Origin: Mycolicibacter virginiensis
Lineage (GTDB): Bacteria; Actinomycetota; Actinomycetes; Mycobacteriales; Mycobacteriaceae
Assembly: GCF_022374935.2 (NCBI RefSeq)
Contig: NZ_CP092430.2
Location: 1,798,001-1,862,000, forward strand
Direction of reading: 5' to 3'
DNA length: 64,000 bases
The notes beneath the pieces were generated by a model. It was given only the letters and a program-made list of their open reading frames with translations. It ran no database searches and was not told where the DNA came from. The position numbers and the translations under genes were made by a program. Positions 1 to 64,000 of this stretch are shown here, piece by piece; position 1 is the stretch's first letter, and each line of letters starts with the position of its first letter.

Positions 1-1381
1 CGGACTTGTGCGTGCCCACTCCGCGCTGCAGCTGGGCGGTGGCTTGGGCGATGCTGGCCTCGGCGTCGGCGATGCTCGCTGGCAGCGTGGCGACAGCGTG
101 GCGGATGTCGCTTGCGGCGTTGTCTACTGCGTCGAGCAGGGCACGGCCCTGGCCCAGGCCCGACTCGGCGGCGCGCACCGCGTCCACCAGGTCGCTCTGT
201 CCGCCAGTCACCGGGTGGTCGGCCAGGCTGCGCGCCCGGGTGATGTTGCGTTCGGCGAAGGCGGCCCGGTCCTGTGCGGTCTTGACGTTGCCGGACACCG
301 AACTGAGCGCGGTGGCGTCGAATTCGGTGTGCAATTGGACGAGGTGCTGCTCGGACGCCGGAATGCGGCCGGTCAGCTCGACCAGTTGCTGGGTCAGGGC
401 GTTGAGGCGGTCGGCGGCGTTGAGCACCAGATCGCGCAACTGCTCGAACGCGGCGCGCTGGGTCTCTAGTTCGCGGTCGGCCTTCGAGGCGGTGACGATC
501 ACCCCGGTCAGCAGGTCGCGCTGTTGGGCCGGCGTCTCGGGGATGTCATCGTCGAGCTGCTGGCGCACAGTGAAGGCGTGCTCCATGGCTGCCTTGGCCG
601 AGGCGACGGCCTGCGCGAACGGTCGGGTGCGCTCGTCGCCGAACTCCTCGACGGCCAGCTCCAGCTCGTTGGCGCTGGTGCGCACCGCGTTGTCGACCTC
701 GACGACTTTCTCCCGCGACAAGGCGTCCAGCGCGAACACCGGCACGTCGGACAAAGCGTTGGGGTCGGTGGGATCCACCCGCCGGGCCGCCGCCAGTGCC
801 GCGGCGCGGCGCCGACGCCGCAGGTGGCGGACCACCAGCAGCAACACCAGGCCGGCGGCCGCCACCGCGGCCAGGGCGATCAGGATCGGTGTCCAGCTCA
901 CCTCGGTGGGTGCGGCGGCGGTGTTGAGGCCGGTGGCGGCCGCGGCGGCCGCGCCGGCCCAGTCGTTGCGGTGCAGGGCAGGTTCGATCTGGTTGCGCCG
1001 CAACGCGTCGACCTTGCTCGAGCTGATCTCGGAGATGCCGTTGGAAACCAGGAAGGCGTAGCTGCGGTCGGCGGTGGCCACGGCCAGCAGGGCGTCGTTG
1101 CTGCCGAGATCGCTGAGCCGCACCGTGCTGCGTCCCCAGTCCTCAGCGGTCTGCCCGGAGAACACGTCGACGTAGACCACCCACAGTCGGATGTGTCGGT
1201 CGGCGTAGAGCTTGTCGATCGCGTTCTGCACCTCGGCGCGCTCGGATTGTGTGAGCGCCCCGGCGCTGTCGGTGATCAAAGTGGGCAGACGCATCGGAGG
1301 CTGCGCCACGGCGCTGGGAGCTACCAGCAGCACTGCGATGAGAAACGCCAGGGCGGCGCCGGCCAGGCGGGGGATGCGCAT
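1..1381 (-). CDS. TPM-domain membrane protein (Rv2345-like), 3' end off the window
   Basis: About 460 codons are visible, read from an ATG at 1381 to the left edge with no stop, so the C-terminus is missing. The protein starts with a signal peptide (basic start, Leu/Ala core, cleavage near an AVAQP stretch). A TPM (TPM_phosphatase, PF04536) fold follows at about residues 30-150, then one membrane span near residues 165-190 with a basic RHLRRRRR stop-transfer. The rest is a long, charged, probably coiled-coil cytoplasmic region. The family is thought to act at the cell envelope but its role is not settled. Rv2345 lies beside dgt in M. tuberculosis, as here. The start is backed by a TAGATT hexamer 7 nt upstream. 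Confidence 0.85.
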   Translation of the reverse strand, partial: MRIPRLAGAALAFLIAVLLVAPSAVAQPPMRLPTLITDSAGALTQSERAEVQNAIDKLYADRHIRLWVVYVDVFSGQTAEDWGRSTVRLSDLGSNDALLAVATADRSYAFLVSNGISEISSSKVDALRRNQIEPALHRNDWAGAAAAAATGLNTAAAPTEVSWTPILIALAAVAAAGLVLLLVVRHLRRRRRAAALAAARRVDPTDPNALSDVPVFALDALSREKVVEVDNAVRTSANELELAVEEFGDERTRPFAQAVASAKAAMEHAFTVRQQLDDDIPETPAQQRDLLTGVIVTASKADRELETQRAAFEQLRDLVLNAADRLNALTQQLVELTGRIPASEQHLVQLHTEFDATALSSVSGNVKTAQDRAAFAERNITRARSLADHPVTGGQSDLVDAVRAAESGLGQGRALLDAVDNAASDIRHAVATLPASIADAEASIAQATAQLQRGVGTHKS

Positions 1382-1388
1382 ATCGGTA

Positions 1389-1394
1389 AATCTA
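1389..1394 (-). promoter_or_regulatory. -10 hexamer TAGATT of the TPM gene (leaderless)
   Basis: Read on the minus strand, TAGATT is followed by 7 nt and then the ATG at 1381. Transcription would start at or beside the start codon. No -35 box is evident. Confidence 0.5.
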
Positions 1395-1505
1395 TATGCG
1401 ATCCGGGGGTGATCGACGCCAATTCTGCGGCCGGCCCGCCCGGTTTCGCAGCGGTCGGGTGTCGAACTTCGGCCCGCCGTGTCGTGGTCTCGGGTCGGGT
1501 CAAAA

Positions 1506-1511
1506 TAGACT
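1506..1511 (+). promoter_or_regulatory. -10 hexamer TAGACT of dgt (leaderless)
   Basis: TAGACT ends 7 nt before the GTG at 1519. The same hexamer precedes dnaG at 3812. No Shine-Dalgarno sequence lies before the GTG, which fits a leaderless mRNA and decides this start over longer in-frame alternatives. Confidence 0.55.
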
Positions 1512-1518
1512 GGCGGCG

Positions 1519-2772
1519 GTGGCCATTAACTCCTGCGACAGCTACGACGCGCACGACCGCGAACGCATCGTGGCGGAGTCGTCGAAAACCGCCGGCCTGC
1601 CCGGAACCGGCGGCCAGCACCGCACCGACTTTGCCCGCGACCGGGCCAGGGTGCTGCACTGCGCTGCGCTGCGCCGGCTGGCGGATAAGACTCAGGTCGT
1701 CGGCCCCCGAGACGGCGACACCCCGCGCACCCGCCTGACCCACTCGCTGGAGGTCGCGCAGATCGGGCGGGGGATGGCGATCGGATTGGGCTGCGACCCT
1801 GACCTGGTGGACCTGGCTGGGCTGGCTCACGACATCGGCCACCCGCCTTACGGGCACAACGGTGAGCAGGCGCTCAACGAAATCGCCTCGAGCTGTGGCG
1901 GATTCGAGGGAAACGCGCAGAACTTCCGCATCCTGACCAGTTTGGAGCCCAAGGTTCTGGGTCCGGACGGTGCAAGTGCGGGCCTGAATCTGACCCGGGC
2001 GACGCTGGACGCGGTCACCAAATATCCGTGGCGCCGTCGCGCCGAAGACGGCTCGGTGCGGACCAAGTTCGGCTTTTACGACGACGACCGAGATGCCGCT
2101 GACTGGATGCGCCGCGGCGCACCGGAGGGACGCGTCTGTCTGGAGTCGCAGATCATGGACTGGGCCGACGACGTCGCCTACTCAGTGCATGACGTTGAAG
2201 ATGGCGTCATTTCCGGCCGGATCGACCTGCGGGTGCTCGCCGACGCATCGACCGTGGCCGAGCTGACGCGTCTGGGTGACCCCCGTGGGGTGCACGATCT
2301 GGCCGCGGCGGCTCGCCGGCTCACCGAATTGCCGGTGGTGGCCGCGGTGGGTGATTTCGACGCGACTCTGTCGGCGTCGGTGGCACTGAAACGGTTGACC
2401 AGCGAACTGGTTGGGCGCTTCGCCTCCGCGGCGATCACCGCCACTCACGATGCCGCCGGCCCCGGGCCGCTGACCCGCTACCAGGCGGACCTCGAAGTGC
2501 CTGAACTGGTGCGGGCCGAAGTGGCCGTGCTGAAAACCCTTGCGGTGCAGTTCATCATATCGTCGGACCAACATCGCAGGATTCAGGCCGCCCAGCGTGA
2601 GCAGGTGCACGAGGTCGCACAGCGGCTGCTCGCCACGGCACCGGAGAGCCTGGATCCGATCTTCGTTCCAGCGTTTAACGCCGCCGCTGACGACAATGCA
2701 CGGCTGCGGGTGATCGTCGACCAGATAGCGTCGTGCACCGAGGGACGGCTGGAACGCCTCGTCGCGGGCTAG
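1519..2772 (+). CDS. dgt: Deoxyguanosinetriphosphate triphosphohydrolase-like protein
   Basis: This 417-aa HD-domain enzyme of the dGTPase family hydrolyses dNTPs to nucleoside and triphosphate, trimming dNTP pools in the cytosol. The metal-binding HD motif is intact: His75 in [10 protein letters not shown], then [11 protein letters not shown] with His104/Asp105 and His108, and a distal Asp in the [12 protein letters not shown] segment. The N-terminal [24 protein letters not shown] block matches mycobacterial Dgt. The GTG start was chosen from homology and the hexamer upstream; an open frame continues upstream to 1396 but is unlike the family. It sits just upstream of the dnaG region, as in M. 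tuberculosis (Rv2344c/Rv2343c). Confidence 0.93.
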
Positions 2773-2797
2773 TGCCATAGCGGCACCGCGGGCGAAC

Positions 2798-3565
2798 TCA
2801 GCCGAGCTTGGCGACCTTGTCCATCATCGCCCGCACAACATCGGTGCTGCTGGTCTGCGGGTCACCGGAACCACTGGCGTTCTCGGTTCCGGTGAAGGCG
2901 ATCAGGACTCCGACGATGCAGTTGTCCTGCAGCCCGATGGCACGGGTGTCCGGCGCCTTGGGACTCTTGTCGAGCACGATCGATGCGGCCAGGACGTCGT
3001 CGGTGACCCGCACGTCGGTGATGTGCATTTCGGTGCCGGGAAGGTGCGGCGATCCGGCAGTATCCGGGTCGGCTGCGTTGACCGGTTGCCCGTCGCAGTG
3101 CTTCCACTGCTCGGCGAACTTCTCGAACAGCTGCCGGGCATCTGCGGCGGTGGGCAGGGCGACCACGGCCTCCTTGACGAACATCACCCGGGTGTCGAGT
3201 GGCTTGAAGCCGTCGCGGGCGGGCTCCGGATCGATCCAGGTCTCACGCGCGTAGCTCTGGACCGGGGCGGATGCGTACACGCTGCGCTGCGCGACGTCGA
3301 GGACACCGACGCAGTCGCCGGGGGTTGCTGAGTCGTCCATCGCTTCCAAGCCGCCGTAGGACGGCGGGCCGGTGACAGTCGTGAAAGGCTGATCCAGCAT
3401 CGCGGTCAGCTCGGTGCCGTTGAGCAGCACCTGCTTGACCGTCTCGCCGGTGACGCCGGCCGCACTACGCGACCGGTCGGGCAACACCAGCCAGGTCGTC
3501 ACCGCGGCCGCGCCGAGCACGGCAACGGCGACAAGGGTCAGCAACCAGACCCGTTTCGAGTTCAT
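2798..3565 (-). CDS. PknH_C-like extracellular sensor-domain protein
   Basis: The 255-aa protein has a short basic N-terminus, one Leu/Val/Ala-rich membrane segment (about residues 6-28) and no lipobox, so it should be a signal-anchored or secreted envelope protein. Residues about 35-255 resemble the PknH-like extracellular domain (PF14032) also found in mycobacterial LppH/LpqQ-type proteins. Three Cys are visible (GDC, KHC, DNC), whereas the PknH domain has two disulfides, so one bridge may be absent. No kinase domain is attached. It converges on dgt (25-bp gap) and is divergent from dnaG across the 55-bp repeat. Function is unknown beyond a presumed ligand-sensing role. Confidence 0.8.
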   Translation of the reverse strand: MNSKRVWLLTLVAVAVLGAAAVTTWLVLPDRSRSAAGVTGETVKQVLLNGTELTAMLDQPFTTVTGPPSYGGLEAMDDSATPGDCVGVLDVAQRSVYASAPVQSYARETWIDPEPARDGFKPLDTRVMFVKEAVVALPTAADARQLFEKFAEQWKHCDGQPVNAADPDTAGSPHLPGTEMHITDVRVTDDVLAASIVLDKSPKAPDTRAIGLQDNCIVGVLIAFTGTENASGSGDPQTSSTDVVRAMMDKVAKLG

Positions 3566-3636
3566 TCACGCCCCTGACGCAGCAGTTGACCCGTCATTAA
3601 AGCATGGGCAGTCTCGACATCATGGGCTAGGCAGAA

Positions 3637-3797
3637 GGCGGCGACCCGCTTCGCCCGGCTCCGCCGTGCTCGCGATCGCCGCGGTGCAAATGGCGGCGAC
3701 CCGCTTCGCCCGGCTCCGCCGTGCTCGCGATCGCCGCGGTGCAAATGGCGGCGACCCGCTTCGCCCGGCTCCGCCGTGCTCGCGATCGCCGCGGTGC
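3637..3797 (+). repeat. MIRU-like tandem repeat A, 55-bp unit, about 2.9 copies
   Basis: Copies start at 3637, 3692 and 3747; the last is cut after about 51 bp. The units are nearly identical, carry the core GGCGGCGACCCGCTTCGCCC and end in a GCGATCGCCGCGG block. The repeat fills most of the gap between the divergent sensor gene and dnaG and ends about 15 bp before the dnaG -10 hexamer. Its core resembles repeat C at 15734 and the reverse complement of repeat B at 5744. Confidence 0.9.
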
Positions 3798-3811
3798 CCG
3801 ACGGCGCGCTC

Positions 3812-3817
3812 TAGACT
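3812..3817 (+). promoter_or_regulatory. -10 hexamer TAGACT of dnaG (leaderless)
   Basis: TAGACT ends 6 nt before the GTG at 3824. It abuts the downstream end of tandem repeat A, so copy-number change would alter the -35 side of this promoter. Confidence 0.55.
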
Positions 3818-3823
3818 GACCCA

Positions 3824-5752
3824 GTGCCAGGCCGTATCTCCGATCGCGACATCGCCGCCATCCGCGAACGTGTCCGGATCGAGGACGTGGTCGGTGACTA
3901 TGTGCAGCTCAGGCGTGCCGGCGCGGACTCGCTGAAGGGCCTGTGCCCGTTTCACAACGAGAAGTCGCCTTCCTTCCATGTCCGGCCCAACCATGGCCTG
4001 TTCCACTGCTTCGGTTGTGGGGAAGGCGGCGACGTCTACGCCTTCGTGCAGAAGATCGAGCACGCCAGCTTCGTCGAGGCGGTGGAGCTGCTGGCCGACC
4101 GGGTCGGGCACACCATCACCTACACCGGCGCGTCGGCGACCAACATCCAGCGCGAGCGCGGCGGGCGCAGCCGGCTGATCGCCGCCAACGCGGCGGCCGC
4201 CGAGTTCTACGCTGCGGCGCTGAGTACCCCCGAGGCCGCGCCGGCGCGGAAATATCTCACCGAGCGAAACTTTGACGCCGCTGCAGCCGAGCGGTTCGGG
4301 TGCGGCTTCGCCCCGTCCGGGTGGGACGGCCTGACCAAGCATCTGCTGCGCAAGGGCTTCGAGTTCAAGGAGCTGGAGGCCGCGGGCCTGTCCCGAGAAG
4401 GGCGCCGTGGTCCGATGGACCGATTCCATCGCCGGTTGCTGTGGCCGATCCGTTCGTCGGCGGGGGAGGTGATCGGGTTCGGTGCCCGCCGGCTGTTCGA
4501 CGACGACCCGATGGAGGCCAAGTACGTCAACACCCCCGAAACCACGCTCTACAAGAAGTCCAACGTGCTGTTCGGCCTGGACCTGGCCAAACGAGACATC
4601 GCCCGCGGACACCAGGCGATCGTCGTCGAGGGCTACACCGACGTGATGGCGATGCATCTGGCAGGCGTCACCACCGCGGTCGCCTCGTGCGGTACCGCCT
4701 TCGGCGATGAGCACCTCGCGATGCTGCGCCGACTGATGATGGACGACAAGTTCTTTCGGGGTGAACTGATCTACGTCTTCGACGGCGATGCGGCGGGCCG
4801 TGCGGCCGCGGTCAAGGCGCTCGAGGGTGAGCAGCAGCTGGCCGGACAGTCATTCGTCGCGGTCGCGGCCGACGGTATGGATCCCTGTGATCTGCGCCTG
4901 GCACACGGCGACGAGGCGCTACGCGACCTGGTGGCGCGCCGCACTCCGCTGTTCGAGTTTGCGGTGCGCACCGCCCTCACTGAGATGGACTTGGAGACGG
5001 CCGAGGGCCGGGTCGCTGCGCTGCGCCGCTGCGTGCCGATGGTCGCTGCGATCAAGGACCCGACACTGCGCGATGAATACGCGCGGCAGCTGGCCGGCTG
5101 GGTGGGCTGGGACGACGTCGCGCAGGTGATCGGCCGGGTGCGTGCCCGGGCCAAGAACGAGGCCAAGGGCGATGCCAAGGACAGCGGGCAGGCCCGGGAC
5201 CGTCAGGCGTCTCGCGCGGCCGCCGGCCCCGCCGAACAGCCGGCGGTCGCCCGACCGAACCCGACCGATCCGACGTTGTGGCCGCAGCGTGAGGCGCTCA
5301 AAGCGGCTCTGCAGTACCCGGCCTTGGCCGGACCGGTGTTCGACACCTTGACGGTGGAGAGTTTCACCCACCCCGGTTATGCCGCGGTGCGTTCGGCGAT
5401 CGACGCGGCAGGGGGGACCGCCGGGGTGGCCGGCACCGGTGGCGCACAGTGGATCGAAACGGTGCGTGAGCAGACGCCCTCGTCGCTGACCACCGCGCTG
5501 ATCCACGAGCTGAGCGTGGAGGCCATCCGCGTCGACGAGGACAAGCTGCCGCGGTACATCGGCGGCGTGCTGGCCCGGCTGCAAGAGGTGTGGGTGGGCC
5601 GACAGATCGCCGAGGTCAAGTCCAAGCTGCAGCGCATGTCACCGGTGGAGCACAGCGACGAATACCACGCGCTCTTCGGCGATCTGGTGGCCATGGAGGC
5701 CTACCGGCGCAGTCTGCTGGAGCAGGCCAGCGGCGATGATCTGACCGCCTGA
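3824..5752 (+). CDS. dnaG: DNA primase DnaG
   Basis: The 642-aa primase synthesises RNA primers at the replication fork with the DnaB helicase. Zinc ligands of the CHC2 domain are Cys41, His44, Cys62 and Cys65 (CPFH, HCFGCGEGGD). The RNA-polymerase core spans about residues 120-420, with Toprim motifs VVEGYTDVMA near 268 and VFDGDAAGRA near 318. A variable linker rich in Ala, Arg and Pro lies around 440-490, and the C-terminal helicase-interaction domain ends in LLEQASGDDLTA as in other mycobacteria. Length is normal. The GTG start matches homologues beginning with a PGRISDRDIAAIRERV-type segment. The stop codon lies inside the first unit of tandem repeat B. Confidence 0.98.
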   Translation: MPGRISDRDIAAIRERVRIEDVVGDYVQLRRAGADSLKGLCPFHNEKSPSFHVRPNHGLFHCFGCGEGGDVYAFVQKIEHASFVEAVELLADRVGHTITYTGASATNIQRERGGRSRLIAANAAAAEFYAAALSTPEAAPARKYLTERNFDAAAAERFGCGFAPSGWDGLTKHLLRKGFEFKELEAAGLSREGRRGPMDRFHRRLLWPIRSSAGEVIGFGARRLFDDDPMEAKYVNTPETTLYKKSNVLFGLDLAKRDIARGHQAIVVEGYTDVMAMHLAGVTTAVASCGTAFGDEHLAMLRRLMMDDKFFRGELIYVFDGDAAGRAAAVKALEGEQQLAGQSFVAVAADGMDPCDLRLAHGDEALRDLVARRTPLFEFAVRTALTEMDLETAEGRVAALRRCVPMVAAIKDPTLRDEYARQLAGWVGWDDVAQVIGRVRARAKNEAKGDAKDSGQARDRQASRAAAGPAEQPAVARPNPTDPTLWPQREALKAALQYPALAGPVFDTLTVESFTHPGYAAVRSAIDAAGGTAGVAGTGGAQWIETVREQTPSSLTTALIHELSVEAIRVDEDKLPRYIGGVLARLQEVWVGRQIAEVKSKLQRMSPVEHSDEYHALFGDLVAMEAYRRSLLEQASGDDLTA

Positions 5753-5880
5753 TCGCAAGCCCGGCCGGAGGTCGGGTGTAGCGGGTCAGGCGTGATCGGC
5801 ACCGCCTGATCGCAAGCCCGGCCGGAGGTCGGGTGCAGCGGGTCAGGCGTGATCGGCACCGCCTGATCGCAAGCCCGGCC
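5744..5880 (+). repeat. MIRU-like tandem repeat B, 57-bp unit, about 2.4 copies
   Basis: The motif GATCGCAAGCCCGGCCGG recurs at 5751, 5808 and 5865, giving an exact 57-bp period. The first unit starts inside the last codons of dnaG and supplies its TGA. The reverse complement shares the GACCCGC and GCTTGCGATC blocks with repeats A and C, so it looks like an inverted member of the same family. It lies between convergent dnaG and the SnoaL-like gene. Confidence 0.88.
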
Positions 5881-5934
5881 GGGCGTGCGGAGCCGGCCGC
5901 GAGTGACCGGCCGTCGGCACGCTCGGGCGACGGG

Positions 5935-6303
5935 CTAGGCGGCGGCGGGGACCTTGTCGAAGAATCCGAGTACCTTCTGGATGCGGCCAGCGCCGTCGGT
6001 AAGGACCACGTCGAACCCGACGATCGGTGCCTCCTGGTTGGCCGGGCCGAGCTCCCAGCGGAACCGGGCCTGGTCATGGTGCGCGTCGACCGGTCCGACC
6101 AGGCGGAACTCGAAGCCTGGGAACTGTCCTTGTACAGCAGCAATGGTGGCGCTGATCGCCTCGGGGCCGTCGGCCACCGCCAGTGGGTCGACGAAGCTGG
6201 CGTCGGCGCAGAACAGTGCGTCCACGGCTGCGCGCCGGACGGTCGGGTCGCTCTCGTTCCATGCGTCGATGTAGCGCTGCGCCAAATCCTCGAACGCTGT
6301 CAT
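5935..6303 (-). CDS. SnoaL/NTF2-like small protein
   Basis: This 122-aa single-domain protein (start MTAFEDLAQRYIDAWN) has the cone-shaped SnoaL/NTF2 layout: an N-terminal helix, a DALFCADASFVDPL segment, then alternating strands (FEFRLVGPVDAHHDQARFRWELG, PIVGFDVVLTDGAGRIQKVLGFFD). Such proteins bind small hydrophobic ligands or act as isomerases or cyclases; the substrate here is not evident. The ATG at 6303 is chosen because AAGGAGGA lies 5 nt upstream (6309-6316); a longer frame to 6363 has no such signal. It lies 81 bp downstream of the XRE regulator on the same strand, so the two are probably cotranscribed. Confidence 0.82.
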   Translation of the reverse strand: MTAFEDLAQRYIDAWNESDPTVRRAAVDALFCADASFVDPLAVADGPEAISATIAAVQGQFPGFEFRLVGPVDAHHDQARFRWELGPANQEAPIVGFDVVLTDGAGRIQKVLGFFDKVPAAA

Positions 6304-6384
6304 GGTGTTCCTCCTTGAGGTGACTGGCCGGACCGTTCCGGCCTGGGCGTCTTCCACAATCACCGAGTAGGCCGGGCGTGTCGA

Positions 6385-7203
6385 TTACGTCTCAGGTAGT
6401 GGTCGCGGGGCGCCCAGGTAGGCGGCCGTGGCGGCGTCGGCGGGCAAGAACGACTCGATGGCGAGTTCGGACAAGGTGATGTCGACGGCGGTGCCGAACG
6501 TCGCGATCATCGCGAGGAAGGACAGGTCAGTCTCGCCGACCCGCAGCCGCAGCGGTACGTAGACGGTGCCCGGCGGGGTTGACGTAGGCGGGTCGCCGGG
6601 ATCGTCGTGCGGGAAGGCGGCCAGCTCGTCGTGCAGTGCGAGCATCTCGTCGTCGGCGCGCGCCATGGCACTGCGGCGCAGGCCGCCCAGCACGAACGCG
6701 CGCCACTGGGAGAGATTGCCGATGTGCGGCGCCATGCCCTCGGGGTGCAGGGTCAGGCGCAGTGCGTTGAGCGGCCGCTCGGCCAGCAGGGCGGGGGAGA
6801 CGACCTGGGTGAGCACGCCGATCGCGGTGTTGGCGTCGAGCACGTTCCATGTCCGGTCCACAGCCAGCGCCGGGTAGGGCTCGTGGGCGGCGAGCACCTC
6901 GCGAATCGCTGCTCGGGCCGAGGCCATTTCCGGTGCGGTCAGACTGTGTTCGGGATAGATCGGGGCGAAGCCGGCGGCCAGCAGTAGCCGGTTGCGGTCT
7001 CTAAGCGGGACGTCGAGGTGCTCGGCAATGCGAAGCACCATGTCCCGGCTCGGTTGGGAACGCCCCGTCTCGACGAAGCTGAGATGGCGGGTGGAGATGG
7101 CGGCTTCGTTGGACAGGTCGAGCTGACTGACCCGCCGATGCGTGCGCCAATGCCGCAGCAGCGCGCCGAATGGGACCGGGGCGGGCATTCGGGTCGTCGT
7201 CAT
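6385..7203 (-). CDS. XRE-family regulator with MmyB-like ligand domain
   Basis: The 272-aa protein has an N-terminal Cro/C1-type helix-turn-helix (about residues 12-75; LLRHWRTHRRVSQLDLSNEA followed by STRHLSFVETGRSQPS) and a C-terminal MmyB-type domain (about 100-265; PF17765), recognisable from the ALAVDRTWNVLDANTA segment and LNALRLTLHPEGMAPHI. Members in actinobacteria usually control a neighbouring oxidoreductase or SnoaL-like gene, possibly with a bound fatty-acid-like ligand; that is family knowledge. The SnoaL-like gene directly downstream is the obvious target or cotranscribed partner. ATG at 7203 is used; an in-frame ATG five codons further in is possible. Confidence 0.9.
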   Translation of the reverse strand: MTTTRMPAPVPFGALLRHWRTHRRVSQLDLSNEAAISTRHLSFVETGRSQPSRDMVLRIAEHLDVPLRDRNRLLLAAGFAPIYPEHSLTAPEMASARAAIREVLAAHEPYPALAVDRTWNVLDANTAIGVLTQVVSPALLAERPLNALRLTLHPEGMAPHIGNLSQWRAFVLGGLRRSAMARADDEMLALHDELAAFPHDDPGDPPTSTPPGTVYVPLRLRVGETDLSFLAMIATFGTAVDITLSELAIESFLPADAATAAYLGAPRPLPET

Positions 7204-7320
7204 GCGGGCAAGTCTTCCCCAGGCTGATGGTCTTCACCATGACGTGAGAGGTAATCGCCTTCATGCAAGCGCGGGGGACAACGTGGGGGCCCACATGGTC
7301 AAAACGACCGCCGCAGTGCC

Positions 7321-7569
7321 CTAGCGGTCGTCTTCGGGCTCGACCGGCGTGACGATCGACGTACCGTCCTCGAGTTCGGTCAGCGTCACCATCGCCGAGT
7401 CGGGATGGATCCGGTCGGCGATGGTGCGCCGTCCCTTGTCGATCAGCGCCTTGGCGACCGGGCTGCTCGTCACCGCGTGATAGGTGCCGACAATCTGCTC
7501 GTAGCGGCGGCGGCCGGCCTTGGTGCCCATCACATAGCCGACCCCCATCACCACGACATACCCGATCAA
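7321..7569 (-). CDS. Conserved small mycobacterial protein, Rv2342-like
   Basis: The 82-aa protein begins with a hydrophobic stretch (MIGYVVVMGVGYVMG) followed by a basic AGRRRYEQIVGTY segment, suggesting a membrane-anchored N-terminus with a cytoplasmic tail. The tail contains VTLTELEDGTSIV. It closely resembles Rv2342, which lies between dnaG and tRNA-Asn in M. tuberculosis; the same neighbours are present here. The apparent start is a TTG at 7569 preceded by AAGGGG. Function is unknown. Confidence 0.8.
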   Translation of the reverse strand: MIGYVVVMGVGYVMGTKAGRRRYEQIVGTYHAVTSSPVAKALIDKGRRTIADRIHPDSAMVTLTELEDGTSIVTPVEPEDDR

Positions 7570-7620
7570 TGCGGCCCCTTAGAACAGTCGATGCAGTGCT
7601 TCCATCCTGCCTCACGCGGT

Positions 7621-7650
7621 GCAACGGGGGCCGGGTGCGACCCCCGTTGC
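7621..7650. promoter_or_regulatory. Perfect 10-bp stem-loop upstream of the Rv2342-like gene
   Basis: GCAACGGGGG and CCCCCGTTGC flank a 10-nt loop. No T-run follows on either strand. It lies 51-81 nt upstream of the minus-strand gene start and just upstream of the tRNA-Asn promoter region. It could separate the divergent transcripts or act in the 5' leader of the small gene. Confidence 0.5.
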
Positions 7651-7673
7651 ACAGCGGTGGTTTCGGTATGCGC

Positions 7674-7679
7674 TAGAGT
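7674..7679 (+). promoter_or_regulatory. Probable -10 (TAGAGT) of tRNA-Asn
   Basis: TAGAGT lies 24 nt upstream of the mature 5' end of the tRNA, leaving a short 5' leader for RNase P removal. No clear -35 box is seen. Confidence 0.35.
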
Positions 7680-7703
7680 CTTGCAAGTCCGCGAGGACAG
7701 CAA

Positions 7704-7776
7704 TCCCCTGTAGCTCAATTGGCAGAGCATTCGGCTGTTAACCGGAGGGTTGGTGGTTCGAGTCCACCCGGGGGAG
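7704..7776 (+). tRNA. tRNA-Asn (GTT)
   Basis: A 73-nt cloverleaf. The acceptor stem TCCCCTG pairs with CGGGGGA (one T-G pair). The D-arm is TAGCTCAATTGGCAGAGC, the anticodon loop CTGTTAA carries GTT, and the T-arm is GGTGGTTCGAGTCCACC. The discriminator is G and CCA is encoded at 7777-7779. Its place beside the Rv2342-like gene matches asnT in M. tuberculosis. Confidence 0.95.
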
Positions 7777-7794
7777 CCACGTTTGAGACCGGCG

Positions 7795-8190
7795 TTAGTC
7801 CAGCCGGGGAATCACCGAAGGACCAGCCTGCGAAGGCGGCTGCTGCGGTGCGAACATCCCCGGCACCTGCTGTGACTGTGCGCCCTGCTGCTTGGCCGCA
7901 CGGGCCTGGGCGAGCGCGTTGACCAGCGGGTTGTTGGCCATCATCTCGCGGCGCTCTTCTTCGCTGAGCTCGTAGATCGCCCACGCGCCCCAAGCAGCCG
8001 GACGCACGTACACGGTGACCTGCTGGCGGCCGTTGTTGAAGACGGCGGGAACTGCCACGGCCCGGTCGGTGGCCGCGAAGGTGGCCATCTCCTCGGTGAT
8101 CCGCTCGAGATCAGCGGTTTCGTGCAGCTCGTAGGTGGGCGCTTGCACGCCCTTGGTGGGGGTGGCATTCAGGGCGAGGAACCACGCCAT
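7795..8190 (-). CDS. Hypothetical actinobacterial protein
   Basis: The 131-aa protein was not recognised. Residues 1-85 look globular (alternating strands and an acidic helix DLERITEEMATFAATDRAVAV, then VTVYVRPAAWGAWAIYELS). The C-terminal 45 residues are rich in Gln, Ala and Pro and are probably disordered. There is no signal peptide or membrane segment. The ATG at 8190 has an AAAGGAG 8 nt upstream, so it is very likely translated. It stands alone between tRNA-Asn (convergent) and the acyl-CoA oxidase gene, whose stop lies 50 bp upstream of the start. Confidence 0.75.
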   Translation of the reverse strand: MAWFLALNATPTKGVQAPTYELHETADLERITEEMATFAATDRAVAVPAVFNNGRQQVTVYVRPAAWGAWAIYELSEEERREMMANNPLVNALAQARAAKQQGAQSQQVPGMFAPQQPPSQAGPSVIPRLD

Positions 8191-8240
8191 GAGAGGTACT
8201 CCTTTGTTCGGTCAGGGGTCCAGACAGCCTATAAACAGGG

Positions 8241-10187
8241 CTACCCGGTGGACGCACCGGCGGGCGGTACCGACAAGTGTTCGGGATGCAGCATTTCGGC
8301 GTACCGCAATTCTTCGGGGATGCCGAACCCGTCGATCAGAGTCTGTGCGTGCGGGCGCAATTTCCGGCACCGGTCATTGATGCCGCGGGTGACGGCCTTG
8401 GCTCGATCGGTGGACAGATACCGGTGCTCGATGTACCAAGCTTTGTCGTCCTCGATGACGCTGAGCGCGTACAGGTCGCACACCAGCTCGAGCAGTTCAC
8501 GGGCGTCGGGATCCGCGCAGGATTCGATTCCGGCGACGAACGCCTCCAGAACGACTCGGTCGATGTGTGCGGTGGCCGCATGCAGCATGTGATCTTGGAC
8601 CGCGTTGAAGGCGTCGAAGTCGCTCATCTCCTGGGACTTGGCCCTCAGCCGCCGTGCCACCGAGGTCAGCAGGTATTCCTCGCGGTCTTCGAACATGTGC
8701 ACCTGGGTGCCGCGATTGAACAGGCTGCCCTCCTCCTCGCTGTCCTGTCTGGCGTCCACGATGGTCTGGATGATCGTTTCGGCCGCAGTGCGTTTGAGCA
8801 CCCGATCCCCGACAGTCTCGGCCGCGAAACGCACCCATCCGACCGGGCTCATGTCGGCGATGTCATCGGCGTAGGTGGTCAGCAGCTGCTTGGCCACCAG
8901 TTGCGTCAGGACGTGGTTGTCGCCCTCGAAGGTGGTGAACACATCGATGTCGGCGCGCAATGCGATCAGCCGGTTCTCGGCCATGTAGCCGGCGCCGCCG
9001 CAGGCCTCGCGCGCCTCTTGGATGGCCCGGGATGCGTGCCAGGTGTTGGCCGCCTTGAGCCCGGCTGCTCGTGCCTCCAGTTCGCGCTGCTCTTCGGCGT
9101 CGGGCTCGTCGGTGGTCTGTAGATCATGGCAGCGGCCCACCAGCTCGTTCTGGGCGAACTGCAGTGCATAGGAGCGGGCAATCAGCGGGAAGAGGCGACG
9201 CTGGTGGACCAGGTAATCCATGATCAGCACCTCGTTTTTCGCCCCGTCGTCGCTCGGGGCGCTGAACTGCCTGCGCTGCAACGCATATCGGGTAGCGATA
9301 TCCAGGGCGACCCGGGCGGCTGCACCCGCGCTTCCGCCCACCGAGACCCGGCCCCGGATCAGGGTGCCGATCATGGTGAAGAACCGCCGGCCATCGCTCT
9401 CGATCGACGACCGGTAGCTGCCGTCGGCCTCCACATCGGCATAGCGATTCAGCAGGTTCTCCCGGGGCACCCGGACGTGATCGAAGACAATGCGTCCGTT
9501 GTCCACGCCGGGAAGACCGCCCTTGTAGTGGCAGTCGGAGGTGGTCACGCCGGGCAGATCGTTGCCCTCCTCGTTGCGGATCGGCACCAGGAAACAATGC
9601 ACACCGTGGTTTTCGCCATCGGTGATGAGCTGGGCGAAAACTGCCGCAACGGTGGCGGTTTCGGCGGCCCCACCGATGTAGTCCTTGCGTGCCGATCCCG
9701 TCGCGGAGTCGATCACGAATTCCTGGGCTGCCGGGTCGTAGGTGGCGGTGGTCTCCAGCGACTGCACGTCGCTGCCGTGGCCGGTCTCGGTCATCGCAAA
9801 ACACCCGAGCAGGTCGAGGTCGATGATCTTCTCGACGTAGGCGCGGTGGTGGCGTTCGGTGCCCAGGTTCTCCACGGCGCCCCCGAACAGCCCCCATTGG
9901 ACCCCGGCCTTGACCATCAGCGACAGATCCGACATGGCCAACATCTCGATCATGGTGATCGCCGCGCCGACGTCGCCGGTGCCGCCGTGTTCCTTGCGGA
10001 AACTGTCCGCCGCCACGCCAGAGCCGGCCATGATCCGGAGTTGTTCGGCGACCTTGGCGCGGGCGATCGCTGTGTTCGGTGTGTAGTGCGGACGAAACTT
10101 CTCATCGCGCAGAGTGGTCCGGACTTGGTTTTTCACCGTCCGCCAGCGGCCGTCCAAGGTGTCGCGCAGGGAATCGGAAGTGGTCAC
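8241..10187 (-). CDS. Acyl-CoA oxidase/dehydrogenase family protein
   Basis: The 648-aa flavoprotein has the layout of acyl-CoA oxidases: N-terminal helical domain, a central beta domain with CFAMTETGHGSDVQSLETTA (FAD/substrate loop), a long helical domain with RGRVSVGGSAGAAARVALDIA and the REACGGAGYMAENRL motif bearing the catalytic-base region, DVFTTFEGDN, and a C-terminal ACOX domain of about 200 residues. Ordinary FadE dehydrogenases are about 380-400 aa. It should catalyse the first step of beta-oxidation of a fatty or sterol-side-chain acyl-CoA, passing electrons to O2 or ETF. The start at 10187 is chosen from the TACGGT hexamer 7 nt upstream; a GTG at 10196 is also in frame. It is divergent from the phytase-like gene. 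Confidence 0.9.
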   Translation of the reverse strand: MTTSDSLRDTLDGRWRTVKNQVRTTLRDEKFRPHYTPNTAIARAKVAEQLRIMAGSGVAADSFRKEHGGTGDVGAAITMIEMLAMSDLSLMVKAGVQWGLFGGAVENLGTERHHRAYVEKIIDLDLLGCFAMTETGHGSDVQSLETTATYDPAAQEFVIDSATGSARKDYIGGAAETATVAAVFAQLITDGENHGVHCFLVPIRNEEGNDLPGVTTSDCHYKGGLPGVDNGRIVFDHVRVPRENLLNRYADVEADGSYRSSIESDGRRFFTMIGTLIRGRVSVGGSAGAAARVALDIATRYALQRRQFSAPSDDGAKNEVLIMDYLVHQRRLFPLIARSYALQFAQNELVGRCHDLQTTDEPDAEEQRELEARAAGLKAANTWHASRAIQEAREACGGAGYMAENRLIALRADIDVFTTFEGDNHVLTQLVAKQLLTTYADDIADMSPVGWVRFAAETVGDRVLKRTAAETIIQTIVDARQDSEEEGSLFNRGTQVHMFEDREEYLLTSVARRLRAKSQEMSDFDAFNAVQDHMLHAATAHIDRVVLEAFVAGIESCADPDARELLELVCDLYALSVIEDDKAWYIEHRYLSTDRAKAVTRGINDRCRKLRPHAQTLIDGFGIPEELRYAEMLHPEHLSVPPAGASTG

Positions 10188-10194
10188 CTCATGC

Positions 10195-10200
10195 ACCGTA
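10195..10200 (-). promoter_or_regulatory. -10 hexamer TACGGT of the acyl-CoA oxidase gene
   Basis: On the minus strand TACGGT is followed by 7 nt and the GTG at 10187. It faces a similar element for the plus-strand gene 30 bp away. Confidence 0.45.
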
Positions 10201-10229
10201 TCCAGGCGGGGCCACCGGTAAACCGGGTT

Positions 10230-10235
10230 TAGATT
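10230..10235 (+). promoter_or_regulatory. -10 hexamer TAGATT of the phytase-like gene
   Basis: TAGATT ends 6 nt before the GTG at 10242, giving a leaderless arrangement and deciding this start. Confidence 0.5.
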
Positions 10236-10241
10236 ACGGAT

Positions 10242-11393
10242 GTGCGTGGGCGGAGCCGGTTGCCGGCGTTGTGCGGTGTGCTGCTGACCGGCGGCGCTGC
10301 GCTTGCGGGTTGCGCGCCGTGCGAGACCCCCACGGCCACAGCCGGACTGCAGTATCTCGGCCAGGCTCTACTGGCGCCGAACAGCAGGTTCGCCGGAACG
10401 GTCGTGGGCGGCCTGTCCGGGATCAGCTACGATCCCGGGCGCGACTGCTACTACGTGATCAGCGACGACCGCTCGGCCAACGGGCCGGCCCGTTTCTACA
10501 CGGTGCGGCTCTCGGTGTCCGACCGCGGCATCGACGGGGTGGCGATCACCGCCATGAATCCACTGTTGGACTCTGACGGGCACCCGTTTGCGCCCCAGGC
10601 GTTCGACGCGACGCCGCCGGTCATACCGCCCGACCCCGAAGGCATCGCGTTCGATGCCGGTCGGCAGCGGTTGTATTGGTCCTCAGAGGGGGAGCGGCGC
10701 ACCGACGGCCCACGCGGCGCGGTGTTGGCCGACCCGTGGGTGCGTACCGCCGGCCTGGACGGCAGCTACCTCGGCCGGTTCACCATGCCGCCGCAGCTGG
10801 CGATGTCGGCGCAATCCACCGGGCCGCGCCGCAACACCACCCTCGAGGGTCTGACGGTGACCGCCGACGGACGAATGCTGTTCGCCGCAATGGAGGGCCC
10901 GGGGTACGACGACGGCCCGCTGCCGGATCGCGACCACGGCGCGCTGACTCGCATCACCGCCTACCGACTCGACGCTGGCACCGGCTCCGGCGCTCCGGTC
11001 GCCCAATACGCCTACCCGCTGGAGCCTGCGCCTGTACCGGCCAAAACCAACGGCCTCACCGATCTGGTGGCCCTGTCGGACACCGCGTTCCTGGTGATCG
11101 AGCGGGCGTTCAGTGACCGCCCTACGGTGCGACTGTTTCGCGCCGATATCGCCGGTGCCACCGATGTGCTCGATATGCCGGCGCTTGCGGGTTCAGCCGT
11201 GACGCCGATGACTAAGACTTTGGTGGCCGACCTGTCCACCACACCCGGTCTGGACCCGCTGGACAACATCGAGGGGCTGACGCTGGGCCCGCGTCTGCCC
11301 GATGGCAGGCAGACGGTGGTGCTGGTCAGTGACGACAACTTCTCGCCGCGCGAGGTAACCCAGTTCGTCGCCTTCGCGATACCCGCCGACTAG
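10242..11393 (+). CDS. Phytase-like esterase-domain lipoprotein
   Basis: The 383-aa protein starts with a signal peptide ending in the lipobox LAGC (lipidated Cys23), so it is predicted to be anchored on the outer face of the membrane. The mature part matches the 'esterase-like activity of phytase' beta-propeller family (PF13449): GLSGISYDPGRDCYYVISDD, DPEGIAFDAGRQRLYWSSEG, LEGLTVTADGRMLFAAMEG and a closing DNIEGLTLGPRLPDGR. Substrate is unknown; phosphoesterase activity is only suggested by the family name. It is divergent from the acyl-CoA oxidase gene with 54 bp between the start codons. Confidence 0.85.
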   Translation: MRGRSRLPALCGVLLTGGAALAGCAPCETPTATAGLQYLGQALLAPNSRFAGTVVGGLSGISYDPGRDCYYVISDDRSANGPARFYTVRLSVSDRGIDGVAITAMNPLLDSDGHPFAPQAFDATPPVIPPDPEGIAFDAGRQRLYWSSEGERRTDGPRGAVLADPWVRTAGLDGSYLGRFTMPPQLAMSAQSTGPRRNTTLEGLTVTADGRMLFAAMEGPGYDDGPLPDRDHGALTRITAYRLDAGTGSGAPVAQYAYPLEPAPVPAKTNGLTDLVALSDTAFLVIERAFSDRPTVRLFRADIAGATDVLDMPALAGSAVTPMTKTLVADLSTTPGLDPLDNIEGLTLGPRLPDGRQTVVLVSDDNFSPREVTQFVAFAIPAD

Positions 11394-11486
11394 CCGGACA
11401 ACGGTGATCGCCGGCGCGACAGTCTCAAGCAGACCGAATACAATCTGGCACCACGTAATTGGCGTTTTCAGAATGTCATCAGAGGT

Positions 11487-11529
11487 GAATGACGATTTCA
11501 AGTATAGAAATGAGTCAACTTCGTCATTC
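11487..11529. promoter_or_regulatory. Inverted repeat (9-bp arms), candidate TetR operator
   Basis: GAATGACGA (11487-11495) and TCGTCATTC (11521-11529) are exact inverted copies around an AT-rich 25-bp centre. Inside is a second imperfect dyad (GACGATTTC against GAAATGAGTC). It lies about 60-105 bp upstream of the tandem TetR genes, where autoregulatory operators of this family are usual. Confidence 0.5.
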
Positions 11530-11591
11530 GACTGATAGCGTAACCCGGGTGTGGTACGACTGCTGGTCAGCGACGAGGCTGAGATCGCGCG

Positions 11592-12281
11592 TTGGCTGAG
11601 TCGACCGACCGGCGCGCCGATGCGACGCGCCAGCAGATCATCCGTGCCGCTGCGCATCAGTTCGCCCAGCGGCCCTTTCACGACGTCGGCCTCGACGACA
11701 TTCTGGCTGAAGCGGAATTGACCAAGGGCGCGATGTATTTCCATTTCCGCTCTAAGCACGCTCTGGCCTTGGCTGTCATCGACGAACAACTCGCCAAGAC
11801 GGGCACAGCGATCCGGGCGTTGGTGGACCGCAAGCTTTCCGGCTTGGAAACGCTGCTTGACGTGGGCTACCTCATGGCAGTCGAAGACCTCACCAGTGAC
11901 AGTGCCCGAGCAATGCTGCATCTGCTCCCGGTGGTCGGCGGTGCCGAGGGGCTGCAGGCCACCGTGCTCAACAATGCGATTCAGGCGTTGAGCGTGGTGA
12001 CCGAGCGGGCGATCACCGAAGGCGACGTCCTGGACCGCGATCCGCACGATGTGGCCCGGATGATGGTGGCGCTGTACCTGGGTTTGCGACAGGCCGGCAA
12101 TCTTGATGAGCCCGAACAGTTCTTGCGTGAGTTGGAGCGGGTCTGGTCGGTTGTGCTGCCCAGTGTGGTGCCTGCCGATCGTATCGACTATTTCGTTCAG
12201 TTCGTTCGTCGCCGCACCGCGTTGGCGGTCAAGACCACTGCGGCGGCGAAGTCGGCGGTGCCCGAAGGGGAGGCCGGCTGA
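11592..12281 (+). CDS. TetR-family regulator, ScbR/ArpA-like (first of a pair)
   Basis: The 229-aa protein has an N-terminal TetR helix-turn-helix (about residues 12-60; TRQQIIRAAAHQFAQRPFHD, ILAEAELTKGAMYFHFRSKHALALAV). The spacing and FHFRSKHALA block are closest to gamma-butyrolactone-receptor-type regulators (ScbR/ArpA), though the ligand is not known. The C-terminal half is all-alpha. The only in-frame start after the upstream stop is a TTG at 11592. Its TGA overlaps the ATG of the next TetR gene by 1 nt (TGATG), so both are translated together. Confidence 0.85.
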   Translation: MAESTDRRADATRQQIIRAAAHQFAQRPFHDVGLDDILAEAELTKGAMYFHFRSKHALALAVIDEQLAKTGTAIRALVDRKLSGLETLLDVGYLMAVEDLTSDSARAMLHLLPVVGGAEGLQATVLNNAIQALSVVTERAITEGDVLDRDPHDVARMMVALYLGLRQAGNLDEPEQFLRELERVWSVVLPSVVPADRIDYFVQFVRRRTALAVKTTAAAKSAVPEGEAG

Positions 12282-12946
12282 TGGCGCGTCAGGTCCGGTC
12301 CGAGGCGACCCGGCGCAAGCTCCTCGATGCGGCCATCGACGTCTTCGGCGAGGCCGGCTACGTCGCTGCCGGGCGAACCGCGATCATCGAGCGGGCCGGG
12401 GTGACCAAGGGAGCGCTGTACCACCACTTCGACTCGATGGATTCGTTGGTGACCGCCATCATCGAGGGCGGCTTCGCCACGGTGTTGACCACGTTCCGGA
12501 GCATGTGCCAGCCGTCCTCGCCCGCGCTGGAGGGGATGATCCACGGCATGTTCGCCGTCACGGAGTTGTTGTCCGTCGACAAGGAGGCGCGGGCCGCGGG
12601 TCATCTGGTCTTCGCATTGGCCGAATCCAACGAATTGGGGGCTGAGGTCGGCGGCGAATGGGCGGACGCGGTCACTGCCCAGACCGCGCGCGCGATCGCC
12701 GAGGGTGACCTGTGCGAGGAACTCGATGCCCGCCAAGTTGCCGAGTCGATCACCTCGGCGATGCTCGGCACGTGGCTGCTGACGCACTACGCCGGTGACA
12801 GCATCGGCCGGGTGACCCGGATGTGGGAGACGCTGTTGCCGGCGATCGTGGTGGCCGACTCACTGCCGTATTTCCGGCAGTTCCTGGCGCGCGACGCGCT
12901 GCGCTATCAGAACGGCAGTGGCGGCGCGGCGGCCGCCGAGCGCTGA
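12281..12946 (+). CDS. TetR-family regulator (second of a pair)
   Basis: The 221-aa protein has a TetR DNA-binding domain at about residues 5-55 (RRKLLDAAIDVFGEAGYVAA, IIERAGVTKGALYHHFDSMDSL). The ligand-binding half resembles that of the upstream regulator (similar VVADSLPYFRQF and PADRIDYFVQF endings), so the pair probably arose by duplication and may form heterodimers; that is inference. It is translationally coupled to the upstream gene and converges on the PAS-domain gene with a 5-bp gap. Confidence 0.88.
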   Translation: MARQVRSEATRRKLLDAAIDVFGEAGYVAAGRTAIIERAGVTKGALYHHFDSMDSLVTAIIEGGFATVLTTFRSMCQPSSPALEGMIHGMFAVTELLSVDKEARAAGHLVFALAESNELGAEVGGEWADAVTAQTARAIAEGDLCEELDARQVAESITSAMLGTWLLTHYAGDSIGRVTRMWETLLPAIVVADSLPYFRQFLARDALRYQNGSGGAAAAER

Positions 12947-12951
12947 CGGCG

Positions 12952-13356
12952 CTAGCGCTCTTCCAACCAGAGTTGCTCGGTGAGGTCTTGGAACGTGGCG
13001 AGCGCAACCCGGTCGTCGGCACGTTCGAGCGCTGACTTGCTCATCAGGGCGCGTACCGTCGAGCCGTCCCGATGCTCCAGGGAGACAACCAGATTCGCCA
13101 GCGAATGCATCACCGACAGGGCCGATTCCTCAGCCGGCGGAACCTGGCCGAAGATCTGCCGAAACTCCAGAGCCAGCACCTCTTCTTGGGTGTAGCCCAG
13201 CATGGCGGCGAACCCGCTGTTGGCGAACAAGATGGTGCCGTCGTCGGCGATCGCGAGCACCGGAACGGGGATCCGCTCGAGCGCGACCAGGGCCGGCAGC
13301 TGCCGCAGTGTGTCCATCGGTGCCAGAGGGGTTTGCGCGTTCCGCCGTCGCTCCAT
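12952..13356 (-). CDS. Stand-alone PAS-domain protein
   Basis: The 134-aa protein holds one PAS domain at about residues 20-130, with the typical ILFANSGFAAMLGYTQEEVLALEF core and a C-terminal VALATFQDLTEQ strand. No output domain is fused. The ATG at 13356 is preferred because a CATAAT hexamer ends 7 nt upstream; an open frame continues to 13437 without PAS-like sequence. It is encoded on the same strand as the c-di-GMP enzyme 373 bp upstream, so it may supply a sensory partner, but no direct link is seen. Confidence 0.75.
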   Translation of the reverse strand: MERRRNAQTPLAPMDTLRQLPALVALERIPVPVLAIADDGTILFANSGFAAMLGYTQEEVLALEFRQIFGQVPPAEESALSVMHSLANLVVSLEHRDGSTVRALMSKSALERADDRVALATFQDLTEQLWLEER

Positions 13357-13363
13357 GTGTCTG

Positions 13364-13369
13364 ATTATG
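13364..13369 (-). promoter_or_regulatory. -10-like CATAAT of the PAS gene
   Basis: On the minus strand CATAAT ends 7 nt before ATG 13356. It departs from TANNNT at its first base. Confidence 0.35.
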
Positions 13370-13475
13370 ACGGGCGCCGCGGACGGCGTGGGCAGGGTTC
13401 GCCGCTGTCGGTTGTGACCGCGGCGCGCACGATACATAGGCAGCCGACGTGATGTGACGCACAGTCTTGTATGGA

Positions 13476-13504
13476 TTGAACACCATCCAAAAGGTATGTA
13501 CTAT
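13476..13504 (+). promoter_or_regulatory. Near-consensus sigma-A promoter TTGAAC-N17-TACTAT
   Basis: TTGAAC (13476-13481) and TACTAT (13499-13504) are separated by exactly 17 bp. Transcription would start near 13511-13513, where an ATG lies. This is one of the best-matched housekeeping promoters in the window, yet no convincing gene follows. The transcript would run antisense into the 3' end of the c-di-GMP gene. Confidence 0.5.
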
Positions 13505-13728
13505 CTCCGCTTATGCGAGGAACTGGTTTGTACGGCTCGGGCGCGCTGCGGCGTGCGCCGAGGCCGGCGAGTTCCTCCCGAAGCTTCGCCCGGGGCACCT
13601 TGAGGGGTCCGCATCGCCGTGTGTCGCCGCACGCCGAGCCGCGTTGGTGCACCGCACCGACTGCAGCGCTCGCCGGCAGGCAGACGGGGGTGCGGTTGCG
13701 TGCCACTTTCTACCGGGCGATGTTCTTG

Positions 13729-15582
13729 TCAGATCACCAAAGCCTGGCTGTCGGCCAGGAAAGGCATCGCCATCCAGCGTGACGCCAGCATCGCTTCGGC
13801 GGCGGGCCCCGGCACCGGGCGGGAGAACAGGAATCCCTGCGCGCGGTGACAACCGTGCCGCATCAAGGTGAGTGCGGCCGCGGACGTTTCCACACCCTCG
13901 GCGACCACCTGCAGGCCGAATGCCTCGGCCAGGGCGATGATCGCTCGCACGATCGCGAGATCGCCCGGATTGACGCCCAATTCGCGCACGAACACGGTAT
14001 CGATCTTCAGGGTGTCGACCGGCAGATCCTTCAGGTGTGACAGGACGGCGTAACCGGTGCCGAAGTCGTCGATGGCGATCTGCACCCCGGCTTCACGCAG
14101 TTCCGCCAGCGTACGACGGGTGTTCTCGATGTTCTGCACCACCGCGCGCTCGGTGATCTCCAGGCACAGCGAGCCGGGACGGAGGCCGAATTCGTTGATG
14201 GTTTCCACCACGTTCTGGACGAAACCGCGGGCCGCCAACTGGACCGGCGAGACGTTGATGCGCAGGGTGGCGTTGGTCCGCACGCCGTTGGTCTGCCATT
14301 GGCTGAATTCGGCGCACGCGGTGCGCATCACCCATCGGCCCAGATCATCGGCCAGGTTGGCGGATTCGGCGATGCTGATGAACGAACTCGGCAACAGCAG
14401 CCCGCGGGTGGGATGGCGCCAGCGGACCAGCGCCTCCACCGCGACGATGGCGCCGCTCCACAGATCGACCTCGGGCTGGTAGTACAACAGCAACGACTCG
14501 TCGTCGATCTTGCCCTGCATGTGCAGTTCGATGTCCTTGCGGAACAAGCTCTTCAGCGACATGTCGTCGGTGGAGCTGACGGTCTGGTTGCCGCCGCCGC
14601 GTTTCGCGGCCAGGACGGCCTCGTCGGCGCGGTGCAGCAGACCAGCGCTGGTGTCTTCCCCGGGCAGGCCCACCGTCACGCCCACACTGACCGTGCTGTT
14701 GACCGTGTGGCCCTGGATCTCCACCCGCTCGCGCAATGCGCCTTGCAGCCGGTCGGCGAACGTCTCGGCGCTGGCCATCGACATCGGCCAGTCCGGGATG
14801 ACGACGAATTCGTCCCCGCCGATCCGTGCTGCCATGGTCCGGTTCCCGGCATAGGTGCGTAGCCGCCGGGCGAAGTCCTGGATGAACCAGTCGCCGGCGG
14901 CGTGACCAAGGTAGTCGTTGATCGGCTTGAGCCGGTCGAGGTCGATGTAGAAGACGCCGACCGGGCCGGGGTTGCCGGCGACGAGGCGTTCGGACAGGTG
15001 GGCGACCAGCGCGCGGCGGTTGTGCAGGCCGGTCAGGTCGTCATGATCTGCCAGGTAGCGCAGTCGCTCCTCGGCCGCGACACGGGCCTGCAACTGCGCG
15101 AACAGCGACGCGATCGCCTCTATTGTGTTGAGTTCTTCGGGCCGCCACTTGGGTCGGCGGAACTTGACCAGGCCGAGCATGCCGATGGTCACCGGTCCGG
15201 AGATCAACGGTGCGGTGGCCACCGACAGTGATTCGATGGCGTGGTCCTTTGCCATCTGGCGCACATAGCCGGACTCGTTCGGGTCCGGCCGGATGACCGC
15301 CACCCGCTTGCCGTGCGCACAGGTGGTGAAGACCGGATCAGCGGTGGTGAAGGATACGACCGCCAACGGGTCGGGCTCCGGGGCGTCGGTGCGCGGCGGC
15401 CATTCGGCCACCAGCTTGGAGGCCCGGATCTCATGGTCGTTGTGGCGCAGGAATCCGGCGTCGACGTTGAGTTGCTCCACCAACGTCTGCAGCACACGTT
15501 CGCTGACCGCGGCAGCTGTCGATGGTGTGGTGGCCATCAGTTGGGCGGCGATTGAGGTGACCAGCGCCAATCTGTCCGCCAC
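13729..15582 (-). CDS. GAF-GGDEF-EAL bifunctional c-di-GMP synthase/phosphodiesterase
   Basis: The 617-aa cytosolic enzyme resembles Rv1354c. A GAF-like sensor spans about residues 1-170. The GGDEF domain (about 175-335) has an intact RIGGDEFVV active site. The EAL domain (about 355-600) has VEALVRW, LEITERAV, IDDFGTGYAVLSHL, KID and VAEGVET, so both making and breaking of c-di-GMP look possible. Its gene order differs from M. tuberculosis, where Rv1354c is far from Rv2327. The start is a GTG with GGAAGGA upstream. Tandem repeat C lies upstream of the start. Confidence 0.93.
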   Translation of the reverse strand: MADRLALVTSIAAQLMATTPSTAAAVSERVLQTLVEQLNVDAGFLRHNDHEIRASKLVAEWPPRTDAPEPDPLAVVSFTTADPVFTTCAHGKRVAVIRPDPNESGYVRQMAKDHAIESLSVATAPLISGPVTIGMLGLVKFRRPKWRPEELNTIEAIASLFAQLQARVAAEERLRYLADHDDLTGLHNRRALVAHLSERLVAGNPGPVGVFYIDLDRLKPINDYLGHAAGDWFIQDFARRLRTYAGNRTMAARIGGDEFVVIPDWPMSMASAETFADRLQGALRERVEIQGHTVNSTVSVGVTVGLPGEDTSAGLLHRADEAVLAAKRGGGNQTVSSTDDMSLKSLFRKDIELHMQGKIDDESLLLYYQPEVDLWSGAIVAVEALVRWRHPTRGLLLPSSFISIAESANLADDLGRWVMRTACAEFSQWQTNGVRTNATLRINVSPVQLAARGFVQNVVETINEFGLRPGSLCLEITERAVVQNIENTRRTLAELREAGVQIAIDDFGTGYAVLSHLKDLPVDTLKIDTVFVRELGVNPGDLAIVRAIIALAEAFGLQVVAEGVETSAAALTLMRHGCHRAQGFLFSRPVPGPAAEAMLASRWMAMPFLADSQALVI

Positions 15583-15733
15583 GATGTCCTTCCCCCGAAG
15601 ACCGGCAGCCCAATGGGCGAGCCGCGAGGTGCCGCAGGGGGCCTAGGATCGCTTCGGGCCGATGCCGCTGTCGAGCATATTCGAAAAGGCGCCCAAGCTG
15701 GAAACTTCTCAGCTGAATTGCGGCTGCTAGATC

Positions 15734-15865
15734 GATCGGCGCGGCCCGATGGCGCCGACCCGCGGCGCGCGGCTTCGCCGCGCTTGCGATCGGCGCGGCC
15801 CGATGGCGCCGACCCGCGGCGCGCGGCTTCGCCGCGCTTGCGATCGGCGCGGCCCGATAGCGCCC
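15734..15865 (+). repeat. MIRU-like tandem repeat C, 54-bp unit, about 2.4 copies
   Basis: GATCGGCGCGGCCCGATGG recurs at 15734 and 15788 and, with one changed base, at 15842, an exact 54-bp period. Each full unit carries GCCGACCCGCGGCGCGCGGC and CTTCGCCGCGCTTGCGATC, which can fold into GC-rich hairpins. It matches repeat A in layout and lies between the start of the c-di-GMP gene and the end of the marR gene. Confidence 0.9.
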
Positions 15866-15872
15866 GATTGCG

Positions 15873-16322
15873 CTAGCGGACCGGTCGGGTCGGGCCGGCC
15901 TCGGCCAGGAACCGGTGCAGCACCTCGACCGCGTCGGCAAGCGTCCGGCGGTCTTCGGCGGAAAGCCGGTCCAATTCGGGGTCCAGCGCCGCCGCCCGGT
16001 CCTGGCGTACCCGCGCCATGGTCTCGACACCCTTGTCGGTGATCCGGATCAACACGGCTCGGGCGTCGAGCGGGTCAGGAGTGCGGGTGGTCAGGCCGGC
16101 GTCCTCGAGTCGGCGCACCTGGGTGGTCATTGTCGGCTGGGAGCAATGGTCCACCGCCGCCAGGTCGGAGATCCGGGCCACGTCCAGGTCCTCGATAGTG
16201 GACAGCAGTCGTGCCTGTGCCCCTGGAATGGGCAACGCAACTCGTTGGGTAGCGAGCCGGTTGAGCCGCGAGACAATGCTGAGCAAATCGGCTCCAAGGC
16301 TGGCTTGGGCGGGGGCTACCAT
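15873..16322 (-). CDS. MarR-family regulator, Rv2327-like
   Basis: The 149-aa protein has a winged helix at about residues 30-110 ([57 protein letters not shown], the last being the wing), with helices at both ends for dimerisation. It is divergent from the ECF-transporter genes as Rv2327 is in M. tuberculosis, so it may control them. The starts are 88 bp apart, enough for a shared operator, though no clear dyad was found there. Confidence 0.9.
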
Positions 16323-16398
16323 CGGGCGAGTATTTCACATGCGTGCACGAAAGTGGACCAGCTCGGTCCGCTCAGCGTGGGGCAGTCCGAGCGACTGG

Positions 16399-16404
16399 CA
16401 GAAT
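16399..16404 (+). promoter_or_regulatory. -10-like CAGAAT of the ECF-transporter operon
   Basis: CAGAAT ends 6 nt before the GTG at 16411. The first base differs from TANNNT. The position supports a leaderless start. Confidence 0.35.
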
Positions 16405-16410
16405 CGACGG

Positions 16411-18459
16411 GTGACGAAGACCGGCCAGGGCCTAAACCGAGTCCGGGCGCGGTCGATGCAGCCCTTCGAGATTGCGCAGGCCGCTGTGATGGCGGCGCTG
16501 TGCGCGGCGACGGCGATCATCGCGGTTGTGGTGCCCTTCGCCGCTGGTTTGGCGCTGCTCGGCACGGTGCCGATGGGACTGTTGGCCTACCGCTACCGCA
16601 TTCGCGTATTGATCGCCGCCACCGTCGCCGCCGCGACCATCGCGTTTCTGATCGCCGGTATGGGCGGCTTCATGACTGTGGTCAACAGCGCCTACATCGG
16701 CGGCTTGACCGGCGTCATCAAGCGCCATCGCCGCGGCCTGCCCACCGTTGTCGTGGCCTCCGCGCTGGCCGGTGCCATCTTCGGCACCGTTATGGTGCTG
16801 GCGCTGACCGTGTTGTCCCGGCTGCGTCACCTGATCTTCGACGCGATCACCGCCAATGTGCACGGGGTTGCGGCCGCTATGGCGCGAATCCCGCTGCCGG
16901 AATTCCAGCGAGCCGCCCAGGATCTGAACGGATTTCTCGGCGTGCTGCTGCACTACTGGCAGTGGCTCATCCTGGCCCAGATGACTATCGGCGTCATGAT
17001 CGTCTCGTTGCTCGGGTGGTGGGCGTTGTCGCGAGTGCTGCACCGGCTCCGCGGGGTGCCCGATGTACACAAACTGGACCTGCTGGCCGAGAGCGGCCCA
17101 GTAGCGCCGGTCCCCGTCCGGCTGGATCAGGTGCGGTTCCGTTATCCGCAGTCCGACCATGACGCACTCGGGCCGGTGAGCCTGGAGGTGGTCGCCGGTG
17201 AGCACGTCGCGATCACCGGCGCCAACGGGTCGGGCAAGACCACCTTGATGCTGCTGCTGGCCGGGCGGGCCCCCACCGCGGGCACCGTTGAGCGCCCCGG
17301 CGCGGTGGGCCTTGGTGCGCCCGGGGGCACCGCGGTGGTCATGCAGCATCCGGAGAGCCAGGTGCTGGGCACCCGGGTCGCCGACGATGTGGTGTGGGGC
17401 CTGCCGCCGGGGACCAGCACCGACGTCGAGCGGCTGCTCGGCGAGGTCGGCCTGGCGGGCTTCGCCGAGCGCGACACCGGCGGCCTGTCCGGCGGGGAGC
17501 TGCAGCGGCTGGCGGTGGCGGCGGCGCTGGCGCGCGAACCCGCACTGTTGATCGCCGACGAGGTCACCAGCATGGTCGACCCGCAAGGCCGCGAGGCGCT
17601 GTTGGGGCTGTTGTCGAAGCTGGCCGGGCGCTCTGACCGTCGCTGCACCTCCTTGGTGCACATCACCCACTACAACGACGAGGCCGGCAGCGCTGACCGG
17701 ACCATCGACCTGTCGGGGTCCCGCGACAACACCGCCATGGTGGAGACCGCCGAGGTCCCCGCCGCGTCCGGCGGCGGCGCACCGGGGCACGACCGCATGC
17801 CCGTGCTCGAGTTGTCCGGCGTGGGGCACGAATACGCCAGCGGTACGCCGTGGGCCAAGACCGCACTGCGGGACATCAGCTTCAGCGTCGACGACGGCGA
17901 CGGCTTGTTGATCCATGGCGGCAATGGTTCGGGCAAGTCCACCTTGGCCTGGATCATGGCCGGCCTGACGACGCCGACCACCGGCCGTTGCCTGCTCGGG
18001 GGCCGGCCCGCCGACCAGCAGGTGGGGGCTGTCGCGCTGTCGTTCCAGGCGGCGCGACTGCAGCTGATGCGCAGCCATGTTGGTCGGGAAGTGGCTTCGG
18101 CTGCGGGCTTTTCGCCGCGTGACCACGCCAAGGTCAGCGCCGCCCTGGCCGCCGTCGGCCTGGACGAGGCGCTGGCTGGACGGCGCATCGACCAGCTCAG
18201 CGGTGGCCAGATGCGCAGGCTGGTGCTGGCCGGCCTGCTGGCCCGTTCGCCGCGGGCGTTGATCCTCGACGAGCCGCTGGCGGGCCTCGACGCCGCCAGT
18301 CGGGACGGCTTGTTGCGACTGCTGGAGGATCTGCGGCGGGAGAGTGGTCTGACGGTGGTGGTCATCTCGCACGATTTCGCCGGCCTGGGTGAGTTGTGCC
18401 CGCGGACTCTGCACTTGCACAACGGTGTACTGGTGCCGGCACCGGCAGGTGCGGCGTGA
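16411..18459 (+). CDS. ECF transporter: S-like membrane domain fused to two EcfA ATPases
   Basis: The 682-aa protein (Rv2326c-like) combines three parts. Residues 1-215 form about six membrane segments resembling an S (substrate-binding) component of the DUF2232 type. The first ATPase (about 230-430) has [19 protein letters not shown] and LLIADE. The second (about 465-670) has [19 protein letters not shown] and LILDEP. In most ECF importers these are separate proteins. With the EcfT gene it should form an energy-coupling-factor importer for a vitamin or metal; the substrate is not shown. The GTG start was chosen from homologue length and the hexamer upstream. It overlaps the next gene by 4 nt. 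Confidence 0.9.
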
Positions 18460-19262
18460 CGGGGGAGGCGCGCAGCGCCCCTCGGCCGGTGGTCTTGCTG
18501 CGGCCGGTTCCCGGCGACTCCGCCATGCACCGATTGTGGGCGGGGACGAAGTTGATCGTGGTCTTCGGCATCTCGGTGCTGCTGACCTTCTATCCCGGCT
18601 GGGTGACGATCGGGGCGGTGGCACTGCTGGTGTTCGGCGCGGCTCGGATTGCTCGTATTCCTCGGGGTGCGCTGCCCTCGGTACCCCGCTGGCTGTGGGT
18701 GTTGCTGTTGATCGGCGGCGGGACCGCGACCATGTCCGGTGGCGACCCAGCCGGCCTGGGTGGGCTGTTGTACTTCCTGCGGATCACCGCGTTGTCGATA
18801 GTGCTGTTGGGGCTCGGCGCAATGGTGTCGTGGACCACCAATGTCGCGGAGATCGCGCCCGCGGTGGCCACGCTGGGTCGACCGCTGCGGCTGCTTCGCA
18901 TTCCCGTCGACGAGTGGGCGGTGGCGCTGGCGCTGGCGCTGCGCGCCTTTCCGATGCTGGTCGATGAGTTCCGGGTGCTCTACGCCGCGCGGCGTCTGCG
19001 GCCCCGGTTCCGGCCGCGGACCCGGAGGCAACGCCGGCGCCACTGGGCCCGCGAGGCCGTCGATCTGATGACTGCGGCCATCACCGTGACTCTTCGCCGG
19101 GCCGACGAGATGGGGGACGCGATCACCGCTCGTGGTGGCATCGGCCAGATTTCGGCGTCGCCGGCGCGGCCGGGGTTGTCCGACCTGGTGGCCCTAGCGG
19201 TGGTGGTCGTGATGTGCGGGGCGGCAGTGGCTGTTGAACTGACCGTGTTAACAATGCCCTGA
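18456..19262 (+). CDS. ECF transporter transmembrane protein EcfT, Rv2325c-like
   Basis: The 268-aa protein has about five membrane spans (starting [20 protein letters not shown]) and the EcfT signature Ala-Arg-Gly in the coupling region near the C-terminus ([17 protein letters not shown]). A basic [17 protein letters not shown] stretch lies between spans. EcfT links the S component to the ATPases. The GTG start sits in a GTGA overlap with the upstream fused ATPase gene, so translation is coupled. Confidence 0.9.
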
Positions 19263-19331
19263 CGGCCACGAGATCGCGCTCACGCAGGTAGCTACTCGCA
19301 GTTTTGCTGCGTCGACCCGATTCGCGGGCAG

Positions 19332-20663
19332 CTACCGGCGTGCGGCCGCGTTTGCGGCGTCTTGCGCTTGGCGTAGGGCAGTGTCGACGTTGGAGCGGCC
19401 GAGGAACATTTCGTCGAAATAGGGCTTGATGGCCTGGTTTCCGGCGGCAAAGCCCGCACCGCCGCCCGGGGCGGGGATGCGGGGCCCGTTGAGCACCGTG
19501 AAGAAGGGCGTGACGTCAACCCCGCGCTGTGCCCAGTAGTCGAAGTAGACCCGTTGTGCGCTGAGTACCGCCGGTATCGCCGCCCCGTGGCGCCCCAGGT
19601 AGGCGTTGCCGTCGCGGCTGCCGAGCCAAGTCAGCACCTCCCGTACCGCCGCGGGATGCGGCGATGCGGCGTTGCCGACGGCGGCGATCCCGTTGGTGAC
19701 ACTGACTCGTCCGGCCGGCCCGGCCGGCAGCATCGCCACCCCCCACGAGAAGGCCGCCTGCTCAGCGACGGCCGCCAGGTTGTAGGTGCCGGACTGAAAG
19801 AGCGCCATCTTGCCGGCCAGAAACTGATTGCGGGAGAAATCGCCGTTGGTGTTGGTCTCCGAGGCCGGTGGTGCCACATGATCGCCGTTGATCAACTGCA
19901 CCAGGTAACCGAAGGCGCCGATGGCCGCCGGGTTGTCGAAGGCGAAGTCGTCGCCGCGCTGGAACACTCCGCCGGCAGAGCCGACGTAGTTCAGGTAGAT
20001 ACCCTGCGGGTCGTTGGCGGCGTTGTAGCCCCACTGCCGGATGCGCCGCTGGTCGAAGCCGGGGGAGTCGGCGCTGCGTCCGGCGTTGTCGAGGGTGAGC
20101 TGGGCCAGCAGCGGCCGCAGGGTGTCGTGGGCGCCTTGGGGATCCCAGCGCAGCTGCTCCAACTGCGCGGGAGCGATCCCGGCGGCGGCCAGCAGATCCG
20201 CGTTGTAGTACACCGCGATCCCGGCGTCGGTCAGTTGCGGGACGCCCCACAGCGTGCCGTCACGGGTGAACTGAGTGACCACCGACGGCTCCCAATCCGT
20301 GCCCGCCGCACCGATCTTCATCAGCCGTCCGCTGTCGGCGTAGCCAGCCAGGTAGGCGTTGGAGAGCCAGAAGATGTCGTCGGCACCGCCACCGGCGACA
20401 TCGGTGCGCAGCGTGTCGAAGTAGGTCCCGTAGGCGACGACGTTGACGTGTACCTCGATCTCAGGGTGGCTGCGGTGGAACGCGGCGAACGACTGTCGGT
20501 AGGCGTTCGCGACCTGTTCGTCCCAAAGTCGTACCGTCACCACCGTCGTGCCGGCTGCCGACCGGTTCGATGCCCCGTCGAGTAGCACCGCCGCGGTGCC
20601 GAGCAGGGCGGCCAGGGCCACCACCGCCGCGGCGAACACGGTGGAGAACCGCGGCCGGCTCAC
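19332..20663 (-). CDS. uspC: Sugar ABC transporter substrate-binding protein UspC
   Basis: The 443-aa extracellular solute-binding protein (family 1) belongs to the mycobacterial UspABC importer for amino sugars. The N-terminus (SRPRFSTVFAAAVVALAALL) is an export signal or membrane anchor; no lipobox Cys is seen. The mature protein has typical TVVTVRLWDEQVANAYRQSF, DDIFWLSNAYLAGYADSGRL and FQSGTYNL segments and a C-terminal RQAQDAANAAARR. The GTG at 20663 overlaps the uspB stop by 4 nt (GTGA), which decides the start. It converges on the EcfT gene. Confidence 0.92.
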   Translation of the reverse strand: MSRPRFSTVFAAAVVALAALLGTAAVLLDGASNRSAAGTTVVTVRLWDEQVANAYRQSFAAFHRSHPEIEVHVNVVAYGTYFDTLRTDVAGGGADDIFWLSNAYLAGYADSGRLMKIGAAGTDWEPSVVTQFTRDGTLWGVPQLTDAGIAVYYNADLLAAAGIAPAQLEQLRWDPQGAHDTLRPLLAQLTLDNAGRSADSPGFDQRRIRQWGYNAANDPQGIYLNYVGSAGGVFQRGDDFAFDNPAAIGAFGYLVQLINGDHVAPPASETNTNGDFSRNQFLAGKMALFQSGTYNLAAVAEQAAFSWGVAMLPAGPAGRVSVTNGIAAVGNAASPHPAAVREVLTWLGSRDGNAYLGRHGAAIPAVLSAQRVYFDYWAQRGVDVTPFFTVLNGPRIPAPGGGAGFAAGNQAIKPYFDEMFLGRSNVDTALRQAQDAANAAARR

Positions 20664-21502
20664 TTGATCCCCGTAACGACGATCGACTGCACGATTCGTC
20701 GCTGGAACACTATGAACAACACGATCAGTGGAATCATCGCCACCGTGGTCGCTGCCATCACCAACGTCCACTGCGCGTTGTAACGCGACTGCAATGCTGC
20801 GGTGGCCACCGTGAGCACCCGCCACTTGTCGCCGCTGGTGATCACCAGCGGCCACATGAAGTTGTTCCACTGTGAGACCACGGTGATCAGCCCGAGGGTG
20901 ACCAGGATCGGCCTGCTGGCCGGCAGCATCACATGCACGATCACGTCCAGGGTGTTGGCTCCGTCGAGTCGCGCGGCGTTGATCAGATCATTGGGGACGG
21001 TGCGGAAATGCTGGCGGAGCAGAAAGATCGCATACGGCGAGCCGAATACGAACGGCAATACCAATGCCCAGAAGGTGTTCCGCAGGCCCAGCTGCGCCAT
21101 CATCAGATATAGCGGCACCACGGTCACGGTGGCCGGCACCATCAGGGTCGCCACATACACCCAGAACAACTTGTCGCGGCCTGGAAACTCCAGCCGCGCG
21201 AACGCGTAGGCGGCCAGCACCGAGAAACTCAACTGTCCCACCACGATCACCGCCGTCATCAAGGTCGTAACCGCCGCCGCCCGGCCGAACCCGGCCCCGC
21301 CCAGATCGCCGTAGTTGTCCAGCGTCGGCGGGTGCGGCCAGGACAGCGGCGAACCGGTGGCGAATTGACGCGCCGGGGTGAACGACGTCAACAGCCCGAG
21401 CACGAAGGGCGCCAGGGTGATCAGCGCGCCGATCGTCAGCAGCGCGTAGATCGTGGCGGTGCGAATGCGCTTGTGCGGAATGAGAGAAGTGCTGATCAAC
21501 AT
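20660..21502 (-). CDS. uspB: Sugar ABC transporter permease UspB
   Basis: The 280-aa inner-membrane permease has six predicted spans and the MalG-type EAA loop (LINAARLDGANTLDVIVHVMLPASRPIL) that docks the ATPase. It works with UspA and UspC; no ATPase gene is nearby, so a shared ATPase elsewhere must power it, as in M. tuberculosis. The gene lies 12 bp downstream of the LuxR-family gene instead of directly after uspA, so its transcription may now come from the regulator's promoter. Confidence 0.92.
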   Translation of the reverse strand: MLISTSLIPHKRIRTATIYALLTIGALITLAPFVLGLLTSFTPARQFATGSPLSWPHPPTLDNYGDLGGAGFGRAAAVTTLMTAVIVVGQLSFSVLAAYAFARLEFPGRDKLFWVYVATLMVPATVTVVPLYLMMAQLGLRNTFWALVLPFVFGSPYAIFLLRQHFRTVPNDLINAARLDGANTLDVIVHVMLPASRPILVTLGLITVVSQWNNFMWPLVITSGDKWRVLTVATAALQSRYNAQWTLVMAATTVAMIPLIVLFIVFQRRIVQSIVVTGIK

Positions 21503-21514
21503 GCGGTGGGGAGC

Positions 21515-24112
21515 TCACTGGGGTTGTCGGTAGGCATAGGCAGCGGCTTGGGTGCGGTTGTGCACGCCAAGTTTGGCCATGATGGCGCAGACGTGAGTGT
21601 TGGCGGTCTTGGTGCTGATGTAGAGAGCGGTAGCGATTTCGGCGTCGCTGCGCCCGGCGGCAAGAAGTTCGAGGACGTCGCGTTGGCGCCTGGTGAGGCC
21701 ACGTGGGTCAGCGCTGGTGTCTTTGCGGCGGCGGTCGGGATTGCGGCCGCGCAGCTGGGAGAGACGCTGCTGGGTGCGCCGGGCCGCGGCGCGGGCGCCA
21801 AGCTGGCGGAAGGTGCCCAGCGCGGCCTCAACGGCGTCGATATCGCCGCTAAGTTGAGCGATGGCGGCATCGTAGGGACAGTCTCGAAGCATCCACTCCT
21901 TCGTGGCCGCGCACCAATCTCCATTGATCTCACGTTCATAGGGCGTGGCAGCGATGACGTCAATACCGGATCGGCCACCGGCTAAATGGGCCCAGCGCCG
22001 CAGGGAACCTCCGAGCCACGTGTACGCCGTGCCGGACACCGTGAGAACCTCGGCCGCGCATTGGCGGACCGCCTCGTCGTCGTCGGCCAGCCAGGCAGCC
22101 TCGGCACGTGCGGCGCAGACAGGTAGGCGCAGCAGGCTGCCCGTCGCAGCATCAAGGGCTTCGTCGAGCAGCGGCCACACGGGTTCCTCGCCACGGCGTG
22201 CCCGGATCAAGGCGACCGTGATCAACGGCGCGATCCGGTGTTGGGGCGCCAGTTCGGGCTGGGTCAGGATCTGCTCGGCCGCCAGCGCAGCAGACGTCCA
22301 GTCGCCGCCGGCCAGGTCGGTCAGCGCCTGCAGCCCCGCCACCAAGGTCTGGAACATGCCAAGTTCGCGGGTGCCGAGGTAGGCGGCGACTTCGGCGAGG
22401 TAACGCTGGGCGCGACCGAATTCGCCGCGCACGACAGCGAAGGTACCGAGGAGCACGCCCAGAATTCCGCTGTGCTCCTCGATCCCAGGGGCCGCGGCCG
22501 CTTCTCGCCACACCTCCTCGAACTCGTCCCAGCCGGTGTCGCTGCAGAACACTGTGGTTAGTGCTGCATATCCGCGGGCGTGGATCACCACGGCAGGGTC
22601 ACCGAAGTGGGCGCCGAGGGCCTTCGCGCGGGCCGCATATCGGGCACAAGCGGGGTCTAAGGCAAGTGCGGCGATGTGCGCCATGTTGATCAGTGACCAA
22701 GCCAACTGGGGGGACGGTTCGAGGTCTTCGAGCAGCCGCAACGACGCGTGCGCTGCTGCCGAGGCTTCGGCGGGGCGTCCCAGCAGCTGCAGGACGTGCG
22801 ATAGCCGGCGCAGATCTTCCGCCTCCTGGTGAAGATTCCCCAGCTGCTGGCGGAGCGCGATCGCCTGTCGCCATGACGACATCGCCGATTCGGCCTGGCC
22901 GCTCAGATAACTGCTGAATGCGTGCTGTTCGAGCCATACCGCCCTTTGCTCGTCGGGGATGGTGTCGACATGGCGCAGCACCAAGGCATACATGTCGGCG
23001 GCTTGCCGATGGGCGCCGAATCCTGCAGCGCGCGCGGCGGCCACCGGGCCGTAGTCGATGACCGCATCGGTGTCGCCGGCCTGTTCGGCATGAAAAGTCA
23101 ACGCCGCCAGCGTGTCCGGGTCAACCGGTGGTTCCGCCAAAGCGGTCAGCGCTCGCTTGTGCAGCACCCGCCGTTGATAGGCGGGGATCTGTTCGACGAT
23201 GGAACGGCGGGTCAGTTCATGGCGGAATCCCACCGCGTCGGCGTTGGCTACCAGCACCCCGGCGGCGAGGCATTCGTTCAGGGTGCCTGCGGCGCCCGGC
23301 GACACCACTTCGAGCAGGGCGGGGTGCACCCGCGGGCCGCAGATCGCTGCCGCCTGTGCGGTTTCGCGCGCAGCGGCCGACAGCCGTGCGAGTCGGCCCC
23401 GCACCGCCTCGGAAATGCTGCACGGCAGGTCGCCATCGCCCAGCGCATCAGGCCCGGCGGCCAACATCTCCGTGACGAAAAACGAGTTCCCGTCGGTAAG
23501 CCCGTACAACGCTTGGGCGTTGATGCCGCTGCCGGCGGCCAGCGCGGCGACCGCCGCGGGGGTGAGCGGGTCCAACGCCAAGCGCGTCACGGCCGCCCAG
23601 GTCGCCACATCGCCTAACAACACGGCGAGCGGATGGGTTGGGCCGATCTGGTCGTCACGGTAGGAAGCCAGCAACATCACCGGCAGTGTGTCGATTCGCC
23701 GTGCCACATGGCGCAGCAGATCCAGGGCGGCGCCGTCGGCCCAGTGCAGGTCCTCGATCACCCACACCGAAGGGGTTCCGTCGCCGACGATGCCGACCAG
23801 CCGGGCATACATCGCCTCGGTGTCTCCGGCATCGATGGCGCCGCGTATCGAGGCGGCTTGACTCGCGGGAAGGTAGGCGAGCATGTCGATGATCGGGCCC
23901 AGCGGCCGCGGGGTGGCAAGACCGTCGCACCAGCCCCGCAGCACTCGGGTGCCCGGATCGAGTGTGGCGAGAAACTGGGCTATCACCGTGGTCTTGCCCG
24001 CGCCGGATTCGCCACGCAGCAAAACCAGCTGCCCGTGCCCTCGGGCGGCGGTCCGATAGCAGCGATGAAGGTTGGTCAGCGTCGTGTCGCGTTCGAGCAG
24101 ACGGCTCACCAC
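21515..24112 (-). CDS. LuxR-family ATP-binding (LAL) transcriptional regulator
   Basis: About 865 aa. The N-terminal AAA/STAND ATPase has Walker A GESGAGKTT and a Walker B-type VWVIEDLHWAD. A long TPR-like helical middle follows. The C-terminal LuxR helix-turn-helix (last about 65 residues) carries LTRRQRDVLELLAAGRSDAE and STKTANTHVCAIMAKLGVHN. LAL proteins are ATP-switched activators responding to a sugar or other inducer. Its position before uspB suggests it controls sugar uptake; that is inference. The GTG at 24112 follows a GGAGG-rich stretch; an ATG at 24151 is the longer alternative. A perfect palindrome lies upstream at 24164. Confidence 0.9.
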   Translation of the reverse strand: MVSRLLERDTTLTNLHRCYRTAARGHGQLVLLRGESGAGKTTVIAQFLATLDPGTRVLRGWCDGLATPRPLGPIIDMLAYLPASQAASIRGAIDAGDTEAMYARLVGIVGDGTPSVWVIEDLHWADGAALDLLRHVARRIDTLPVMLLASYRDDQIGPTHPLAVLLGDVATWAAVTRLALDPLTPAAVAALAAGSGINAQALYGLTDGNSFFVTEMLAAGPDALGDGDLPCSISEAVRGRLARLSAAARETAQAAAICGPRVHPALLEVVSPGAAGTLNECLAAGVLVANADAVGFRHELTRRSIVEQIPAYQRRVLHKRALTALAEPPVDPDTLAALTFHAEQAGDTDAVIDYGPVAAARAAGFGAHRQAADMYALVLRHVDTIPDEQRAVWLEQHAFSSYLSGQAESAMSSWRQAIALRQQLGNLHQEAEDLRRLSHVLQLLGRPAEASAAAHASLRLLEDLEPSPQLAWSLINMAHIAALALDPACARYAARAKALGAHFGDPAVVIHARGYAALTTVFCSDTGWDEFEEVWREAAAAPGIEEHSGILGVLLGTFAVVRGEFGRAQRYLAEVAAYLGTRELGMFQTLVAGLQALTDLAGGDWTSAALAAEQILTQPELAPQHRIAPLITVALIRARRGEEPVWPLLDEALDAATGSLLRLPVCAARAEAAWLADDDEAVRQCAAEVLTVSGTAYTWLGGSLRRWAHLAGGRSGIDVIAATPYEREINGDWCAATKEWMLRDCPYDAAIAQLSGDIDAVEAALGTFRQLGARAAARRTQQRLSQLRGRNPDRRRKDTSADPRGLTRRQRDVLELLAAGRSDAEIATALYISTKTANTHVCAIMAKLGVHNRTQAAAYAYRQPQ

Positions 24113-24163
24113 GGCCAACCCCCCTCCCGCGTCGGGTCCGAGGCCGCGCATCCCGGAGCAAAT

Positions 24164-24181
24164 ATCAGGTAATTACCTGAT
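24164..24181. promoter_or_regulatory. 18-bp perfect palindrome before the LAL regulator
   Basis: ATCAGGTAATTACCTGAT reads the same on both strands. It is AT-rich in a GC-rich gap and lies 12 bp upstream of the longer possible start and 51 bp upstream of the shorter one. It is a likely dimer-binding operator for this regulator or for the divergent lpqH-like gene 180 bp away. Confidence 0.6.
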
Positions 24182-24360
24182 GCGCCGTGGTTGGGCCGCC
24201 CAGCACACTCCCAAATGAGCGTGGCGGGCGGTCTGCCACGGACGTCAGCACACGGCCATCTGATCAGGATGCGGAATAAAGCCTAGCCCGCCAGCCGCCG
24301 CCCGCGCCCACCAAATAGCACGAAACCAGGCACGTGACCACCCACAACAAAGGAGTACCG

Positions 24361-24864
24361 GTGAAGCGTTCACTAACGGTTGCCGCGGCAGCGGCAGCAA
24401 TCGCGGTCGTAGGTCTGTCTGGGTGCTCCAGCGACAAGAAGTCGGAATCCGCCCACGCATCCTCCTCGAGCGCCGCGAGCTCCTCGAGCGGATCCAGTGC
24501 GTCGGTCAACGTTGGGGGCGCAGCAGCAACCACGAAGGTCACCATCGACGGCCAAGACCAGAACGTCACCGGCACCACCGTGTGCACGACGATGGCCGGC
24601 GACGTCAACATCGCGATCGGCGGAGCGGCCACCGGGATCGCCGCGGTGCTCACCGACGCCAACCCTCCGGAGGTGAAGTCGGTCGGGCTGGGCAACGTCA
24701 ACGGTGTGACGCTGGCATACACCGCGGGTACGGGTCAGGGCGATGCCAAGGCGACCAAGGACGGCAACGAATACAAGATCAGCGGCACCGCGACCGGGAT
24801 CGACACGGCCAACCCGATGCAGCCGGTGAACAAGCCCTTCGAAATCGATGTGACGTGTTCCTAG
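24361..24864 (+). CDS. lpqH: 19-kDa lipoprotein antigen homologue LpqH
   Basis: The 167-aa lipoprotein has a signal peptide ending in the lipobox LSGC (Cys21), then a Ser/Ala-rich linker ([15 protein letters not shown]), a site of glycosylation in LpqH, and a C-terminal domain nearly collinear with M. tuberculosis LpqH ([40 protein letters not shown], ENDs in FEIDVTCS). The two Cys in that domain are conserved. The GTG start has AAAGGAG upstream. In M. tuberculosis lpqH is at Rv3763, far from the usp genes, so this is a relocated orthologue or a paralogue. Confidence 0.88.
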
Positions 24865-24946
24865 TCCGGTCCGTCGTGTTGTAACCCCGTGGCGTCGGTC
24901 GGGGCGTGTTCAATGATGGACACGAACCGTCCAGCTAGGGGCACCA

Positions 24947-26368
24947 ATGTCAACGCCGGCGCTCAGCATGTCACGGCAGATGCTGCGGCGTCGGCCGGTG
25001 AACGGTGCACCGATCCCCGCCGGGAGCACGAACCACCTGCGACGTAGGCTCGGCGGCTTCCGGCTCACCATGTTCGGCGTCGGCTCGACGGTCGGCACGG
25101 GGATCTTCTTTGTCTTCCCGGTGGCGGTGCCGCAAGCGGGCCCGGCAGTGATCGTTGCGTTCATCATCGCCGGAGCCGCAGCGGGCCTGGCCGCGATCTG
25201 CTACGCGGAATTAGCTTCGGCGGTGCCAATTTCGGGATCGGCATACTCGTACTCCTATGCCACCCTCGGTGAATTCATGGCCGTGGTTGTCGGGGCATGC
25301 CTGCTGCTCGAATACGGGGTGTCCACCGCCGCGGTGTCAGTTGGGTGGAGTCAGTACCTGAACAAAATGTTGCTCAATGTCTTCGGATTCTCGGTACCGC
25401 AGGCTATTTCGTCGGCACCATGGGATTCCGAAGGTGGTTTCGTCAACCTGCCAGCCATCGTCTTGGTGGCAATTTGTGCGGCTCTGTTGATCGGCGGCAC
25501 CAGTGAATCGGCCAAGGTCAATGCCGTAATGGTGGTGATCAAGCTCGGTGTGCTGCTGATGTTCGCGGTGATCGCATCAACGGCGTTCAGGGCGAACCAC
25601 TTCGCTGACTTCGCTCCTTTTGGATTCTCGGGAATCAGTTGGGCAGCGGGCACGATCTTCTTCTCCTACGTCGGTCTAGACGCGGTATCCACCGCCGGTG
25701 AAGAGGCCAAAGATCCCCAGCACACGATCCCGCGGGCAATCATCGCGGCACTGCTGATCGTGACCGGTGTCTATGTGATTGTCGCGGTGGCCGCGATGGG
25801 CAGCCAGCCGTGGCAGGACTTCGAGGGGCAAAGCGCGGGCCTGGCCGTGATCGTGGACCACATCACCGGAAACCGCCTAGGCAGCACCGTCTTGGCCGCG
25901 GGCGCGGTGATCTCGATCTTCTCTGTCACCTTGGTCACGATGTACTGCCAGACCCGCATCCTTTTCGCGATGGGTCGCGACGGCCTGCTGCCGGCAACGT
26001 TCGCCAAGGTCAACCCGCGCACCCGGACACCGGCAACCAACACCATGATCGTCGCGGTCGTGGCGGCAGCCCTCGCCGGTCTGGTGCCGCTTCAGCGTCT
26101 GGCCGAAACGGTCTCCATCGGGGCCTTGACCGCTTTCATTGTCGTGTCCGTCGCGGTGGTCGTGCTCCGGGTCCGGGAACCGGATCTGCCCCGCGGATTC
26201 AAGGTGCCCGGCTATCCGATCACACCAATCTTGTCGGTGGTGGTGTGCGGATGGATCATGTGCAGCCTGCACCGGTACACCTGGATCGTGTTCACCGGCT
26301 GGATAGCGGTCGCGTTGATCTTCTACCTGGTGTGGGGTCGCCGTCACAGCGCACTCAACGGTGGTTAG
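24947..26368 (+). CDS. APC-family amino-acid permease, possibly RocE-like
   Basis: The 473-aa membrane protein has about 12 spans and the APC signature near the N-terminus (MFGVGSTVGTGIFFVFPVAV). The pattern (PISGSAYSYSYATLGEF, FFSYVGLDAVSTAGEEAKDPQ) fits cationic amino-acid transporters. In M. tuberculosis rocE (Rv2320c) lies close to uspC, so this may be its counterpart displaced into the operon; that is inference. It ends 24 bp from the convergent uspA stop. It may be cotranscribed with the LpqH-like gene 82 bp upstream. Confidence 0.88.
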   Translation: MSTPALSMSRQMLRRRPVNGAPIPAGSTNHLRRRLGGFRLTMFGVGSTVGTGIFFVFPVAVPQAGPAVIVAFIIAGAAAGLAAICYAELASAVPISGSAYSYSYATLGEFMAVVVGACLLLEYGVSTAAVSVGWSQYLNKMLLNVFGFSVPQAISSAPWDSEGGFVNLPAIVLVAICAALLIGGTSESAKVNAVMVVIKLGVLLMFAVIASTAFRANHFADFAPFGFSGISWAAGTIFFSYVGLDAVSTAGEEAKDPQHTIPRAIIAALLIVTGVYVIVAVAAMGSQPWQDFEGQSAGLAVIVDHITGNRLGSTVLAAGAVISIFSVTLVTMYCQTRILFAMGRDGLLPATFAKVNPRTRTPATNTMIVAVVAAALAGLVPLQRLAETVSIGALTAFIVVSVAVVVLRVREPDLPRGFKVPGYPITPILSVVVCGWIMCSLHRYTWIVFTGWIAVALIFYLVWGRRHSALNGG

Positions 26369-26392
26369 AACGCAAGCACAGCACGACGTGGC

Positions 26393-27262
26393 TCAGGTGA
26401 GGTCGTAGCTGACCCGCCGGCCCAACGAAAGTTGCTGAACGACCGTCACTGAAACCAGGACGGCGAACAGCACCAGCGCCATCACCGCGGCCCGGCCGAT
26501 CGCGGCCGCCCCGAATGCCTCGTCGTAGATGCGGTGGGCGATCAGATCGGTGCGGCCGCCCGGTCCGCCGCCGGTGAGCGCGTATACGGTGTCGAACACC
26601 TGCGCCGCGCTGACCACGCCGGTGACCAGCACGAAGAACAGGGTGGGCCGCAGCATCGGCAATGTCACCCGCCAGAACCGCTGCCATCCGTTGGCGCCGT
26701 CGATACGCGCCGCCGACAGCACCTGGGTGGGGATGGCGAGGATGCCGGCCAGGAAGAACAGCGCGACGTAGCCGACGTTGGTCCACACCACCACCGCCGA
26801 AGTCACCGGCAGCGCCAATCCTGGATCGGTCAGCCATTCGATGCGGTGACCGAGCACCGTGCTCACCGCGCCGTCCGTCGGGCTCAGAATCCAGCGCCAC
26901 AGAACCGCGATCGCCAACGGCGCGCAGATCCACGGCAGCACGTACACGGTGCGAAACACGGCGCTGCCGGGCAACCCGCGCGCCAGCAAGAGCGCCACAC
27001 CCAACCCGAGCGCGGTCTGCAGCGGGACGACGAAGGCGACGAAAAGGACCGTCACCACAAGGGAATTGCCAAACACCGGATCGGTCAACACCGATCGCCA
27101 GTTCTCCGCGCCGACATAGCTGATCGGTCCCAGCAGATCCCAGCGATGCAGGCTCAGCCACACCACCACCAGCATCGGCAGCAGCAGGAATGCCACTACC
27201 CCGAACAGGCTGGGGGCGAGCAGCGCGTAACCCAGCGTTGCAGATCGGGGGGCGCGGCTCAT
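26393..27262 (-). CDS. uspA: Sugar ABC transporter permease UspA
   Basis: The 289-aa permease has six predicted spans and a MalF-type EAA loop (LSAARIDGANGWQRFWRVTLPML). It pairs with UspB to form the pore of the UspABC sugar importer. In M. tuberculosis uspA, uspB and uspC are contiguous; here uspA is separated from uspB by about 4.9 kb holding three genes, two of them on the opposite strand. The ATG at 27262 is preferred over an upstream ATG at 27292 because TTAAAT ends 6 nt before it. Confidence 0.92.
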   Translation of the reverse strand: MSRAPRSATLGYALLAPSLFGVVAFLLLPMLVVVWLSLHRWDLLGPISYVGAENWRSVLTDPVFGNSLVVTVLFVAFVVPLQTALGLGVALLLARGLPGSAVFRTVYVLPWICAPLAIAVLWRWILSPTDGAVSTVLGHRIEWLTDPGLALPVTSAVVVWTNVGYVALFFLAGILAIPTQVLSAARIDGANGWQRFWRVTLPMLRPTLFFVLVTGVVSAAQVFDTVYALTGGGPGGRTDLIAHRIYDEAFGAAAIGRAAVMALVLFAVLVSVTVVQQLSLGRRVSYDLT

Positions 27263-27268
27263 AGGTGT

Positions 27269-27274
27269 ATTTAA
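27269..27274 (-). promoter_or_regulatory. -10-like TTAAAT of uspA
   Basis: On the minus strand TTAAAT is followed by 6 nt and the ATG at 27262. It lies between uspA and the stop of the DUF2804 gene (27289), showing that uspA has its own promoter. Confidence 0.4.
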
Positions 27275-27288
27275 GCGCTTGTGTCGAC

Positions 27289-28305
27289 TCAAAACCGGGT
27301 CTTCATCCGCTCAAGAATCCCGGGCACGCTGTCGATGGAGTAGATCTCACCCGACAGGGACGTCACCGCGCCGCGATAGGTCCCGGCGAGTTGCCAGTAG
27401 TCGATCGCGGCCGCGACCAGGTTGACCTTGACCACCTTGCGTCCCGCGGGCGTGAAGGTCACATCGAGCCGGCCGTCGCGGTCACGGACGTGCACGGTCG
27501 ACAGCGGATCCTCGGAATCGAAGTCGAATCGGACTCCCGTGAGCGGCTCCACGGCACCGGGAACCCAGTTCGACGACTCGTCATCGTCGTCGCTGAACTC
27601 CGGCCGGTCGACGAAGTTGGAGCCGACGACACCGCCGGCCAGTGCGACCGCGAAGGTGCCCCACGTCCAGGACGTCGAATATGGGAATTGCGAACGATGC
27701 TCATCGAGGATGGCAAAGTCGCGGGCCCGCTCGAACACATAGGTGCGGTCACCGACGGTAAGTGTGCCGTCGACCGGAAACGGCTGCTTGAACGTGTAGT
27801 AGTCGATCGCCGACGTGAGCTTGGCGCTGAGGCTGAGCGGCGGTGCCGCTCCCTCCACATGAAGGGTCAGTGCACCGGTGATCGCGGGGCCGCGCCGGTC
27901 TGCCGCACAGTCGAATCGCACGGTGATCGCCCCCGTGTCGGCGGCGAAGTCGTACTCGAGCAGATAGCGGCGCGTCTGGACCCGGCAGCGACCACCATCC
28001 AGCAGATCGTCGGGCAGGTCCAAGGTGCCGCCCCGGAACCGCGCACTCTTCTCCACCAGGACACCGGTCGCCTGATCGCGGATGAACAGCTCCGAGGACG
28101 CCAGGTACTTCACGTCCTGCATGATCATGGCGCCCGAAATCTCGGGGTGGATCAAGGCGAATCCAACCCACTCTTTGAGACGGAACGCGCGCCAGAGGCG
28201 AGACAAGCCGCGGTGCGCGTCGACCGGGTTGGTGTGTCGGACCCGGCCGTCGAAGCGGCCGTAGCGTCGAACACCGTCTTCAACCAGTCGCTGGGGTGCC
28301 GTCAC
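27289..28305 (-). CDS. DUF2804 family protein
   Basis: About 338 aa with the DUF2804 layout: an N-terminal VTAPQRLVEDG strip, FRLKEWVGFALIHPEI, a core of beta strands with FAILDEHRSQFPYSTSWTWG and a closing YWQLAGTYRGAVTSLSGE. Function is unknown; there is no signal peptide or membrane span. The frame stays open far upstream, antisense to tldD, and that part is rejected. GTG 28305 is preferred because a TTGACC-N17-TAATGA promoter ends 7 nt before it; GTG 28326 is the alternative. It ends 27 bp upstream of uspA. Confidence 0.8.
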   Translation of the reverse strand: MTAPQRLVEDGVRRYGRFDGRVRHTNPVDAHRGLSRLWRAFRLKEWVGFALIHPEISGAMIMQDVKYLASSELFIRDQATGVLVEKSARFRGGTLDLPDDLLDGGRCRVQTRRYLLEYDFAADTGAITVRFDCAADRRGPAITGALTLHVEGAAPPLSLSAKLTSAIDYYTFKQPFPVDGTLTVGDRTYVFERARDFAILDEHRSQFPYSTSWTWGTFAVALAGGVVGSNFVDRPEFSDDDDESSNWVPGAVEPLTGVRFDFDSEDPLSTVHVRDRDGRLDVTFTPAGRKVVKVNLVAAAIDYWQLAGTYRGAVTSLSGEIYSIDSVPGILERMKTRF

Positions 28306-28312
28306 GCCGTGA

Positions 28313-28341
28313 TCATTAATTGACACCTGTGCCGTGGTCAA
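28313..28341 (-). promoter_or_regulatory. Promoter TTGACC-N17-TAATGA of the DUF2804 gene
   Basis: On the minus strand TTGACC (28341-28336) and TAATGA (28318-28313) are 17 bp apart, and 7 nt later comes the GTG at 28305. It overlaps the divergent tldD promoter region. Confidence 0.45.
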
Positions 28342-28356
28342 CCATCGGCACGTCGT

Positions 28357-28362
28357 TACGGT
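28357..28362 (+). promoter_or_regulatory. -10 hexamer TACGGT of the tldD-pmbA pair
   Basis: TACGGT ends 6 nt before the GTG at 28369, a leaderless arrangement. Confidence 0.45.
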
Positions 28363-28368
28363 GGACTG

Positions 28369-29883
28369 GTGACAGCGAACCGGGGGATCGACGCCGAGTT
28401 TCTGGCCCTGCCCCGCCACGAGCTGGCCGACGCGGCATTGTCGGCGGCCAGAGCGGCCGGTGCCGAGCATGCCGACCTGCGGATTCATCGGATCGCCACC
28501 GAGGTCATCCGGCTGCGCGACGGCGAGTTGGAGACCGCCGTCGTCAACCGCGAGCTCGGCTTCGCGGTGCGGGTGGTCGTAGACGGCACCTGGGGCTTCG
28601 CCTCGCATGCCGAACTGGCGCCCGCGGTAGCGGCTGACACCGCTCGCCGTGCCGTACAGGTCGCCAAGACGCTGGCGGTGCTCAACGCCGAACGTGTCGA
28701 GCTCGCCGCCGAGCCGGTGTACCGCGATGCGACGTGGGTGTCGGACTATCTGATCGACCCGTTCGAGGTACCCACCGCTGACAAGATCGACGTGCTCGAG
28801 GACTACTCGGGTCGGTTGCTCGCTGCCGATGGGGTGCACCACGTCACGGCTTCGTTGACCGCGGTCAAGGAGCAGACTTTCTACGCCGATGTGTTCGGAT
28901 CGTCGATCACCCAGCAGCGGGTGCGGCTGATGCCGGTCTGCGATGCGGTCACCGTCGGACCGGACGGATTTGACTCGATGCGAACACTGGCGCCGCCGAC
29001 CGCGCGCGGTTGGGAAGCGGTTGCCGGCGACGAGATCTGGGACTGGTCGGGTGAGCTGGCCGAACTGCCGGTGCTGCTCGCCGAGAAGGTCAAGTCGCCC
29101 ACCGTGATCGCCGGACCGACTGATCTGGTGATCGACCCGACCAACCTGTGGCTGACCATCCATGAATCCATCGGGCATGCAACCGAATACGATCGAGCCA
29201 TTGGATATGAGGCGGCGTACGCGGGTACGTCGTTCGCCACCCCGGACAAGCTCGGCTCCTTGCAATACGGCTCGTCGGTGATGAATGTGACCGCCGACCG
29301 CACGGTGCCCTACGGGTTGGCCAGCATCGGCTATGACGACGAAGGCGTGGCAGCGCAGAACTGGGACCTGGTGCGCGACGGGAGATTCGTCGGGTATCAG
29401 CTGGACCGGGTGTTCGCGCCCAGATTGGGGCAGTCTCGTTCCAACGGGTGCTCATACGCCGACTCGCCGCACCATGTCCCGATCCAGCGGATGGCCAATG
29501 TGTCGCTGCAGCCGGGAACCGAGGACCTGACCACCGCCGACCTGATCGGCCGGGTGGACAACGGCATCTACATCGTCGGCGATCGATCGTGGTCGATTGA
29601 CATGCAGCGCTACAACTTCCAGTTCACCGGGCAGCGGTTCTTCCGGATCCGTGACGGCCGTCTCGACGGGCAGGTGCGTGATGTGGCGTATCAGGCGACC
29701 ACCACCGATTTCTGGAACGCGATGGAGGCCGTCGGCGGTGCCTCGACGTGGCGGCTGGGCGGGGCGTTCAACTGCGGCAAGGCGCAGCCCGGTCAGGTGG
29801 CCGCGGTCAGCCACGGCTGTCCGTCGGCGCTGTTCCGGGGGATCAACGTGCTCAACACGCGCAGCGAGGGGGGCCGGGAATGA
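28369..29883 (+). CDS. TldD-type metallopeptidase (Rv2315c-like)
   Basis: The 504-aa protein is the catalytic half of a TldD/PmbA pair. The zinc motif HExxxH is present as IHESIGHATEYD, near residue 265. TldD/PmbA proteases trim unfolded peptides and mature some ribosomal peptides (microcins, PQQ-type pathways) in other bacteria; the mycobacterial substrate is unknown. The GTG start follows a -10 hexamer with 6 nt spacing. The TGA overlaps the ATG of the pmbA-like gene (ATGA), so the two chains are made together. Confidence 0.93.
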   Translation: MTANRGIDAEFLALPRHELADAALSAARAAGAEHADLRIHRIATEVIRLRDGELETAVVNRELGFAVRVVVDGTWGFASHAELAPAVAADTARRAVQVAKTLAVLNAERVELAAEPVYRDATWVSDYLIDPFEVPTADKIDVLEDYSGRLLAADGVHHVTASLTAVKEQTFYADVFGSSITQQRVRLMPVCDAVTVGPDGFDSMRTLAPPTARGWEAVAGDEIWDWSGELAELPVLLAEKVKSPTVIAGPTDLVIDPTNLWLTIHESIGHATEYDRAIGYEAAYAGTSFATPDKLGSLQYGSSVMNVTADRTVPYGLASIGYDDEGVAAQNWDLVRDGRFVGYQLDRVFAPRLGQSRSNGCSYADSPHHVPIQRMANVSLQPGTEDLTTADLIGRVDNGIYIVGDRSWSIDMQRYNFQFTGQRFFRIRDGRLDGQVRDVAYQATTTDFWNAMEAVGGASTWRLGGAFNCGKAQPGQVAAVSHGCPSALFRGINVLNTRSEGGRE

Positions 29884-31256
29884 TTGGGCCACAGCAGGTC
29901 ATCGACACCGCGCTGACGGCGAGCCGGCAGGGCGCTGGCAACAACACCGAGACCATCGTGCTGGTCACCGACCGAACCGAGGCGTCGCTGCGCTGGGCCG
30001 GTAACTCGATGACCACCAACGGGGTGTCGAGCAGCCGAACCACCACCGTCATCTCGATCGTCTCCGACGACGAGGGCTCTCGGGTCGGCTCGCTGTGCTC
30101 CGCCGAAGTGGATCCGGCGCTGATCCCCGAGTTGGTCGCGGCCTCGATGGAGGCGGCCGCGGGCGCACCAGAGGCCCGCGACGCCGCGGAACTGCTGGGC
30201 GACACCGCTGTCCCGGAGGACTGGGACGCCCCGGTCCCGCAGACCGGCGCGGAGGCCTTCGCCGACCTAGCCGGCTCGCTGAGTCGAGGTTTCCGAGGCG
30301 CCGACCAGCTCTACGGGTTCGCCCGCCACGAGGTGGAGACGACGTTCCTGGCGTCCTCGACCGGATTGCGGCGCCGCTTCACCCAGCCCACCGGGACGGT
30401 GGAGATCAACGCCAAACGCAATGGCGCCAGTGCATGGGCGGGGGTCAGCACCCCGGATTTCGTTGACGTGCCAGCAGATTCGCTGCTGGAGCAGCTCTCG
30501 ACGCGCTTGGGCTGGGCGGCGCGCACCGTTGAGTTGCCGGCCGGGCGCTACGAGACGTTGATGCCACCTTCCACCGTGGCCGACATGATGATCTATCTCG
30601 GTTGGACGATGAGTGGCCGCGGAGCACAGGAAGGCCGTACCGCGTTGTCGGCGCCCGGCGGCGGCACCCGGGTGGGGGAGAGGCTGTCCGAACTACCCCT
30701 GACCTTGTATTCGGACCCCCATGCATTCGGGCTCGAATGCGCACCTTTCGTGGCGACCGGGACATCGTCGGAGACCGCCTCGGTGTTCGACAACGGCCTG
30801 GACATCGGTTGCGTGGACTGGATCCGCGGTGGGGTGATCAACGCCCTGGCTTACCCGCGGGCGGCGGCCGCCGAATTCGGAACCCCGGTCGCCCTGGCCG
30901 CCGACAACCTGTTGATGACGGGCGGTTCGGCCAGCATGGACGAGATGATCGCCTCGACCGAGCGTGGGCTGCTGTTGACCACGCTGTGGTACATCCGCGA
31001 GGTGGATCCGACCACGCTGCTGTTGACCGGGCTGACCCGCGACGGCGTCTATTTGGTCGAAGACGGCAAAGTGACTGCGGCGGTGAACAATTTCCGATTC
31101 AACGAGAGCCCGCTCGACCTGCTGCGCCGCGCCACCCAGGCCGGTATCGCCGAGCCGACACTGCCCCGGGAGTGGGGCGACTGGGCGACCCGGGCGGTGA
31201 TGCCGTCACTGCGGATTCCCGACTTCCACATGTCGTCGGTGAGCCAGGCAACATAA
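29880..31256 (+). CDS. PmbA-type TldD partner (Rv2314c-like)
   Basis: The 458-aa protein has the TldD/PmbA fold without HExxxH, as expected for the non-catalytic partner of the heterodimer. It has the family segments [39 protein letters not shown] and [20 protein letters not shown]. The ATGA overlap with the upstream gene fixes the start. It converges on the DUF1275 gene. Confidence 0.92.
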
Positions 31257-31285
31257 GGCGTGCCGAACCCGCCGGCCACCGCTTC

Positions 31286-32035
31286 TCAAGACGTCTGGTC
31301 GGCAAGCGGTTCGCCGGCTGCTTTCAGCAGGGCACGTCGATCCGCATGGAAATAGGTGCATCCGGTCGTCAGTGCACACACGACAGCAGCGATCGCCAGC
31401 ATCGCCGTTTCGGTGACCATGAGGTGCATGCACGCGCCGATGGTGACCCCCAGGGTGAAGCTGCCGAACAGCAGAAAATTTCCGAGCCAGTCCGCAATCG
31501 AGCCGCCGCTGATATGACGTTCGATACCTTGCGCCATCTTGACAACGGTCCCGGTCACGTAGCTCAGGGGAATCGATACCTCACCGTCTTTGACGAACGA
31601 AGTGTTGAGAGCGCCAAGACCGAACGCGATCAGCAAGATCGGCGCGATCGGAAGCTCCTGGTCCGACCAGCCGTCCAAGGTGACGTCGATTGCGGACGCG
31701 ACCGTCACTGACAGGGTGGTCAAGACTGTCGAACCGTGTGCGTGCGCCACGCACAAGTGCCTGCGGCACAGCGATGCGGTCACCACCCCCAAAATGAACG
31801 CCAGCAATATGAATCCCGCGGTGATCGATACCCAGCGCTGGTCTCGAAAGGAGCCCAGCACAGCCAGCTGGCCTGTTCCCGTCATGGAAGTGACGAAGTA
31901 CTCGGTGGAATGGGTGAATGCGGTGGCGCCCAATAGTCCGGCCAGTGCGCTGAGCGCCCATGATAACCGCGCTTCACCGTTGAACTTGGGTCTCATCGGC
32001 GTGAACCGCCCCTTCTTTTCGAATCGCTGCTTCAT
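31286..32035 (-). CDS. DUF1275 (YoaK-type) membrane protein
   Basis: About 249 aa with six or seven predicted membrane spans and the DUF1275 hallmark FVTSMTGTGQLAVLGS and SFVKDGEVSIPLSYVTGTVVKMAQG. The family is often called a formate/anion-transporter-like or YoaK group, but no transport substrate is proven. Several in-frame starts exist (32119 TTG, 32035 ATG, 31996 ATG) and none has a strong ribosome site, so the start is uncertain. Base composition is visibly less GC-rich than the neighbours. Confidence 0.8.
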   Translation of the reverse strand: MKQRFEKKGRFTPMRPKFNGEARLSWALSALAGLLGATAFTHSTEYFVTSMTGTGQLAVLGSFRDQRWVSITAGFILLAFILGVVTASLCRRHLCVAHAHGSTVLTTLSVTVASAIDVTLDGWSDQELPIAPILLIAFGLGALNTSFVKDGEVSIPLSYVTGTVVKMAQGIERHISGGSIADWLGNFLLFGSFTLGVTIGACMHLMVTETAMLAIAAVVCALTTGCTYFHADRRALLKAAGEPLADQTS

Positions 32036-32119
32036 GTTTCGCCGGGCCCAACCGAGCACTGGCCGACATGTGCGCGTAAGACCACAGCTTGGCCGAAGCC
32101 AAAGATCGGCCGGGCGCAA

Positions 32120-32354
32120 CTGCGCTCGAACTGTCTAGGGCAACCTCGATATCGACCGTGCGAACCGACGCTTTCCCGTGTGCGCTCAGCGTTTTCGGAC
32201 GCCAGCGAGCAGGGGACAGGCGGCCGAAACGCATCGGCGCCGCTATCGACCTGACATCAGTTTTGTGTGGAAACCGGGCCGAACGGTATCGGGTCTGACA
32301 CCCATTCTTAGGTATGCGCAAGCCGTATGGACGGTTGCAATGTGACCTCGCGGA
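32120..32354. other. 235-bp gap, no gene recognised
   Basis: It lies upstream of the DUF1275 gene and downstream of the giant regulator. No convincing promoter, hairpin or coding frame was found; the composition is ordinary. Confidence 0.4.
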
Positions 32355-35300
32355 TTACTGAGTTTCGGCATTCTCATTGCGGAGTCGCAATCGGTTCACT
32401 TCGTCGAACCTGGCGAGTGCGGCGTCGAGGCAGTCTTGGTCGAACAGCTCGCAGCGATTGACCAGATCCCCATCAACGGTCATCACGGTGATATCGCGCC
32501 ATTCGGCTTCGAAGCCCTTGCGTGAAATACCGTGCGCCACATGGGTGACGACGGCTCCGATGGTGCTGATTCGGTGCACCGCTGCGATGTAGATCCTGGT
32601 GTCCGGTGAATCATCCCAGGCAGCCTGCATGTATGGGATCATGTCGCCGGGCGCGAAACCCGCCCCGCGGCGGTGGTCGACGCTCACCCAGTCCGGCGTC
32701 GTCGCGGCCAGATCGCGCCGGTTGAACCCGGCATACGCACCGGTGACGAGCGACCACGGCTGCGCATAGGCGGCCGCTTCGCCGGCGAGATAGCGGGCGT
32801 CGAGTTCGGCGAGGGCGGCGTCGATGTCGTCGACATCAAAAGTCACGGTGTACTGCATTAGACCGGCGGCGTCGACTTCCATGAGATGCAACATCTCGAC
32901 GGCGACCGGTCGATCGGCATCACCGACGTCGCGATAGCGGTCGCGGGTCAGTGAGAGCCGAGATCCCCGGATGGCGATGGGCTCCACCTCCAACCGCCAG
33001 GTGCCCGGAACCGTCTCCAAGGTGGCGTCGATGACTAACCGTCGTTCGGGACCGTCGAGGACAGAACGCAGACCCTTCCGGCGGTCCTCGTACCGGCCAT
33101 CTTCGTTGGCAAGCGCGAAGATCGCGTCTCCGTCGCGGCGGTTGAATGCTTGGGCTACGAGGACACAGTTCCGGGTGGCTACGTTCTCCAGTACAGGCGT
33201 CGATCGGCCCAGCTCGTCGAATAGGGCGAGCGCGGCGTCGAGGTCTGCTTCATCAAATACTTCGCAGCGGCTGATCACATCGCCCTCGACCGTGAACAAC
33301 ACGACTTCGCGCCATTCGGCCTCGAAGCCCTCTTGCGATGTCCCGCGCACCACTTGGGTGACGACCGCACCCAAGCCATTCAGCCGGTGCACCGCTTCGC
33401 TATAGCACCCGACGTCGGGCGCGAGGTCCCACGTAGCGCGCATATAGGCGGCCAATTCACCGGGCGCGAACGCTCTTGCGCGACGGTGATCGACATTCTC
33501 CCAGTCGAGTTCGGGAAATTCGCGTTGGTTGAATGCGGCGTAGCCCGCCGATATGACCGACCACGTGTGCGCGCAGGCCACCGCTTCACCGGCGACGTAG
33601 CGGGCGTCGAGCTCGGCGATGGCGGCGTCGATGTCGTCGAGGTCGAATATGACGCGTGCGACGACTCTTTCGTTGGCGTCGATTTCGACAACGTCGAGCA
33701 GGTCGTTGCAGAACGCATCGGGTCGGTTGACATCCTCCAAGGCCCGGCCACGACTCAAGACGAGGCGTTCCCCACGAGTCGCAACGATATGTGAAGTGAG
33801 GACCACCCCGACATCAGCGATTGCCGCAACTTCTGCGACGACGGCGTCTCGGCCATGTCGGGCACCAGCATTGACCACGTGGCGACGATCCATCGTAGAA
33901 CAGTCGTCGGTCAAGATCTCTGCGATTGCTGCCCAGTCCTGAGCGGCGAAGTGCGCCAGGATGCGCTCATATACGCGCCCTGCTGCATTACCCAACCGCG
34001 CCGGCTGCGGTTGCAGCTCTTCGAATCTGGCGAGCGCGGCATCGAGGTCCGTCTCGTCGAACAACTCGCAGCGATTCACAAGGTCGCCTTCGAAGGTAGC
34101 CACAATGATCTCTCGCCATTCGGCATCGAATCCCTGCTCCGACGTGCCGTGTGCCGCTTGGGTAAAGACCGCTCCGTGTGCGCTGAGTCGATGCACCGCC
34201 TCGATATAGACCCGAAAGCTCTGTGCTTCGTCCCACGAGGTGCGGATGTACGTGGCCAAGTCGCCAGTTTCGATTGTCGCGATACGGCGGTGATCGATGT
34301 TCACGCAGTCGGGTGTGAGTCGGAGTTGTTGGTTGTTCGCTGCGGCGTAGGTATGGATGAGCGCCGACCACGAGCGCGCATAGGGCGCCGCTTCGCCGGC
34401 GAGGTAGCGGGCGTCGAGCTCGGCGACGGCAGCGTCGATATCGTCGGGGTCGAAAGAGACGCTCGCCGCCAACCGTCCATCCGAATCGATCTCCCCGACG
34501 TCGAGCTGCTCGGCGAGGTATGCCTCGGGGCCTTGATGCCGGAACGAGAAGACACTCCGGGTAAGGACAAGGTACTTCCCACGCGTCGCGACATCGCTCA
34601 CTTCGACGTCGGCGATACCGAGGTCGGCGACAGCCCGCATGTTGGTGAGGGCCGCGTCTCGACCGCGTCGAATTCCGGCGTTCACGGTACTTCGGTGATC
34701 GTCTTGGTAGTAATCCTCAGCCAGGAGATCGGCCATCGCGTCCCAGTTGTGGACGGCGAACTCGGCCAGGAAGCGTTGGGACACCTGGCTTGCCGCATTG
34801 TGCAATCGCCGCACCCTCTGCGGCTGCAGCTCCTCGAACCTCGCGAGCGCGGTGTCGAGGTCTGCTTCGTCGAACATCTCGCAGTGGCTGATCAGATTGC
34901 CGTCGACCGTGACAGTGTCGACAATGCGCCACTCGACGTCTAGGCCTTCTGGCGAAGTCCCTCGGGCTACGTGGGTGATCACCGCGCCGCGGTCGGTCAG
35001 CCGATGTACGGCTTCGATGTAAATGGTGTTCTGTGCTGTGTCTTTCAGTGCCACGCGCAGGTATGCCATCAGGTCTCCAGGGCCGACCGTCGCAAGCGTA
35101 CGACGGTCCACGTCGGTGAAGCCGGGAACGGTCGGAGGCATCTCGCGTCGACTCATCGCAACGAAGGCCGTTGTGATCGCCGACCAGGTGTCAGCGCAGG
35201 CGGCCGCTTCACCCGCTAGATAGCGCGCATCGAGTTCGGCCAGGGCGTCGTCGAAGTCGTCAAGATCGAACACTACGGCCGCCACAACTTTCTCGTCCGA

Positions 35301-38300
35301 ATCGAGCTCGATGACGTTAAGGGCATCGTTTTGAACTGCCTCAGGGTCGGGGCCGGAGGCCCGGACGCGGGTGAGGACGAGCCGCTCGCCGCGGGTTGCC
35401 ACGGCTTCCGACATGATGATGGTGAAGCCGACCTCAGCAGTCGCCTGCAACTCCCGGATTCCGGCATCTCGGCCATATCTGATGCCGGTATTGACTGTTC
35501 GCCGACGATCGTCGATGTAGTAGTTGTCGGCCGCTGCCTCTGCGATGGCCTCCCAGTCACGGGCCGCAAAGTTCGGGTAGAACCGCTCCATCACCAGCGT
35601 TGCCTTGTTCTCCAAGCGACGCTGCGGTGGGCTTTCGTTCTGGAATCGTGCGTGCAGCGCATCAAGTTCGGCGATCGCCGCATCCATGTCTTCGACGTCG
35701 AACGATATCCGCACCGCGATCCGCTCATCCGCATCAAGACCGAACAGCTGGAGTATGTCCTCCTTCGGCGCCCCAGGGCTGACGTCTGCAGTGCCTACCT
35801 CCAACCGGGTGAGCGCGAGGCGTTCGCCCCGCACTGCGATCACCTCGTTCTTGTGCCGGACGGTGAACATCGCGCGATAACGCTTTGCTTCGCGGGTCCA
35901 TTCGGTTGCCGTGAGGTTGTGAGGGCCGAAACCAACTACCTTTCGCCGACTCTCGACCAGGACGTCGGGCGCGTACAGCTGCTCAACCTCATGCCACGCC
36001 TCTCGATCAAAAGCTGCTTCGACGCGACGGACCATGCGCATGCACGCGTTGACCAGATCGACCGGCAACTCTTCGGGTGGCGGTGGTGAGGTACGCCTGC
36101 CGCCGTCGCCGAAGATCCGGCGCGCCCTGGCGGCAAGTGCCTCGGCCCCTTTCCGCTCGTAGAGCTCCGTTGCTCGCTCGGCGGCGGCCCGTGCCGCCGT
36201 TAAATCGCCCGCGGCGGCCAGCACCGTTGCCAGCGTCAGACAGGCATCGCCGTGATCGACCAAGGCGTCGGTGCGCTGCGCCAGCTCGACCGCGGACTCG
36301 GCCATCTGCCGGGCCGCCGAATGATCACCATGGCCCGTTAACAGCAGCGCCCGAAGCGTGCGCCAGGCGATCGACGCCTTCAATGCGTGTCCGGCGAGAC
36401 GCTCACTCTCGGTGCACAACTCCTGCGCCTCGGCATCTCGGCCGAGAGCCAGATAAGCACGCCCCAGCAGCGCAGCGGTCTCGGCGGTGTCGGCATCCAG
36501 CCCCATCCGGCGAAAACCGTGGTAGGCCTGACGTAGATGCGGTTCGGCGCCCTTCGGGTCGTCGACAACCAGCTCAATGATTCCGGCGAACTGCTCAACT
36601 TCAAGCAAGGCATGGCGCAGGCCGATCTCGGTGACCGTGCGCCGTGCCGAGTCGATCATGCGCCGGGCGGTGGCAGCGCGGCCGCGGAAGGCCTCTAATA
36701 CGGCTTGGCATCGTGTCGATGTCGCCTCGACGGCCGGGGATTCCGTGGTGATGCGCAACAGTCGCACCACGTCCAGACAACGCCCGCCGGCACGCGGCAC
36801 CGGGTTCGGGCCCCACAGTGCCGCCAGGGGCGCTCCGGCCAGCACCGCATTCACCCGACGCTGTTCACGGGCGCGCCGAGCAGCGGTCAGCGCGCTGTCT
36901 AAGGCGATCTCGCAGTCGCCGATTCGGCCAAGACGCGCGAGGCATCCGGCTCGGACGGTGTGGGCTTTGGCTTCTCCTTCGGCGTCACCCAATCCGGCCA
37001 GCCTGTCGGCGGCCACGCCCAGCGCGGCCTCGATTTCGTCCAATTGTTCCGGATGGATCAGCATCGACAGCTGGCCGTCGAAGCATGTCGCCCACGCTGC
37101 CAGCCGAGCCGAATCGACTGTTGCTGCCTGTAATTGCGAGACAGCGCGGGTCGCCGAAGCCACTTCACCGGCGGCAAGCAGCGCCTCACAGCGGGCGACT
37201 AGCAGCTCGGCGCTCTGGTCGGCGCGATCGGGCAGCTCGTCGTCGAGCTCCTCCAGGGCGTGCAGCGCCTGGCCGTACAGGTCGGCCGCGCCTTCGTAGG
37301 CCAGGCGTGACATCGCCTGATCCGCCGCTCGCCGGCAGTACTCGACGGCCTTGGCCGCGTTTCCCGCCCACGCGCATTCGAAATAGTGGTACGCCAGTTC
37401 CGCCAGCAGCTCCTCGTCTGCACCGGCGCTGGCTTCCAGCGTGATGGCGATACGGTGGTGCAGTCGCATGCGCCGCACCGAGGCCAACTCGGCGATCAGC
37501 GCCTGCCGGACGAGGGCATGGTTGAACCGGTATCGACCGCCGGGCTCTTCGATGATGATGCCGGCTTTGCAGGCTTCGTCGAAGGCGTCGACGAGGTCTT
37601 GTTCGAGCGCCCGCTCCACGAGATCTACCGCGAAGCGGCTGCCGACTACGGCGGCTGCGGCAAGGGCTTTGTTGGTCGCTGCTGGAAGCCGGGAAAGCCT
37701 GCGGCTCACGGCTTCACGAACACCCTGCGGCAAGGTGTTGGGATCCCAGATTCCGCCGCTCTCGTCCACATGGCGCAGTGCCTCGATCAAGAAGAACGGG
37801 TTGCCGCCGGTGACCGACGCCAGCGCCCGGGCGAGCTGTTCGTCGTCGTACCCGGCCTCGGCGACATAGGCGGACACGTCGTCGGCACCGAGGCCGCTCA
37901 GCGCCAGGCGGTCCGCGGTGCCGTCGCGGTGAAGATCGGCGAGCATTGCCGCCAGGGGATGGGATCGGTCGAGGTCTGTGCTGCGGTAGGTCGCGACGAT
38001 CTGCACCCGGGTGTGGTCGCCGAAGCGCAGCAGATGGCGCAACAGCAACAGCGTCGGTTTGGCCGCCCAGTGCAGGTCGTCGAGTATCAGCACGACGGGC
38101 GCGCTGGCAGAGGCGAGTTCCATCAACGCGACGACGGCGTCGAAGAGCGCATAGCGTTCGGTGTCGGGGTCGGCGCGCGGTGGCGCGGACAGGTCGGGCA
38201 GTACTTCGGTCAGGCCGGGAATCAGTGGAAGTAGTGCCTCAACGCCCCGCAATCCCCGCAGTCTTTGTGCGCCGATGCAGGGGACGAGCGAACGCAGTGC

Positions 38301-39863
38301 TTCGGCGAAGGGCTGATAGGGCGCACCGAGGTCCTCGTCGGATCGGCCGTACAACACGACGGCGCCTTGCCCGAAGGCCTGTTGTGACCATTCGCCGGCC
38401 AGGCGCGTCTTGCCCACGCCCGGTTCGCCGGCAATCAACATCGCGTGAATGCCGCCGGCGAGTGCAGCCTGCCACGCGTAACCAAGTCGCTTCAGCTCTG
38501 GACCGCGACCCACGAACCGGCCGGGGCCGGTGAATACCGCGGGGAGGTCGGGCCGCGCCAGGGGCTCGTCGACGGTCTCCTCTCGCTGCTCGGCGATTTG
38601 GAAGCGGAGCTCGAACACATGCTCCGGACGAGGCAGGTTGCGCAGCGCACGCATCCCCAGGTCGGCGAGGCCGACGTCGTCGGGCAGCGTGTCGATGACG
38701 AGTTCGGCCGTCGCGCCCGAGCACAGAATCTGGCCCCCGGCGGCCAGCGACCGCAGACGCGCGGCGCGGTTGACCGCGCGACCGAAGTAGTCACCGTCGC
38801 GCAGCTCTACCTCGCCGGTGTGCAGGGCGATCCGGATGCGGATGGGTTCGTGCAGCGCCCACGGCTCACGCAGGATTGCGTCTTGCAGCTCGATGGCCGC
38901 GGCGGCCGCCGCCGAAGGCCGGTCGAAGACCGAGAAGGTGGCATCGCCTTCGCCACGCGTTTTGATGAGCCGGCCGCCGCGGGAGGTGACCACTTGCTCG
39001 ACGAGCTCGTCGTGGCGCGCGAGCGCTATCGCCATGGCATCGGCGTCGGCCTCCCACGCGGCGGTCGACCCCTCGATATCGGTAAGCAGAAAGGTCACGG
39101 CGCGAGTCACCGACGGAAGATGCTGAGTCACCGGGTAATCCAGTGCGGAGTCCTGGGCAACTATCGCGGCCTCGAGCCGTCGAAGCTCGGGTCCTGGGTC
39201 GACGCCGAGCTCGTCGGCGAGCAGCGCCCGTGCCCGTTGATAAGCGCCCAGCGCTTCGCCCTGTCGGCCGGCGCGGTAGAGCGCCAGCATCAGCTGGGCC
39301 CATCGCCGCTCACGCAACGGTGCATCGGCCACCGCGGCTTCCAGCTCGCCGATGATCTCCGCGGCTCGTCCCGTCGCGAGCAACGCGTCGGCGCGGTCCT
39401 CGACCAGGGCGGCGTGCCCTTCGATCCAGCGTGTCCGCTCCGAGACACCTCGGCGGGAATCGGGTAGTTCGGGAGTTCCGCGCCACAGGCTCAGCGCCTC
39501 CTCGAAGCGGACCACGGCCTGGCCGGTATCGCCGGCCGCCGCGGCGTCTCGTCCGGCTTTGGTGGCCCGCTTGTAGCGCGGGGCATCCACCTCCGTGGTG
39601 TTGAGGATCCAGCCCGTTCCCTCGGTGAGGACGAACCCGTCGCCCAAGGCTCGGCGCAACGAGGAGATGTGAGTCTGTAGCGCCTTGGCCGCAGTGCGCG
39701 GCGGCTCGTCGCCCCAGAGCAGATCGATCAGCGTTTCGGCCGACAGCACCGAACCGCCGTGTAGACCGAGCATGGTGAGGATCGCGCGCGGCTTGGCGCC
39801 CGGGATTGTGACCGAGGCGCCGTCGTGCCGGGCCTGAAGAGGTCCCAAAACCCCCAGCTCCAC
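32355..39863 (-). CDS. Giant SARP-cyclase-STAND regulator with nine NTF2/SnoaL-like modules
   Basis: About 2,502 aa. Residues 1-245 are a SARP module: winged helix (VELGVLGPLQARHDG start) plus BTAD domain. Residues 255-420 are a class III nucleotide cyclase with TDIEGST, IKTRGEGDATFSVF and GRAVNRAARL, so metal Asp and transition-state Asn/Arg are present. An AAA/STAND ATPase follows (AGEPGVGKTRLA near 480, VLILDDLHWA), then TPR-like helices to about 1,255. The last half is nine NTF2/SnoaL-like modules of 125-145 aa, pattern A-A-B-A-B-A-B-A-B; A modules end ELDARYLAGEAA, B modules end ARFEELQP. The start GTG 39863 is set by TACCAT 7 nt upstream. The target genes are unknown; htpG is divergent. 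Confidence 0.85.
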   Translation of the reverse strand: MELGVLGPLQARHDGASVTIPGAKPRAILTMLGLHGGSVLSAETLIDLLWGDEPPRTAAKALQTHISSLRRALGDGFVLTEGTGWILNTTEVDAPRYKRATKAGRDAAAAGDTGQAVVRFEEALSLWRGTPELPDSRRGVSERTRWIEGHAALVEDRADALLATGRAAEIIGELEAAVADAPLRERRWAQLMLALYRAGRQGEALGAYQRARALLADELGVDPGPELRRLEAAIVAQDSALDYPVTQHLPSVTRAVTFLLTDIEGSTAAWEADADAMAIALARHDELVEQVVTSRGGRLIKTRGEGDATFSVFDRPSAAAAAAIELQDAILREPWALHEPIRIRIALHTGEVELRDGDYFGRAVNRAARLRSLAAGGQILCSGATAELVIDTLPDDVGLADLGMRALRNLPRPEHVFELRFQIAEQREETVDEPLARPDLPAVFTGPGRFVGRGPELKRLGYAWQAALAGGIHAMLIAGEPGVGKTRLAGEWSQQAFGQGAVVLYGRSDEDLGAPYQPFAEALRSLVPCIGAQRLRGLRGVEALLPLIPGLTEVLPDLSAPPRADPDTERYALFDAVVALMELASASAPVVLILDDLHWAAKPTLLLLRHLLRFGDHTRVQIVATYRSTDLDRSHPLAAMLADLHRDGTADRLALSGLGADDVSAYVAEAGYDDEQLARALASVTGGNPFFLIEALRHVDESGGIWDPNTLPQGVREAVSRRLSRLPAATNKALAAAAVVGSRFAVDLVERALEQDLVDAFDEACKAGIIIEEPGGRYRFNHALVRQALIAELASVRRMRLHHRIAITLEASAGADEELLAELAYHYFECAWAGNAAKAVEYCRRAADQAMSRLAYEGAADLYGQALHALEELDDELPDRADQSAELLVARCEALLAAGEVASATRAVSQLQAATVDSARLAAWATCFDGQLSMLIHPEQLDEIEAALGVAADRLAGLGDAEGEAKAHTVRAGCLARLGRIGDCEIALDSALTAARRAREQRRVNAVLAGAPLAALWGPNPVPRAGGRCLDVVRLLRITTESPAVEATSTRCQAVLEAFRGRAATARRMIDSARRTVTEIGLRHALLEVEQFAGIIELVVDDPKGAEPHLRQAYHGFRRMGLDADTAETAALLGRAYLALGRDAEAQELCTESERLAGHALKASIAWRTLRALLLTGHGDHSAARQMAESAVELAQRTDALVDHGDACLTLATVLAAAGDLTAARAAAERATELYERKGAEALAARARRIFGDGGRRTSPPPPEELPVDLVNACMRMVRRVEAAFDREAWHEVEQLYAPDVLVESRRKVVGFGPHNLTATEWTREAKRYRAMFTVRHKNEVIAVRGERLALTRLEVGTADVSPGAPKEDILQLFGLDADERIAVRISFDVEDMDAAIAELDALHARFQNESPPQRRLENKATLVMERFYPNFAARDWEAIAEAAADNYYIDDRRRTVNTGIRYGRDAGIRELQATAEVGFTIIMSEAVATRGERLVLTRVRASGPDPEAVQNDALNVIELDSDEKVVAAVVFDLDDFDDALAELDARYLAGEAAACADTWSAITTAFVAMSRREMPPTVPGFTDVDRRTLATVGPGDLMAYLRVALKDTAQNTIYIEAVHRLTDRGAVITHVARGTSPEGLDVEWRIVDTVTVDGNLISHCEMFDEADLDTALARFEELQPQRVRRLHNAASQVSQRFLAEFAVHNWDAMADLLAEDYYQDDHRSTVNAGIRRGRDAALTNMRAVADLGIADVEVSDVATRGKYLVLTRSVFSFRHQGPEAYLAEQLDVGEIDSDGRLAASVSFDPDDIDAAVAELDARYLAGEAAPYARSWSALIHTYAAANNQQLRLTPDCVNIDHRRIATIETGDLATYIRTSWDEAQSFRVYIEAVHRLSAHGAVFTQAAHGTSEQGFDAEWREIIVATFEGDLVNRCELFDETDLDAALARFEELQPQPARLGNAAGRVYERILAHFAAQDWAAIAEILTDDCSTMDRRHVVNAGARHGRDAVVAEVAAIADVGVVLTSHIVATRGERLVLSRGRALEDVNRPDAFCNDLLDVVEIDANERVVARVIFDLDDIDAAIAELDARYVAGEAVACAHTWSVISAGYAAFNQREFPELDWENVDHRRARAFAPGELAAYMRATWDLAPDVGCYSEAVHRLNGLGAVVTQVVRGTSQEGFEAEWREVVLFTVEGDVISRCEVFDEADLDAALALFDELGRSTPVLENVATRNCVLVAQAFNRRDGDAIFALANEDGRYEDRRKGLRSVLDGPERRLVIDATLETVPGTWRLEVEPIAIRGSRLSLTRDRYRDVGDADRPVAVEMLHLMEVDAAGLMQYTVTFDVDDIDAALAELDARYLAGEAAAYAQPWSLVTGAYAGFNRRDLAATTPDWVSVDHRRGAGFAPGDMIPYMQAAWDDSPDTRIYIAAVHRISTIGAVVTHVAHGISRKGFEAEWRDITVMTVDGDLVNRCELFDQDCLDAALARFDEVNRLRLRNENAETQ
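32377..36070 (-). repeat. Coding tandem repeats (NTF2-like pairs, 807/807/816-bp spacing)
   Basis: The module-end motif (reverse complement of TAGCGGGCGTCGAG) recurs at 32791, 33598, 34405 and, slightly changed, 35221. Spacings are 807, 807 and 816 bp, all in frame. Similarity remains at DNA level around the module ends, so the pairs arose by duplication within the gene. Confidence 0.8.
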
Positions 39864-39870
39864 GGCTTGA

Positions 39871-39876
39871 ATGGTA
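39871..39876 (-). promoter_or_regulatory. -10 hexamer TACCAT of the giant regulator
   Basis: On the minus strand TACCAT is followed by 7 nt and the GTG at 39863, the codon that gives the canonical SARP N-terminus. Confidence 0.45.
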
Positions 39877-40003
39877 GTCACCTGGCAATCGTCGGTGGGG
39901 CGATTCAACGCGCGGTCAAGATCCAGTAAAGAACGCCGTTCGCCGCGGTCGGGGCGCCGTCGGTGACGGCTTGGCCCCCCGAGGAGCACGATGACGCCGT
40001 CGG

Positions 40004-40009
40004 TAAAAT
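40004..40009 (+). promoter_or_regulatory. Probable -10 TAAAAT of htpG
   Basis: TAAAAT ends 9 nt before ATG 40019, a little further than in the leaderless genes nearby. No HspR or CIRCE-type repeat was seen in the 155-bp gap to the giant regulator. Confidence 0.4.
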
Positions 40010-40018
40010 TTGGCGCTT

Positions 40019-41953
40019 ATGAGCGCACGTGTGGAGCAACTGGAGTTTCAGGCCGAGGCTCGGCAGCTGCTGGATTTGATGGTCCACTCGGTCTACTCGA
40101 ACAAGGACGCGTTTCTGCGGGAGCTGATCTCCAATGCCTCCGACGCACTGGACAAGCTGCGGCTCGAGGCGTTCCGCAACAAGGACCTCGAGGCCGACAC
40201 CTCCGACCTGCACATTGAGATCGAGGTGGACGCGACGGCGCGCACCCTGACGGTTCGCGACAACGGCATCGGCATGTCGCGTGACGAGGTGGTGGATCTG
40301 ATCGGCACCTTGGCCCGCTCCGGTACCGCCGAACTGCGTCAACAGCTACGCGAAGCGCAGAACGCCAAAGCCTCCGAAGAGCTGATCGGCCAGTTCGGGA
40401 TCGGCTTTTACTCGGTGTTCATGGTGGCCGACAAGGTCGAGATGGTCACCCACAAGGCCGGCCAGAGCGAAGCCATCCGGTGGGAATCCAGCGGTGATGG
40501 CACCTACACCATCGAATCTGTCGATGACGCACCGCAGGGCACGTCGATCACGTTGCACCTCAAGCCCGAAGACGCCGAAGACGCGCTGCATGACTACACC
40601 GCGGAATGGACGATTCGGGGCCTGGTCAAGAAGTACTCCGACTTCATCGGCTGGCCGATCCGCATGCAAGTCGAGCGCCGGACACCGCCGGCCGAAGAGG
40701 GGGGCGACGAGACGGTCACGGTGGAGACCGCGACACTGAACTCGATGCAGGCGCTGTGGGCGCGCCCCAAAGACGAAGTCTCGCCAGAGGAATACAACGA
40801 GTTCTACAAGCACATCGCGCACGCCTGGGACGATCCGCTCGAGGTCATCGCGATGAAAGCCGAAGGCACCTTCGAGTACCAGGCGCTGCTGTTCATCCCG
40901 TCGCATGCCCCGTTCGACCTGTTCAACCGGGACGCCCAGGTCGGCGTGCAGCTGTACGTCAAACGCGTGTTCATCATGGGCGACTGCGACCAGCTGATGC
41001 CCGAGTACCTGCGCTTCGTCAAGGGTGTGGTCGACGCAGCGGACATGTCGCTCAACGTCTCCCGGGAGATCCTGCAGCAGGACCGTCAGATCAACGCGAT
41101 TCGCCGGCGGCTGACCAAGAAGGTGTTGTCGACCATCAAGGAGCTGCAGTCGCAGCGGCCCGAGGACTACCGCACCTTCTGGACCGAGTTCGGTCGCGTC
41201 GTCAAGGAGGGGTTGCTCTCCGACTTCGACAATCAAGAGGCGCTGCTCGCGGTCAGCTCGTTCGCCTCGACCCACAGCGACTCCGAGCCGACCACGCTGG
41301 CCGACTATGTCGAACGCATGAAAGACGGCCAGGAGCAGATCTTCTACGCCACCGGTGAGTCCCGCCAGCAACTGCTGAAGTCGCCGCACCTGGAGGCGTT
41401 CAAGGCCAAGGGCTACGAGGTACTGCTGCTCACCGACCCGGTCGACGAGGTGTGGGTGAACGCCGTCGCCGAGTTCGACGGGAAGCCGTTGCAGTCGGCG
41501 GCTAAGGGCGAGGTGGATCTGGACACCGAGGAGGAGAAGACCGCGCACGAGGCCGAGCGCAAGGAGCAGGAAAAGGATTTCGCCGACCTGATCTCCTGGC
41601 TGGAGCAGACGCTGACCGAGCACGTCAAAGAGGTACGGCTGTCCACCCGGCTCACCGAGTCACCGGCGTGCCTGATCACCGATACCTTCGAGATGACCCC
41701 GGCGTTGGCGCGCATCTACCGCGCCAACGGCCAGGAGGTGCCAGTCGGTAAGCGCATCCTTGAGCTGAATCCGGGCCATCCGCTGGTCACCGGTCTGCGC
41801 CAGGCACACAGCGAGCGAGGCGCCGAGGACGCCGACCTGGCCGAGACCGCGGAGTTGCTCTACGGCACAGCGCTGTTGGCCGAGGGCGGGGCGCTGGAGG
41901 ATCCGGCGCGGTTCGCCGAGCTGCTGGCGCAGCGGCTAACACGCACGGTCTGA
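40019..41953 (+). CDS. htpG: Molecular chaperone HtpG (Hsp90)
   Basis: The 644-aa cytosolic ATP-dependent chaperone is nearly collinear with M. tuberculosis HtpG (Rv2299c). The GHKL ATPase domain (1-230) has ELISNASDALDKLR, DNGIGMS and GQFGIGFYSVFMVADKV. The middle domain (about 240-500) has the SREILQQDRQINAIRRRLTKKV loop with the catalytic Arg region. The C-terminal dimerisation domain ends ARFAELLAQRLTRTV. ATG 40019 is chosen from alignment; a TTG three codons upstream is in frame. Confidence 0.97.
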   Translation: MSARVEQLEFQAEARQLLDLMVHSVYSNKDAFLRELISNASDALDKLRLEAFRNKDLEADTSDLHIEIEVDATARTLTVRDNGIGMSRDEVVDLIGTLARSGTAELRQQLREAQNAKASEELIGQFGIGFYSVFMVADKVEMVTHKAGQSEAIRWESSGDGTYTIESVDDAPQGTSITLHLKPEDAEDALHDYTAEWTIRGLVKKYSDFIGWPIRMQVERRTPPAEEGGDETVTVETATLNSMQALWARPKDEVSPEEYNEFYKHIAHAWDDPLEVIAMKAEGTFEYQALLFIPSHAPFDLFNRDAQVGVQLYVKRVFIMGDCDQLMPEYLRFVKGVVDAADMSLNVSREILQQDRQINAIRRRLTKKVLSTIKELQSQRPEDYRTFWTEFGRVVKEGLLSDFDNQEALLAVSSFASTHSDSEPTTLADYVERMKDGQEQIFYATGESRQQLLKSPHLEAFKAKGYEVLLLTDPVDEVWVNAVAEFDGKPLQSAAKGEVDLDTEEEKTAHEAERKEQEKDFADLISWLEQTLTEHVKEVRLSTRLTESPACLITDTFEMTPALARIYRANGQEVPVGKRILELNPGHPLVTGLRQAHSERGAEDADLAETAELLYGTALLAEGGALEDPARFAELLAQRLTRTV

Positions 41954-41960
41954 GCTGGGC

Positions 41961-41983
41961 CGGCTGGCGTCTTTGGCCAGCCG
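41961..41983 (+). terminator. Terminator hairpin after htpG
   Basis: CGGCTGGC and GCCAGCCG form an 8-bp GC stem with a 7-nt loop, 8 bp after the htpG stop. There is no T-run, as is common for mycobacterial terminators. Confidence 0.55.
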
Positions 41984-42259
41984 CACCTCGTTCGTACAGG
42001 TTGTCTCCCCCCGCGATTGGGTGTCAGCTCCGATAGCGCAAGACGAGTTCGGCGATGAAGCTGGAAGCAGGTGGAAGCAGATTTCCACCGGGCCGGAGTC
42101 ATCGTCGGGAAGTCACTCCCCGTGACCGGTGGCCACACCGCCACATGATCCGGTCCGGTTGAACCAGCGTTGGTCGATCAGCTCCATAGAACTCCAACCG
42201 CGGGGTGGGTCCGGCACCGCTGGTCGCCGATAGGACGGCAACTAGAGGGGATATGTGCG
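41984..42259. other. 276-bp leader region before the first PPE gene
   Basis: No coding frame was supported. An AGAGGGG lies about 10 nt before the PPE start and may serve as ribosome site. A direct repeat of GGAAGCAG occurs near 42062-42080. No clear -10 was identified. Confidence 0.35.
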
Positions 42260-43501
42260 GTGTTGGATTATGGAACATCTCCCCCCGAGATCACCTCGGC
42301 CAAAATCTATACCGGCCCTGGCTCGGGACCACTGTTGGCCGCGGCGGCGGCCTACGATGCACTCGCTGCCCAACTGAATTCATTTGCTACCGGATACTTC
42401 TCGGTGATCGCCGACCTGCAGGGCGAGAGTTGGGCCGGGAAGGCATCGGCGGCGATGGCCGCTGCCGCAACGCCCTACGCCGAATGGGCGACGGTAACGG
42501 CGAGCCAGCTTGAACGGGCCGCCGGCCAGGCGCGCGCGGCAGCAGCCAGCTATGAACAAGTCCGTATCGCGGTGGTGTCACCGGTGGTGGTGACAGCCAA
42601 CCGTGCTCGGCTCGCGAGCCTGGCTGCGGCCAATGTCTTCGGGCAGAACACGCCCCAGATCGCGGTCGCCGAGTTCGAGTATGCCGAGATGTGGGCCCAA
42701 GACACCCTCGCGATGTTCGGCTACGCGTCCACGGCTGCGACGGCGACACAATTGCCGTCGTTTCACGAGCCACCGCCGACGACCAACCCGGCAGGGGGTA
42801 TGGCCCAGGCCGCTGCGGTGGCCGGCTCGGCGGGAGCTAGTGGCGCGTCGAACTCGCAAACCTTGCTGTCGCAGTTGCTTACGGCGCTGCCCCAACAGCT
42901 CGGCGGGCTCGCCACAGGCCAGGCTGCGGCGCTGCCCGCCCAGGCGGACCCGTTGCTGCCGCTGGAGCTGATCGAGGCCGCGAACATCCTGCTGGGGCCG
43001 ACCTCTTTTGGCTTGCAGACCGCTCGGACGGTCTCGGCGATTGGCTCGTTTGCGTTGGCCGGGAATGCTTTCCTGCTGACCCATGGTGGAGCCGGTATCG
43101 GCGCCGCCGGCGCCGCCGGCACGGCGGGGCCGGTCCTGGCCAATGCCGAAACGCCGGTGGCTGAGTCAGGTGCTGCTGCCGGCGGGCACAAGGTGGTGCT
43201 TGCCCACATGGGTGGTGACGTGGCGCCGGTGGGACAGCTGACGGTGCCGCCGGCGTGGGCGGATGCCACCCCGGTAGCCGCCGCTACCAAAGACCCGGTG
43301 TGGTTGTCGGAAGCAGAGCTTGACGGTGCGTCGCCCTGGCAGGGCAGCGCGGAAACGGACGCGCCCGGAGTATCACCGGCGGTAGGCATGGGGCCGATGG
43401 CGGCAATGATGGGTGGAGGGTTGGGGCGCCAATCGGTCGCCGGCGCCCTGCGTGTCGAGCCCAGTCCGTTCAAGATGCCGCGTCCGTCCTGCGGTGGCTA
43501 G
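42260..43501 (+). CDS. PPE family protein, SVP-type
   Basis: The 413-aa protein has the mycobacterial PPE domain (about residues 1-165): start VLDYGTSPPEITSAKIY, the WAGKASAAMAAAATPYAEW helix-turn with WxG-like motif, and the WAQDTLAMFGYA end. The C-terminal part is Gly/Ala-rich and carries a VGQLTVPPAWADA motif of the SVP subfamily. Such proteins leave through type VII secretion (ESX-5 type) as PE-PPE heterodimers and stay on the cell surface; no PE or ESX gene is in the window. Its GTG start is fixed by the canonical N-terminus. A second PPE gene follows after 71 bp. Confidence 0.93.
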   Translation: MLDYGTSPPEITSAKIYTGPGSGPLLAAAAAYDALAAQLNSFATGYFSVIADLQGESWAGKASAAMAAAATPYAEWATVTASQLERAAGQARAAAASYEQVRIAVVSPVVVTANRARLASLAAANVFGQNTPQIAVAEFEYAEMWAQDTLAMFGYASTAATATQLPSFHEPPPTTNPAGGMAQAAAVAGSAGASGASNSQTLLSQLLTALPQQLGGLATGQAAALPAQADPLLPLELIEAANILLGPTSFGLQTARTVSAIGSFALAGNAFLLTHGGAGIGAAGAAGTAGPVLANAETPVAESGAAAGGHKVVLAHMGGDVAPVGQLTVPPAWADATPVAAATKDPVWLSEAELDGASPWQGSAETDAPGVSPAVGMGPMAAMMGGGLGRQSVAGALRVEPSPFKMPRPSCGG

Positions 43502-43572
43502 CGCATGCGCGCCCATTTGGTGAACTACCACTTAGAGTTTCGGGGCCTCTTGCGGAAACGACCGGGTAGTTG

Positions 43573-44790
43573 ATGTTTGATTTCGGCGCACTGCCCCCCG
43601 AGATCAATTCGACCAGGATGTATGCCGGTCCGGGATCGGGGCCGATGATGGCGGCGGCTGCGGCGTGGGACGACATTGGCAGACAACTGGAATCGGTCGC
43701 AACCGGCTACTCCTCGACGATCTCCAGTCTGCAGGGGCAACCCTGGTCGGGTCCCGCCTCGGATGCCATGGCGGCGGCCGCCACCCGATATCTGGCGTGG
43801 GCCACCGCCACCGCAGCGCAGGCCGAACAGACCGCCGCCCAGATCCGGGCGGTGGCGGGAGCTTACGAGACGGCGTTCGCCGCGACGGTGCCACCGGCGG
43901 CAGTGGCGGCCAACCGCACCCAGTTGGCGATGCTGGTGGCCACGAATTTCTTCGGGCAGAATGTCCCGGCGATCGCAGCCACGGAGGCCGTTTACGCCGA
44001 GATGTGGGCGCAAGACGCCACAGCGATGTATGGCTATGCCGGAGCCTCGGCGCAGGCAGGCATGCTGAGGTCGTTCTCACGTCCGCCGGAGACCACCAAC
44101 TTGGGCGGGCAATCCGCCCAACAGGCCGCGGCGACGCGCGCCGCCGCCGACGTCGTCGCCGGGGACACGCAGATGGCGCTAGCGGAGCTGCTTTCGGGCG
44201 CATCAGAACCGCCACAGATTCTCACCACGGCACCGGCGCAGCCATCACAAGCGGGCCTCGCCCAGGCCACACCACCACCGGCATCGTTGCCGATTGTCGA
44301 TCAGGTGGCGGCTTTCGGCCCCACCCTCGGAGTACTGGGCGTGGCTCAACAGGTGGTGTTCACCACCGGCTCGCAGGGCATTTTCGGCATGGCGATTCTG
44401 AACGCGCAAGCCAAGGCGGCCGCCGGCGCCATGCTGGCCACCCCGGTCGTCACGGTCGATGCGCACGGCCCAGCCCTGACCGGCGTGCCCGCCGCGGTGC
44501 TGGCGGGTGCAGGAAAGGCGGTGCCGGTCGGAAAGTTGTCAGCGCCACAGAACTGGTTGACCGCAACGCCGACGGCAAGCGTTGCTGATTCGGCTGTTCG
44601 GTCACCGCGACCGGCGGCCGTCGGGGCAGCCCCGCCGGAAGCTGCGAACTCGGCGAAGCCCATGGCGGGCAACGCCCCAACCGCGGTCATGGGACCGATG
44701 GACCGTCGGGCGCCTCGCCGCGACGGTACCGCGGTGTTTCGGATGCGGGACCGCCGCTTTCGGATGCCCCGACCTCCTGGGGCCGGATGA
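43573..44790 (+). CDS. PPE family protein, SVP-type
   Basis: The 405-aa protein starts [17 protein letters not shown] and has the PPE domain ([32 protein letters not shown]) plus a [15 protein letters not shown] version of the SVP motif near residue 320. The domain is similar to that of the upstream PPE gene, and both end in a basic FRMPRP or FKMPRP tail, so they are tandem duplicates. ATG 43573 is chosen from family alignment. The partner PE is not encoded next to it. Confidence 0.93.
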
Positions 44791-44836
44791 ATCCGGAGTG
44801 CGGGTTGGCGGGCATCCGCCGCGCCGCAAGTGCGGA

Positions 44837-45841
44837 TCAGGGCACCAGCACCACTTTGCCGACGTTTTCCCGCGCGGCCAGAATGCGGTGGGCTTCCGGG
44901 GCATTCGCGAACGGCACCGTGGCATGAACGATGGGCGCTGCCGTCCCGTTGCTCAGCGCCTTGGACAGCGGGGTGATCCAGGGTCCGAGCGTGCCGCGGT
45001 CGTCCCACAGCCGCAGCATGTTCAGTCCGATAACGGTCTTGGACTGCTCCATCTGCGTGATCAGGCTGAAGCCGCGCAGCATCGCCAGCGCCTGCGGCGC
45101 CGCCCGCAGCAGCGACCGCTTCTCGCCGTGCTGTAGCGACGAAAGACCGTAGGCGACAAGGCGTCCGCCGGGACGCAACAACGTCAGCGAGCGGCGCAGC
45201 GAGGTGCCTCCGAGCCCGTCGAGCACGATGTCGTACGGCGGCAGTCCCTCCCACCAGCCTCTGCGTCGGTAGTCGATGGCGCGGTCGATACCCAAGGCGT
45301 CCAGCTGGGCGTGTTTGCCCGGTGACGCGGTGCCGTGCACGACGGCCCCAGCAGCCTTGGCCAACTGGATCGCCGCAATGCCGACCCCGCCGGCCGCGGC
45401 GTGCACCAGCACTCGTTCGCCCGCTTGCAGCGACCCGTAGCCGTGTAGTGCCGCCCACGCCGTCGCGTAGTTCACCGGGATCGCCGCGCCCTCCTCGAAG
45501 CTCATCGACGGCGGCAGGGTGACCGTATCGGCCGCGTTGGCGTTGACGATCTCGGCGTAGCCACCGAATCGGGTGCCGGCAAGCACCCGTTCACCGATGC
45601 GGGCCGGGTCGACACCCGCACCGACGGCCTCGATGGTGCCGGCCACCTCGTAGCCGACCACCGCGGGCAGCTTCGGCGCATCGGGATACAGGCCGACTCG
45701 GGCCAGGTGGTCGGCGAAGTTCACCCCTGCCGCGCCTACCGCGATCCGTACCTGCCCGCTGTTGGGCGGCGGCGGGTCGGGGCGGTCCTGCACCTGCAGC
45801 ACCGATGGGGGACCGGTCTTGGTGATGACGACAACGCGCAT
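44837..45841 (-). CDS. Zinc-free medium-chain dehydrogenase/quinone oxidoreductase
   Basis: The 334-aa enzyme belongs to the MDR superfamily, quinone-oxidoreductase/VAT1-like group. A GroES-like catalytic domain (about 1-125; [15 protein letters not shown]) precedes a Rossmann domain with [21 protein letters not shown] (NADPH site). The zinc ligands of alcohol dehydrogenases are absent. It probably reduces a quinone or enone; the substrate is not evident. The ATG has TAGGCT 7 nt upstream. It converges on the second PPE gene and is divergent from the carboxymuconolactone-decarboxylase-like gene. Confidence 0.88.
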
Positions 45842-45848
45842 GGGTTTC

Positions 45849-45854
45849 AGCCTA
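45849..45854 (-). promoter_or_regulatory. -10 hexamer TAGGCT of the oxidoreductase gene
   Basis: On the minus strand TAGGCT is followed by 7 nt and ATG 45841. Confidence 0.45.
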
Positions 45855-45924
45855 TGGCTATTGCGTACATAGTCGGTGGTTTAGCGAGGCTCGACGAAGG
45901 AGAGGTGAAGCTGGAATCGCCGCA

Positions 45925-45930
45925 TAAACT
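45925..45930 (+). promoter_or_regulatory. -10 hexamer TAAACT of the CMD-like gene
   Basis: TAAACT ends 7 nt before ATG 45938, and this fixes the start over upstream GTG and ATG alternatives. Confidence 0.5.
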
Positions 45931-45937
45931 CGGTGGG

Positions 45938-46756
45938 ATGGACGTTCTGGTTGAGCTGAACCGGTTGGTGGCGTGCTCGGATGGCCGGCTGGGCGCCCTG
46001 GCGCGCCAGGTATGCGGGCAGACGCTGGGCCTCCCGCCGCTGCCGGCCGAGCTGAGCGTCGATGCCTCCGACGCCGATCCGGCGGTGACCGAATTCGCCG
46101 AACAGTTCAGTGTCGATGTCTCGACGATCACTGACGCTCAGCGGGAGCGGCTGCGGGAGGCGCTGGGGGACAGGGCCTTTGATTCCGTCGTACAGATGTA
46201 CATCGGCGACTTCGTGCCACGGGTGCGTGCCGGGCTCGACGCCGTCGGTGTCGCGGTGCCGTGGCCGGACACCATCGTCTGGGATCACGCCGGCCACCCT
46301 GCCGACGCGTTGTTCAACGGGTTTATGCCCGCGGTCGCCCGGTTGCGGTCCCTGGATCCGGTGACCTCTGAGGTGGTGCGGCTGCGTGGTGCGGCCCAGC
46401 ACAACTGCCGGCTGTGCAAGTCGCTGCGCGAGACGACCGCGCTGGACGCCGGTGGGTCCGAGTCGCTCTATGGCGACATCGAGCACTTCGAGGAGTCCTC
46501 GCTGCTCAGTGAGGCGCAGAAGGCGGCGCTGCGCTACGTCGACGCGCTGGTCTGGACTCCGGCGCACATCGACGCCGAGGTGGCCGCCGGGGTGCGCCGG
46601 CACTTCACCGATGAGCAGGCCATCGAGCTGACGTTGGATGTGATGCGCAACGCCGGCAACAAGATTGCGGTGTCGCTGGCTGCCGACGCACCGCGCGTTG
46701 CCGACGGCACCGAGCGCTATCTGCTGGACGCCGACGGCCAGACCGTGTTCGGCTGA
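45938..46756 (+). CDS. Carboxymuconolactone decarboxylase/AhpD-like protein
   Basis: The 272-aa all-helical protein ([16 protein letters not shown] start) has an AhpD-type core at about 120-240: [20 protein letters not shown] has the Cys-x-x-Cys pair with an upstream His, the redox motif of alkylhydroperoxidases. It may protect against peroxides or act as a reductase partner. An open frame runs upstream to 45707 but covers the divergent gene. It converges on the alpha/beta hydrolase gene (2-bp gap). Confidence 0.82.
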
Positions 46757-46757
46757 G

Positions 46758-47621
46758 CTAGGCGGAGTGCCGCGCTAAAAAGCCCAGGATGGCGTCGGCG
46801 AAGACGTCGTTGCGGTCCCCGGCGACCATGTGACCGGCCCCGGCAACATCGACGAACTCCACCTGCGGGAACCGGGCCAAGAACTCCTCGGCGTTGGTCG
46901 CGCTGACCAGGTCGCTGAGCTGGCCGCGGACCAGCAGCATCGGTACACCGCCGTCGAGGATGGTCTGCACCGCGGTGTTGAGCCGCTCGACATCGTGGAT
47001 CTCCATCGGTCCCTGGTGCTCGGGACCGCTGATGAACTGCGGGTCCCAGTGCCAGTACCAGCGGTCGCCGCGCCGGCGCAGGTTGGTGGTGAGCCCATTG
47101 AGGTCGGCGGGGCGGGGCCGGTGCGGGTTGTAGGCGGCGATCGCGTCGGCGACCTCATCGAGGGAGTCGAAGCCGGACTCCATGTTCTCGGCCATGAACG
47201 CCTGCACGCGCTGCGCGCCAGAGGCATCCATGTTGGGCACGATGTCGACCAGCACCACCGCACTGGCGGCCCCCGGTGCCAGTTCGCCGCTGAGCAGCAT
47301 CGCGGTGCACCCGCCGAGGGAGGCCCCGACCAGGACCGGGTCCGGCGGCAGGGTGCGCAGCACCTCGTGAACGTCGGCGGCGAAGCTGACCAATCGGTAG
47401 TCGCCCTCGCTCGCCCAATCCGACTCGCCGTGGCCGCGCAGGTCGACGGTGACCGCCTGCCAGCCGCGCTCGGCCACCGCCGCGGCGGCCCGGCCCCAGG
47501 ACCGGCGGGTCTGCCCGCCGCCGTGCAGGAACACCACGGCGCGCGCGTCGGGGTCACCGTGGCGGTCGGCGATGATCCGGACATCGCCGGGCGCGTGGGT
47601 GACGAAGGTTTCCGCGGTCAT
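46758..47621 (-). CDS. Alpha/beta hydrolase
   Basis: The 287-aa cytosolic hydrolase has an oxyanion HGGGQTRRSWG segment, nucleophile elbow GASLGG (Ser), and catalytic His in GAGHMVAGDRND; an acidic residue in the VRGQLSDLVSA segment probably completes the triad. The pattern suits the peroxidase or ester-hydrolase branch; substrate unknown. The ATG has TACTAT 6 nt upstream (minus strand, 47628-47633). Confidence 0.88.
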   Translation of the reverse strand: MTAETFVTHAPGDVRIIADRHGDPDARAVVFLHGGGQTRRSWGRAAAAVAERGWQAVTVDLRGHGESDWASEGDYRLVSFAADVHEVLRTLPPDPVLVGASLGGCTAMLLSGELAPGAASAVVLVDIVPNMDASGAQRVQAFMAENMESGFDSLDEVADAIAAYNPHRPRPADLNGLTTNLRRRGDRWYWHWDPQFISGPEHQGPMEIHDVERLNTAVQTILDGGVPMLLVRGQLSDLVSATNAEEFLARFPQVEFVDVAGAGHMVAGDRNDVFADAILGFLARHSA

Positions 47622-47627
47622 CTTGGG

Positions 47628-47633
47628 ATAGTA
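47628..47633 (-). promoter_or_regulatory. -10 hexamer TACTAT of the hydrolase gene
   Basis: On the minus strand TACTAT is followed by 6 nt and ATG 47621, a leaderless arrangement. Confidence 0.5.
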
Positions 47634-47746
47634 AGCCTAGCTTGGTAATGCTCGATCACTTGCCCGGCAAAACCTATGGTGACCTGCGGGTTCGGGGGAC
47701 TACGATGGCGAGGTCGGGTATTCGGGGAGGATGCTCAGGAGGTTCG

Positions 47747-48514
47747 ATGGCCCGCTATTTTGCCCTGGCCTACGGGGCATTCAACTACCTCGGTTTCCTC
47801 GCGGTTTTCCTGTACCTGGTCGGCTTCCTCGGCAACTTCGTCGTGCCGCGCAGCGTCGACCACGGCCCGCCGGCACCCGTCGGGTTGGCGGTGGTCATCG
47901 ATGTCGCGCTGGTGGCGCTGTTCGCGGTGCAGCACAGCGTGATGGCGCGCCCGGCATTCAAGCGCCTGCTGACCCGTGTGGTGCCCGAGAGCATCGAACG
48001 CAGCACCTACGTTTTGGCATCGAATCTGGTTCTGGTGCTGCTGTATTGGCAGTGGCGGCCGATCCCGACGAGCATCTGGAACCTGACGATGCCCGCGGAG
48101 CGCGCGGTGTTGTGGGGACTGTTCTGGATCGGCTGGGCGATAGCCCTGGCGTCGACGTTCATGATCAGTCACGCGGACCTGTTCGGGCTGCGCCAGGTGT
48201 ACCTCGCGTGGCGATCACAGCCCTACTCCCATGTCGGCTTTCACGCCCGGGCCCTGTACCGGATGGTGCGCCACCCGCTGATGGTGGGGTTCGTGATCGC
48301 GTTCTGGGCGACGCCCACCATGACGGCCGGACACCTGCTGTTCGCGGTCACGGCTACCTGCTTCATCCTGGTCGCGGTGCAGCTGGAGGAGCGCGACCTG
48401 GTGGCCGCGCTCGGCGAGCAATATCGGGAGTATCGCCGCCATGTGCCGATGCTCGTGCCCGGTGGTTTCAGGCGAACGGGTGCAGCGCGAATCGGCCCCA
48501 GGCCAGGAACGTGA
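47747..48514 (+). CDS. mddA: Methanethiol S-methyltransferase MddA
   Basis: The 255-aa integral membrane methyltransferase of the NnrU/isoprenylcysteine-methyltransferase fold makes dimethyl sulphide from methanethiol and S-adenosylmethionine. Five membrane segments are visible. The C-terminal LYRMVRHPLMVGFVIAFWAT and LEERDLVAALGEQYREYRRH motifs (SAM site) match the family. ATG 47747 is fixed by a GGAGG 6 nt upstream; earlier in-frame starts lack family similarity. It overlaps the 3' end of the convergent DoxX-like gene by 47 bp. Confidence 0.85.
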   Translation: MARYFALAYGAFNYLGFLAVFLYLVGFLGNFVVPRSVDHGPPAPVGLAVVIDVALVALFAVQHSVMARPAFKRLLTRVVPESIERSTYVLASNLVLVLLYWQWRPIPTSIWNLTMPAERAVLWGLFWIGWAIALASTFMISHADLFGLRQVYLAWRSQPYSHVGFHARALYRMVRHPLMVGFVIAFWATPTMTAGHLLFAVTATCFILVAVQLEERDLVAALGEQYREYRRHVPMLVPGGFRRTGAARIGPRPGT

Positions 48515-48851
48515 ACAACGCGATAAAGACGACGTCGCCGGCCATGTAAGTCCACTCGCTGCGGCGGAATCGAGTGGTGGCGGCACCGGCCATGAACAGC
48601 ATCAGGCCGGTGGCGGCGAGCGGCACCAGCAATGGTGCCACTCCGACAGCTGCCGGCAGGATCAGGCCGGCCGCGCCGAGCAGCTTGATGGTGCCAATGG
48701 CTGTGAGGTGGCCGTCGCCGAAATCGTCGACCCAGTGCTGATTGGCGCCCAATGCCCGGTATTTGGCCCGGGGCAGCAGTAGCAGGGTGGCGCCGCCGAT
48801 GGCATACGCGGCAGCGGCGACGCCGGCGATGATCCACAGGGCGGTGTTCAT
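48468..48851 (-). CDS. DoxX-like membrane protein
   Basis: The 127-aa protein has four membrane spans in the DoxX/DoxX-like pattern (YRALGANQHWVDDFGDGHLT followed by AIGTIKLLGAAGLILPAAVG). The family is tied to redox stress at the membrane. ATG 48851 has GAAGGAG 7 nt upstream. It is divergent from the ECF41 sigma gene with 79 bp between starts; DoxX-like genes are common targets of ECF41-type sigma factors. Its 3' end overlaps mddA antisense. Confidence 0.85.
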   Translation of the reverse strand: MNTALWIIAGVAAAAYAIGGATLLLLPRAKYRALGANQHWVDDFGDGHLTAIGTIKLLGAAGLILPAAVGVAPLLVPLAATGLMLFMAGAATTRFRRSEWTYMAGDVVFIALFTFLAWGRFALHPFA

Positions 48852-48866
48852 GGCGTACTCCTTCGT

Positions 48867-48929
48867 GGTTACCTCGGTCGGGTGGGGTTCGTCATTACCT
48901 ATGACGGACTGCCACCACGAGAGGTAACC
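48867..48929. promoter_or_regulatory. 9-bp inverted repeat between DoxX and sigma genes
   Basis: GGTTACCTC (48867-48875) and GAGGTAACC (48921-48929) are exact inverted copies. Each lies in the leader just upstream of one of the two divergent genes. They may be binding sites of a shared factor or 5' leader elements. Confidence 0.4.
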
Positions 48930-48930
48930 G

Positions 48931-49818
48931 ATGACCACCGAAACGCAGCTGGCACAGGCATTCGAGCAGCAGCGTCATCGCCTGCTGGCTTTGGCCTACC
49001 GGGTGCTCGGTTCGGGGTCCGACGCCGAAGATGCGGTCCAGGAGGCGTGGCTGCGGCTGTCCCGCCAGAACGTTGCGGCGATCGACAATCTGCCGGGGTG
49101 GTTGACGACGGTGATCAGCCGTATCTGCATCGACATCCTGCGTTCGCGCACCGCCCGGCCCGAGGTGTCGATCGATCAGGACCTGCCGGACTTCGTCGTG
49201 ACTGATGACCGCGAGACCCCCGAAGACGCTGCGGTGCTGTCGGATTCAGTCGGGCTGGCGCTGCTGGTCGTGCTGGGGTCGCTGCGACCCGAGGAACGGC
49301 TCGCGTTCGTGCTGCACGACATGTTCGCCGTGCCCTTCGTTGAGATCGGGCCGATCGTGGGCAAGTCCGCTGATGCCGCCAAGATGCTGGCCAGCCGGGC
49401 TCGCCGCAAGGTCCAGGACGTACCCGCGCCGACCGGCGATCGGCGTGCGCAGCGTGAAGTGGTCGATGCCTTTCTGGCCGCCGCGCAGGACGGGGACTTC
49501 GACGCTCTGCTGCGGGTACTCGACCCTGATGTCACCTGGCGTCAGCACACGGCGCGGGGGGTGACCGTGACAACCGGATCAGGCGCGGTCGTGGAGGCGG
49601 TCCGTCGAGGTCAGGGGGCGCGCATCGCCGCGCGTCGTGTCCTGGTCAACGGCGACCCGGGAATTCTGGGCTGGGGCCCGACGGGCCGGCCGCTGGCCTT
49701 GATGGCGTGCACGGTCCGGGACGGTCGACTGGTGGGCATCGTGTCGATCGCCGACCCGGTCCGCTTGGCCGGTATGGATCTGCCCGATTCAACCGAGGAG
49801 TCCGACAGCGACCATTAG
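48931..49818 (+). CDS. ECF41-type sigma factor with SnoaL-like C-domain
   Basis: The 295-aa sigma factor has sigma region 2 (about 10-80; LALAYRVLGSGSDAEDAVQEAWLRLSRQ), region 4 (about 105-165; SLRPEERLAFVLHDMFAVPFVEIGPIVGKS) and a SnoaL-like extension (about 180-290). In the ECF41/SigJ class this extension replaces a separate anti-sigma factor and controls activity. Typical targets are DoxX, carboxymuconolactone decarboxylase or oxidoreductase genes; a DoxX-like gene is divergent here and AhpD/MDR genes lie 3-4 kb away. The ATG has GAGAGG upstream. Confidence 0.92.
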   Translation: MTTETQLAQAFEQQRHRLLALAYRVLGSGSDAEDAVQEAWLRLSRQNVAAIDNLPGWLTTVISRICIDILRSRTARPEVSIDQDLPDFVVTDDRETPEDAAVLSDSVGLALLVVLGSLRPEERLAFVLHDMFAVPFVEIGPIVGKSADAAKMLASRARRKVQDVPAPTGDRRAQREVVDAFLAAAQDGDFDALLRVLDPDVTWRQHTARGVTVTTGSGAVVEAVRRGQGARIAARRVLVNGDPGILGWGPTGRPLALMACTVRDGRLVGIVSIADPVRLAGMDLPDSTEESDSDH

Positions 49819-49836
49819 CCAGCGTTCCCCGCGTGC

Positions 49837-49877
49837 CGATGAGGAAGGCCCCGCTGCCCGCGGAGCCTTCCTCATCG
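49837..49877 (+). terminator. Strong terminator hairpin after the sigma gene
   Basis: CGATGAGGAAGGC and GCCTTCCTCATCG form a perfect 13-bp stem with a 15-nt GC-rich loop, 18 bp after the stop. No long T-run follows. Confidence 0.65.
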
Positions 49878-49940
49878 ATTGCCTACGGCTGTTTGCCGAC
49901 GTTGTGGACACGCCTGCGCCGCTTGCTGGTTGGTGGGCGA

Positions 49941-50093
49941 TCAGTGCTCGTCGTAGTGGTCCCCGTGAGCGGCGTGACGATGACCATCGTGTAGGTAGTC
50001 CACGTGGTCGCCGTGCTGAATCGCCTCGTGGCCGCAGTCGGGGCCGTGGGTGTGTTCGGTGTGGGAGTGGGTCTGGTGCTCTGTCGTGTTCAT
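49941..50093 (-). CDS. Histidine-rich metal-binding peptide
   Basis: The 50-aa peptide is about one-third His (13-15 residues) with several Asp/Glu and one Cys: HQTHSHTEHTHGPDCGHEAI near the N-terminus, then HVDYLHDGHRHAAHGDHYDEH. There is no membrane span or signal peptide. It is suited to bind Zn, Ni or Cu, as a store, chaperone or detoxifying peptide. The ATG 50093 follows TAGCGT by 7 nt, a leaderless arrangement, and an inverted repeat overlaps the -35 region, pointing to a metalloregulator. An upstream ATG at 50135 is unlikely. Confidence 0.75.
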   Translation of the reverse strand: MNTTEHQTHSHTEHTHGPDCGHEAIQHGDHVDYLHDGHRHAAHGDHYDEH

Positions 50094-50100
50094 GGCAGCG

Positions 50101-50106
50101 ACGCTA
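50101..50106 (-). promoter_or_regulatory. -10 hexamer TAGCGT of the His-rich peptide gene
   Basis: On the minus strand TAGCGT is followed by 7 nt and ATG 50093. Confidence 0.45.
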
Positions 50107-50112
50107 CATGAC

Positions 50113-50132
50113 ATATGCAGACATTGCAATAT
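50113..50132. promoter_or_regulatory. AT-rich imperfect inverted repeat, candidate metalloregulator site
   Basis: ATATGCAGACATTGCAATAT is a near-palindrome (arms ATATGCA and TGCAATAT, one extra A). It covers the spacer and -35 region of the His-rich peptide promoter. The layout resembles ArsR/SmtB-family operators of mycobacteria. Confidence 0.45.
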
Positions 50133-50268
50133 CACGATGATTGGACGTGTCGTCGGTGCGTGACGTGGCGGACGAGCTCGGCGGTTCCCGGACGTGGATG
50201 GGGATCACGGCGCATGGAGACGGCCCTGGCGCGGCATGGCACGATGGTTCCCGCGCGCATGCGTATCA

Positions 50269-50342
50269 GGGGCGGTAGCTCAGTTGGTTAGAGCCGTGGA
50301 CTCATAATCCATTGGTCGCGGGTTCGAGCCCCGCCCGCCCTA
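50269..50342 (+). tRNA. tRNA with CAT anticodon (Ile2 or elongator Met)
   Basis: A 74-nt cloverleaf. Acceptor GGGGCGG pairs with CCGCCCT (one G-T). The D-arm is TAGCTCAGTTGGTTAGAGC, the anticodon loop CTCATAA carries CAT, the T-arm is GCGGGTTCGAGCCCCGC, discriminator A, encoded CCA at 50343-50345. The GACTCATAATCCATTGGTCG section resembles tRNA-Ile2, in which CAT is modified to lysidine, but elongator Met tRNAs share it, so isotype is open. It is not an initiator, which would have a mismatched first pair. Confidence 0.9.
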
Positions 50343-50434
50343 CCAAGTTCGTTTTTGTCTTACGTCGGGGGACGTCGACGCGCTCTAGGCGGTGTTGAGC
50401 CGAGCGTCGCCCGGCTCAACACCTCACCTAGAGA

Positions 50435-51196
50435 TCACACGGCAAAGAACGAGTTGAACAGCGCTTGGATCAGGTCGCCGGTGTCGAGCGTTGGAATGTC
50501 GTTGAACGTGGTCAACCCGTCGACAGTCGATGTGGCTGAATCGATTTGCTCTGGTGTCAGCCCGAGATAGACCTGATGGAGTGCCAGGCCGTAGAACAGG
50601 TCCTGCCAACTTGTGTTCCCGAACAACAGGTCCCACCAGCTCTTGCCCAAGTTGTCCGCGAAGACGTCGCCTTGGATGTTGAACACTTCGGTGGGATAGA
50701 GGTCGGTGGGGACCGCGGCGGGGTTGGCGCCGAGCATCACGAAACGCAAGGCGTCGGTGGGGACGCCGGCATCAGCGAGTTGCTCCTGGGCGTAGGAGGC
50801 GATGAGGCTGCTCTGGGAGTACGTGAAAATGGTCAGCGGGTCGCTGCACACGCCCGAGGCGTCGCAGCCCATCTCGCCGGCGTTGTAGTCGGCGAGGATC
50901 GCGTCGACGAGGATGGCTTGACCCTCCGGAACGCTGCTCAAGAAGTCCCAGCTGTTGGGCATACTCAGCGCCACGGAAGACGCGACGGTGCCGCCGTAAC
51001 CCAGCGGATCGAGGTACAGGTCGATCCCGTTGCTGATGTAGTTGGCAGTCGGTGTCGCAATGCCCGTTGGGCCCAGGACCAACGCGTCGGTTGAGCCATA
51101 GAGGAAGTCGTACTGGTTGTCGTTGGCGGCGTTGGCTGCACCGGCGAATGCCAACGCAGCGCCACATAGTGCGACGCCGAAGATGATTTTCTTCAT
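50435..51196 (-). CDS. Secreted PE-PPE-domain hydrolase without PE/PPE domain
   Basis: The 253-aa protein has a clear signal peptide (MKKIIFGVALCGAALAFAGAANA) with an AxA cleavage site. The mature part is a PE-PPE domain (PF08237), an alpha/beta-hydrolase fold of mycobacteria seen C-terminal to PE or PPE domains. Here it stands alone and would go through the Sec route. The nucleophile motif is TYSQSS. A probable Cys pair (GEMGCDASGVC) lies before it. Members have esterase or acyltransferase activity. The start has AAGGGGG upstream. Confidence 0.88.
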   Translation of the reverse strand: MKKIIFGVALCGAALAFAGAANAANDNQYDFLYGSTDALVLGPTGIATPTANYISNGIDLYLDPLGYGGTVASSVALSMPNSWDFLSSVPEGQAILVDAILADYNAGEMGCDASGVCSDPLTIFTYSQSSLIASYAQEQLADAGVPTDALRFVMLGANPAAVPTDLYPTEVFNIQGDVFADNLGKSWWDLLFGNTSWQDLFYGLALHQVYLGLTPEQIDSATSTVDGLTTFNDIPTLDTGDLIQALFNSFFAV

Positions 51197-51581
51197 CGAA
51201 CCCCCTTGTTCGGAGCGCTAACTGGTGGTGTCGCCAAGTGGGTTGCACGGCAAGCGATTACGTTGCCCGACATATCCCCAGCAGATGTCGGACCGTACGC
51301 TGTGCCGCCAGCTGGCAACTGACAGGATTGTTGCAACTGGCGTCAATTTTTGCCTTGGAATTTGACAGATCCGCTGAATCAAATCCTTAGCGTCCGGCCA
51401 GCTGATGTGCTAAAGAAGGCTGCGGGCTGGCATAAGAAGACTTAGGTCCGTTCTTGAGGACTAAACCAAGTGATGGCCGGCCGTGCGGATTCGCTTTGCT
51501 CTGCAAGCGGCATGCCTAAAAGTCGCCAATTCCTGGGCTGACCAGGGTGCCCAGAGTTACCGTAGTGGCTCCTGTCATGAA
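51197..51581. other. 385-bp gap between the hydrolase and GjpA-like genes
   Basis: It is clearly AT-richer than the flanks and should hold both divergent promoters. TTGAGGACTAAA at 51454-51465 matches 11 of 12 positions of one half of the DosR box (TTSGGGACTWWA), but the other half is poor. A TAGGTCC at 51442-51448 partly mirrors it. No coding frame was supported. Confidence 0.4.
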
Positions 51582-52472
51582 ATGAGTGTTGTGGGATTAG
51601 TCAGTCACTCCCGGGTCACCGTCGGCATTGCAGCACTGGCTGCGGGCGCCCTGATCGCGACGCCGTCGGTGACGCCGCCCGCTGCCGTCGTCGCGCGCGC
51701 AGTCGAGCTGACGGCCAGCCCATTCGACCCGTATGTGGACCTGATCACCAACACCTTCAACAATCTGGGCACCATCGGCGCGCACTGGCTGGAAGACCCG
51801 CTGCCCATCACGGTGCAGCTGGCCACCAACGGGTTCGACTACGCGCAGCGGACGTTCGAGGCATTCGGGGATACCGCCCAGTCATTCGTCGATGGGCTGA
51901 TCAACCTGCCCGACCAGCTCGACACCCTGTTCAGTGCCATCTCGTCGAGCGATATCACCGCGGCGCTGGGCCAGGCGATCAGCATCGTCATTAGCGCCTT
52001 TCCGGTGCTGGGGCTGGTGGACCGCCTGGTGGCGATCCCCATCGACATCGTCGGCAACATGGTGAACGCGGCAATGGCCACGCTGCACGCAGTGCAGGTG
52101 CCGGTCGGGCTTGCCGCGCTCACCTCCCTGCAGGCCGTCGTCGCCGAATTCGAAACGCTCGCCCGCAATTTCGTCGATGAGCTGTCGGCCGGCGATATCA
52201 CCGGCGCACTGTTCGGGCTGATCGGCGCGCCGGCCGACCTCCTCAACGCCTATCTCAACAGCGAAGCCCCAGGCCTGGCCGGACTGCTGGCGCCCTTCCA
52301 AGATGTGAACCAGACGGGTTTCGTCGATGCTTTGGTGAACTATCTGCCGCGCGCTGTCGCCGAAGCGATCGGCGCTTCGTACGCGCCGCTCGAGGGTTCG
52401 CCGGCACCGGACCTCGGCGATTTCGACCTGGGGGACTCGGGAGAGCCGAGCGCTCTACTGGCTGACTTCTGA
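51582..52472 (+). CDS. Secreted GjpA-like envelope protein (tentative)
   Basis: The 296-aa protein begins with a signal peptide (SRVTVGIAALAAGALIATPS), followed by VVARAVELTASPFDPYVDLI. The rest is an Ala/Leu-rich helical region with regularly spaced hydrophobic stretches and an acidic tail (PDLGDFDLGDSGEPSALLADF). This pattern resembles the mycobacterial GjpA/outer-membrane-porin-like group of proteins; the assignment is from appearance only. It may sit in the outer membrane or be secreted. The ATG at 51582 is the likely start; upstream frame (51483) has no signal-like sequence. Confidence 0.7.
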   Translation: MSVVGLVSHSRVTVGIAALAAGALIATPSVTPPAAVVARAVELTASPFDPYVDLITNTFNNLGTIGAHWLEDPLPITVQLATNGFDYAQRTFEAFGDTAQSFVDGLINLPDQLDTLFSAISSSDITAALGQAISIVISAFPVLGLVDRLVAIPIDIVGNMVNAAMATLHAVQVPVGLAALTSLQAVVAEFETLARNFVDELSAGDITGALFGLIGAPADLLNAYLNSEAPGLAGLLAPFQDVNQTGFVDALVNYLPRAVAEAIGASYAPLEGSPAPDLGDFDLGDSGEPSALLADF

Positions 52473-52654
52473 GCCGACGGCAGGCGCGACGCATCGAATG
52501 GTGCATAGCTGACGTGAGCGTAAGCCAAGTTAATCCGAAGAATTCATTGAGTTCGATCTGTGATCGTGTCGTGTTACCACTGTGATTTCTGTTGCTCATT
52601 GTTACGGAAGTTGCCTGAGGGTTCCGGGGGTCGTAACCGTGAGGAGTTTGGCCT

Positions 52655-54727
52655 GTGGTGGATGGGGCGACAGTTGAGCGTTCTCGGCGCCACTTCGGAT
52701 GGGCTGACACCACCAGGATCGGCGCCCGCCGGTTGCGCTGGACCGCGGTAATCGCCGTGCTGTCAGTACTTTCCGGCGGCGCCGGGGCCGCGGTGGGTTT
52801 CCCGGGGGTGGCGTCGGCGGCCGGCGCCCAGCCGCAGAGCGTGGTGGCCGTGACCACCACCGCCACCCCGGTCAGCGCGGGACTGATTGCCATGCCGGCG
52901 AACCCGGCCACGCAGTTCACCATCGTCACCCCACCGGCGAACGGTACGGCGACGGTCACCGGCGCCACCTTTACCTACACCCCGGCCAACGGCTTCGTCG
53001 GTACCGATGCCTTCAGCTACGCCACCACCGACGGCTCGGGGGTCTCGACGCCGGCCACCGTCGGTATCACGGTGATGTCGCCGTCTTCCGCGCCGCCGTC
53101 ACTGGCTACCGCCTGTACCGACTTAGGCCCGGCGTTCACCCCGGTCTGTACGGCGATCGGCAGTGTCACGGACCCGCTGGTGAACGCCTGCAGCACAGTC
53201 GGTTCCGTGGAGGCATGCAGTTGGTTCGGCGGCAACAAGCACGGACTGATCAGCGCCTGCTTCGACGTCGCCACCGGGCAGCTGGCGGCGACCTGTAAGA
53301 CGCTCGACGCGGCGGCGCAGCTGGTAGCCAGCCAGTGCCGGGTGATCAACGGCCCGATCGACTACTGCGCCCTGCGCAACGGCAGCCCCATCGGCGAGCG
53401 GTCCGTGCAGAACTATCTGGCTGGCCCGGTGCACAAGGCACTGGCGCAGCAGTACCGGCTGAGCCTGAGTCTGCCGCTGGGGGAGGCCCAGATACCTGCC
53501 ACCCACAACTCGTTCAACTACACCAACGCCAACGTCCCGCCGACGTTGTCGGGCATGGATCCCGACCAGCTGTATTCGTTGGTCAACCAACTCGACTTGG
53601 ACATGCGGTTCCTCGAGCTCGACCTGCACTGGTACCCCAGCCTGGGTGCCCCCGGCGGCTACGCACCGATCTTGTGTCATGGCTTCGACAACCACCTGGG
53701 CTGCACCTTCGAACGGCCCGCGGTCTCGGGCTTGCAAGAGATCCGGCGCTGGCTGGACGCCCACCCTGACCAGGTGATCGTCCTCTACATCGAGAATCGG
53801 CTCGATGACCCCGTCGACGACATCACCAAGTCGCTGCCGGCCGGGGCCGCGGTCATCGAGAGCACGCTGGGCAATACCTCGGCGCGTGACCTGCTGTTCC
53901 GTCCGTCGCAGGTGCAGCCCGGTTCCTCCTGTGACACCCAGCCGATTCCCATGGGCGTGAGCATGGCTCAGATCCTCGCGAGCGGCAAACAGGTGCTGCT
54001 CTTCACCAATAGCGGCTGTGGCCACAACGCGGCGTGGGATGCGCTCGGCTTCAACGACAGCAACGTCGCGGAAAAGGGGAGGCCGGTCACCGTGCAGTAC
54101 CCCGACTGCTACTTCAGCAGAGCGCAATACGAGAGCTCATACACGCGGTTCTTCGACTCCAGCACGCTGGTCGACGTGCTCGCCGGTGGCGGCAATGCCC
54201 AGCCCATGACGTCCGCCGATATCCACGAGATGATGAAATGCGGTGCCAACGCGCCTGGCCCGAACTTCCTGGACCCACACGCTGACCAGCTGGCGGGCTT
54301 CGCGTGGAGCTGGTCCTACGGCCAACCGCTGTCCAGCCCCACCCAGCAGTGCGCCGTGCATAACGGCGACGGTCGCTTCCAAGCCGAGGCCTGCGGCCAA
54401 TTCCTGCCCTACGCCTGCCAGGCGCCCGACGGCTGGCACATCAGCTCCGGCACCGGCCAGTTCGCCGGTGGCGCACTCGCGTGCGTCGGGCAGGGTGCCT
54501 TCGCCGTGCCGCGTACCGGGTATCAGAACGAACTGCTCAAGGCAGCCAAGGCCCAGGCCGGCGTCGACCGGGTCTGGCTCGCCTACACCGCTGGCAACGA
54601 TGGCAACTGGAGCATGGGATCAACGCCACCGCCGGCCCCGTCGACCCAGCTGCGGCCGGCCACGCCGAGCCTGCCGGCGTACCCGGTGGAGCTGCCCGAG
54701 CTGCTGGGCCCGGTCACGGTGTCTTAA
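52655..54727 (+). CDS. Exported PI-PLC-like phosphodiesterase with Ig-like domain
   Basis: The 690-aa protein has a signal/anchor segment (about 28-58), a cadherin/Big_9-like Ig domain (about 70-140; TVTGATFTYTPANGFVGTDA), a Cys-rich linker (about 150-235) and a PI-PLC X-type TIM-barrel (about 270-680). Catalytic-looking residues are present: IPATHNSFNY (first His), FLELDLHWYP (acidic pair) and LCHGFDNH (second His region). It should act on phosphoinositide or a related glycan-lipid at the outside; the substrate is not known. A Pro-rich tail follows. GAGGAG lies 9-10 nt upstream of the GTG. Confidence 0.85.
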   Translation: MVDGATVERSRRHFGWADTTRIGARRLRWTAVIAVLSVLSGGAGAAVGFPGVASAAGAQPQSVVAVTTTATPVSAGLIAMPANPATQFTIVTPPANGTATVTGATFTYTPANGFVGTDAFSYATTDGSGVSTPATVGITVMSPSSAPPSLATACTDLGPAFTPVCTAIGSVTDPLVNACSTVGSVEACSWFGGNKHGLISACFDVATGQLAATCKTLDAAAQLVASQCRVINGPIDYCALRNGSPIGERSVQNYLAGPVHKALAQQYRLSLSLPLGEAQIPATHNSFNYTNANVPPTLSGMDPDQLYSLVNQLDLDMRFLELDLHWYPSLGAPGGYAPILCHGFDNHLGCTFERPAVSGLQEIRRWLDAHPDQVIVLYIENRLDDPVDDITKSLPAGAAVIESTLGNTSARDLLFRPSQVQPGSSCDTQPIPMGVSMAQILASGKQVLLFTNSGCGHNAAWDALGFNDSNVAEKGRPVTVQYPDCYFSRAQYESSYTRFFDSSTLVDVLAGGGNAQPMTSADIHEMMKCGANAPGPNFLDPHADQLAGFAWSWSYGQPLSSPTQQCAVHNGDGRFQAEACGQFLPYACQAPDGWHISSGTGQFAGGALACVGQGAFAVPRTGYQNELLKAAKAQAGVDRVWLAYTAGNDGNWSMGSTPPPAPSTQLRPATPSLPAYPVELPELLGPVTVS

Positions 54728-54753
54728 GGCTGCCCCGCACCTATACACCGCCA

Positions 54754-54779
54754 ATCGTGCCATTGACAAATGGCACGAT
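54754..54779. promoter_or_regulatory. 26-bp perfect dyad over the -35 box of the lipase operon
   Basis: ATCGTGCCATT and AATGGCACGAT are exact 11-bp inverted arms around GACA. The centre forms TTGACA (54763-54768), a consensus -35. Seventeen bp later lies TGTTGT (54786-54791), then 7 nt and the GTG at 54799. A repressor bound here would block the promoter. The hairpin could also end the upstream transcript. Confidence 0.6.
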
Positions 54780-54798
54780 CGCTGGTGTTGTGTGTGCC

Positions 54799-55791
54799 GT
54801 GACGGAACCCGATGGCTTGCCCCTGCCGCCGGTACCCACGCGCGCATCGATGCGTGCCGTGGTGGCCGGCGTGTCCACACGCTGGACGTTGCACGTTCTC
54901 AACAACATGATTCCGATGAACCGACCGGGTATCGCGTTCGCGCGCGGCCTGATCGCCACCATCATGGGCGCGCTCGGCTCCATGCCGGCCGGAACCAGGG
55001 TCATTCCGGTGCGCGAGGCCGGGGTGCGCGGCGAATGGGTGCTCGGGCCCGGCGTTGAGTTCGGACGGCGGGCGGGCTACTACGTGCATGGCAGCGGATA
55101 TGTGTTGTGTTCGACGCGGACCCACCGCAAGCTGGTCGCCAGGCTCTCGGAGGCAACCGGTCTGCCGATGTTCTCCGTGGACTACCGCCTGGCTCCCGAG
55201 AACCCGTTCCCGTCGGCCGCCGACGATGTCGAAGCCGGCTACCGGTGGTTGCTGGCCCAGGGGTACACCGCCTCTGAGGTCGTGATCGGTGCGGACTCCG
55301 CCGGCGGCCACTTGACCTGCGACATGTTGCTCGCACATGCCGACGAGCCGGCGTTTCAGCCGGCTGGGGTCGTGCTGTTCTCGCCGTTGATCGACCTCAC
55401 GCTGAACCTGGCTGAGCAGCAGGAGAAGGTGCGGCGTGACCCCGCGGTGTCGGCGGCCTCGGCGCGCCGGCTGGTGGAGCTCTACGTGCGAGGCCAAGAC
55501 CCCGACAATGTCCGTCTTCGGCTCGATTTCGGCCGGGCAGATCGGCTGCCGCCGGTGTTCACGCAGGTGGGTGGCTTCGAGATCCTCAGCGCCGACTCGC
55601 GCTACCTGGACGCCGAGATCCGCCGGAACGGCGGAGTCAGCACCTTGGAGGTATGGCCGGGAATGGTGCATGTCTTCCAGGCCCTGCCGCGGCTGGCTCC
55701 GGAGGCCAAGCCCGCGTTGCGCCGCGTGGCGGCCTTCATCGCCGGTGTCTACGCCGACCAGCGATCCGACGAGCTCGGGGCGGCACGCTGA
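54799..55791 (+). CDS. HSL-type alpha/beta hydrolase (LipR-like)
   Basis: The 330-aa esterase/lipase is of the hormone-sensitive-lipase family. The oxyanion motif is YYVHGSGYVLCS (HGSGY), the nucleophile elbow GADSAGGHL (Ser), Asp in the SADSRYLDAEI region, and His in WPGMVHVFQALP. It probably hydrolyses an acyl ester, perhaps releasing substrate for the oxidoreductases encoded downstream. The GTG is set by the promoter dyad. The TGA overlaps the ATG of the SDR gene (TGATG), so it is the first gene of the operon. Confidence 0.87.
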   Translation: MTEPDGLPLPPVPTRASMRAVVAGVSTRWTLHVLNNMIPMNRPGIAFARGLIATIMGALGSMPAGTRVIPVREAGVRGEWVLGPGVEFGRRAGYYVHGSGYVLCSTRTHRKLVARLSEATGLPMFSVDYRLAPENPFPSAADDVEAGYRWLLAQGYTASEVVIGADSAGGHLTCDMLLAHADEPAFQPAGVVLFSPLIDLTLNLAEQQEKVRRDPAVSAASARRLVELYVRGQDPDNVRLRLDFGRADRLPPVFTQVGGFEILSADSRYLDAEIRRNGGVSTLEVWPGMVHVFQALPRLAPEAKPALRRVAAFIAGVYADQRSDELGAAR

Positions 55792-56648
55792 TGTTCGGAC
55801 TCGACACGGTGCTTTCCCTGTTCCGCAATGATCGACGGACAGCCGACGCCAAGGCAGTGGTCACCGGCGCCGGCAGTGGCATCGGTCGGTCGTTCGCCCT
55901 GGAGTTGGCTCGCCGCGGTGGCGAGGTCATCTGCGCGGATATCGACGAAGCACGCGCAGCCGAAACGGTGGCGCTGATCGAGCAGCTGCCCACCGGCACG
56001 GGACACGCGGTGCAGTGCGACGTCTCCGACCGTGCGGCCGTCGAGCGGCTGGCTGAGCAGGCGCGGGGGATATTCGGCGGTGCGCCGACCCTGGTCATCA
56101 ACAATGCCGGCGTCGGTATCGGGGGAAAGCCCGTGGGCGACATCGGATTCGAGGACTGGGACTGGGCCCTTGGCATCAACCTGTGGGGCGTGGTCTACGG
56201 CTGCGAGGTGTTCACCCCGCTGCTGCGCGAGGCCGGTCGCGGCGGAATCATCAACGTGGCGTCAGCGGCCGGATTCGCTGCCGCCCCTTCGATGGCGGCA
56301 TACAACGTGTCGAAAGCCGGGGTGATGTCGCTGTCCGAGACCCTGGCCGCTGAACTCGAAGGCACCGCCATCGCCGTCACCGTGCTCTGCCCGACCTTCG
56401 TCAAGACCAACGTTTTCACCGACGGCCGGATCACTCCGGGCTCGATGAGCCTGAGTCAGCAACTGGCCCGCTGGACCGGGTTGTCCGCCGACAGTGTCGC
56501 GGCGCGCACGCTCGACGCGCACGACAGCGGCCGGCTGTATGTAGTGCCGCAGATCGACGCCACCGTCATCTGGCACCTGAAGCGACATTTCCCCGCGCTG
56601 TACGCCCGTGGCGCCGGCCTGCTCGGCCGCGTCCTGCCCAAGAACTGA
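55791..56648 (+). CDS. Short-chain dehydrogenase/reductase
   Basis: The 285-aa SDR has the coenzyme motif TGAGSGIGRSF (TGxxxGxG, residues about 26-36), the NNAG motif, an active Ser in NVASAAG, and YNVSK (Tyr and Lys). Asp after the second strand (ICADIDEA) suggests NAD(H) preference. It would oxidise a secondary alcohol or reduce a ketone next to the monooxygenase product. The start overlaps the lipase stop, and the diiron gene follows after 29 bp. Confidence 0.92.
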   Translation: MFGLDTVLSLFRNDRRTADAKAVVTGAGSGIGRSFALELARRGGEVICADIDEARAAETVALIEQLPTGTGHAVQCDVSDRAAVERLAEQARGIFGGAPTLVINNAGVGIGGKPVGDIGFEDWDWALGINLWGVVYGCEVFTPLLREAGRGGIINVASAAGFAAAPSMAAYNVSKAGVMSLSETLAAELEGTAIAVTVLCPTFVKTNVFTDGRITPGSMSLSQQLARWTGLSADSVAARTLDAHDSGRLYVVPQIDATVIWHLKRHFPALYARGAGLLGRVLPKN

Positions 56649-56677
56649 CCCGTCTCGCGAAAGGAATACAGCCGATC

Positions 56678-57598
56678 ATGGCGATGAACCTCGATGACAT
56701 GCTGCAGAAGATCAAGGACAAGCAGTGGGCGTTGGTCGACATCGACTGGGACGCCCCCGGAGCCGAGCTGATCGAGCCAGAGCTGTGGGCCAAGCTCAAG
56801 CCGTTCATGACCGACCTGATGTGGATCGAGAACGTCGGTGCACGCGGTTTCGCGGCGCTCGCCAAGAAGGCGCCGACGCCAACGCTGAAGAGCATCTACG
56901 AGCACTTCCACGCCGAGGAGCAGAAGCACGCGAACGCCGAGCTCGCATTGATGCGGCGCTGGGGGATGCTCGAAGACGACGAGATTCCGGCTCCGAGCGT
57001 CAACGTCCAGCTGGTTATCACCTGGCTGGACAAGTTCTCCGACGGCATGTCGCTGTCGATCCTGGGCACCGTCATCCCCATGCTGGAGGTTGCCCTGGAC
57101 GGTGCGCTGATCAAGTTCATCACCGACGAGGTCAAAGACCCGGTGGCCCAAGAGGTCTTCAAGCGAATCAACTCCGACGAATCGCGTCACCTGGCGGTCG
57201 ACTTCGAGGTGATGGACATTCTGGGCCACGCCAGCATGCGGAAGCTGGCCGTCGAGTTGGTCGGCAGCTGGATGAACCCGGCGCTGCTGATCGGCACGTT
57301 GAGCTATTTCCCGCTGCTGAACAAGATGCGCGACAACATCGTGGCGATGGGCGTCAACGAAGAACGCCTCTACCAAGCGATGCGCCGCTTCCAAAGCGTC
57401 GGCGAACGAAGCGCCTTCGCTCGCCGGGTGCCGATGTACCAGTTCATCTCCTGGCACGGCAAGAAGGTGATCGACCGCAGCTCGAAGTACCACTGGCTGG
57501 CCGACTCCCTGGTCAAGATCACCGGCGTCATCCCGCCCGGGCTGGTGCACAACACCCCAACCTGGTCGCAGGAACTGACCTACGAGCCGGTCGCGTAA
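56678..57598 (+). CDS. Ferritin-like diiron protein
   Basis: The 306-aa helical protein carries two ExxH iron motifs: HAEEQKHANAE (near residue 90) and NSDESRHLAVDFE (near 170), with further Glu in EVALDGALIKF and IEPELW. This matches ferritin-like diiron oxidases/oxygenases of mycobacteria whose substrate is unknown; some are annotated as reductases. It is placed between the SDR and the flavin monooxygenase, and AAAGGAA lies upstream. No ferredoxin or reductase gene is next to it to supply electrons. Confidence 0.82.
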   Translation: MAMNLDDMLQKIKDKQWALVDIDWDAPGAELIEPELWAKLKPFMTDLMWIENVGARGFAALAKKAPTPTLKSIYEHFHAEEQKHANAELALMRRWGMLEDDEIPAPSVNVQLVITWLDKFSDGMSLSILGTVIPMLEVALDGALIKFITDEVKDPVAQEVFKRINSDESRHLAVDFEVMDILGHASMRKLAVELVGSWMNPALLIGTLSYFPLLNKMRDNIVAMGVNEERLYQAMRRFQSVGERSAFARRVPMYQFISWHGKKVIDRSSKYHWLADSLVKITGVIPPGLVHNTPTWSQELTYEPVA

Positions 57599-57616
57599 GT
57601 AAGAGGAACGATCACT

Positions 57617-59101
57617 GTGACTATCTCAACAGCCATCATCGGCGCCGGCTTCGCCGGCATCGGTGCCGCCATCCGCCTCAAAGACCAGGGAATCACCGAC
57701 TTCGTCCTCTTCGAACGGGGCTCGCGGGTCGGCGGGACCTGGCGCGACAACACTTACCCCGGCGCGGCCTGCGACATCCCGTCGCGGCTGTACTCCTACA
57801 GCTTCGCCCCCAACCCCGACTGGTCGCACACCTACTCAGGCAGCGCCGAGATCCTCGACTACATCGACACCATGGTCGAATCCTTCGGAATCGCACCGTA
57901 TATCCGGTTTGAGCACAACGTCTCCGGGATCAGCTACGACGCGGAAGCCGGCGAGTGGACCATCGACCTGGATGGCCGGGAAGCGGTGCGCGCCAAGTCT
58001 GTCATTGTCGCCTCCGGGCCGCTGGCTAATGCCAGCTTCCCGAACATCCCCGGCATCGAGGACTACGAGGGGCACAAGATCCACAGCGCCCGCTGGGACC
58101 ACGACTACGACTTCACCGGCAAGAAGGTGGCCGTGGTCGGCACCGGTGCCAGCGGCGTGCAGATCATCCCCGAACTGGTCAAGGTGGCTGAGTCGGTCAA
58201 GGTGTTCCAGCGCACCCCGGGATGGGTGCTGCCGCGGCTCAACACGGCCACCAGTGGCTGGCTGAAGAAGATCTACAAGGATGTGCCGCTGGCCGAGAAG
58301 CTGATGCGGTCCGCCTGGTTCTGGGGCCACGAGTCCGTCGCGGTCGGCGTGGTGTGGGACAGCCCCTTCACCCGGCTGGTGGAAGCCCTGAGTCTGGCGA
58401 ACCTGCGCGCGCAGGTGAAGGATCCGTGGTTGCGCCGACAGCTCACACCGGACTTCTCCGCGGGCTGCAAGCGCCTGCTGATGACCAGTGATTACTACCC
58501 AGCGCTGCAGAAGGACAACTGCAAGCTGGTCACCTGGCCCATCGCCCGGTTGTCACCCAAGGGAATTCGCACCGTCGAAGGCATCGAGCACCAGTTCGAC
58601 GCCATCGTTTTCGCCACCGGCTTCGAGGTGTCCAAAGCCGGCACGCCGATCCCCATCACCGGTATCGATGGCCGCGACCTGGCGTCGGAGTGGAGCAGGG
58701 GTGCCTACGCCTACCGCAGTGTCGCGGTATCGGGCTATCCGAATCTGTTCTTCACCTTCGGGCCGAACTCCGGCCCCGGCCACAGCTCCGCCCTGGTCTA
58801 CATGGAGGCGCAGATCGACTACATCGTCAGCGCGATCTCGAAACTGCTGCAGTACGAATGGAAATCGCTCGATGTACGGCCCGAGGTGCAGGACCGCTAC
58901 AACCAGGACATCCAGCGGCGCCTGAAGACCACCACGTGGAACTCCGGATGCCAGAGCTGGTATCTGACCGAGGACGGCTTCAACGCCACGATGTTCCCGG
59001 GTTTCGCCACACAATTCGTCAACCAACTCAAGACGTTGGACCTGGAAGACTTCAAGATCACCGCCGCGACGACAAGCAGTGACCCGGTCCTGACTGCCTA
59101 G
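57617..59101 (+). CDS. Baeyer-Villiger-type flavin monooxygenase
   Basis: The 494-aa enzyme has an FAD-binding GAGFAGIGAAIRL near the N-terminus, GTWRDNTYPGAACDIPSRLYSYSF, an NADPH-binding GTGASGVQIIPEL, and a Baeyer-Villiger-like fingerprint YEGHKIHSARWD, in which Tyr replaces the usual first Phe. It should oxygenate a ketone to an ester, an ideal substrate for the lipase. It resembles MymA/EthA-type mycobacterial enzymes in role but its NTYPGAACDIPS motif is closer to classical BVMOs. The TAG stop serves as the start of the -10 of the MerR gene. Confidence 0.92.
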   Translation: MTISTAIIGAGFAGIGAAIRLKDQGITDFVLFERGSRVGGTWRDNTYPGAACDIPSRLYSYSFAPNPDWSHTYSGSAEILDYIDTMVESFGIAPYIRFEHNVSGISYDAEAGEWTIDLDGREAVRAKSVIVASGPLANASFPNIPGIEDYEGHKIHSARWDHDYDFTGKKVAVVGTGASGVQIIPELVKVAESVKVFQRTPGWVLPRLNTATSGWLKKIYKDVPLAEKLMRSAWFWGHESVAVGVVWDSPFTRLVEALSLANLRAQVKDPWLRRQLTPDFSAGCKRLLMTSDYYPALQKDNCKLVTWPIARLSPKGIRTVEGIEHQFDAIVFATGFEVSKAGTPIPITGIDGRDLASEWSRGAYAYRSVAVSGYPNLFFTFGPNSGPGHSSALVYMEAQIDYIVSAISKLLQYEWKSLDVRPEVQDRYNQDIQRRLKTTTWNSGCQSWYLTEDGFNATMFPGFATQFVNQLKTLDLEDFKITAATTSSDPVLTA

Positions 59102-59104
59102 GAT
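59099..59104 (+). promoter_or_regulatory. -10 hexamer TAGGAT of the MerR gene, inside the monooxygenase stop
   Basis: TAGGAT begins with the TAG stop of the monooxygenase gene and ends 6 nt before the GTG at 59111, so the regulator can be expressed alone. Confidence 0.45.
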
Positions 59105-59110
59105 GTCATA

Positions 59111-59881
59111 GTGACCGAGTACCGGATCGACGATCTTGCGAGACAGGCTGGGACCACCACTCGCAACGTCCGGGTGTACCAGGAGAGCGGTCTGTTGCCC
59201 CGGCCCCAGCGCCGGGGCCGGGTCGCGATCTACACCGACCGGCACTTGAAGCAGTTGCAGGCGATCATCCGTTTGCTCGGCGAGGGATTCACCGTCAAAC
59301 ACATCCTGAAGTTCCTGACCGGGCTGCAGCGCGGCGAAGCCTTGGTCGAGGTCCTGGATCTGGCTGATCTGGGAGAGTTGGTGACCGCGCCATGGTCACG
59401 CCCGGTGTCGCAGACCATGACGCGCGAACAGTTGGAGGCGCGGCTGGGCCGGTTAGACGACCCCCTGCTGCGGCGCCTGACCACCAGTGGAGTCATCGAG
59501 CCGACCGAGGCCGACGACGTCTACCGGGTGACCGACACCGACCAGATCGACGATCTGGCCACGCTGATGTCGCGGGGGATGCCCCTGGCTGCGATGCTGG
59601 AGACCGTGACCGCCGTCGACCAGAAGTTGGACGACGCGGCCGAACTTCTGACCCGCAGCGGACATGCCGAGGTGGTCCGCCAGCGCGGGCCCGGGTGGTT
59701 GCCGACCAATGACGAGGAACTCGCCTGGGCTGCGGATCTGGTCGACGCCATGCGCAGGGTGGCACGAAGGACGGCGCACGCCAGTCTGGACCGGGCGTTG
59801 GATGCGGCGGTGCGTGCCGAGCTGCGGCAGTATCGGCAGGCGAGCCATGGGCAAGAGGGGCGCTTGCAGGACAACGCCTGA
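59111..59881 (+). CDS. MerR-family transcriptional regulator
   Basis: The 256-aa protein has a MerR winged helix at residues about 3-70 (YRIDDLARQAGTTTRNVRVY, YTDRHLKQLQAIIRLLGEGF). The C-terminal 180 residues are helical and unlike the metal-binding tails of short MerR proteins, so it may sense an organic ligand. It is the obvious candidate to control the surrounding operon, although the 26-bp dyad at 54754 is not placed in the usual MerR spacer position. GTG start, leaderless promoter just upstream. Confidence 0.88.
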   Translation: MTEYRIDDLARQAGTTTRNVRVYQESGLLPRPQRRGRVAIYTDRHLKQLQAIIRLLGEGFTVKHILKFLTGLQRGEALVEVLDLADLGELVTAPWSRPVSQTMTREQLEARLGRLDDPLLRRLTTSGVIEPTEADDVYRVTDTDQIDDLATLMSRGMPLAAMLETVTAVDQKLDDAAELLTRSGHAEVVRQRGPGWLPTNDEELAWAADLVDAMRRVARRTAHASLDRALDAAVRAELRQYRQASHGQEGRLQDNA

Positions 59882-59899
59882 CTCCATAGGGGGAACACT

Positions 59900-60460
59900 G
59901 TGACCGACCGCTACGCCATCCCGTCCGTTGAGGTTCTGCAGGCCCGCGAGAAGCTGGTCCTGGATCATTTCCGGGACGAAGTGCGTCAGGACTGGGACGA
60001 CGTGCTGGCCACGTTTCCCCACCCCCACTACGAGATCATCCCGACGCTCACCGTGCACGACGGCGACGCGGAAGTGCGCGGGTACTACCACGACACCCGG
60101 GTGGCCTTCCCGGACCAGAATCACGAGATCATCGCGCTGCGCCACAGCGCCGACGCGGTGATCGTCGAATTCTGGCTGACCGGAACACATCTGGGACCGC
60201 TGGGCGCTGTTCCGGCCACCGGATCACGGCACCGCACCCGCATGACCGCCTACTTCGTCTTCGATGAGCACGAGAACCTGGCGATCGAGCGCATCTACTT
60301 CGACACCCTGTCCATGGTCAAACAACTGCTCGGCGGCATCAACCTGCGCGATCCGCGCTCCTGGCCGCTGGTCGTCCGCGTCGTGCGGGGCCTGCTGCGC
60401 ATGTCGGGGGCACCCGATCCCAGCCTCGTCCACACCCCGCCGGCGGATCTGTCGCGCTGA
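59900..60460 (+). CDS. SnoaL/NTF2-like protein
   Basis: The 186-aa protein has a SnoaL-like core at about 25-150: PHPHYEIIPTLTVHDGDAEV, YYHDTRVAFPDQNHEIIALR and TAYFVFDEHENLAIERIYFD. Such proteins are ester cyclases, isomerases or hydrolases; its substrate may be the monooxygenase product. The GTG is 18 bp after the MerR gene, with a GGGGGAA upstream, so it is probably cotranscribed. Confidence 0.82.
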   Translation: MTDRYAIPSVEVLQAREKLVLDHFRDEVRQDWDDVLATFPHPHYEIIPTLTVHDGDAEVRGYYHDTRVAFPDQNHEIIALRHSADAVIVEFWLTGTHLGPLGAVPATGSRHRTRMTAYFVFDEHENLAIERIYFDTLSMVKQLLGGINLRDPRSWPLVVRVVRGLLRMSGAPDPSLVHTPPADLSR

Positions 60461-60561
60461 ACCGCCCAGCTCTGGACCGCATGCGCCGTGCGGTCGCACA
60501 ATGGATGGGTAGTGACCAGTCGACGTGACCCCGCGCGGGACGAGGAGGTCCACGAAAACCC

Positions 60562-60879
60562 ATGTCCGACATCACTGAACTACACCAAGCGCTGCTGGCC
60601 CGCGTGCTCGGTCAGGGCGGAACAGCGCCGCTCGAATTGCGCCGGGCGGCGTATGACAATGCCGGTCTCGAGGAACCGATCAGCAGCCTGATCGACAAGG
60701 TGGCCCTGCGCTCGTACAGCGTCGCCGACGAGGACGTTGCCGCCGTCGGGGCCGCAGGCCTGAGCGAGGACCAGATTTTCGAGATCGTGGTCTGCGCCGC
60801 GGTCGGCCAGGCGACGCGGCAGTACACCAGCGCACTGGATGCGTTGGCCGACGCCACCGAAGACCGGGGAACGCGATGA
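60562..60879 (+). CDS. Small AhpD-associated protein
   Basis: The 105-aa helical protein is Ala/Leu-rich without a Cys motif. The section LSEDQIFEIVVCAAVGQATRQYTSALDALADA resembles the helical C-terminal part of carboxymuconolactone-decarboxylase proteins, so it looks like a reduced paralogue of the next gene and may form a complex with it. Its start has GAGGAGG 14 nt upstream, and its TGA overlaps the next ATG (ATGA). Confidence 0.75.
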   Translation: MSDITELHQALLARVLGQGGTAPLELRRAAYDNAGLEEPISSLIDKVALRSYSVADEDVAAVGAAGLSEDQIFEIVVCAAVGQATRQYTSALDALADATEDRGTR

Positions 60880-61448
60880 GACTGGCCGTCCTCGATCGCG
60901 GCCACCGGCTACGCACCAAGGCCCTGCTGGGCATGATTCGGCTGGTGTCACGCCAGCCGGTGGTCGACGCGGTCAAACTCGCGTTCTATCGCCCGGAGTT
61001 CTACGGCGGTGGTCCGCTGACCAACGAGGCGATGCGCGGGCCGTCGGCGTGGACCATCGGGGAGCGCGAACTCATGGCCGCCTACGTCTCGAAGGTCAAC
61101 GACTGCCCGTTCTGCGTCGCCGCGCACACGGCCACCTCCAACATCTGCTACGACGATGCGACCGCAGCCGCCACCCTTGCCGACCTGGACACCGCCCCGA
61201 TCAGCGAAGAGCTGCGGGCCACCCTTCGCCTGCTCGGAAAGCTGACGCGCCAGCACCGCGTCGACGCCGACGATGTACACGCCGTGCTGGCGAGCGGTGT
61301 CACTGCCGCGCAGGTCAAGGACGCACTGGCGGTCGGTCTGGTCTTCAACATCACCGATCGGTTGGCCAACGCCTTCGATTTCGAGGTGGCCGGCCCAGCG
61401 GCCATGGAGGCCGGTGCACGGCATCTGGTGAAACGTGGTTACGGCTAG
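60876..61448 (+). CDS. AhpD-like carboxymuconolactone decarboxylase family protein
   Basis: The 190-aa protein has the redox motif NDCPFCVAAHTA (Cys-x-x-Cys with His after it), the signature of alkylhydroperoxidase AhpD. The second half repeats the helical fold (RQHRVDADDVHAVLASGVTAAQVKDALAVG). It may reduce peroxides formed by the monooxygenase and diiron enzymes upstream. ATGA overlap with the small upstream gene shows translational coupling. Confidence 0.88.
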   Translation: MRLAVLDRGHRLRTKALLGMIRLVSRQPVVDAVKLAFYRPEFYGGGPLTNEAMRGPSAWTIGERELMAAYVSKVNDCPFCVAAHTATSNICYDDATAAATLADLDTAPISEELRATLRLLGKLTRQHRVDADDVHAVLASGVTAAQVKDALAVGLVFNITDRLANAFDFEVAGPAAMEAGARHLVKRGYG

Positions 61449-61458
61449 CTGCCGGGAC

Positions 61459-61464
61459 TAGACT
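61459..61464 (+). promoter_or_regulatory. -10 hexamer TAGACT of the DUF2652 gene
   Basis: TAGACT, identical to the dgt and dnaG hexamers, ends 9 nt before ATG 61474 and 3 nt before GTG 61468. Its position places the transcript start between them, favouring the ATG with a 1-3 nt leader. Confidence 0.45.
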
Positions 61465-61473
61465 GTTGTGTTC

Positions 61474-62193
61474 ATGGCCATCCGGCGCGCGGTGCTGGTA
61501 ATCGCCGACATCGGCGGATACACCGCCTACATGAACTGGAACCGGACCCATCTGGTGCACGCCCAGATGGCAGTGGCCGCTCTGCTGGAATCGGTCATCG
61601 ATGCCGCCAAGGGCATGAAACTTGCGAAGCTGGAGGGCGACGCCGCCTTCTTCTGGGCGCCCGACGGTGACGCCCAGGTGCTGGTCAGTGAGCGGTTGTC
61701 GCGGATGCATCAGGCGTTCCTGAATCGTCGGGCCCGTATCGAGAACGGCCGCAACTGCCACTGCGAAAGCTGCGAGCAGCTGATGAACCTCTCGTTGAAA
61801 TTTGTTGCGCATGAGGGCGAGGTGGCCGAGCAGAAGGTCAAGCGCCACACCGAACTTGCCGGTGTCGACGTGATCCTGGTGCATCGGATGCTCAAGAACC
61901 TGGTGCCGGTTCCCGAATACGTGTTGATGACCGATGCCATCGCGCAGCGGCTGGACGAGCCGGTTCGTGCCGTGTGCACGCCGCTACTGCACGACTTCGA
62001 GGGACTGGGCCAAACGTCGACCTACTACCTGGATCTCGCAAAGTCGGGGGTCGAGCCGCCGGCGGACGCCATGGGATTTCGCGGCAGAATGCGATTTCGG
62101 TGGAAGGCGCTGCCGTTCGTGGTCGGAGCCAAGCAGCCCTGCGAGGGGTTCCGGGGCCTGGGCCGCGCCGCCCCCGAACTGTCGAAGGGCTGA
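61474..62193 (+). CDS. DUF2652 family protein
   Basis: About 239 aa with the DUF2652 pattern: [27 protein letters not shown] and a closing basic [15 protein letters not shown]. The first two motifs look like the metal-binding parts of class III nucleotide cyclases (ADIGGYT, EGDA), so it may be a degenerate cyclase. A NCHCESCE Cys cluster (near residue 90) might bind metal. The function is unknown. ATG 61474 is preferred over GTG 61468. Confidence 0.78.
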
Positions 62194-62213
62194 TGGCGTC
62201 AGTTCAGGGCCGG

Positions 62214-62900
62214 CTAGAGCTTGCCGGCGACGAAGTCCGCTGCCTCGTTGACCATGCCCGCGGAGATGTAGGCGCTGGCCAGGTGTTGCGGCCAGTTTGC
62301 TTCCCAGGTGTTCGGGTCGGCGGGGTTGCAGATCGGGTCGGCGCCATGGCACTGCTCGATGGTCCGGTCGTTGTAGATCGGGTTGAAGTTCGTGATGGGG
62401 CCGACCCATTGACTGCCGTTGCCGAATAGCGCCACTGCGGCGATGTGTTCGTCGGCGCCCGGTGGCAGGGGATTGTTGAAGCCGAACGCCGAGAAGGGGA
62501 CCGCCAGCACCACGTCGGTGACTGCGGCGCCCAGCGAGTAACCCCCCGGAACTATCCGGGTGTTCGGGCAGCCGTTGATGGTGTTCTGGATGTGGGCGCT
62601 CATGTCGTTGGCGCCCTTGTCGATCTCATTGTCGGCGGGGTAGTTCACCGCATACAGACTGACGTATTTGGATGTCTTGGAGCGCAGCGCGCTGACGAAC
62701 GCGTTGCCGATCGCGCCGGCCCCTGGTGACTCCAGGCGCCCACGGGCGAACACCACTTCTACGTCGGGGCAGGCGGCGCTGGCCGGCGCCACAGCACCGG
62801 GCGTGCCGGTCGGAATCACGACTGGGGCGGTCAGCAAAACTGCCGCCAGTACAGTGCCTCGCCTTGTGAGTCTTGATCGGCGGGCCGAGGAATCGCTCAC
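62214..62900 (-). CDS. Secreted cutinase-family esterase
   Basis: The 228-aa protein has a twin-Arg-like N-terminus (RRSRLTRRGTVLAAVLLTAP) and a signal cleavage near ASAAC. The mature cutinase domain has CPDVEVVFARGRLESPGAG, the nucleophile motif GGYSLGAA (usually GYSQGA), Asp in CHGADPICNPAD, and His in WPQHLASAYI. It should cleave lipid esters outside the cell. GTG 62900 is chosen from TACTAT 7 nt upstream; a longer frame from 62957 lacks such a signal. It lies directly downstream of the antiporter gene on the same strand. Confidence 0.9.
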   Translation of the reverse strand: MSDSSARRSRLTRRGTVLAAVLLTAPVVIPTGTPGAVAPASAACPDVEVVFARGRLESPGAGAIGNAFVSALRSKTSKYVSLYAVNYPADNEIDKGANDMSAHIQNTINGCPNTRIVPGGYSLGAAVTDVVLAVPFSAFGFNNPLPPGADEHIAAVALFGNGSQWVGPITNFNPIYNDRTIEQCHGADPICNPADPNTWEANWPQHLASAYISAGMVNEAADFVAGKL

Positions 62901-62907
62901 GAAGTGG

Positions 62908-62913
62908 ATAGTA
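62908..62913 (-). promoter_or_regulatory. -10 hexamer TACTAT of the cutinase gene
   Basis: On the minus strand TACTAT is followed by 7 nt and GTG 62900. Confidence 0.5.
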
Positions 62914-62957
62914 GTGGTCTGCGATCGCCCTGTCGCCTCCAGCCGCGACCCGGTCAA

Positions 62958-64000
62958 CTATTCGGAATCGGCCGGCCCCAGCAGCCGCACTTCCTCCAGG
63001 TCCATTTCGGCCTGCACCTCACGTAACACTATGTCGTCGATGTGATTTCGGTCGCGTAGCTCGGTGACGGCACGGCGCTTGTGCTCGAGGATGCCCAGGT
63101 GCACCCGGCGCGCCATGTCGTCACGTTCGGCGGCGGCGTTGGGCTGATCGGACACCGCCACCAGCTCGGCCTGATCCTGGTACTCCTTGAGCAGCCGACC
63201 CACCAGCTCCGGGCTGACGTCAAGTTCGTCGGCCACCCGCGGTAGCGCGTCCAGGGCGGCTTCGGCGGCGCGGGTTCGCGCCAGGTGCAACTCTTCGGCG
63301 TGCGCTGTGTCTTCGGGCATCCGTGCCCACCGCACGACCGCGGGCAGGGTGCTGCCTTGGACCAGCACCGTCACCAGGATCACAACGGTGACCACGTAGA
63401 TGATCAGGTTGCGATCCGGGAAGGGGGTGCCCGCATGTGTGGTCAACGGGACGGCCAGCGCTGCGGCCAGGGAGACCGCGCCGCGGAAGCCCGCCCAACT
63501 TGACACCGCGCGCTGGCGCCAGCCCACCCGGCGGGTCCGCTGCACGGCGCGTCGGTCCAGGGTGCGCAGCAGCACGGTGGTGATCTCCGACCACGCGATC
63601 CGGGTCACGATGACCACACCGGTGACAGCGAGGGCCAGCACCGTGGCATGACGAATGCCGTCCCCGACATGGACGATCCCGTGTACCGCGCCGGGAATCT
63701 GTACGCCGACGAACACCCACAGTGAGCCATTGATCAAAAACGTTGCCATGTCCCAGAACGCGAATGCCTGCAGCCGCGAGCGGGCCCCGATCACCCGTGG
63801 GCCGACGTAGGACAACACCAGCGCCGACACCAGCACTGCGACGACGCCACTGCAGTGAAAAGTCTGGGCGAGCAGAAACGCCGCGAACGGCGTCAACACG
63901 CTCAGGGCGCCTTCCTCCAGCGGCGAGTCGATGCGGCGGCGCAGCAGCGTGACCGCGCCGCCCACCAGCAGTCCGGCCGCGATACCGCCCAGGTATGAAC
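62958..64000 (-). CDS. Na+/H+ antiporter (Rv2287-like), 5' end off the window
   Basis: 347 codons are visible and the frame is open to the right edge, so about 200 N-terminal residues are missing. At least six membrane segments precede a cytoplasmic tail. The CPA1-type antiporter core shows FLLAQTFHCSGVVAVLVSAL, AFAFWDMATFLINGSLWVFV and VSSWAGFRGAVSLAAALAVP. The tail is an acidic helix (PEDTAHAEELHLARTRAAEA). It exchanges Na+ for H+ at the membrane. It ends just before the cutinase gene. Confidence 0.9.
   Translation of the reverse strand, partial: SYLGGIAAGLLVGGAVTLLRRRIDSPLEEGALSVLTPFAAFLLAQTFHCSGVVAVLVSALVLSYVGPRVIGARSRLQAFAFWDMATFLINGSLWVFVGVQIPGAVHGIVHVGDGIRHATVLALAVTGVVIVTRIAWSEITTVLLRTLDRRAVQRTRRVGWRQRAVSSWAGFRGAVSLAAALAVPLTTHAGTPFPDRNLIIYVVTVVILVTVLVQGSTLPAVVRWARMPEDTAHAEELHLARTRAAEAALDALPRVADELDVSPELVGRLLKEYQDQAELVAVSDQPNAAAERDDMARRVHLGILEHKRRAVTELRDRNHIDDIVLREVQAEMDLEEVRLLGPADSE

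Follow-up and report, generated by a model that had tools for sequence, protein, structure and literature searches.

A mycobacterial SARP-cyclase-STAND protein with a mosaic array of NTF2-like modules and a predicted operator in its own promoter

The window analysed here, a 64,000 nt stretch of the Mycolicibacter virginiensis genome (a single contig of 4.98 Mb), contains a gene encoding a SARP/BTAD DNA-binding head, a class III nucleotide cyclase, a STAND ATPase like those of CED-4 and the NLR proteins, a MalT-like TPR superhelix and nine NTF2-like modules, in this order from the N- to the C-terminus. In sequence comparisons a constant output half is joined to a mosaic array, most changes in which are by two modules, as the identity of the N-terminal half is high and module sets differ even between close relatives. 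The predicted target of the SARP head seems to be the gene's own promoter, a single site at the stringency used. The protein looks like a multi-pocket receptor of a new kind; it is not categorically new, since SARP-LAL, STAND and SnoaL-fused regulators have already been described. The literature searched yielded no account of this architecture, of the array or of regulation through a single operator.

The gene and its constant half

The open frame on the minus strand spans positions 32355-39989 of the window (2,544 codons). When the window protein and 19 homologues, all full-length, were aligned, the common start fell at residue 37 of this frame, and a start codon was present there in the promoters read (GTG in 24 of 25, ATG in one), so the gene was delimited accordingly. 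An initial annotation had described a single uninterrupted frame, placed at 32355..39863, joining SARP/BTAD, class III cyclase, P-loop ATPase, TPR-like and repeated NTF2/SnoaL-like parts; Pfam, fold matches and profiles bear this out, but the start lies 18 bases further upstream, at a GTG. Matches in Pfam are to Trans_reg_C, BTAD, Guanylate_cyc, AAA_16 and SnoaL_2. The parts preceding the array are as follows:

32355-39881, minus strand: whole gene, GTG start, 2,508 aa
39120-39863, minus strand: SARP head, winged helix and BTAD; residues 43-290 of the 2,544-aa frame; Pfam Trans_reg_C and BTAD above cut-off
38610-39119, minus strand: class III nucleotide cyclase; residues 291-460; Pfam Guanylate_cyc; Ma1120, E 5e-21
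37377-38558, minus strand: STAND nucleotide-binding module; residues 478-871; Walker A GEPGVGKTR, Walker B LILDDLHW
36090-37376, minus strand: TPR superhelix; residues 872-1300

A search for the same architecture in other mycobacteria, as had been proposed, found the N-terminal part of the protein in 29 of 119 sampled genomes, its own included, and on this basis an assembly artefact was rejected. Assembly can be misled by repeats, and there are breaks in some relatives (in locus L009, and as stops within some matches), but 19 homologues share the frame and its order, the frame is also found in single-contig genomes and the array units are divergent, such that the likelihood of a fusion or assembly artefact is negligible. 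N-terminus and array occur together in 28 of the 119 genomes, on different contigs in G051 and G061; in G048 the N-terminus lacks an array, the frame running to the contig end, and array matches lacking the N-terminus were found in G043 (the zinc-ribbon form described below), G047 (a 136-aa fragment) and G069 (73% complete). The G genomes and the named loci (L), among which those from Mycolicibacter species are the most similar to the window locus, may share species, and their counts are not independent.

Identity to the window protein, measured over its first 1,308 residues, is 77-93% in the 19 homologues. Mean identity over 26 homologues is 90% for the cyclase, the best-conserved region of the protein, 84% for the STAND module, 83% for the SARP head and 78% for the TPR, the last value being too low, since the cutting of the sequences left at least one row at 0. 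Five of six catalytic positions of the cyclase are present (two metal-binding Asp, the substrate Asp and the Asn-Arg pair), the substrate-Lys position being occupied by Arg, with a Lys two residues upstream. This pattern is constant across 20 aligned sequences, the position of the second metal Asp being set by the alignment; the predicted structure of the domain is of low confidence (pLDDT mostly <60). Fold matching of the STAND region, with its Walker A and B motifs, recovers a NOD fold followed by superhelical repeats, and the core resembles those of CED-4, RPP1 and, by Foldseek, Avs3.

The NTF2-like array and its turnover

The nine NTF2/SnoaL-like modules of the initial annotation were all recovered, and could be delimited within residues 1309-2530, with boundaries set by this analysis:

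35622-36065, minus strand: module A1, the cap; no pocket Asp, ESRR; SnoaL families below cut-off only
35229-35621, minus strand: module A2; SnoaL_2 above cut-off
34824-35228, minus strand: module B2; profile, homology to A
34401-34799, minus strand: module A3; SnoaL_2 above cut-off
34014-34400, minus strand: module B3; profile, homology to A
33600-34004, minus strand: module A4; SnoaL_2 just below cut-off
33204-33599, minus strand: module B4; profile, homology to A
32808-33191, minus strand: module A5; weak SnoaL_2 (as in A1)
32400-32807, minus strand: module B5; profile, homology to A

They are of two types, A and B, each of around 130 aa; within the window, the five A share 33-55% identity and the four B 47-56%. 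A self-BLAST of the window returned the trivial alignment only, and a PDB sequence search with the module alignment a single chain at E 0.099; the repeats were instead revealed by profiles, and iterated profiles built from the window modules detect the same modules in other loci. The fold of the A modules is that originally proposed rather than another, NTF2/KSI being found for A3 and A4 of the predicted model. B modules are homologous to A by profile comparison (probability 92%, E 8e-7) and have a similar secondary structure; they have no Pfam match at cut-off, VIA rows scarcely cover them and their alignment to KSI by hhalign is poor.

The order of the array is a cap A followed by (AB)n. Junctions were counted in frames with at least two modules from L001, L009-L032 and L076-L082, giving 254 AB and 229 BA, or 483 regular junctions, vs two irregular ones (one BB, one internal AA), both of which involve a match of <50 residues; leading AA junctions numbered 30. 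Among the 27 frames whose N-terminus is complete, 22 start AAB, two have one leading A, two have three and one has four. Module number ranges from six (L019) to at least 43 (L014), the latter in one 5,680-aa frame consisting only of modules on a metagenome contig open at both ends (L014:2-17041); the largest complete frame, in L013, has 31 modules and 5,484 aa. Based on the KSI alignment and the alternation of strands, which also predict how the pockets face, the A and B modules may pair, and (AB)n would then be a row of covalent A/B pseudo-dimers. The alternation is itself no proof of pairing, because unequal crossing-over between like modules would alone preserve the AB order.

Within one array, AB units have a mean aa identity of 40-59%, on which basis recent tandem duplication was rejected; the highest pair, in L014, reaches 80%. 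In comparisons of close relatives, most matching modules have 72-96% identity, but the module set differs. For instance, L020 (M. heraklionensis) is without the last AB pair and has a cap 48% identical, L011 is without window modules 5B-6A and L018 without 6A-7B; one leading A is also missing from L018 and L019, i.e. changes are not always by twos. L076 has 13 modules in one frame and further module matches in another frame of the same genome. In L009 (M. senuensis) the array passes into another frame near its end (~13162-13393), through either a sequencing error or a real break. One genome that lacks the gene has a 136-aa frame with one B module, apparently a remnant (L109:3731-4138, minus strand).

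Outside the genus group, four of 296 genomes of the phylum match the array profile, one of which (G154) lies outside the family. The TPR and array of G154, used as a query, match 24 of 396 genomes; the non-genus matches listed, G154 apart, are confined to the TPR part and come from frames of 337-1,327 aa. The chassis with its array is joined to more than one head, as evidenced by a sister form in which a double zinc ribbon replaces the SARP head, found at L107:2705-9430 and L108:2724-10217, both of the same genus, and L075:6551-12181, of another class of the phylum. These proteins have the same middle as the window protein, consisting of STAND and TPR, and an NTF2 array; unlike it, they have the double zinc ribbon, a canonical GDG cyclase and no operator (0/3). 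The arrays of L107 and L108 comprise an A cap followed by mostly alternating A and weakly scoring B matches, that of L075 is ordered AABAA, and the L075 TPR is 57% identical to that of the window.

One acidic residue is kept in nearly all array modules. Modules were counted after leaving out 3/288 A and 8/260 B as short, then one exact duplicate of each. Array A modules (n = 254) have Asp in 98% at the position aligned to KSI Asp38 and Arg two residues on in 99%, and the B modules (n = 251) have Asp in 95%, His in 93% and Arg in 98% in the motif aligned with that of A; leading or cap A modules (n = 30) have Ser in 90% where array A has Asp. The A-module Asp is placed on KSI D38 by hhalign, gap-free and with a probability of 72%, and the ends of the VIA range concur. 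Of the ketosteroid isomerase triad Tyr14/Asp38/Asp99, the Asp38 position alone is retained, equivalents of Y14 and D99 being variable; KSI chemistry is not expected, as the D99 position is among the most variable.

Along strands beta4/5/6, entropy is higher on the pocket side than on the other face, both in A (2.85 vs 1.56 bits; Mann-Whitney p 7e-4) and in B (2.23 vs 1.39 bits; p 0.006), with strand parity, fixed after per-position entropies had been viewed, set for A from KSI F82, D99 and M112 (hhalign) and for B by analogy with A. Relative to other variable positions within orthologous modules, a control set including some helix and beta1 positions that possibly line the pocket, the variable pocket positions differ by +0.057 in A (95% -0.004 to 0.118, p 0.038) and +0.061 in B (-0.03 to 0.153, p 0.15). 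A separate ligand for each pocket is thus just a trend, the margin by which variable pocket positions are retained over the others in orthologues being small.

The promoter, its operator and the genomic setting

Upstream of the gene lie two putative regulatory elements:

39903-39931, minus strand: operator of three direct heptamers, CTTTACT-N4-CTTGACC-N4-GTTGAAT, with an 11-bp period; PimR-type layout, predicted from sequence
39888-39893, minus strand: -10-like hexamer GACGAT, 9 nt past the third heptamer and 6 nt before the GTG

With slight variation, the consensus CTTTACC-N4-CTTGACC-N4-RTTGAAT starts 50-51 nt upstream of the start in 25/25 promoters located; L079 and L080, where the search word missed the start, were left out of these, and the operator was later found in both. 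Four of the six bases of GACGAT are invariant and the other two are conserved in 23 and 24 of the 25 aligned promoters, and the position of the hexamer suggests leaderless transcription. The operator occurs once in each of the 27/27 SARP-headed loci holding the N-terminus, window included, among loci of at least 7 kb, shorter ones being left out of the scan.

In its own genome the operator has a single match at up to three mismatches, a setting that is weak by itself, since the reversed control pattern also matched once. At up to two mismatches, 32 places were found in 30 of the 119 genomes, vs 0 for the reversed pattern, and 30 of the 32 are 36-40 nt upstream of the N-terminal match of the gene. 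The operator is thereby present above the gene in 28 of 29 carriers, twice in both two-copy genomes; the remaining carrier, G021, has a degenerate copy with three mismatches in the same place. The only sites away from the gene at this setting are in G046 and G064 (L111 10013-10041, minus strand, and L112 from 9293, plus strand), with no part of the gene downstream, L112 having a STAND-like match of 25% identity elsewhere; these orphan triple-heptamer operators are perhaps remnants of gene loss. A two-heptamer pattern, searched in 12 genomes, matched the gene's own promoter in 11 and one extra site, in G066; it is absent from G017, where the first base differs, and its reversed control gave one match across the 12. 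As the operator is nearly always above this gene, the SARP head seems to have one predicted target at up to two mismatches, namely itself.

No partner gene was common to all compared loci among the top 18 clusters of 31 loci, many of which have little or no flanking sequence. Six loci of the Mycolicibacter type share one setting and six to seven loci another. The window neighbours are absent beside the gene in other mycobacterial loci among those listed, and Pfam named no recognised defence family in ten of them. Divergent from the gene, and having the upstream region in common with it in Mycolicibacter-type loci, is htpG (HSP90; 40010-41953, plus strand); beyond it are two adjoining PPE-family genes (42170-43501 and 43570-44790, plus strand). 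An 878-aa AAA_16/LuxR (GerE) STAND regulator lies ~8 kb away (21515-24151, minus strand).

Known relatives and possible function

Mycobacteria possess cyclase-STAND-LuxR proteins of the type of Rv0386, Rv1358 and Rv2488c. The window protein likewise has a cyclase with a GEGD motif (VEQGEGDSF in L002, a relative in its own genome) and a STAND ATPase, but differs in having a SARP head and an NTF2 array and no LuxR tail. In combining a nucleotide-binding module with a TPR fold it resembles MalT and the NLR, Apaf-1 and CED-4 STAND proteins; unlike in these, the sensor would be an NTF2 array and the output a SARP head with a cyclase. Two NTF2 domains per chain are found in the epoxide hydrolases MonBI/MonBII and Lsd19, the top Foldseek matches, although those are two-domain enzymes and nine modules, up to at least 43, are present here.

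With its N-terminal SARP, of winged helix and BTAD both above the Pfam cut-off, and an AAA/STAND ATPase in the C-terminal part, the protein has the features of a SARP-LAL regulator. According to the available text of three papers, PimR, SanG, PolR and FilR of Streptomyces share this N-terminal SARP with a cyclase/LAL-like remainder and a STAND ATPase, and have no C-terminal LuxR HTH (PMC3367932, PMC5930380, PMC10972967); the NTF2 array is an addition of the window protein. The operator of PimR, as far as the accessible part of its description goes, consists of three heptamers with 4-nt spacers (PMC5930380), the same layout as predicted here; the predicted target is the gene's own promoter, whereas that of PimR is pimM. 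PimR is said to be without a cyclase signature, whereas the cyclase is present, and best conserved, in the window protein. ECF41 and ECF56 sigma factors with a SnoaL_2 extension are, from what is available of one account, also transcription factors fused to an NTF2-like domain (PMC7730460), but with one module and neither ATPase nor cyclase, as opposed to an alternating array. Two STAND/conflict surveys mention NTF2 a single time in the available text, for a different system, and that of a 2004 cyclase survey has one match, in its reference list.

With a little less than even confidence, the protein is interpreted as a one-protein NLR-like receptor that is autoregulated, has diversified its pockets and signals through its cyclase. 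The pockets of the A/B pseudo-dimers would differ between units and bind small, probably hydrophobic ligands; their state would be relayed, by analogy with MalT and the NLRs, by way of the TPR superhelix and reach the STAND ATPase, which would alter the oligomeric state of the N-terminal half. The SARP head would bind the three heptamers of its own promoter and set its own level, probably by positive feedback, and the cyclase, as its family and residues suggest, would produce an outgoing nucleotide signal. Comparison of relatives shows modules being gained, lost and exchanged in the arrays against an unchanging output half, by which each lineage may have its own receptor range. More tentatively, this would amount to a combinatorial receptor, in which 20 or more paired NTF2 pockets are possible, each with the retained acid and its own lining, built and reshuffled mostly two modules at a time on an unchanging NLR-like chassis whose regulatory target is its own gene alone and whose output is a cyclic nucleotide.

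The initial annotation had offered a multi-ligand sensor or a scaffold. The former draws indirect support from the retained pocket acid, the variable pocket face with a conserved other face and the mosaic change in copy number, and the latter is possible if somewhat unlikely: NTF2 pairs might serve as a scaffold or spacer for oligomerisation or for holding partners, with sensing left to the TPR or STAND parts. NTF2-like domains in ECF sigma factors work by intramolecular contacts, according to the available text (PMC7730460), modules vary from six to at least 43 beneath an unchanged head, and TPR-only matches typify the listed relatives outside the genus; yet a scaffold does not account readily for the pocket-base Asp that nearly all A and B modules of the array keep and the cap lacks, nor for variability concentrated at the pocket face rather than the other. 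The initial annotation also had the modules possibly gating a cAMP-producing transcription factor; the parts that this would need are present and conserved, the cyclase most of all. It is improbable that the array recognises viral proteins and the cyclase raises an alarm, as in an anti-phage NLR-like sensor, even given the likeness of the STAND core to CED-4, RPP1 and Avs3, the patchy distribution with fast array turnover and the match of the zinc-ribbon relatives to PADLOC Pycsar cyclase models through their cyclase domain. Against this, a PADLOC search with the window protein matched 0 families at E 1e-3, a chromosomal setting is shared within each of two groups of up to six and seven loci, the ten Pfam-scanned neighbours include no recognised defence family and a self-controlling transcriptional head is not a killing output. 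Least credible of these roles, and very improbable, is a regulated multi-enzyme array of isomerase-, hydrolase- or hydroxylase-like modules: the KSI D38 position in A and the Foldseek likeness to the polyether epoxide hydrolases MonB/Lsd19 would favour it, but the hhalign positions of Y14 and D99 are variable and fusion to a STAND regulator is unusual for such arrays.

If the favoured reading as an autoregulated receptor is true, the protein would give bacteria an equivalent of the immune or nutrient receptors that are diversified by repeats, with ligand-pocket domains in place of LRR, WD or ankyrin repeats, all in one gene with one operator, which opens it to direct tests with the SARP domain, a single AB pair and a DNA of 29 bp. 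For mycobacteria it would add a candidate cyclase responsive to several ligands, and a very long autoregulator with one operator.
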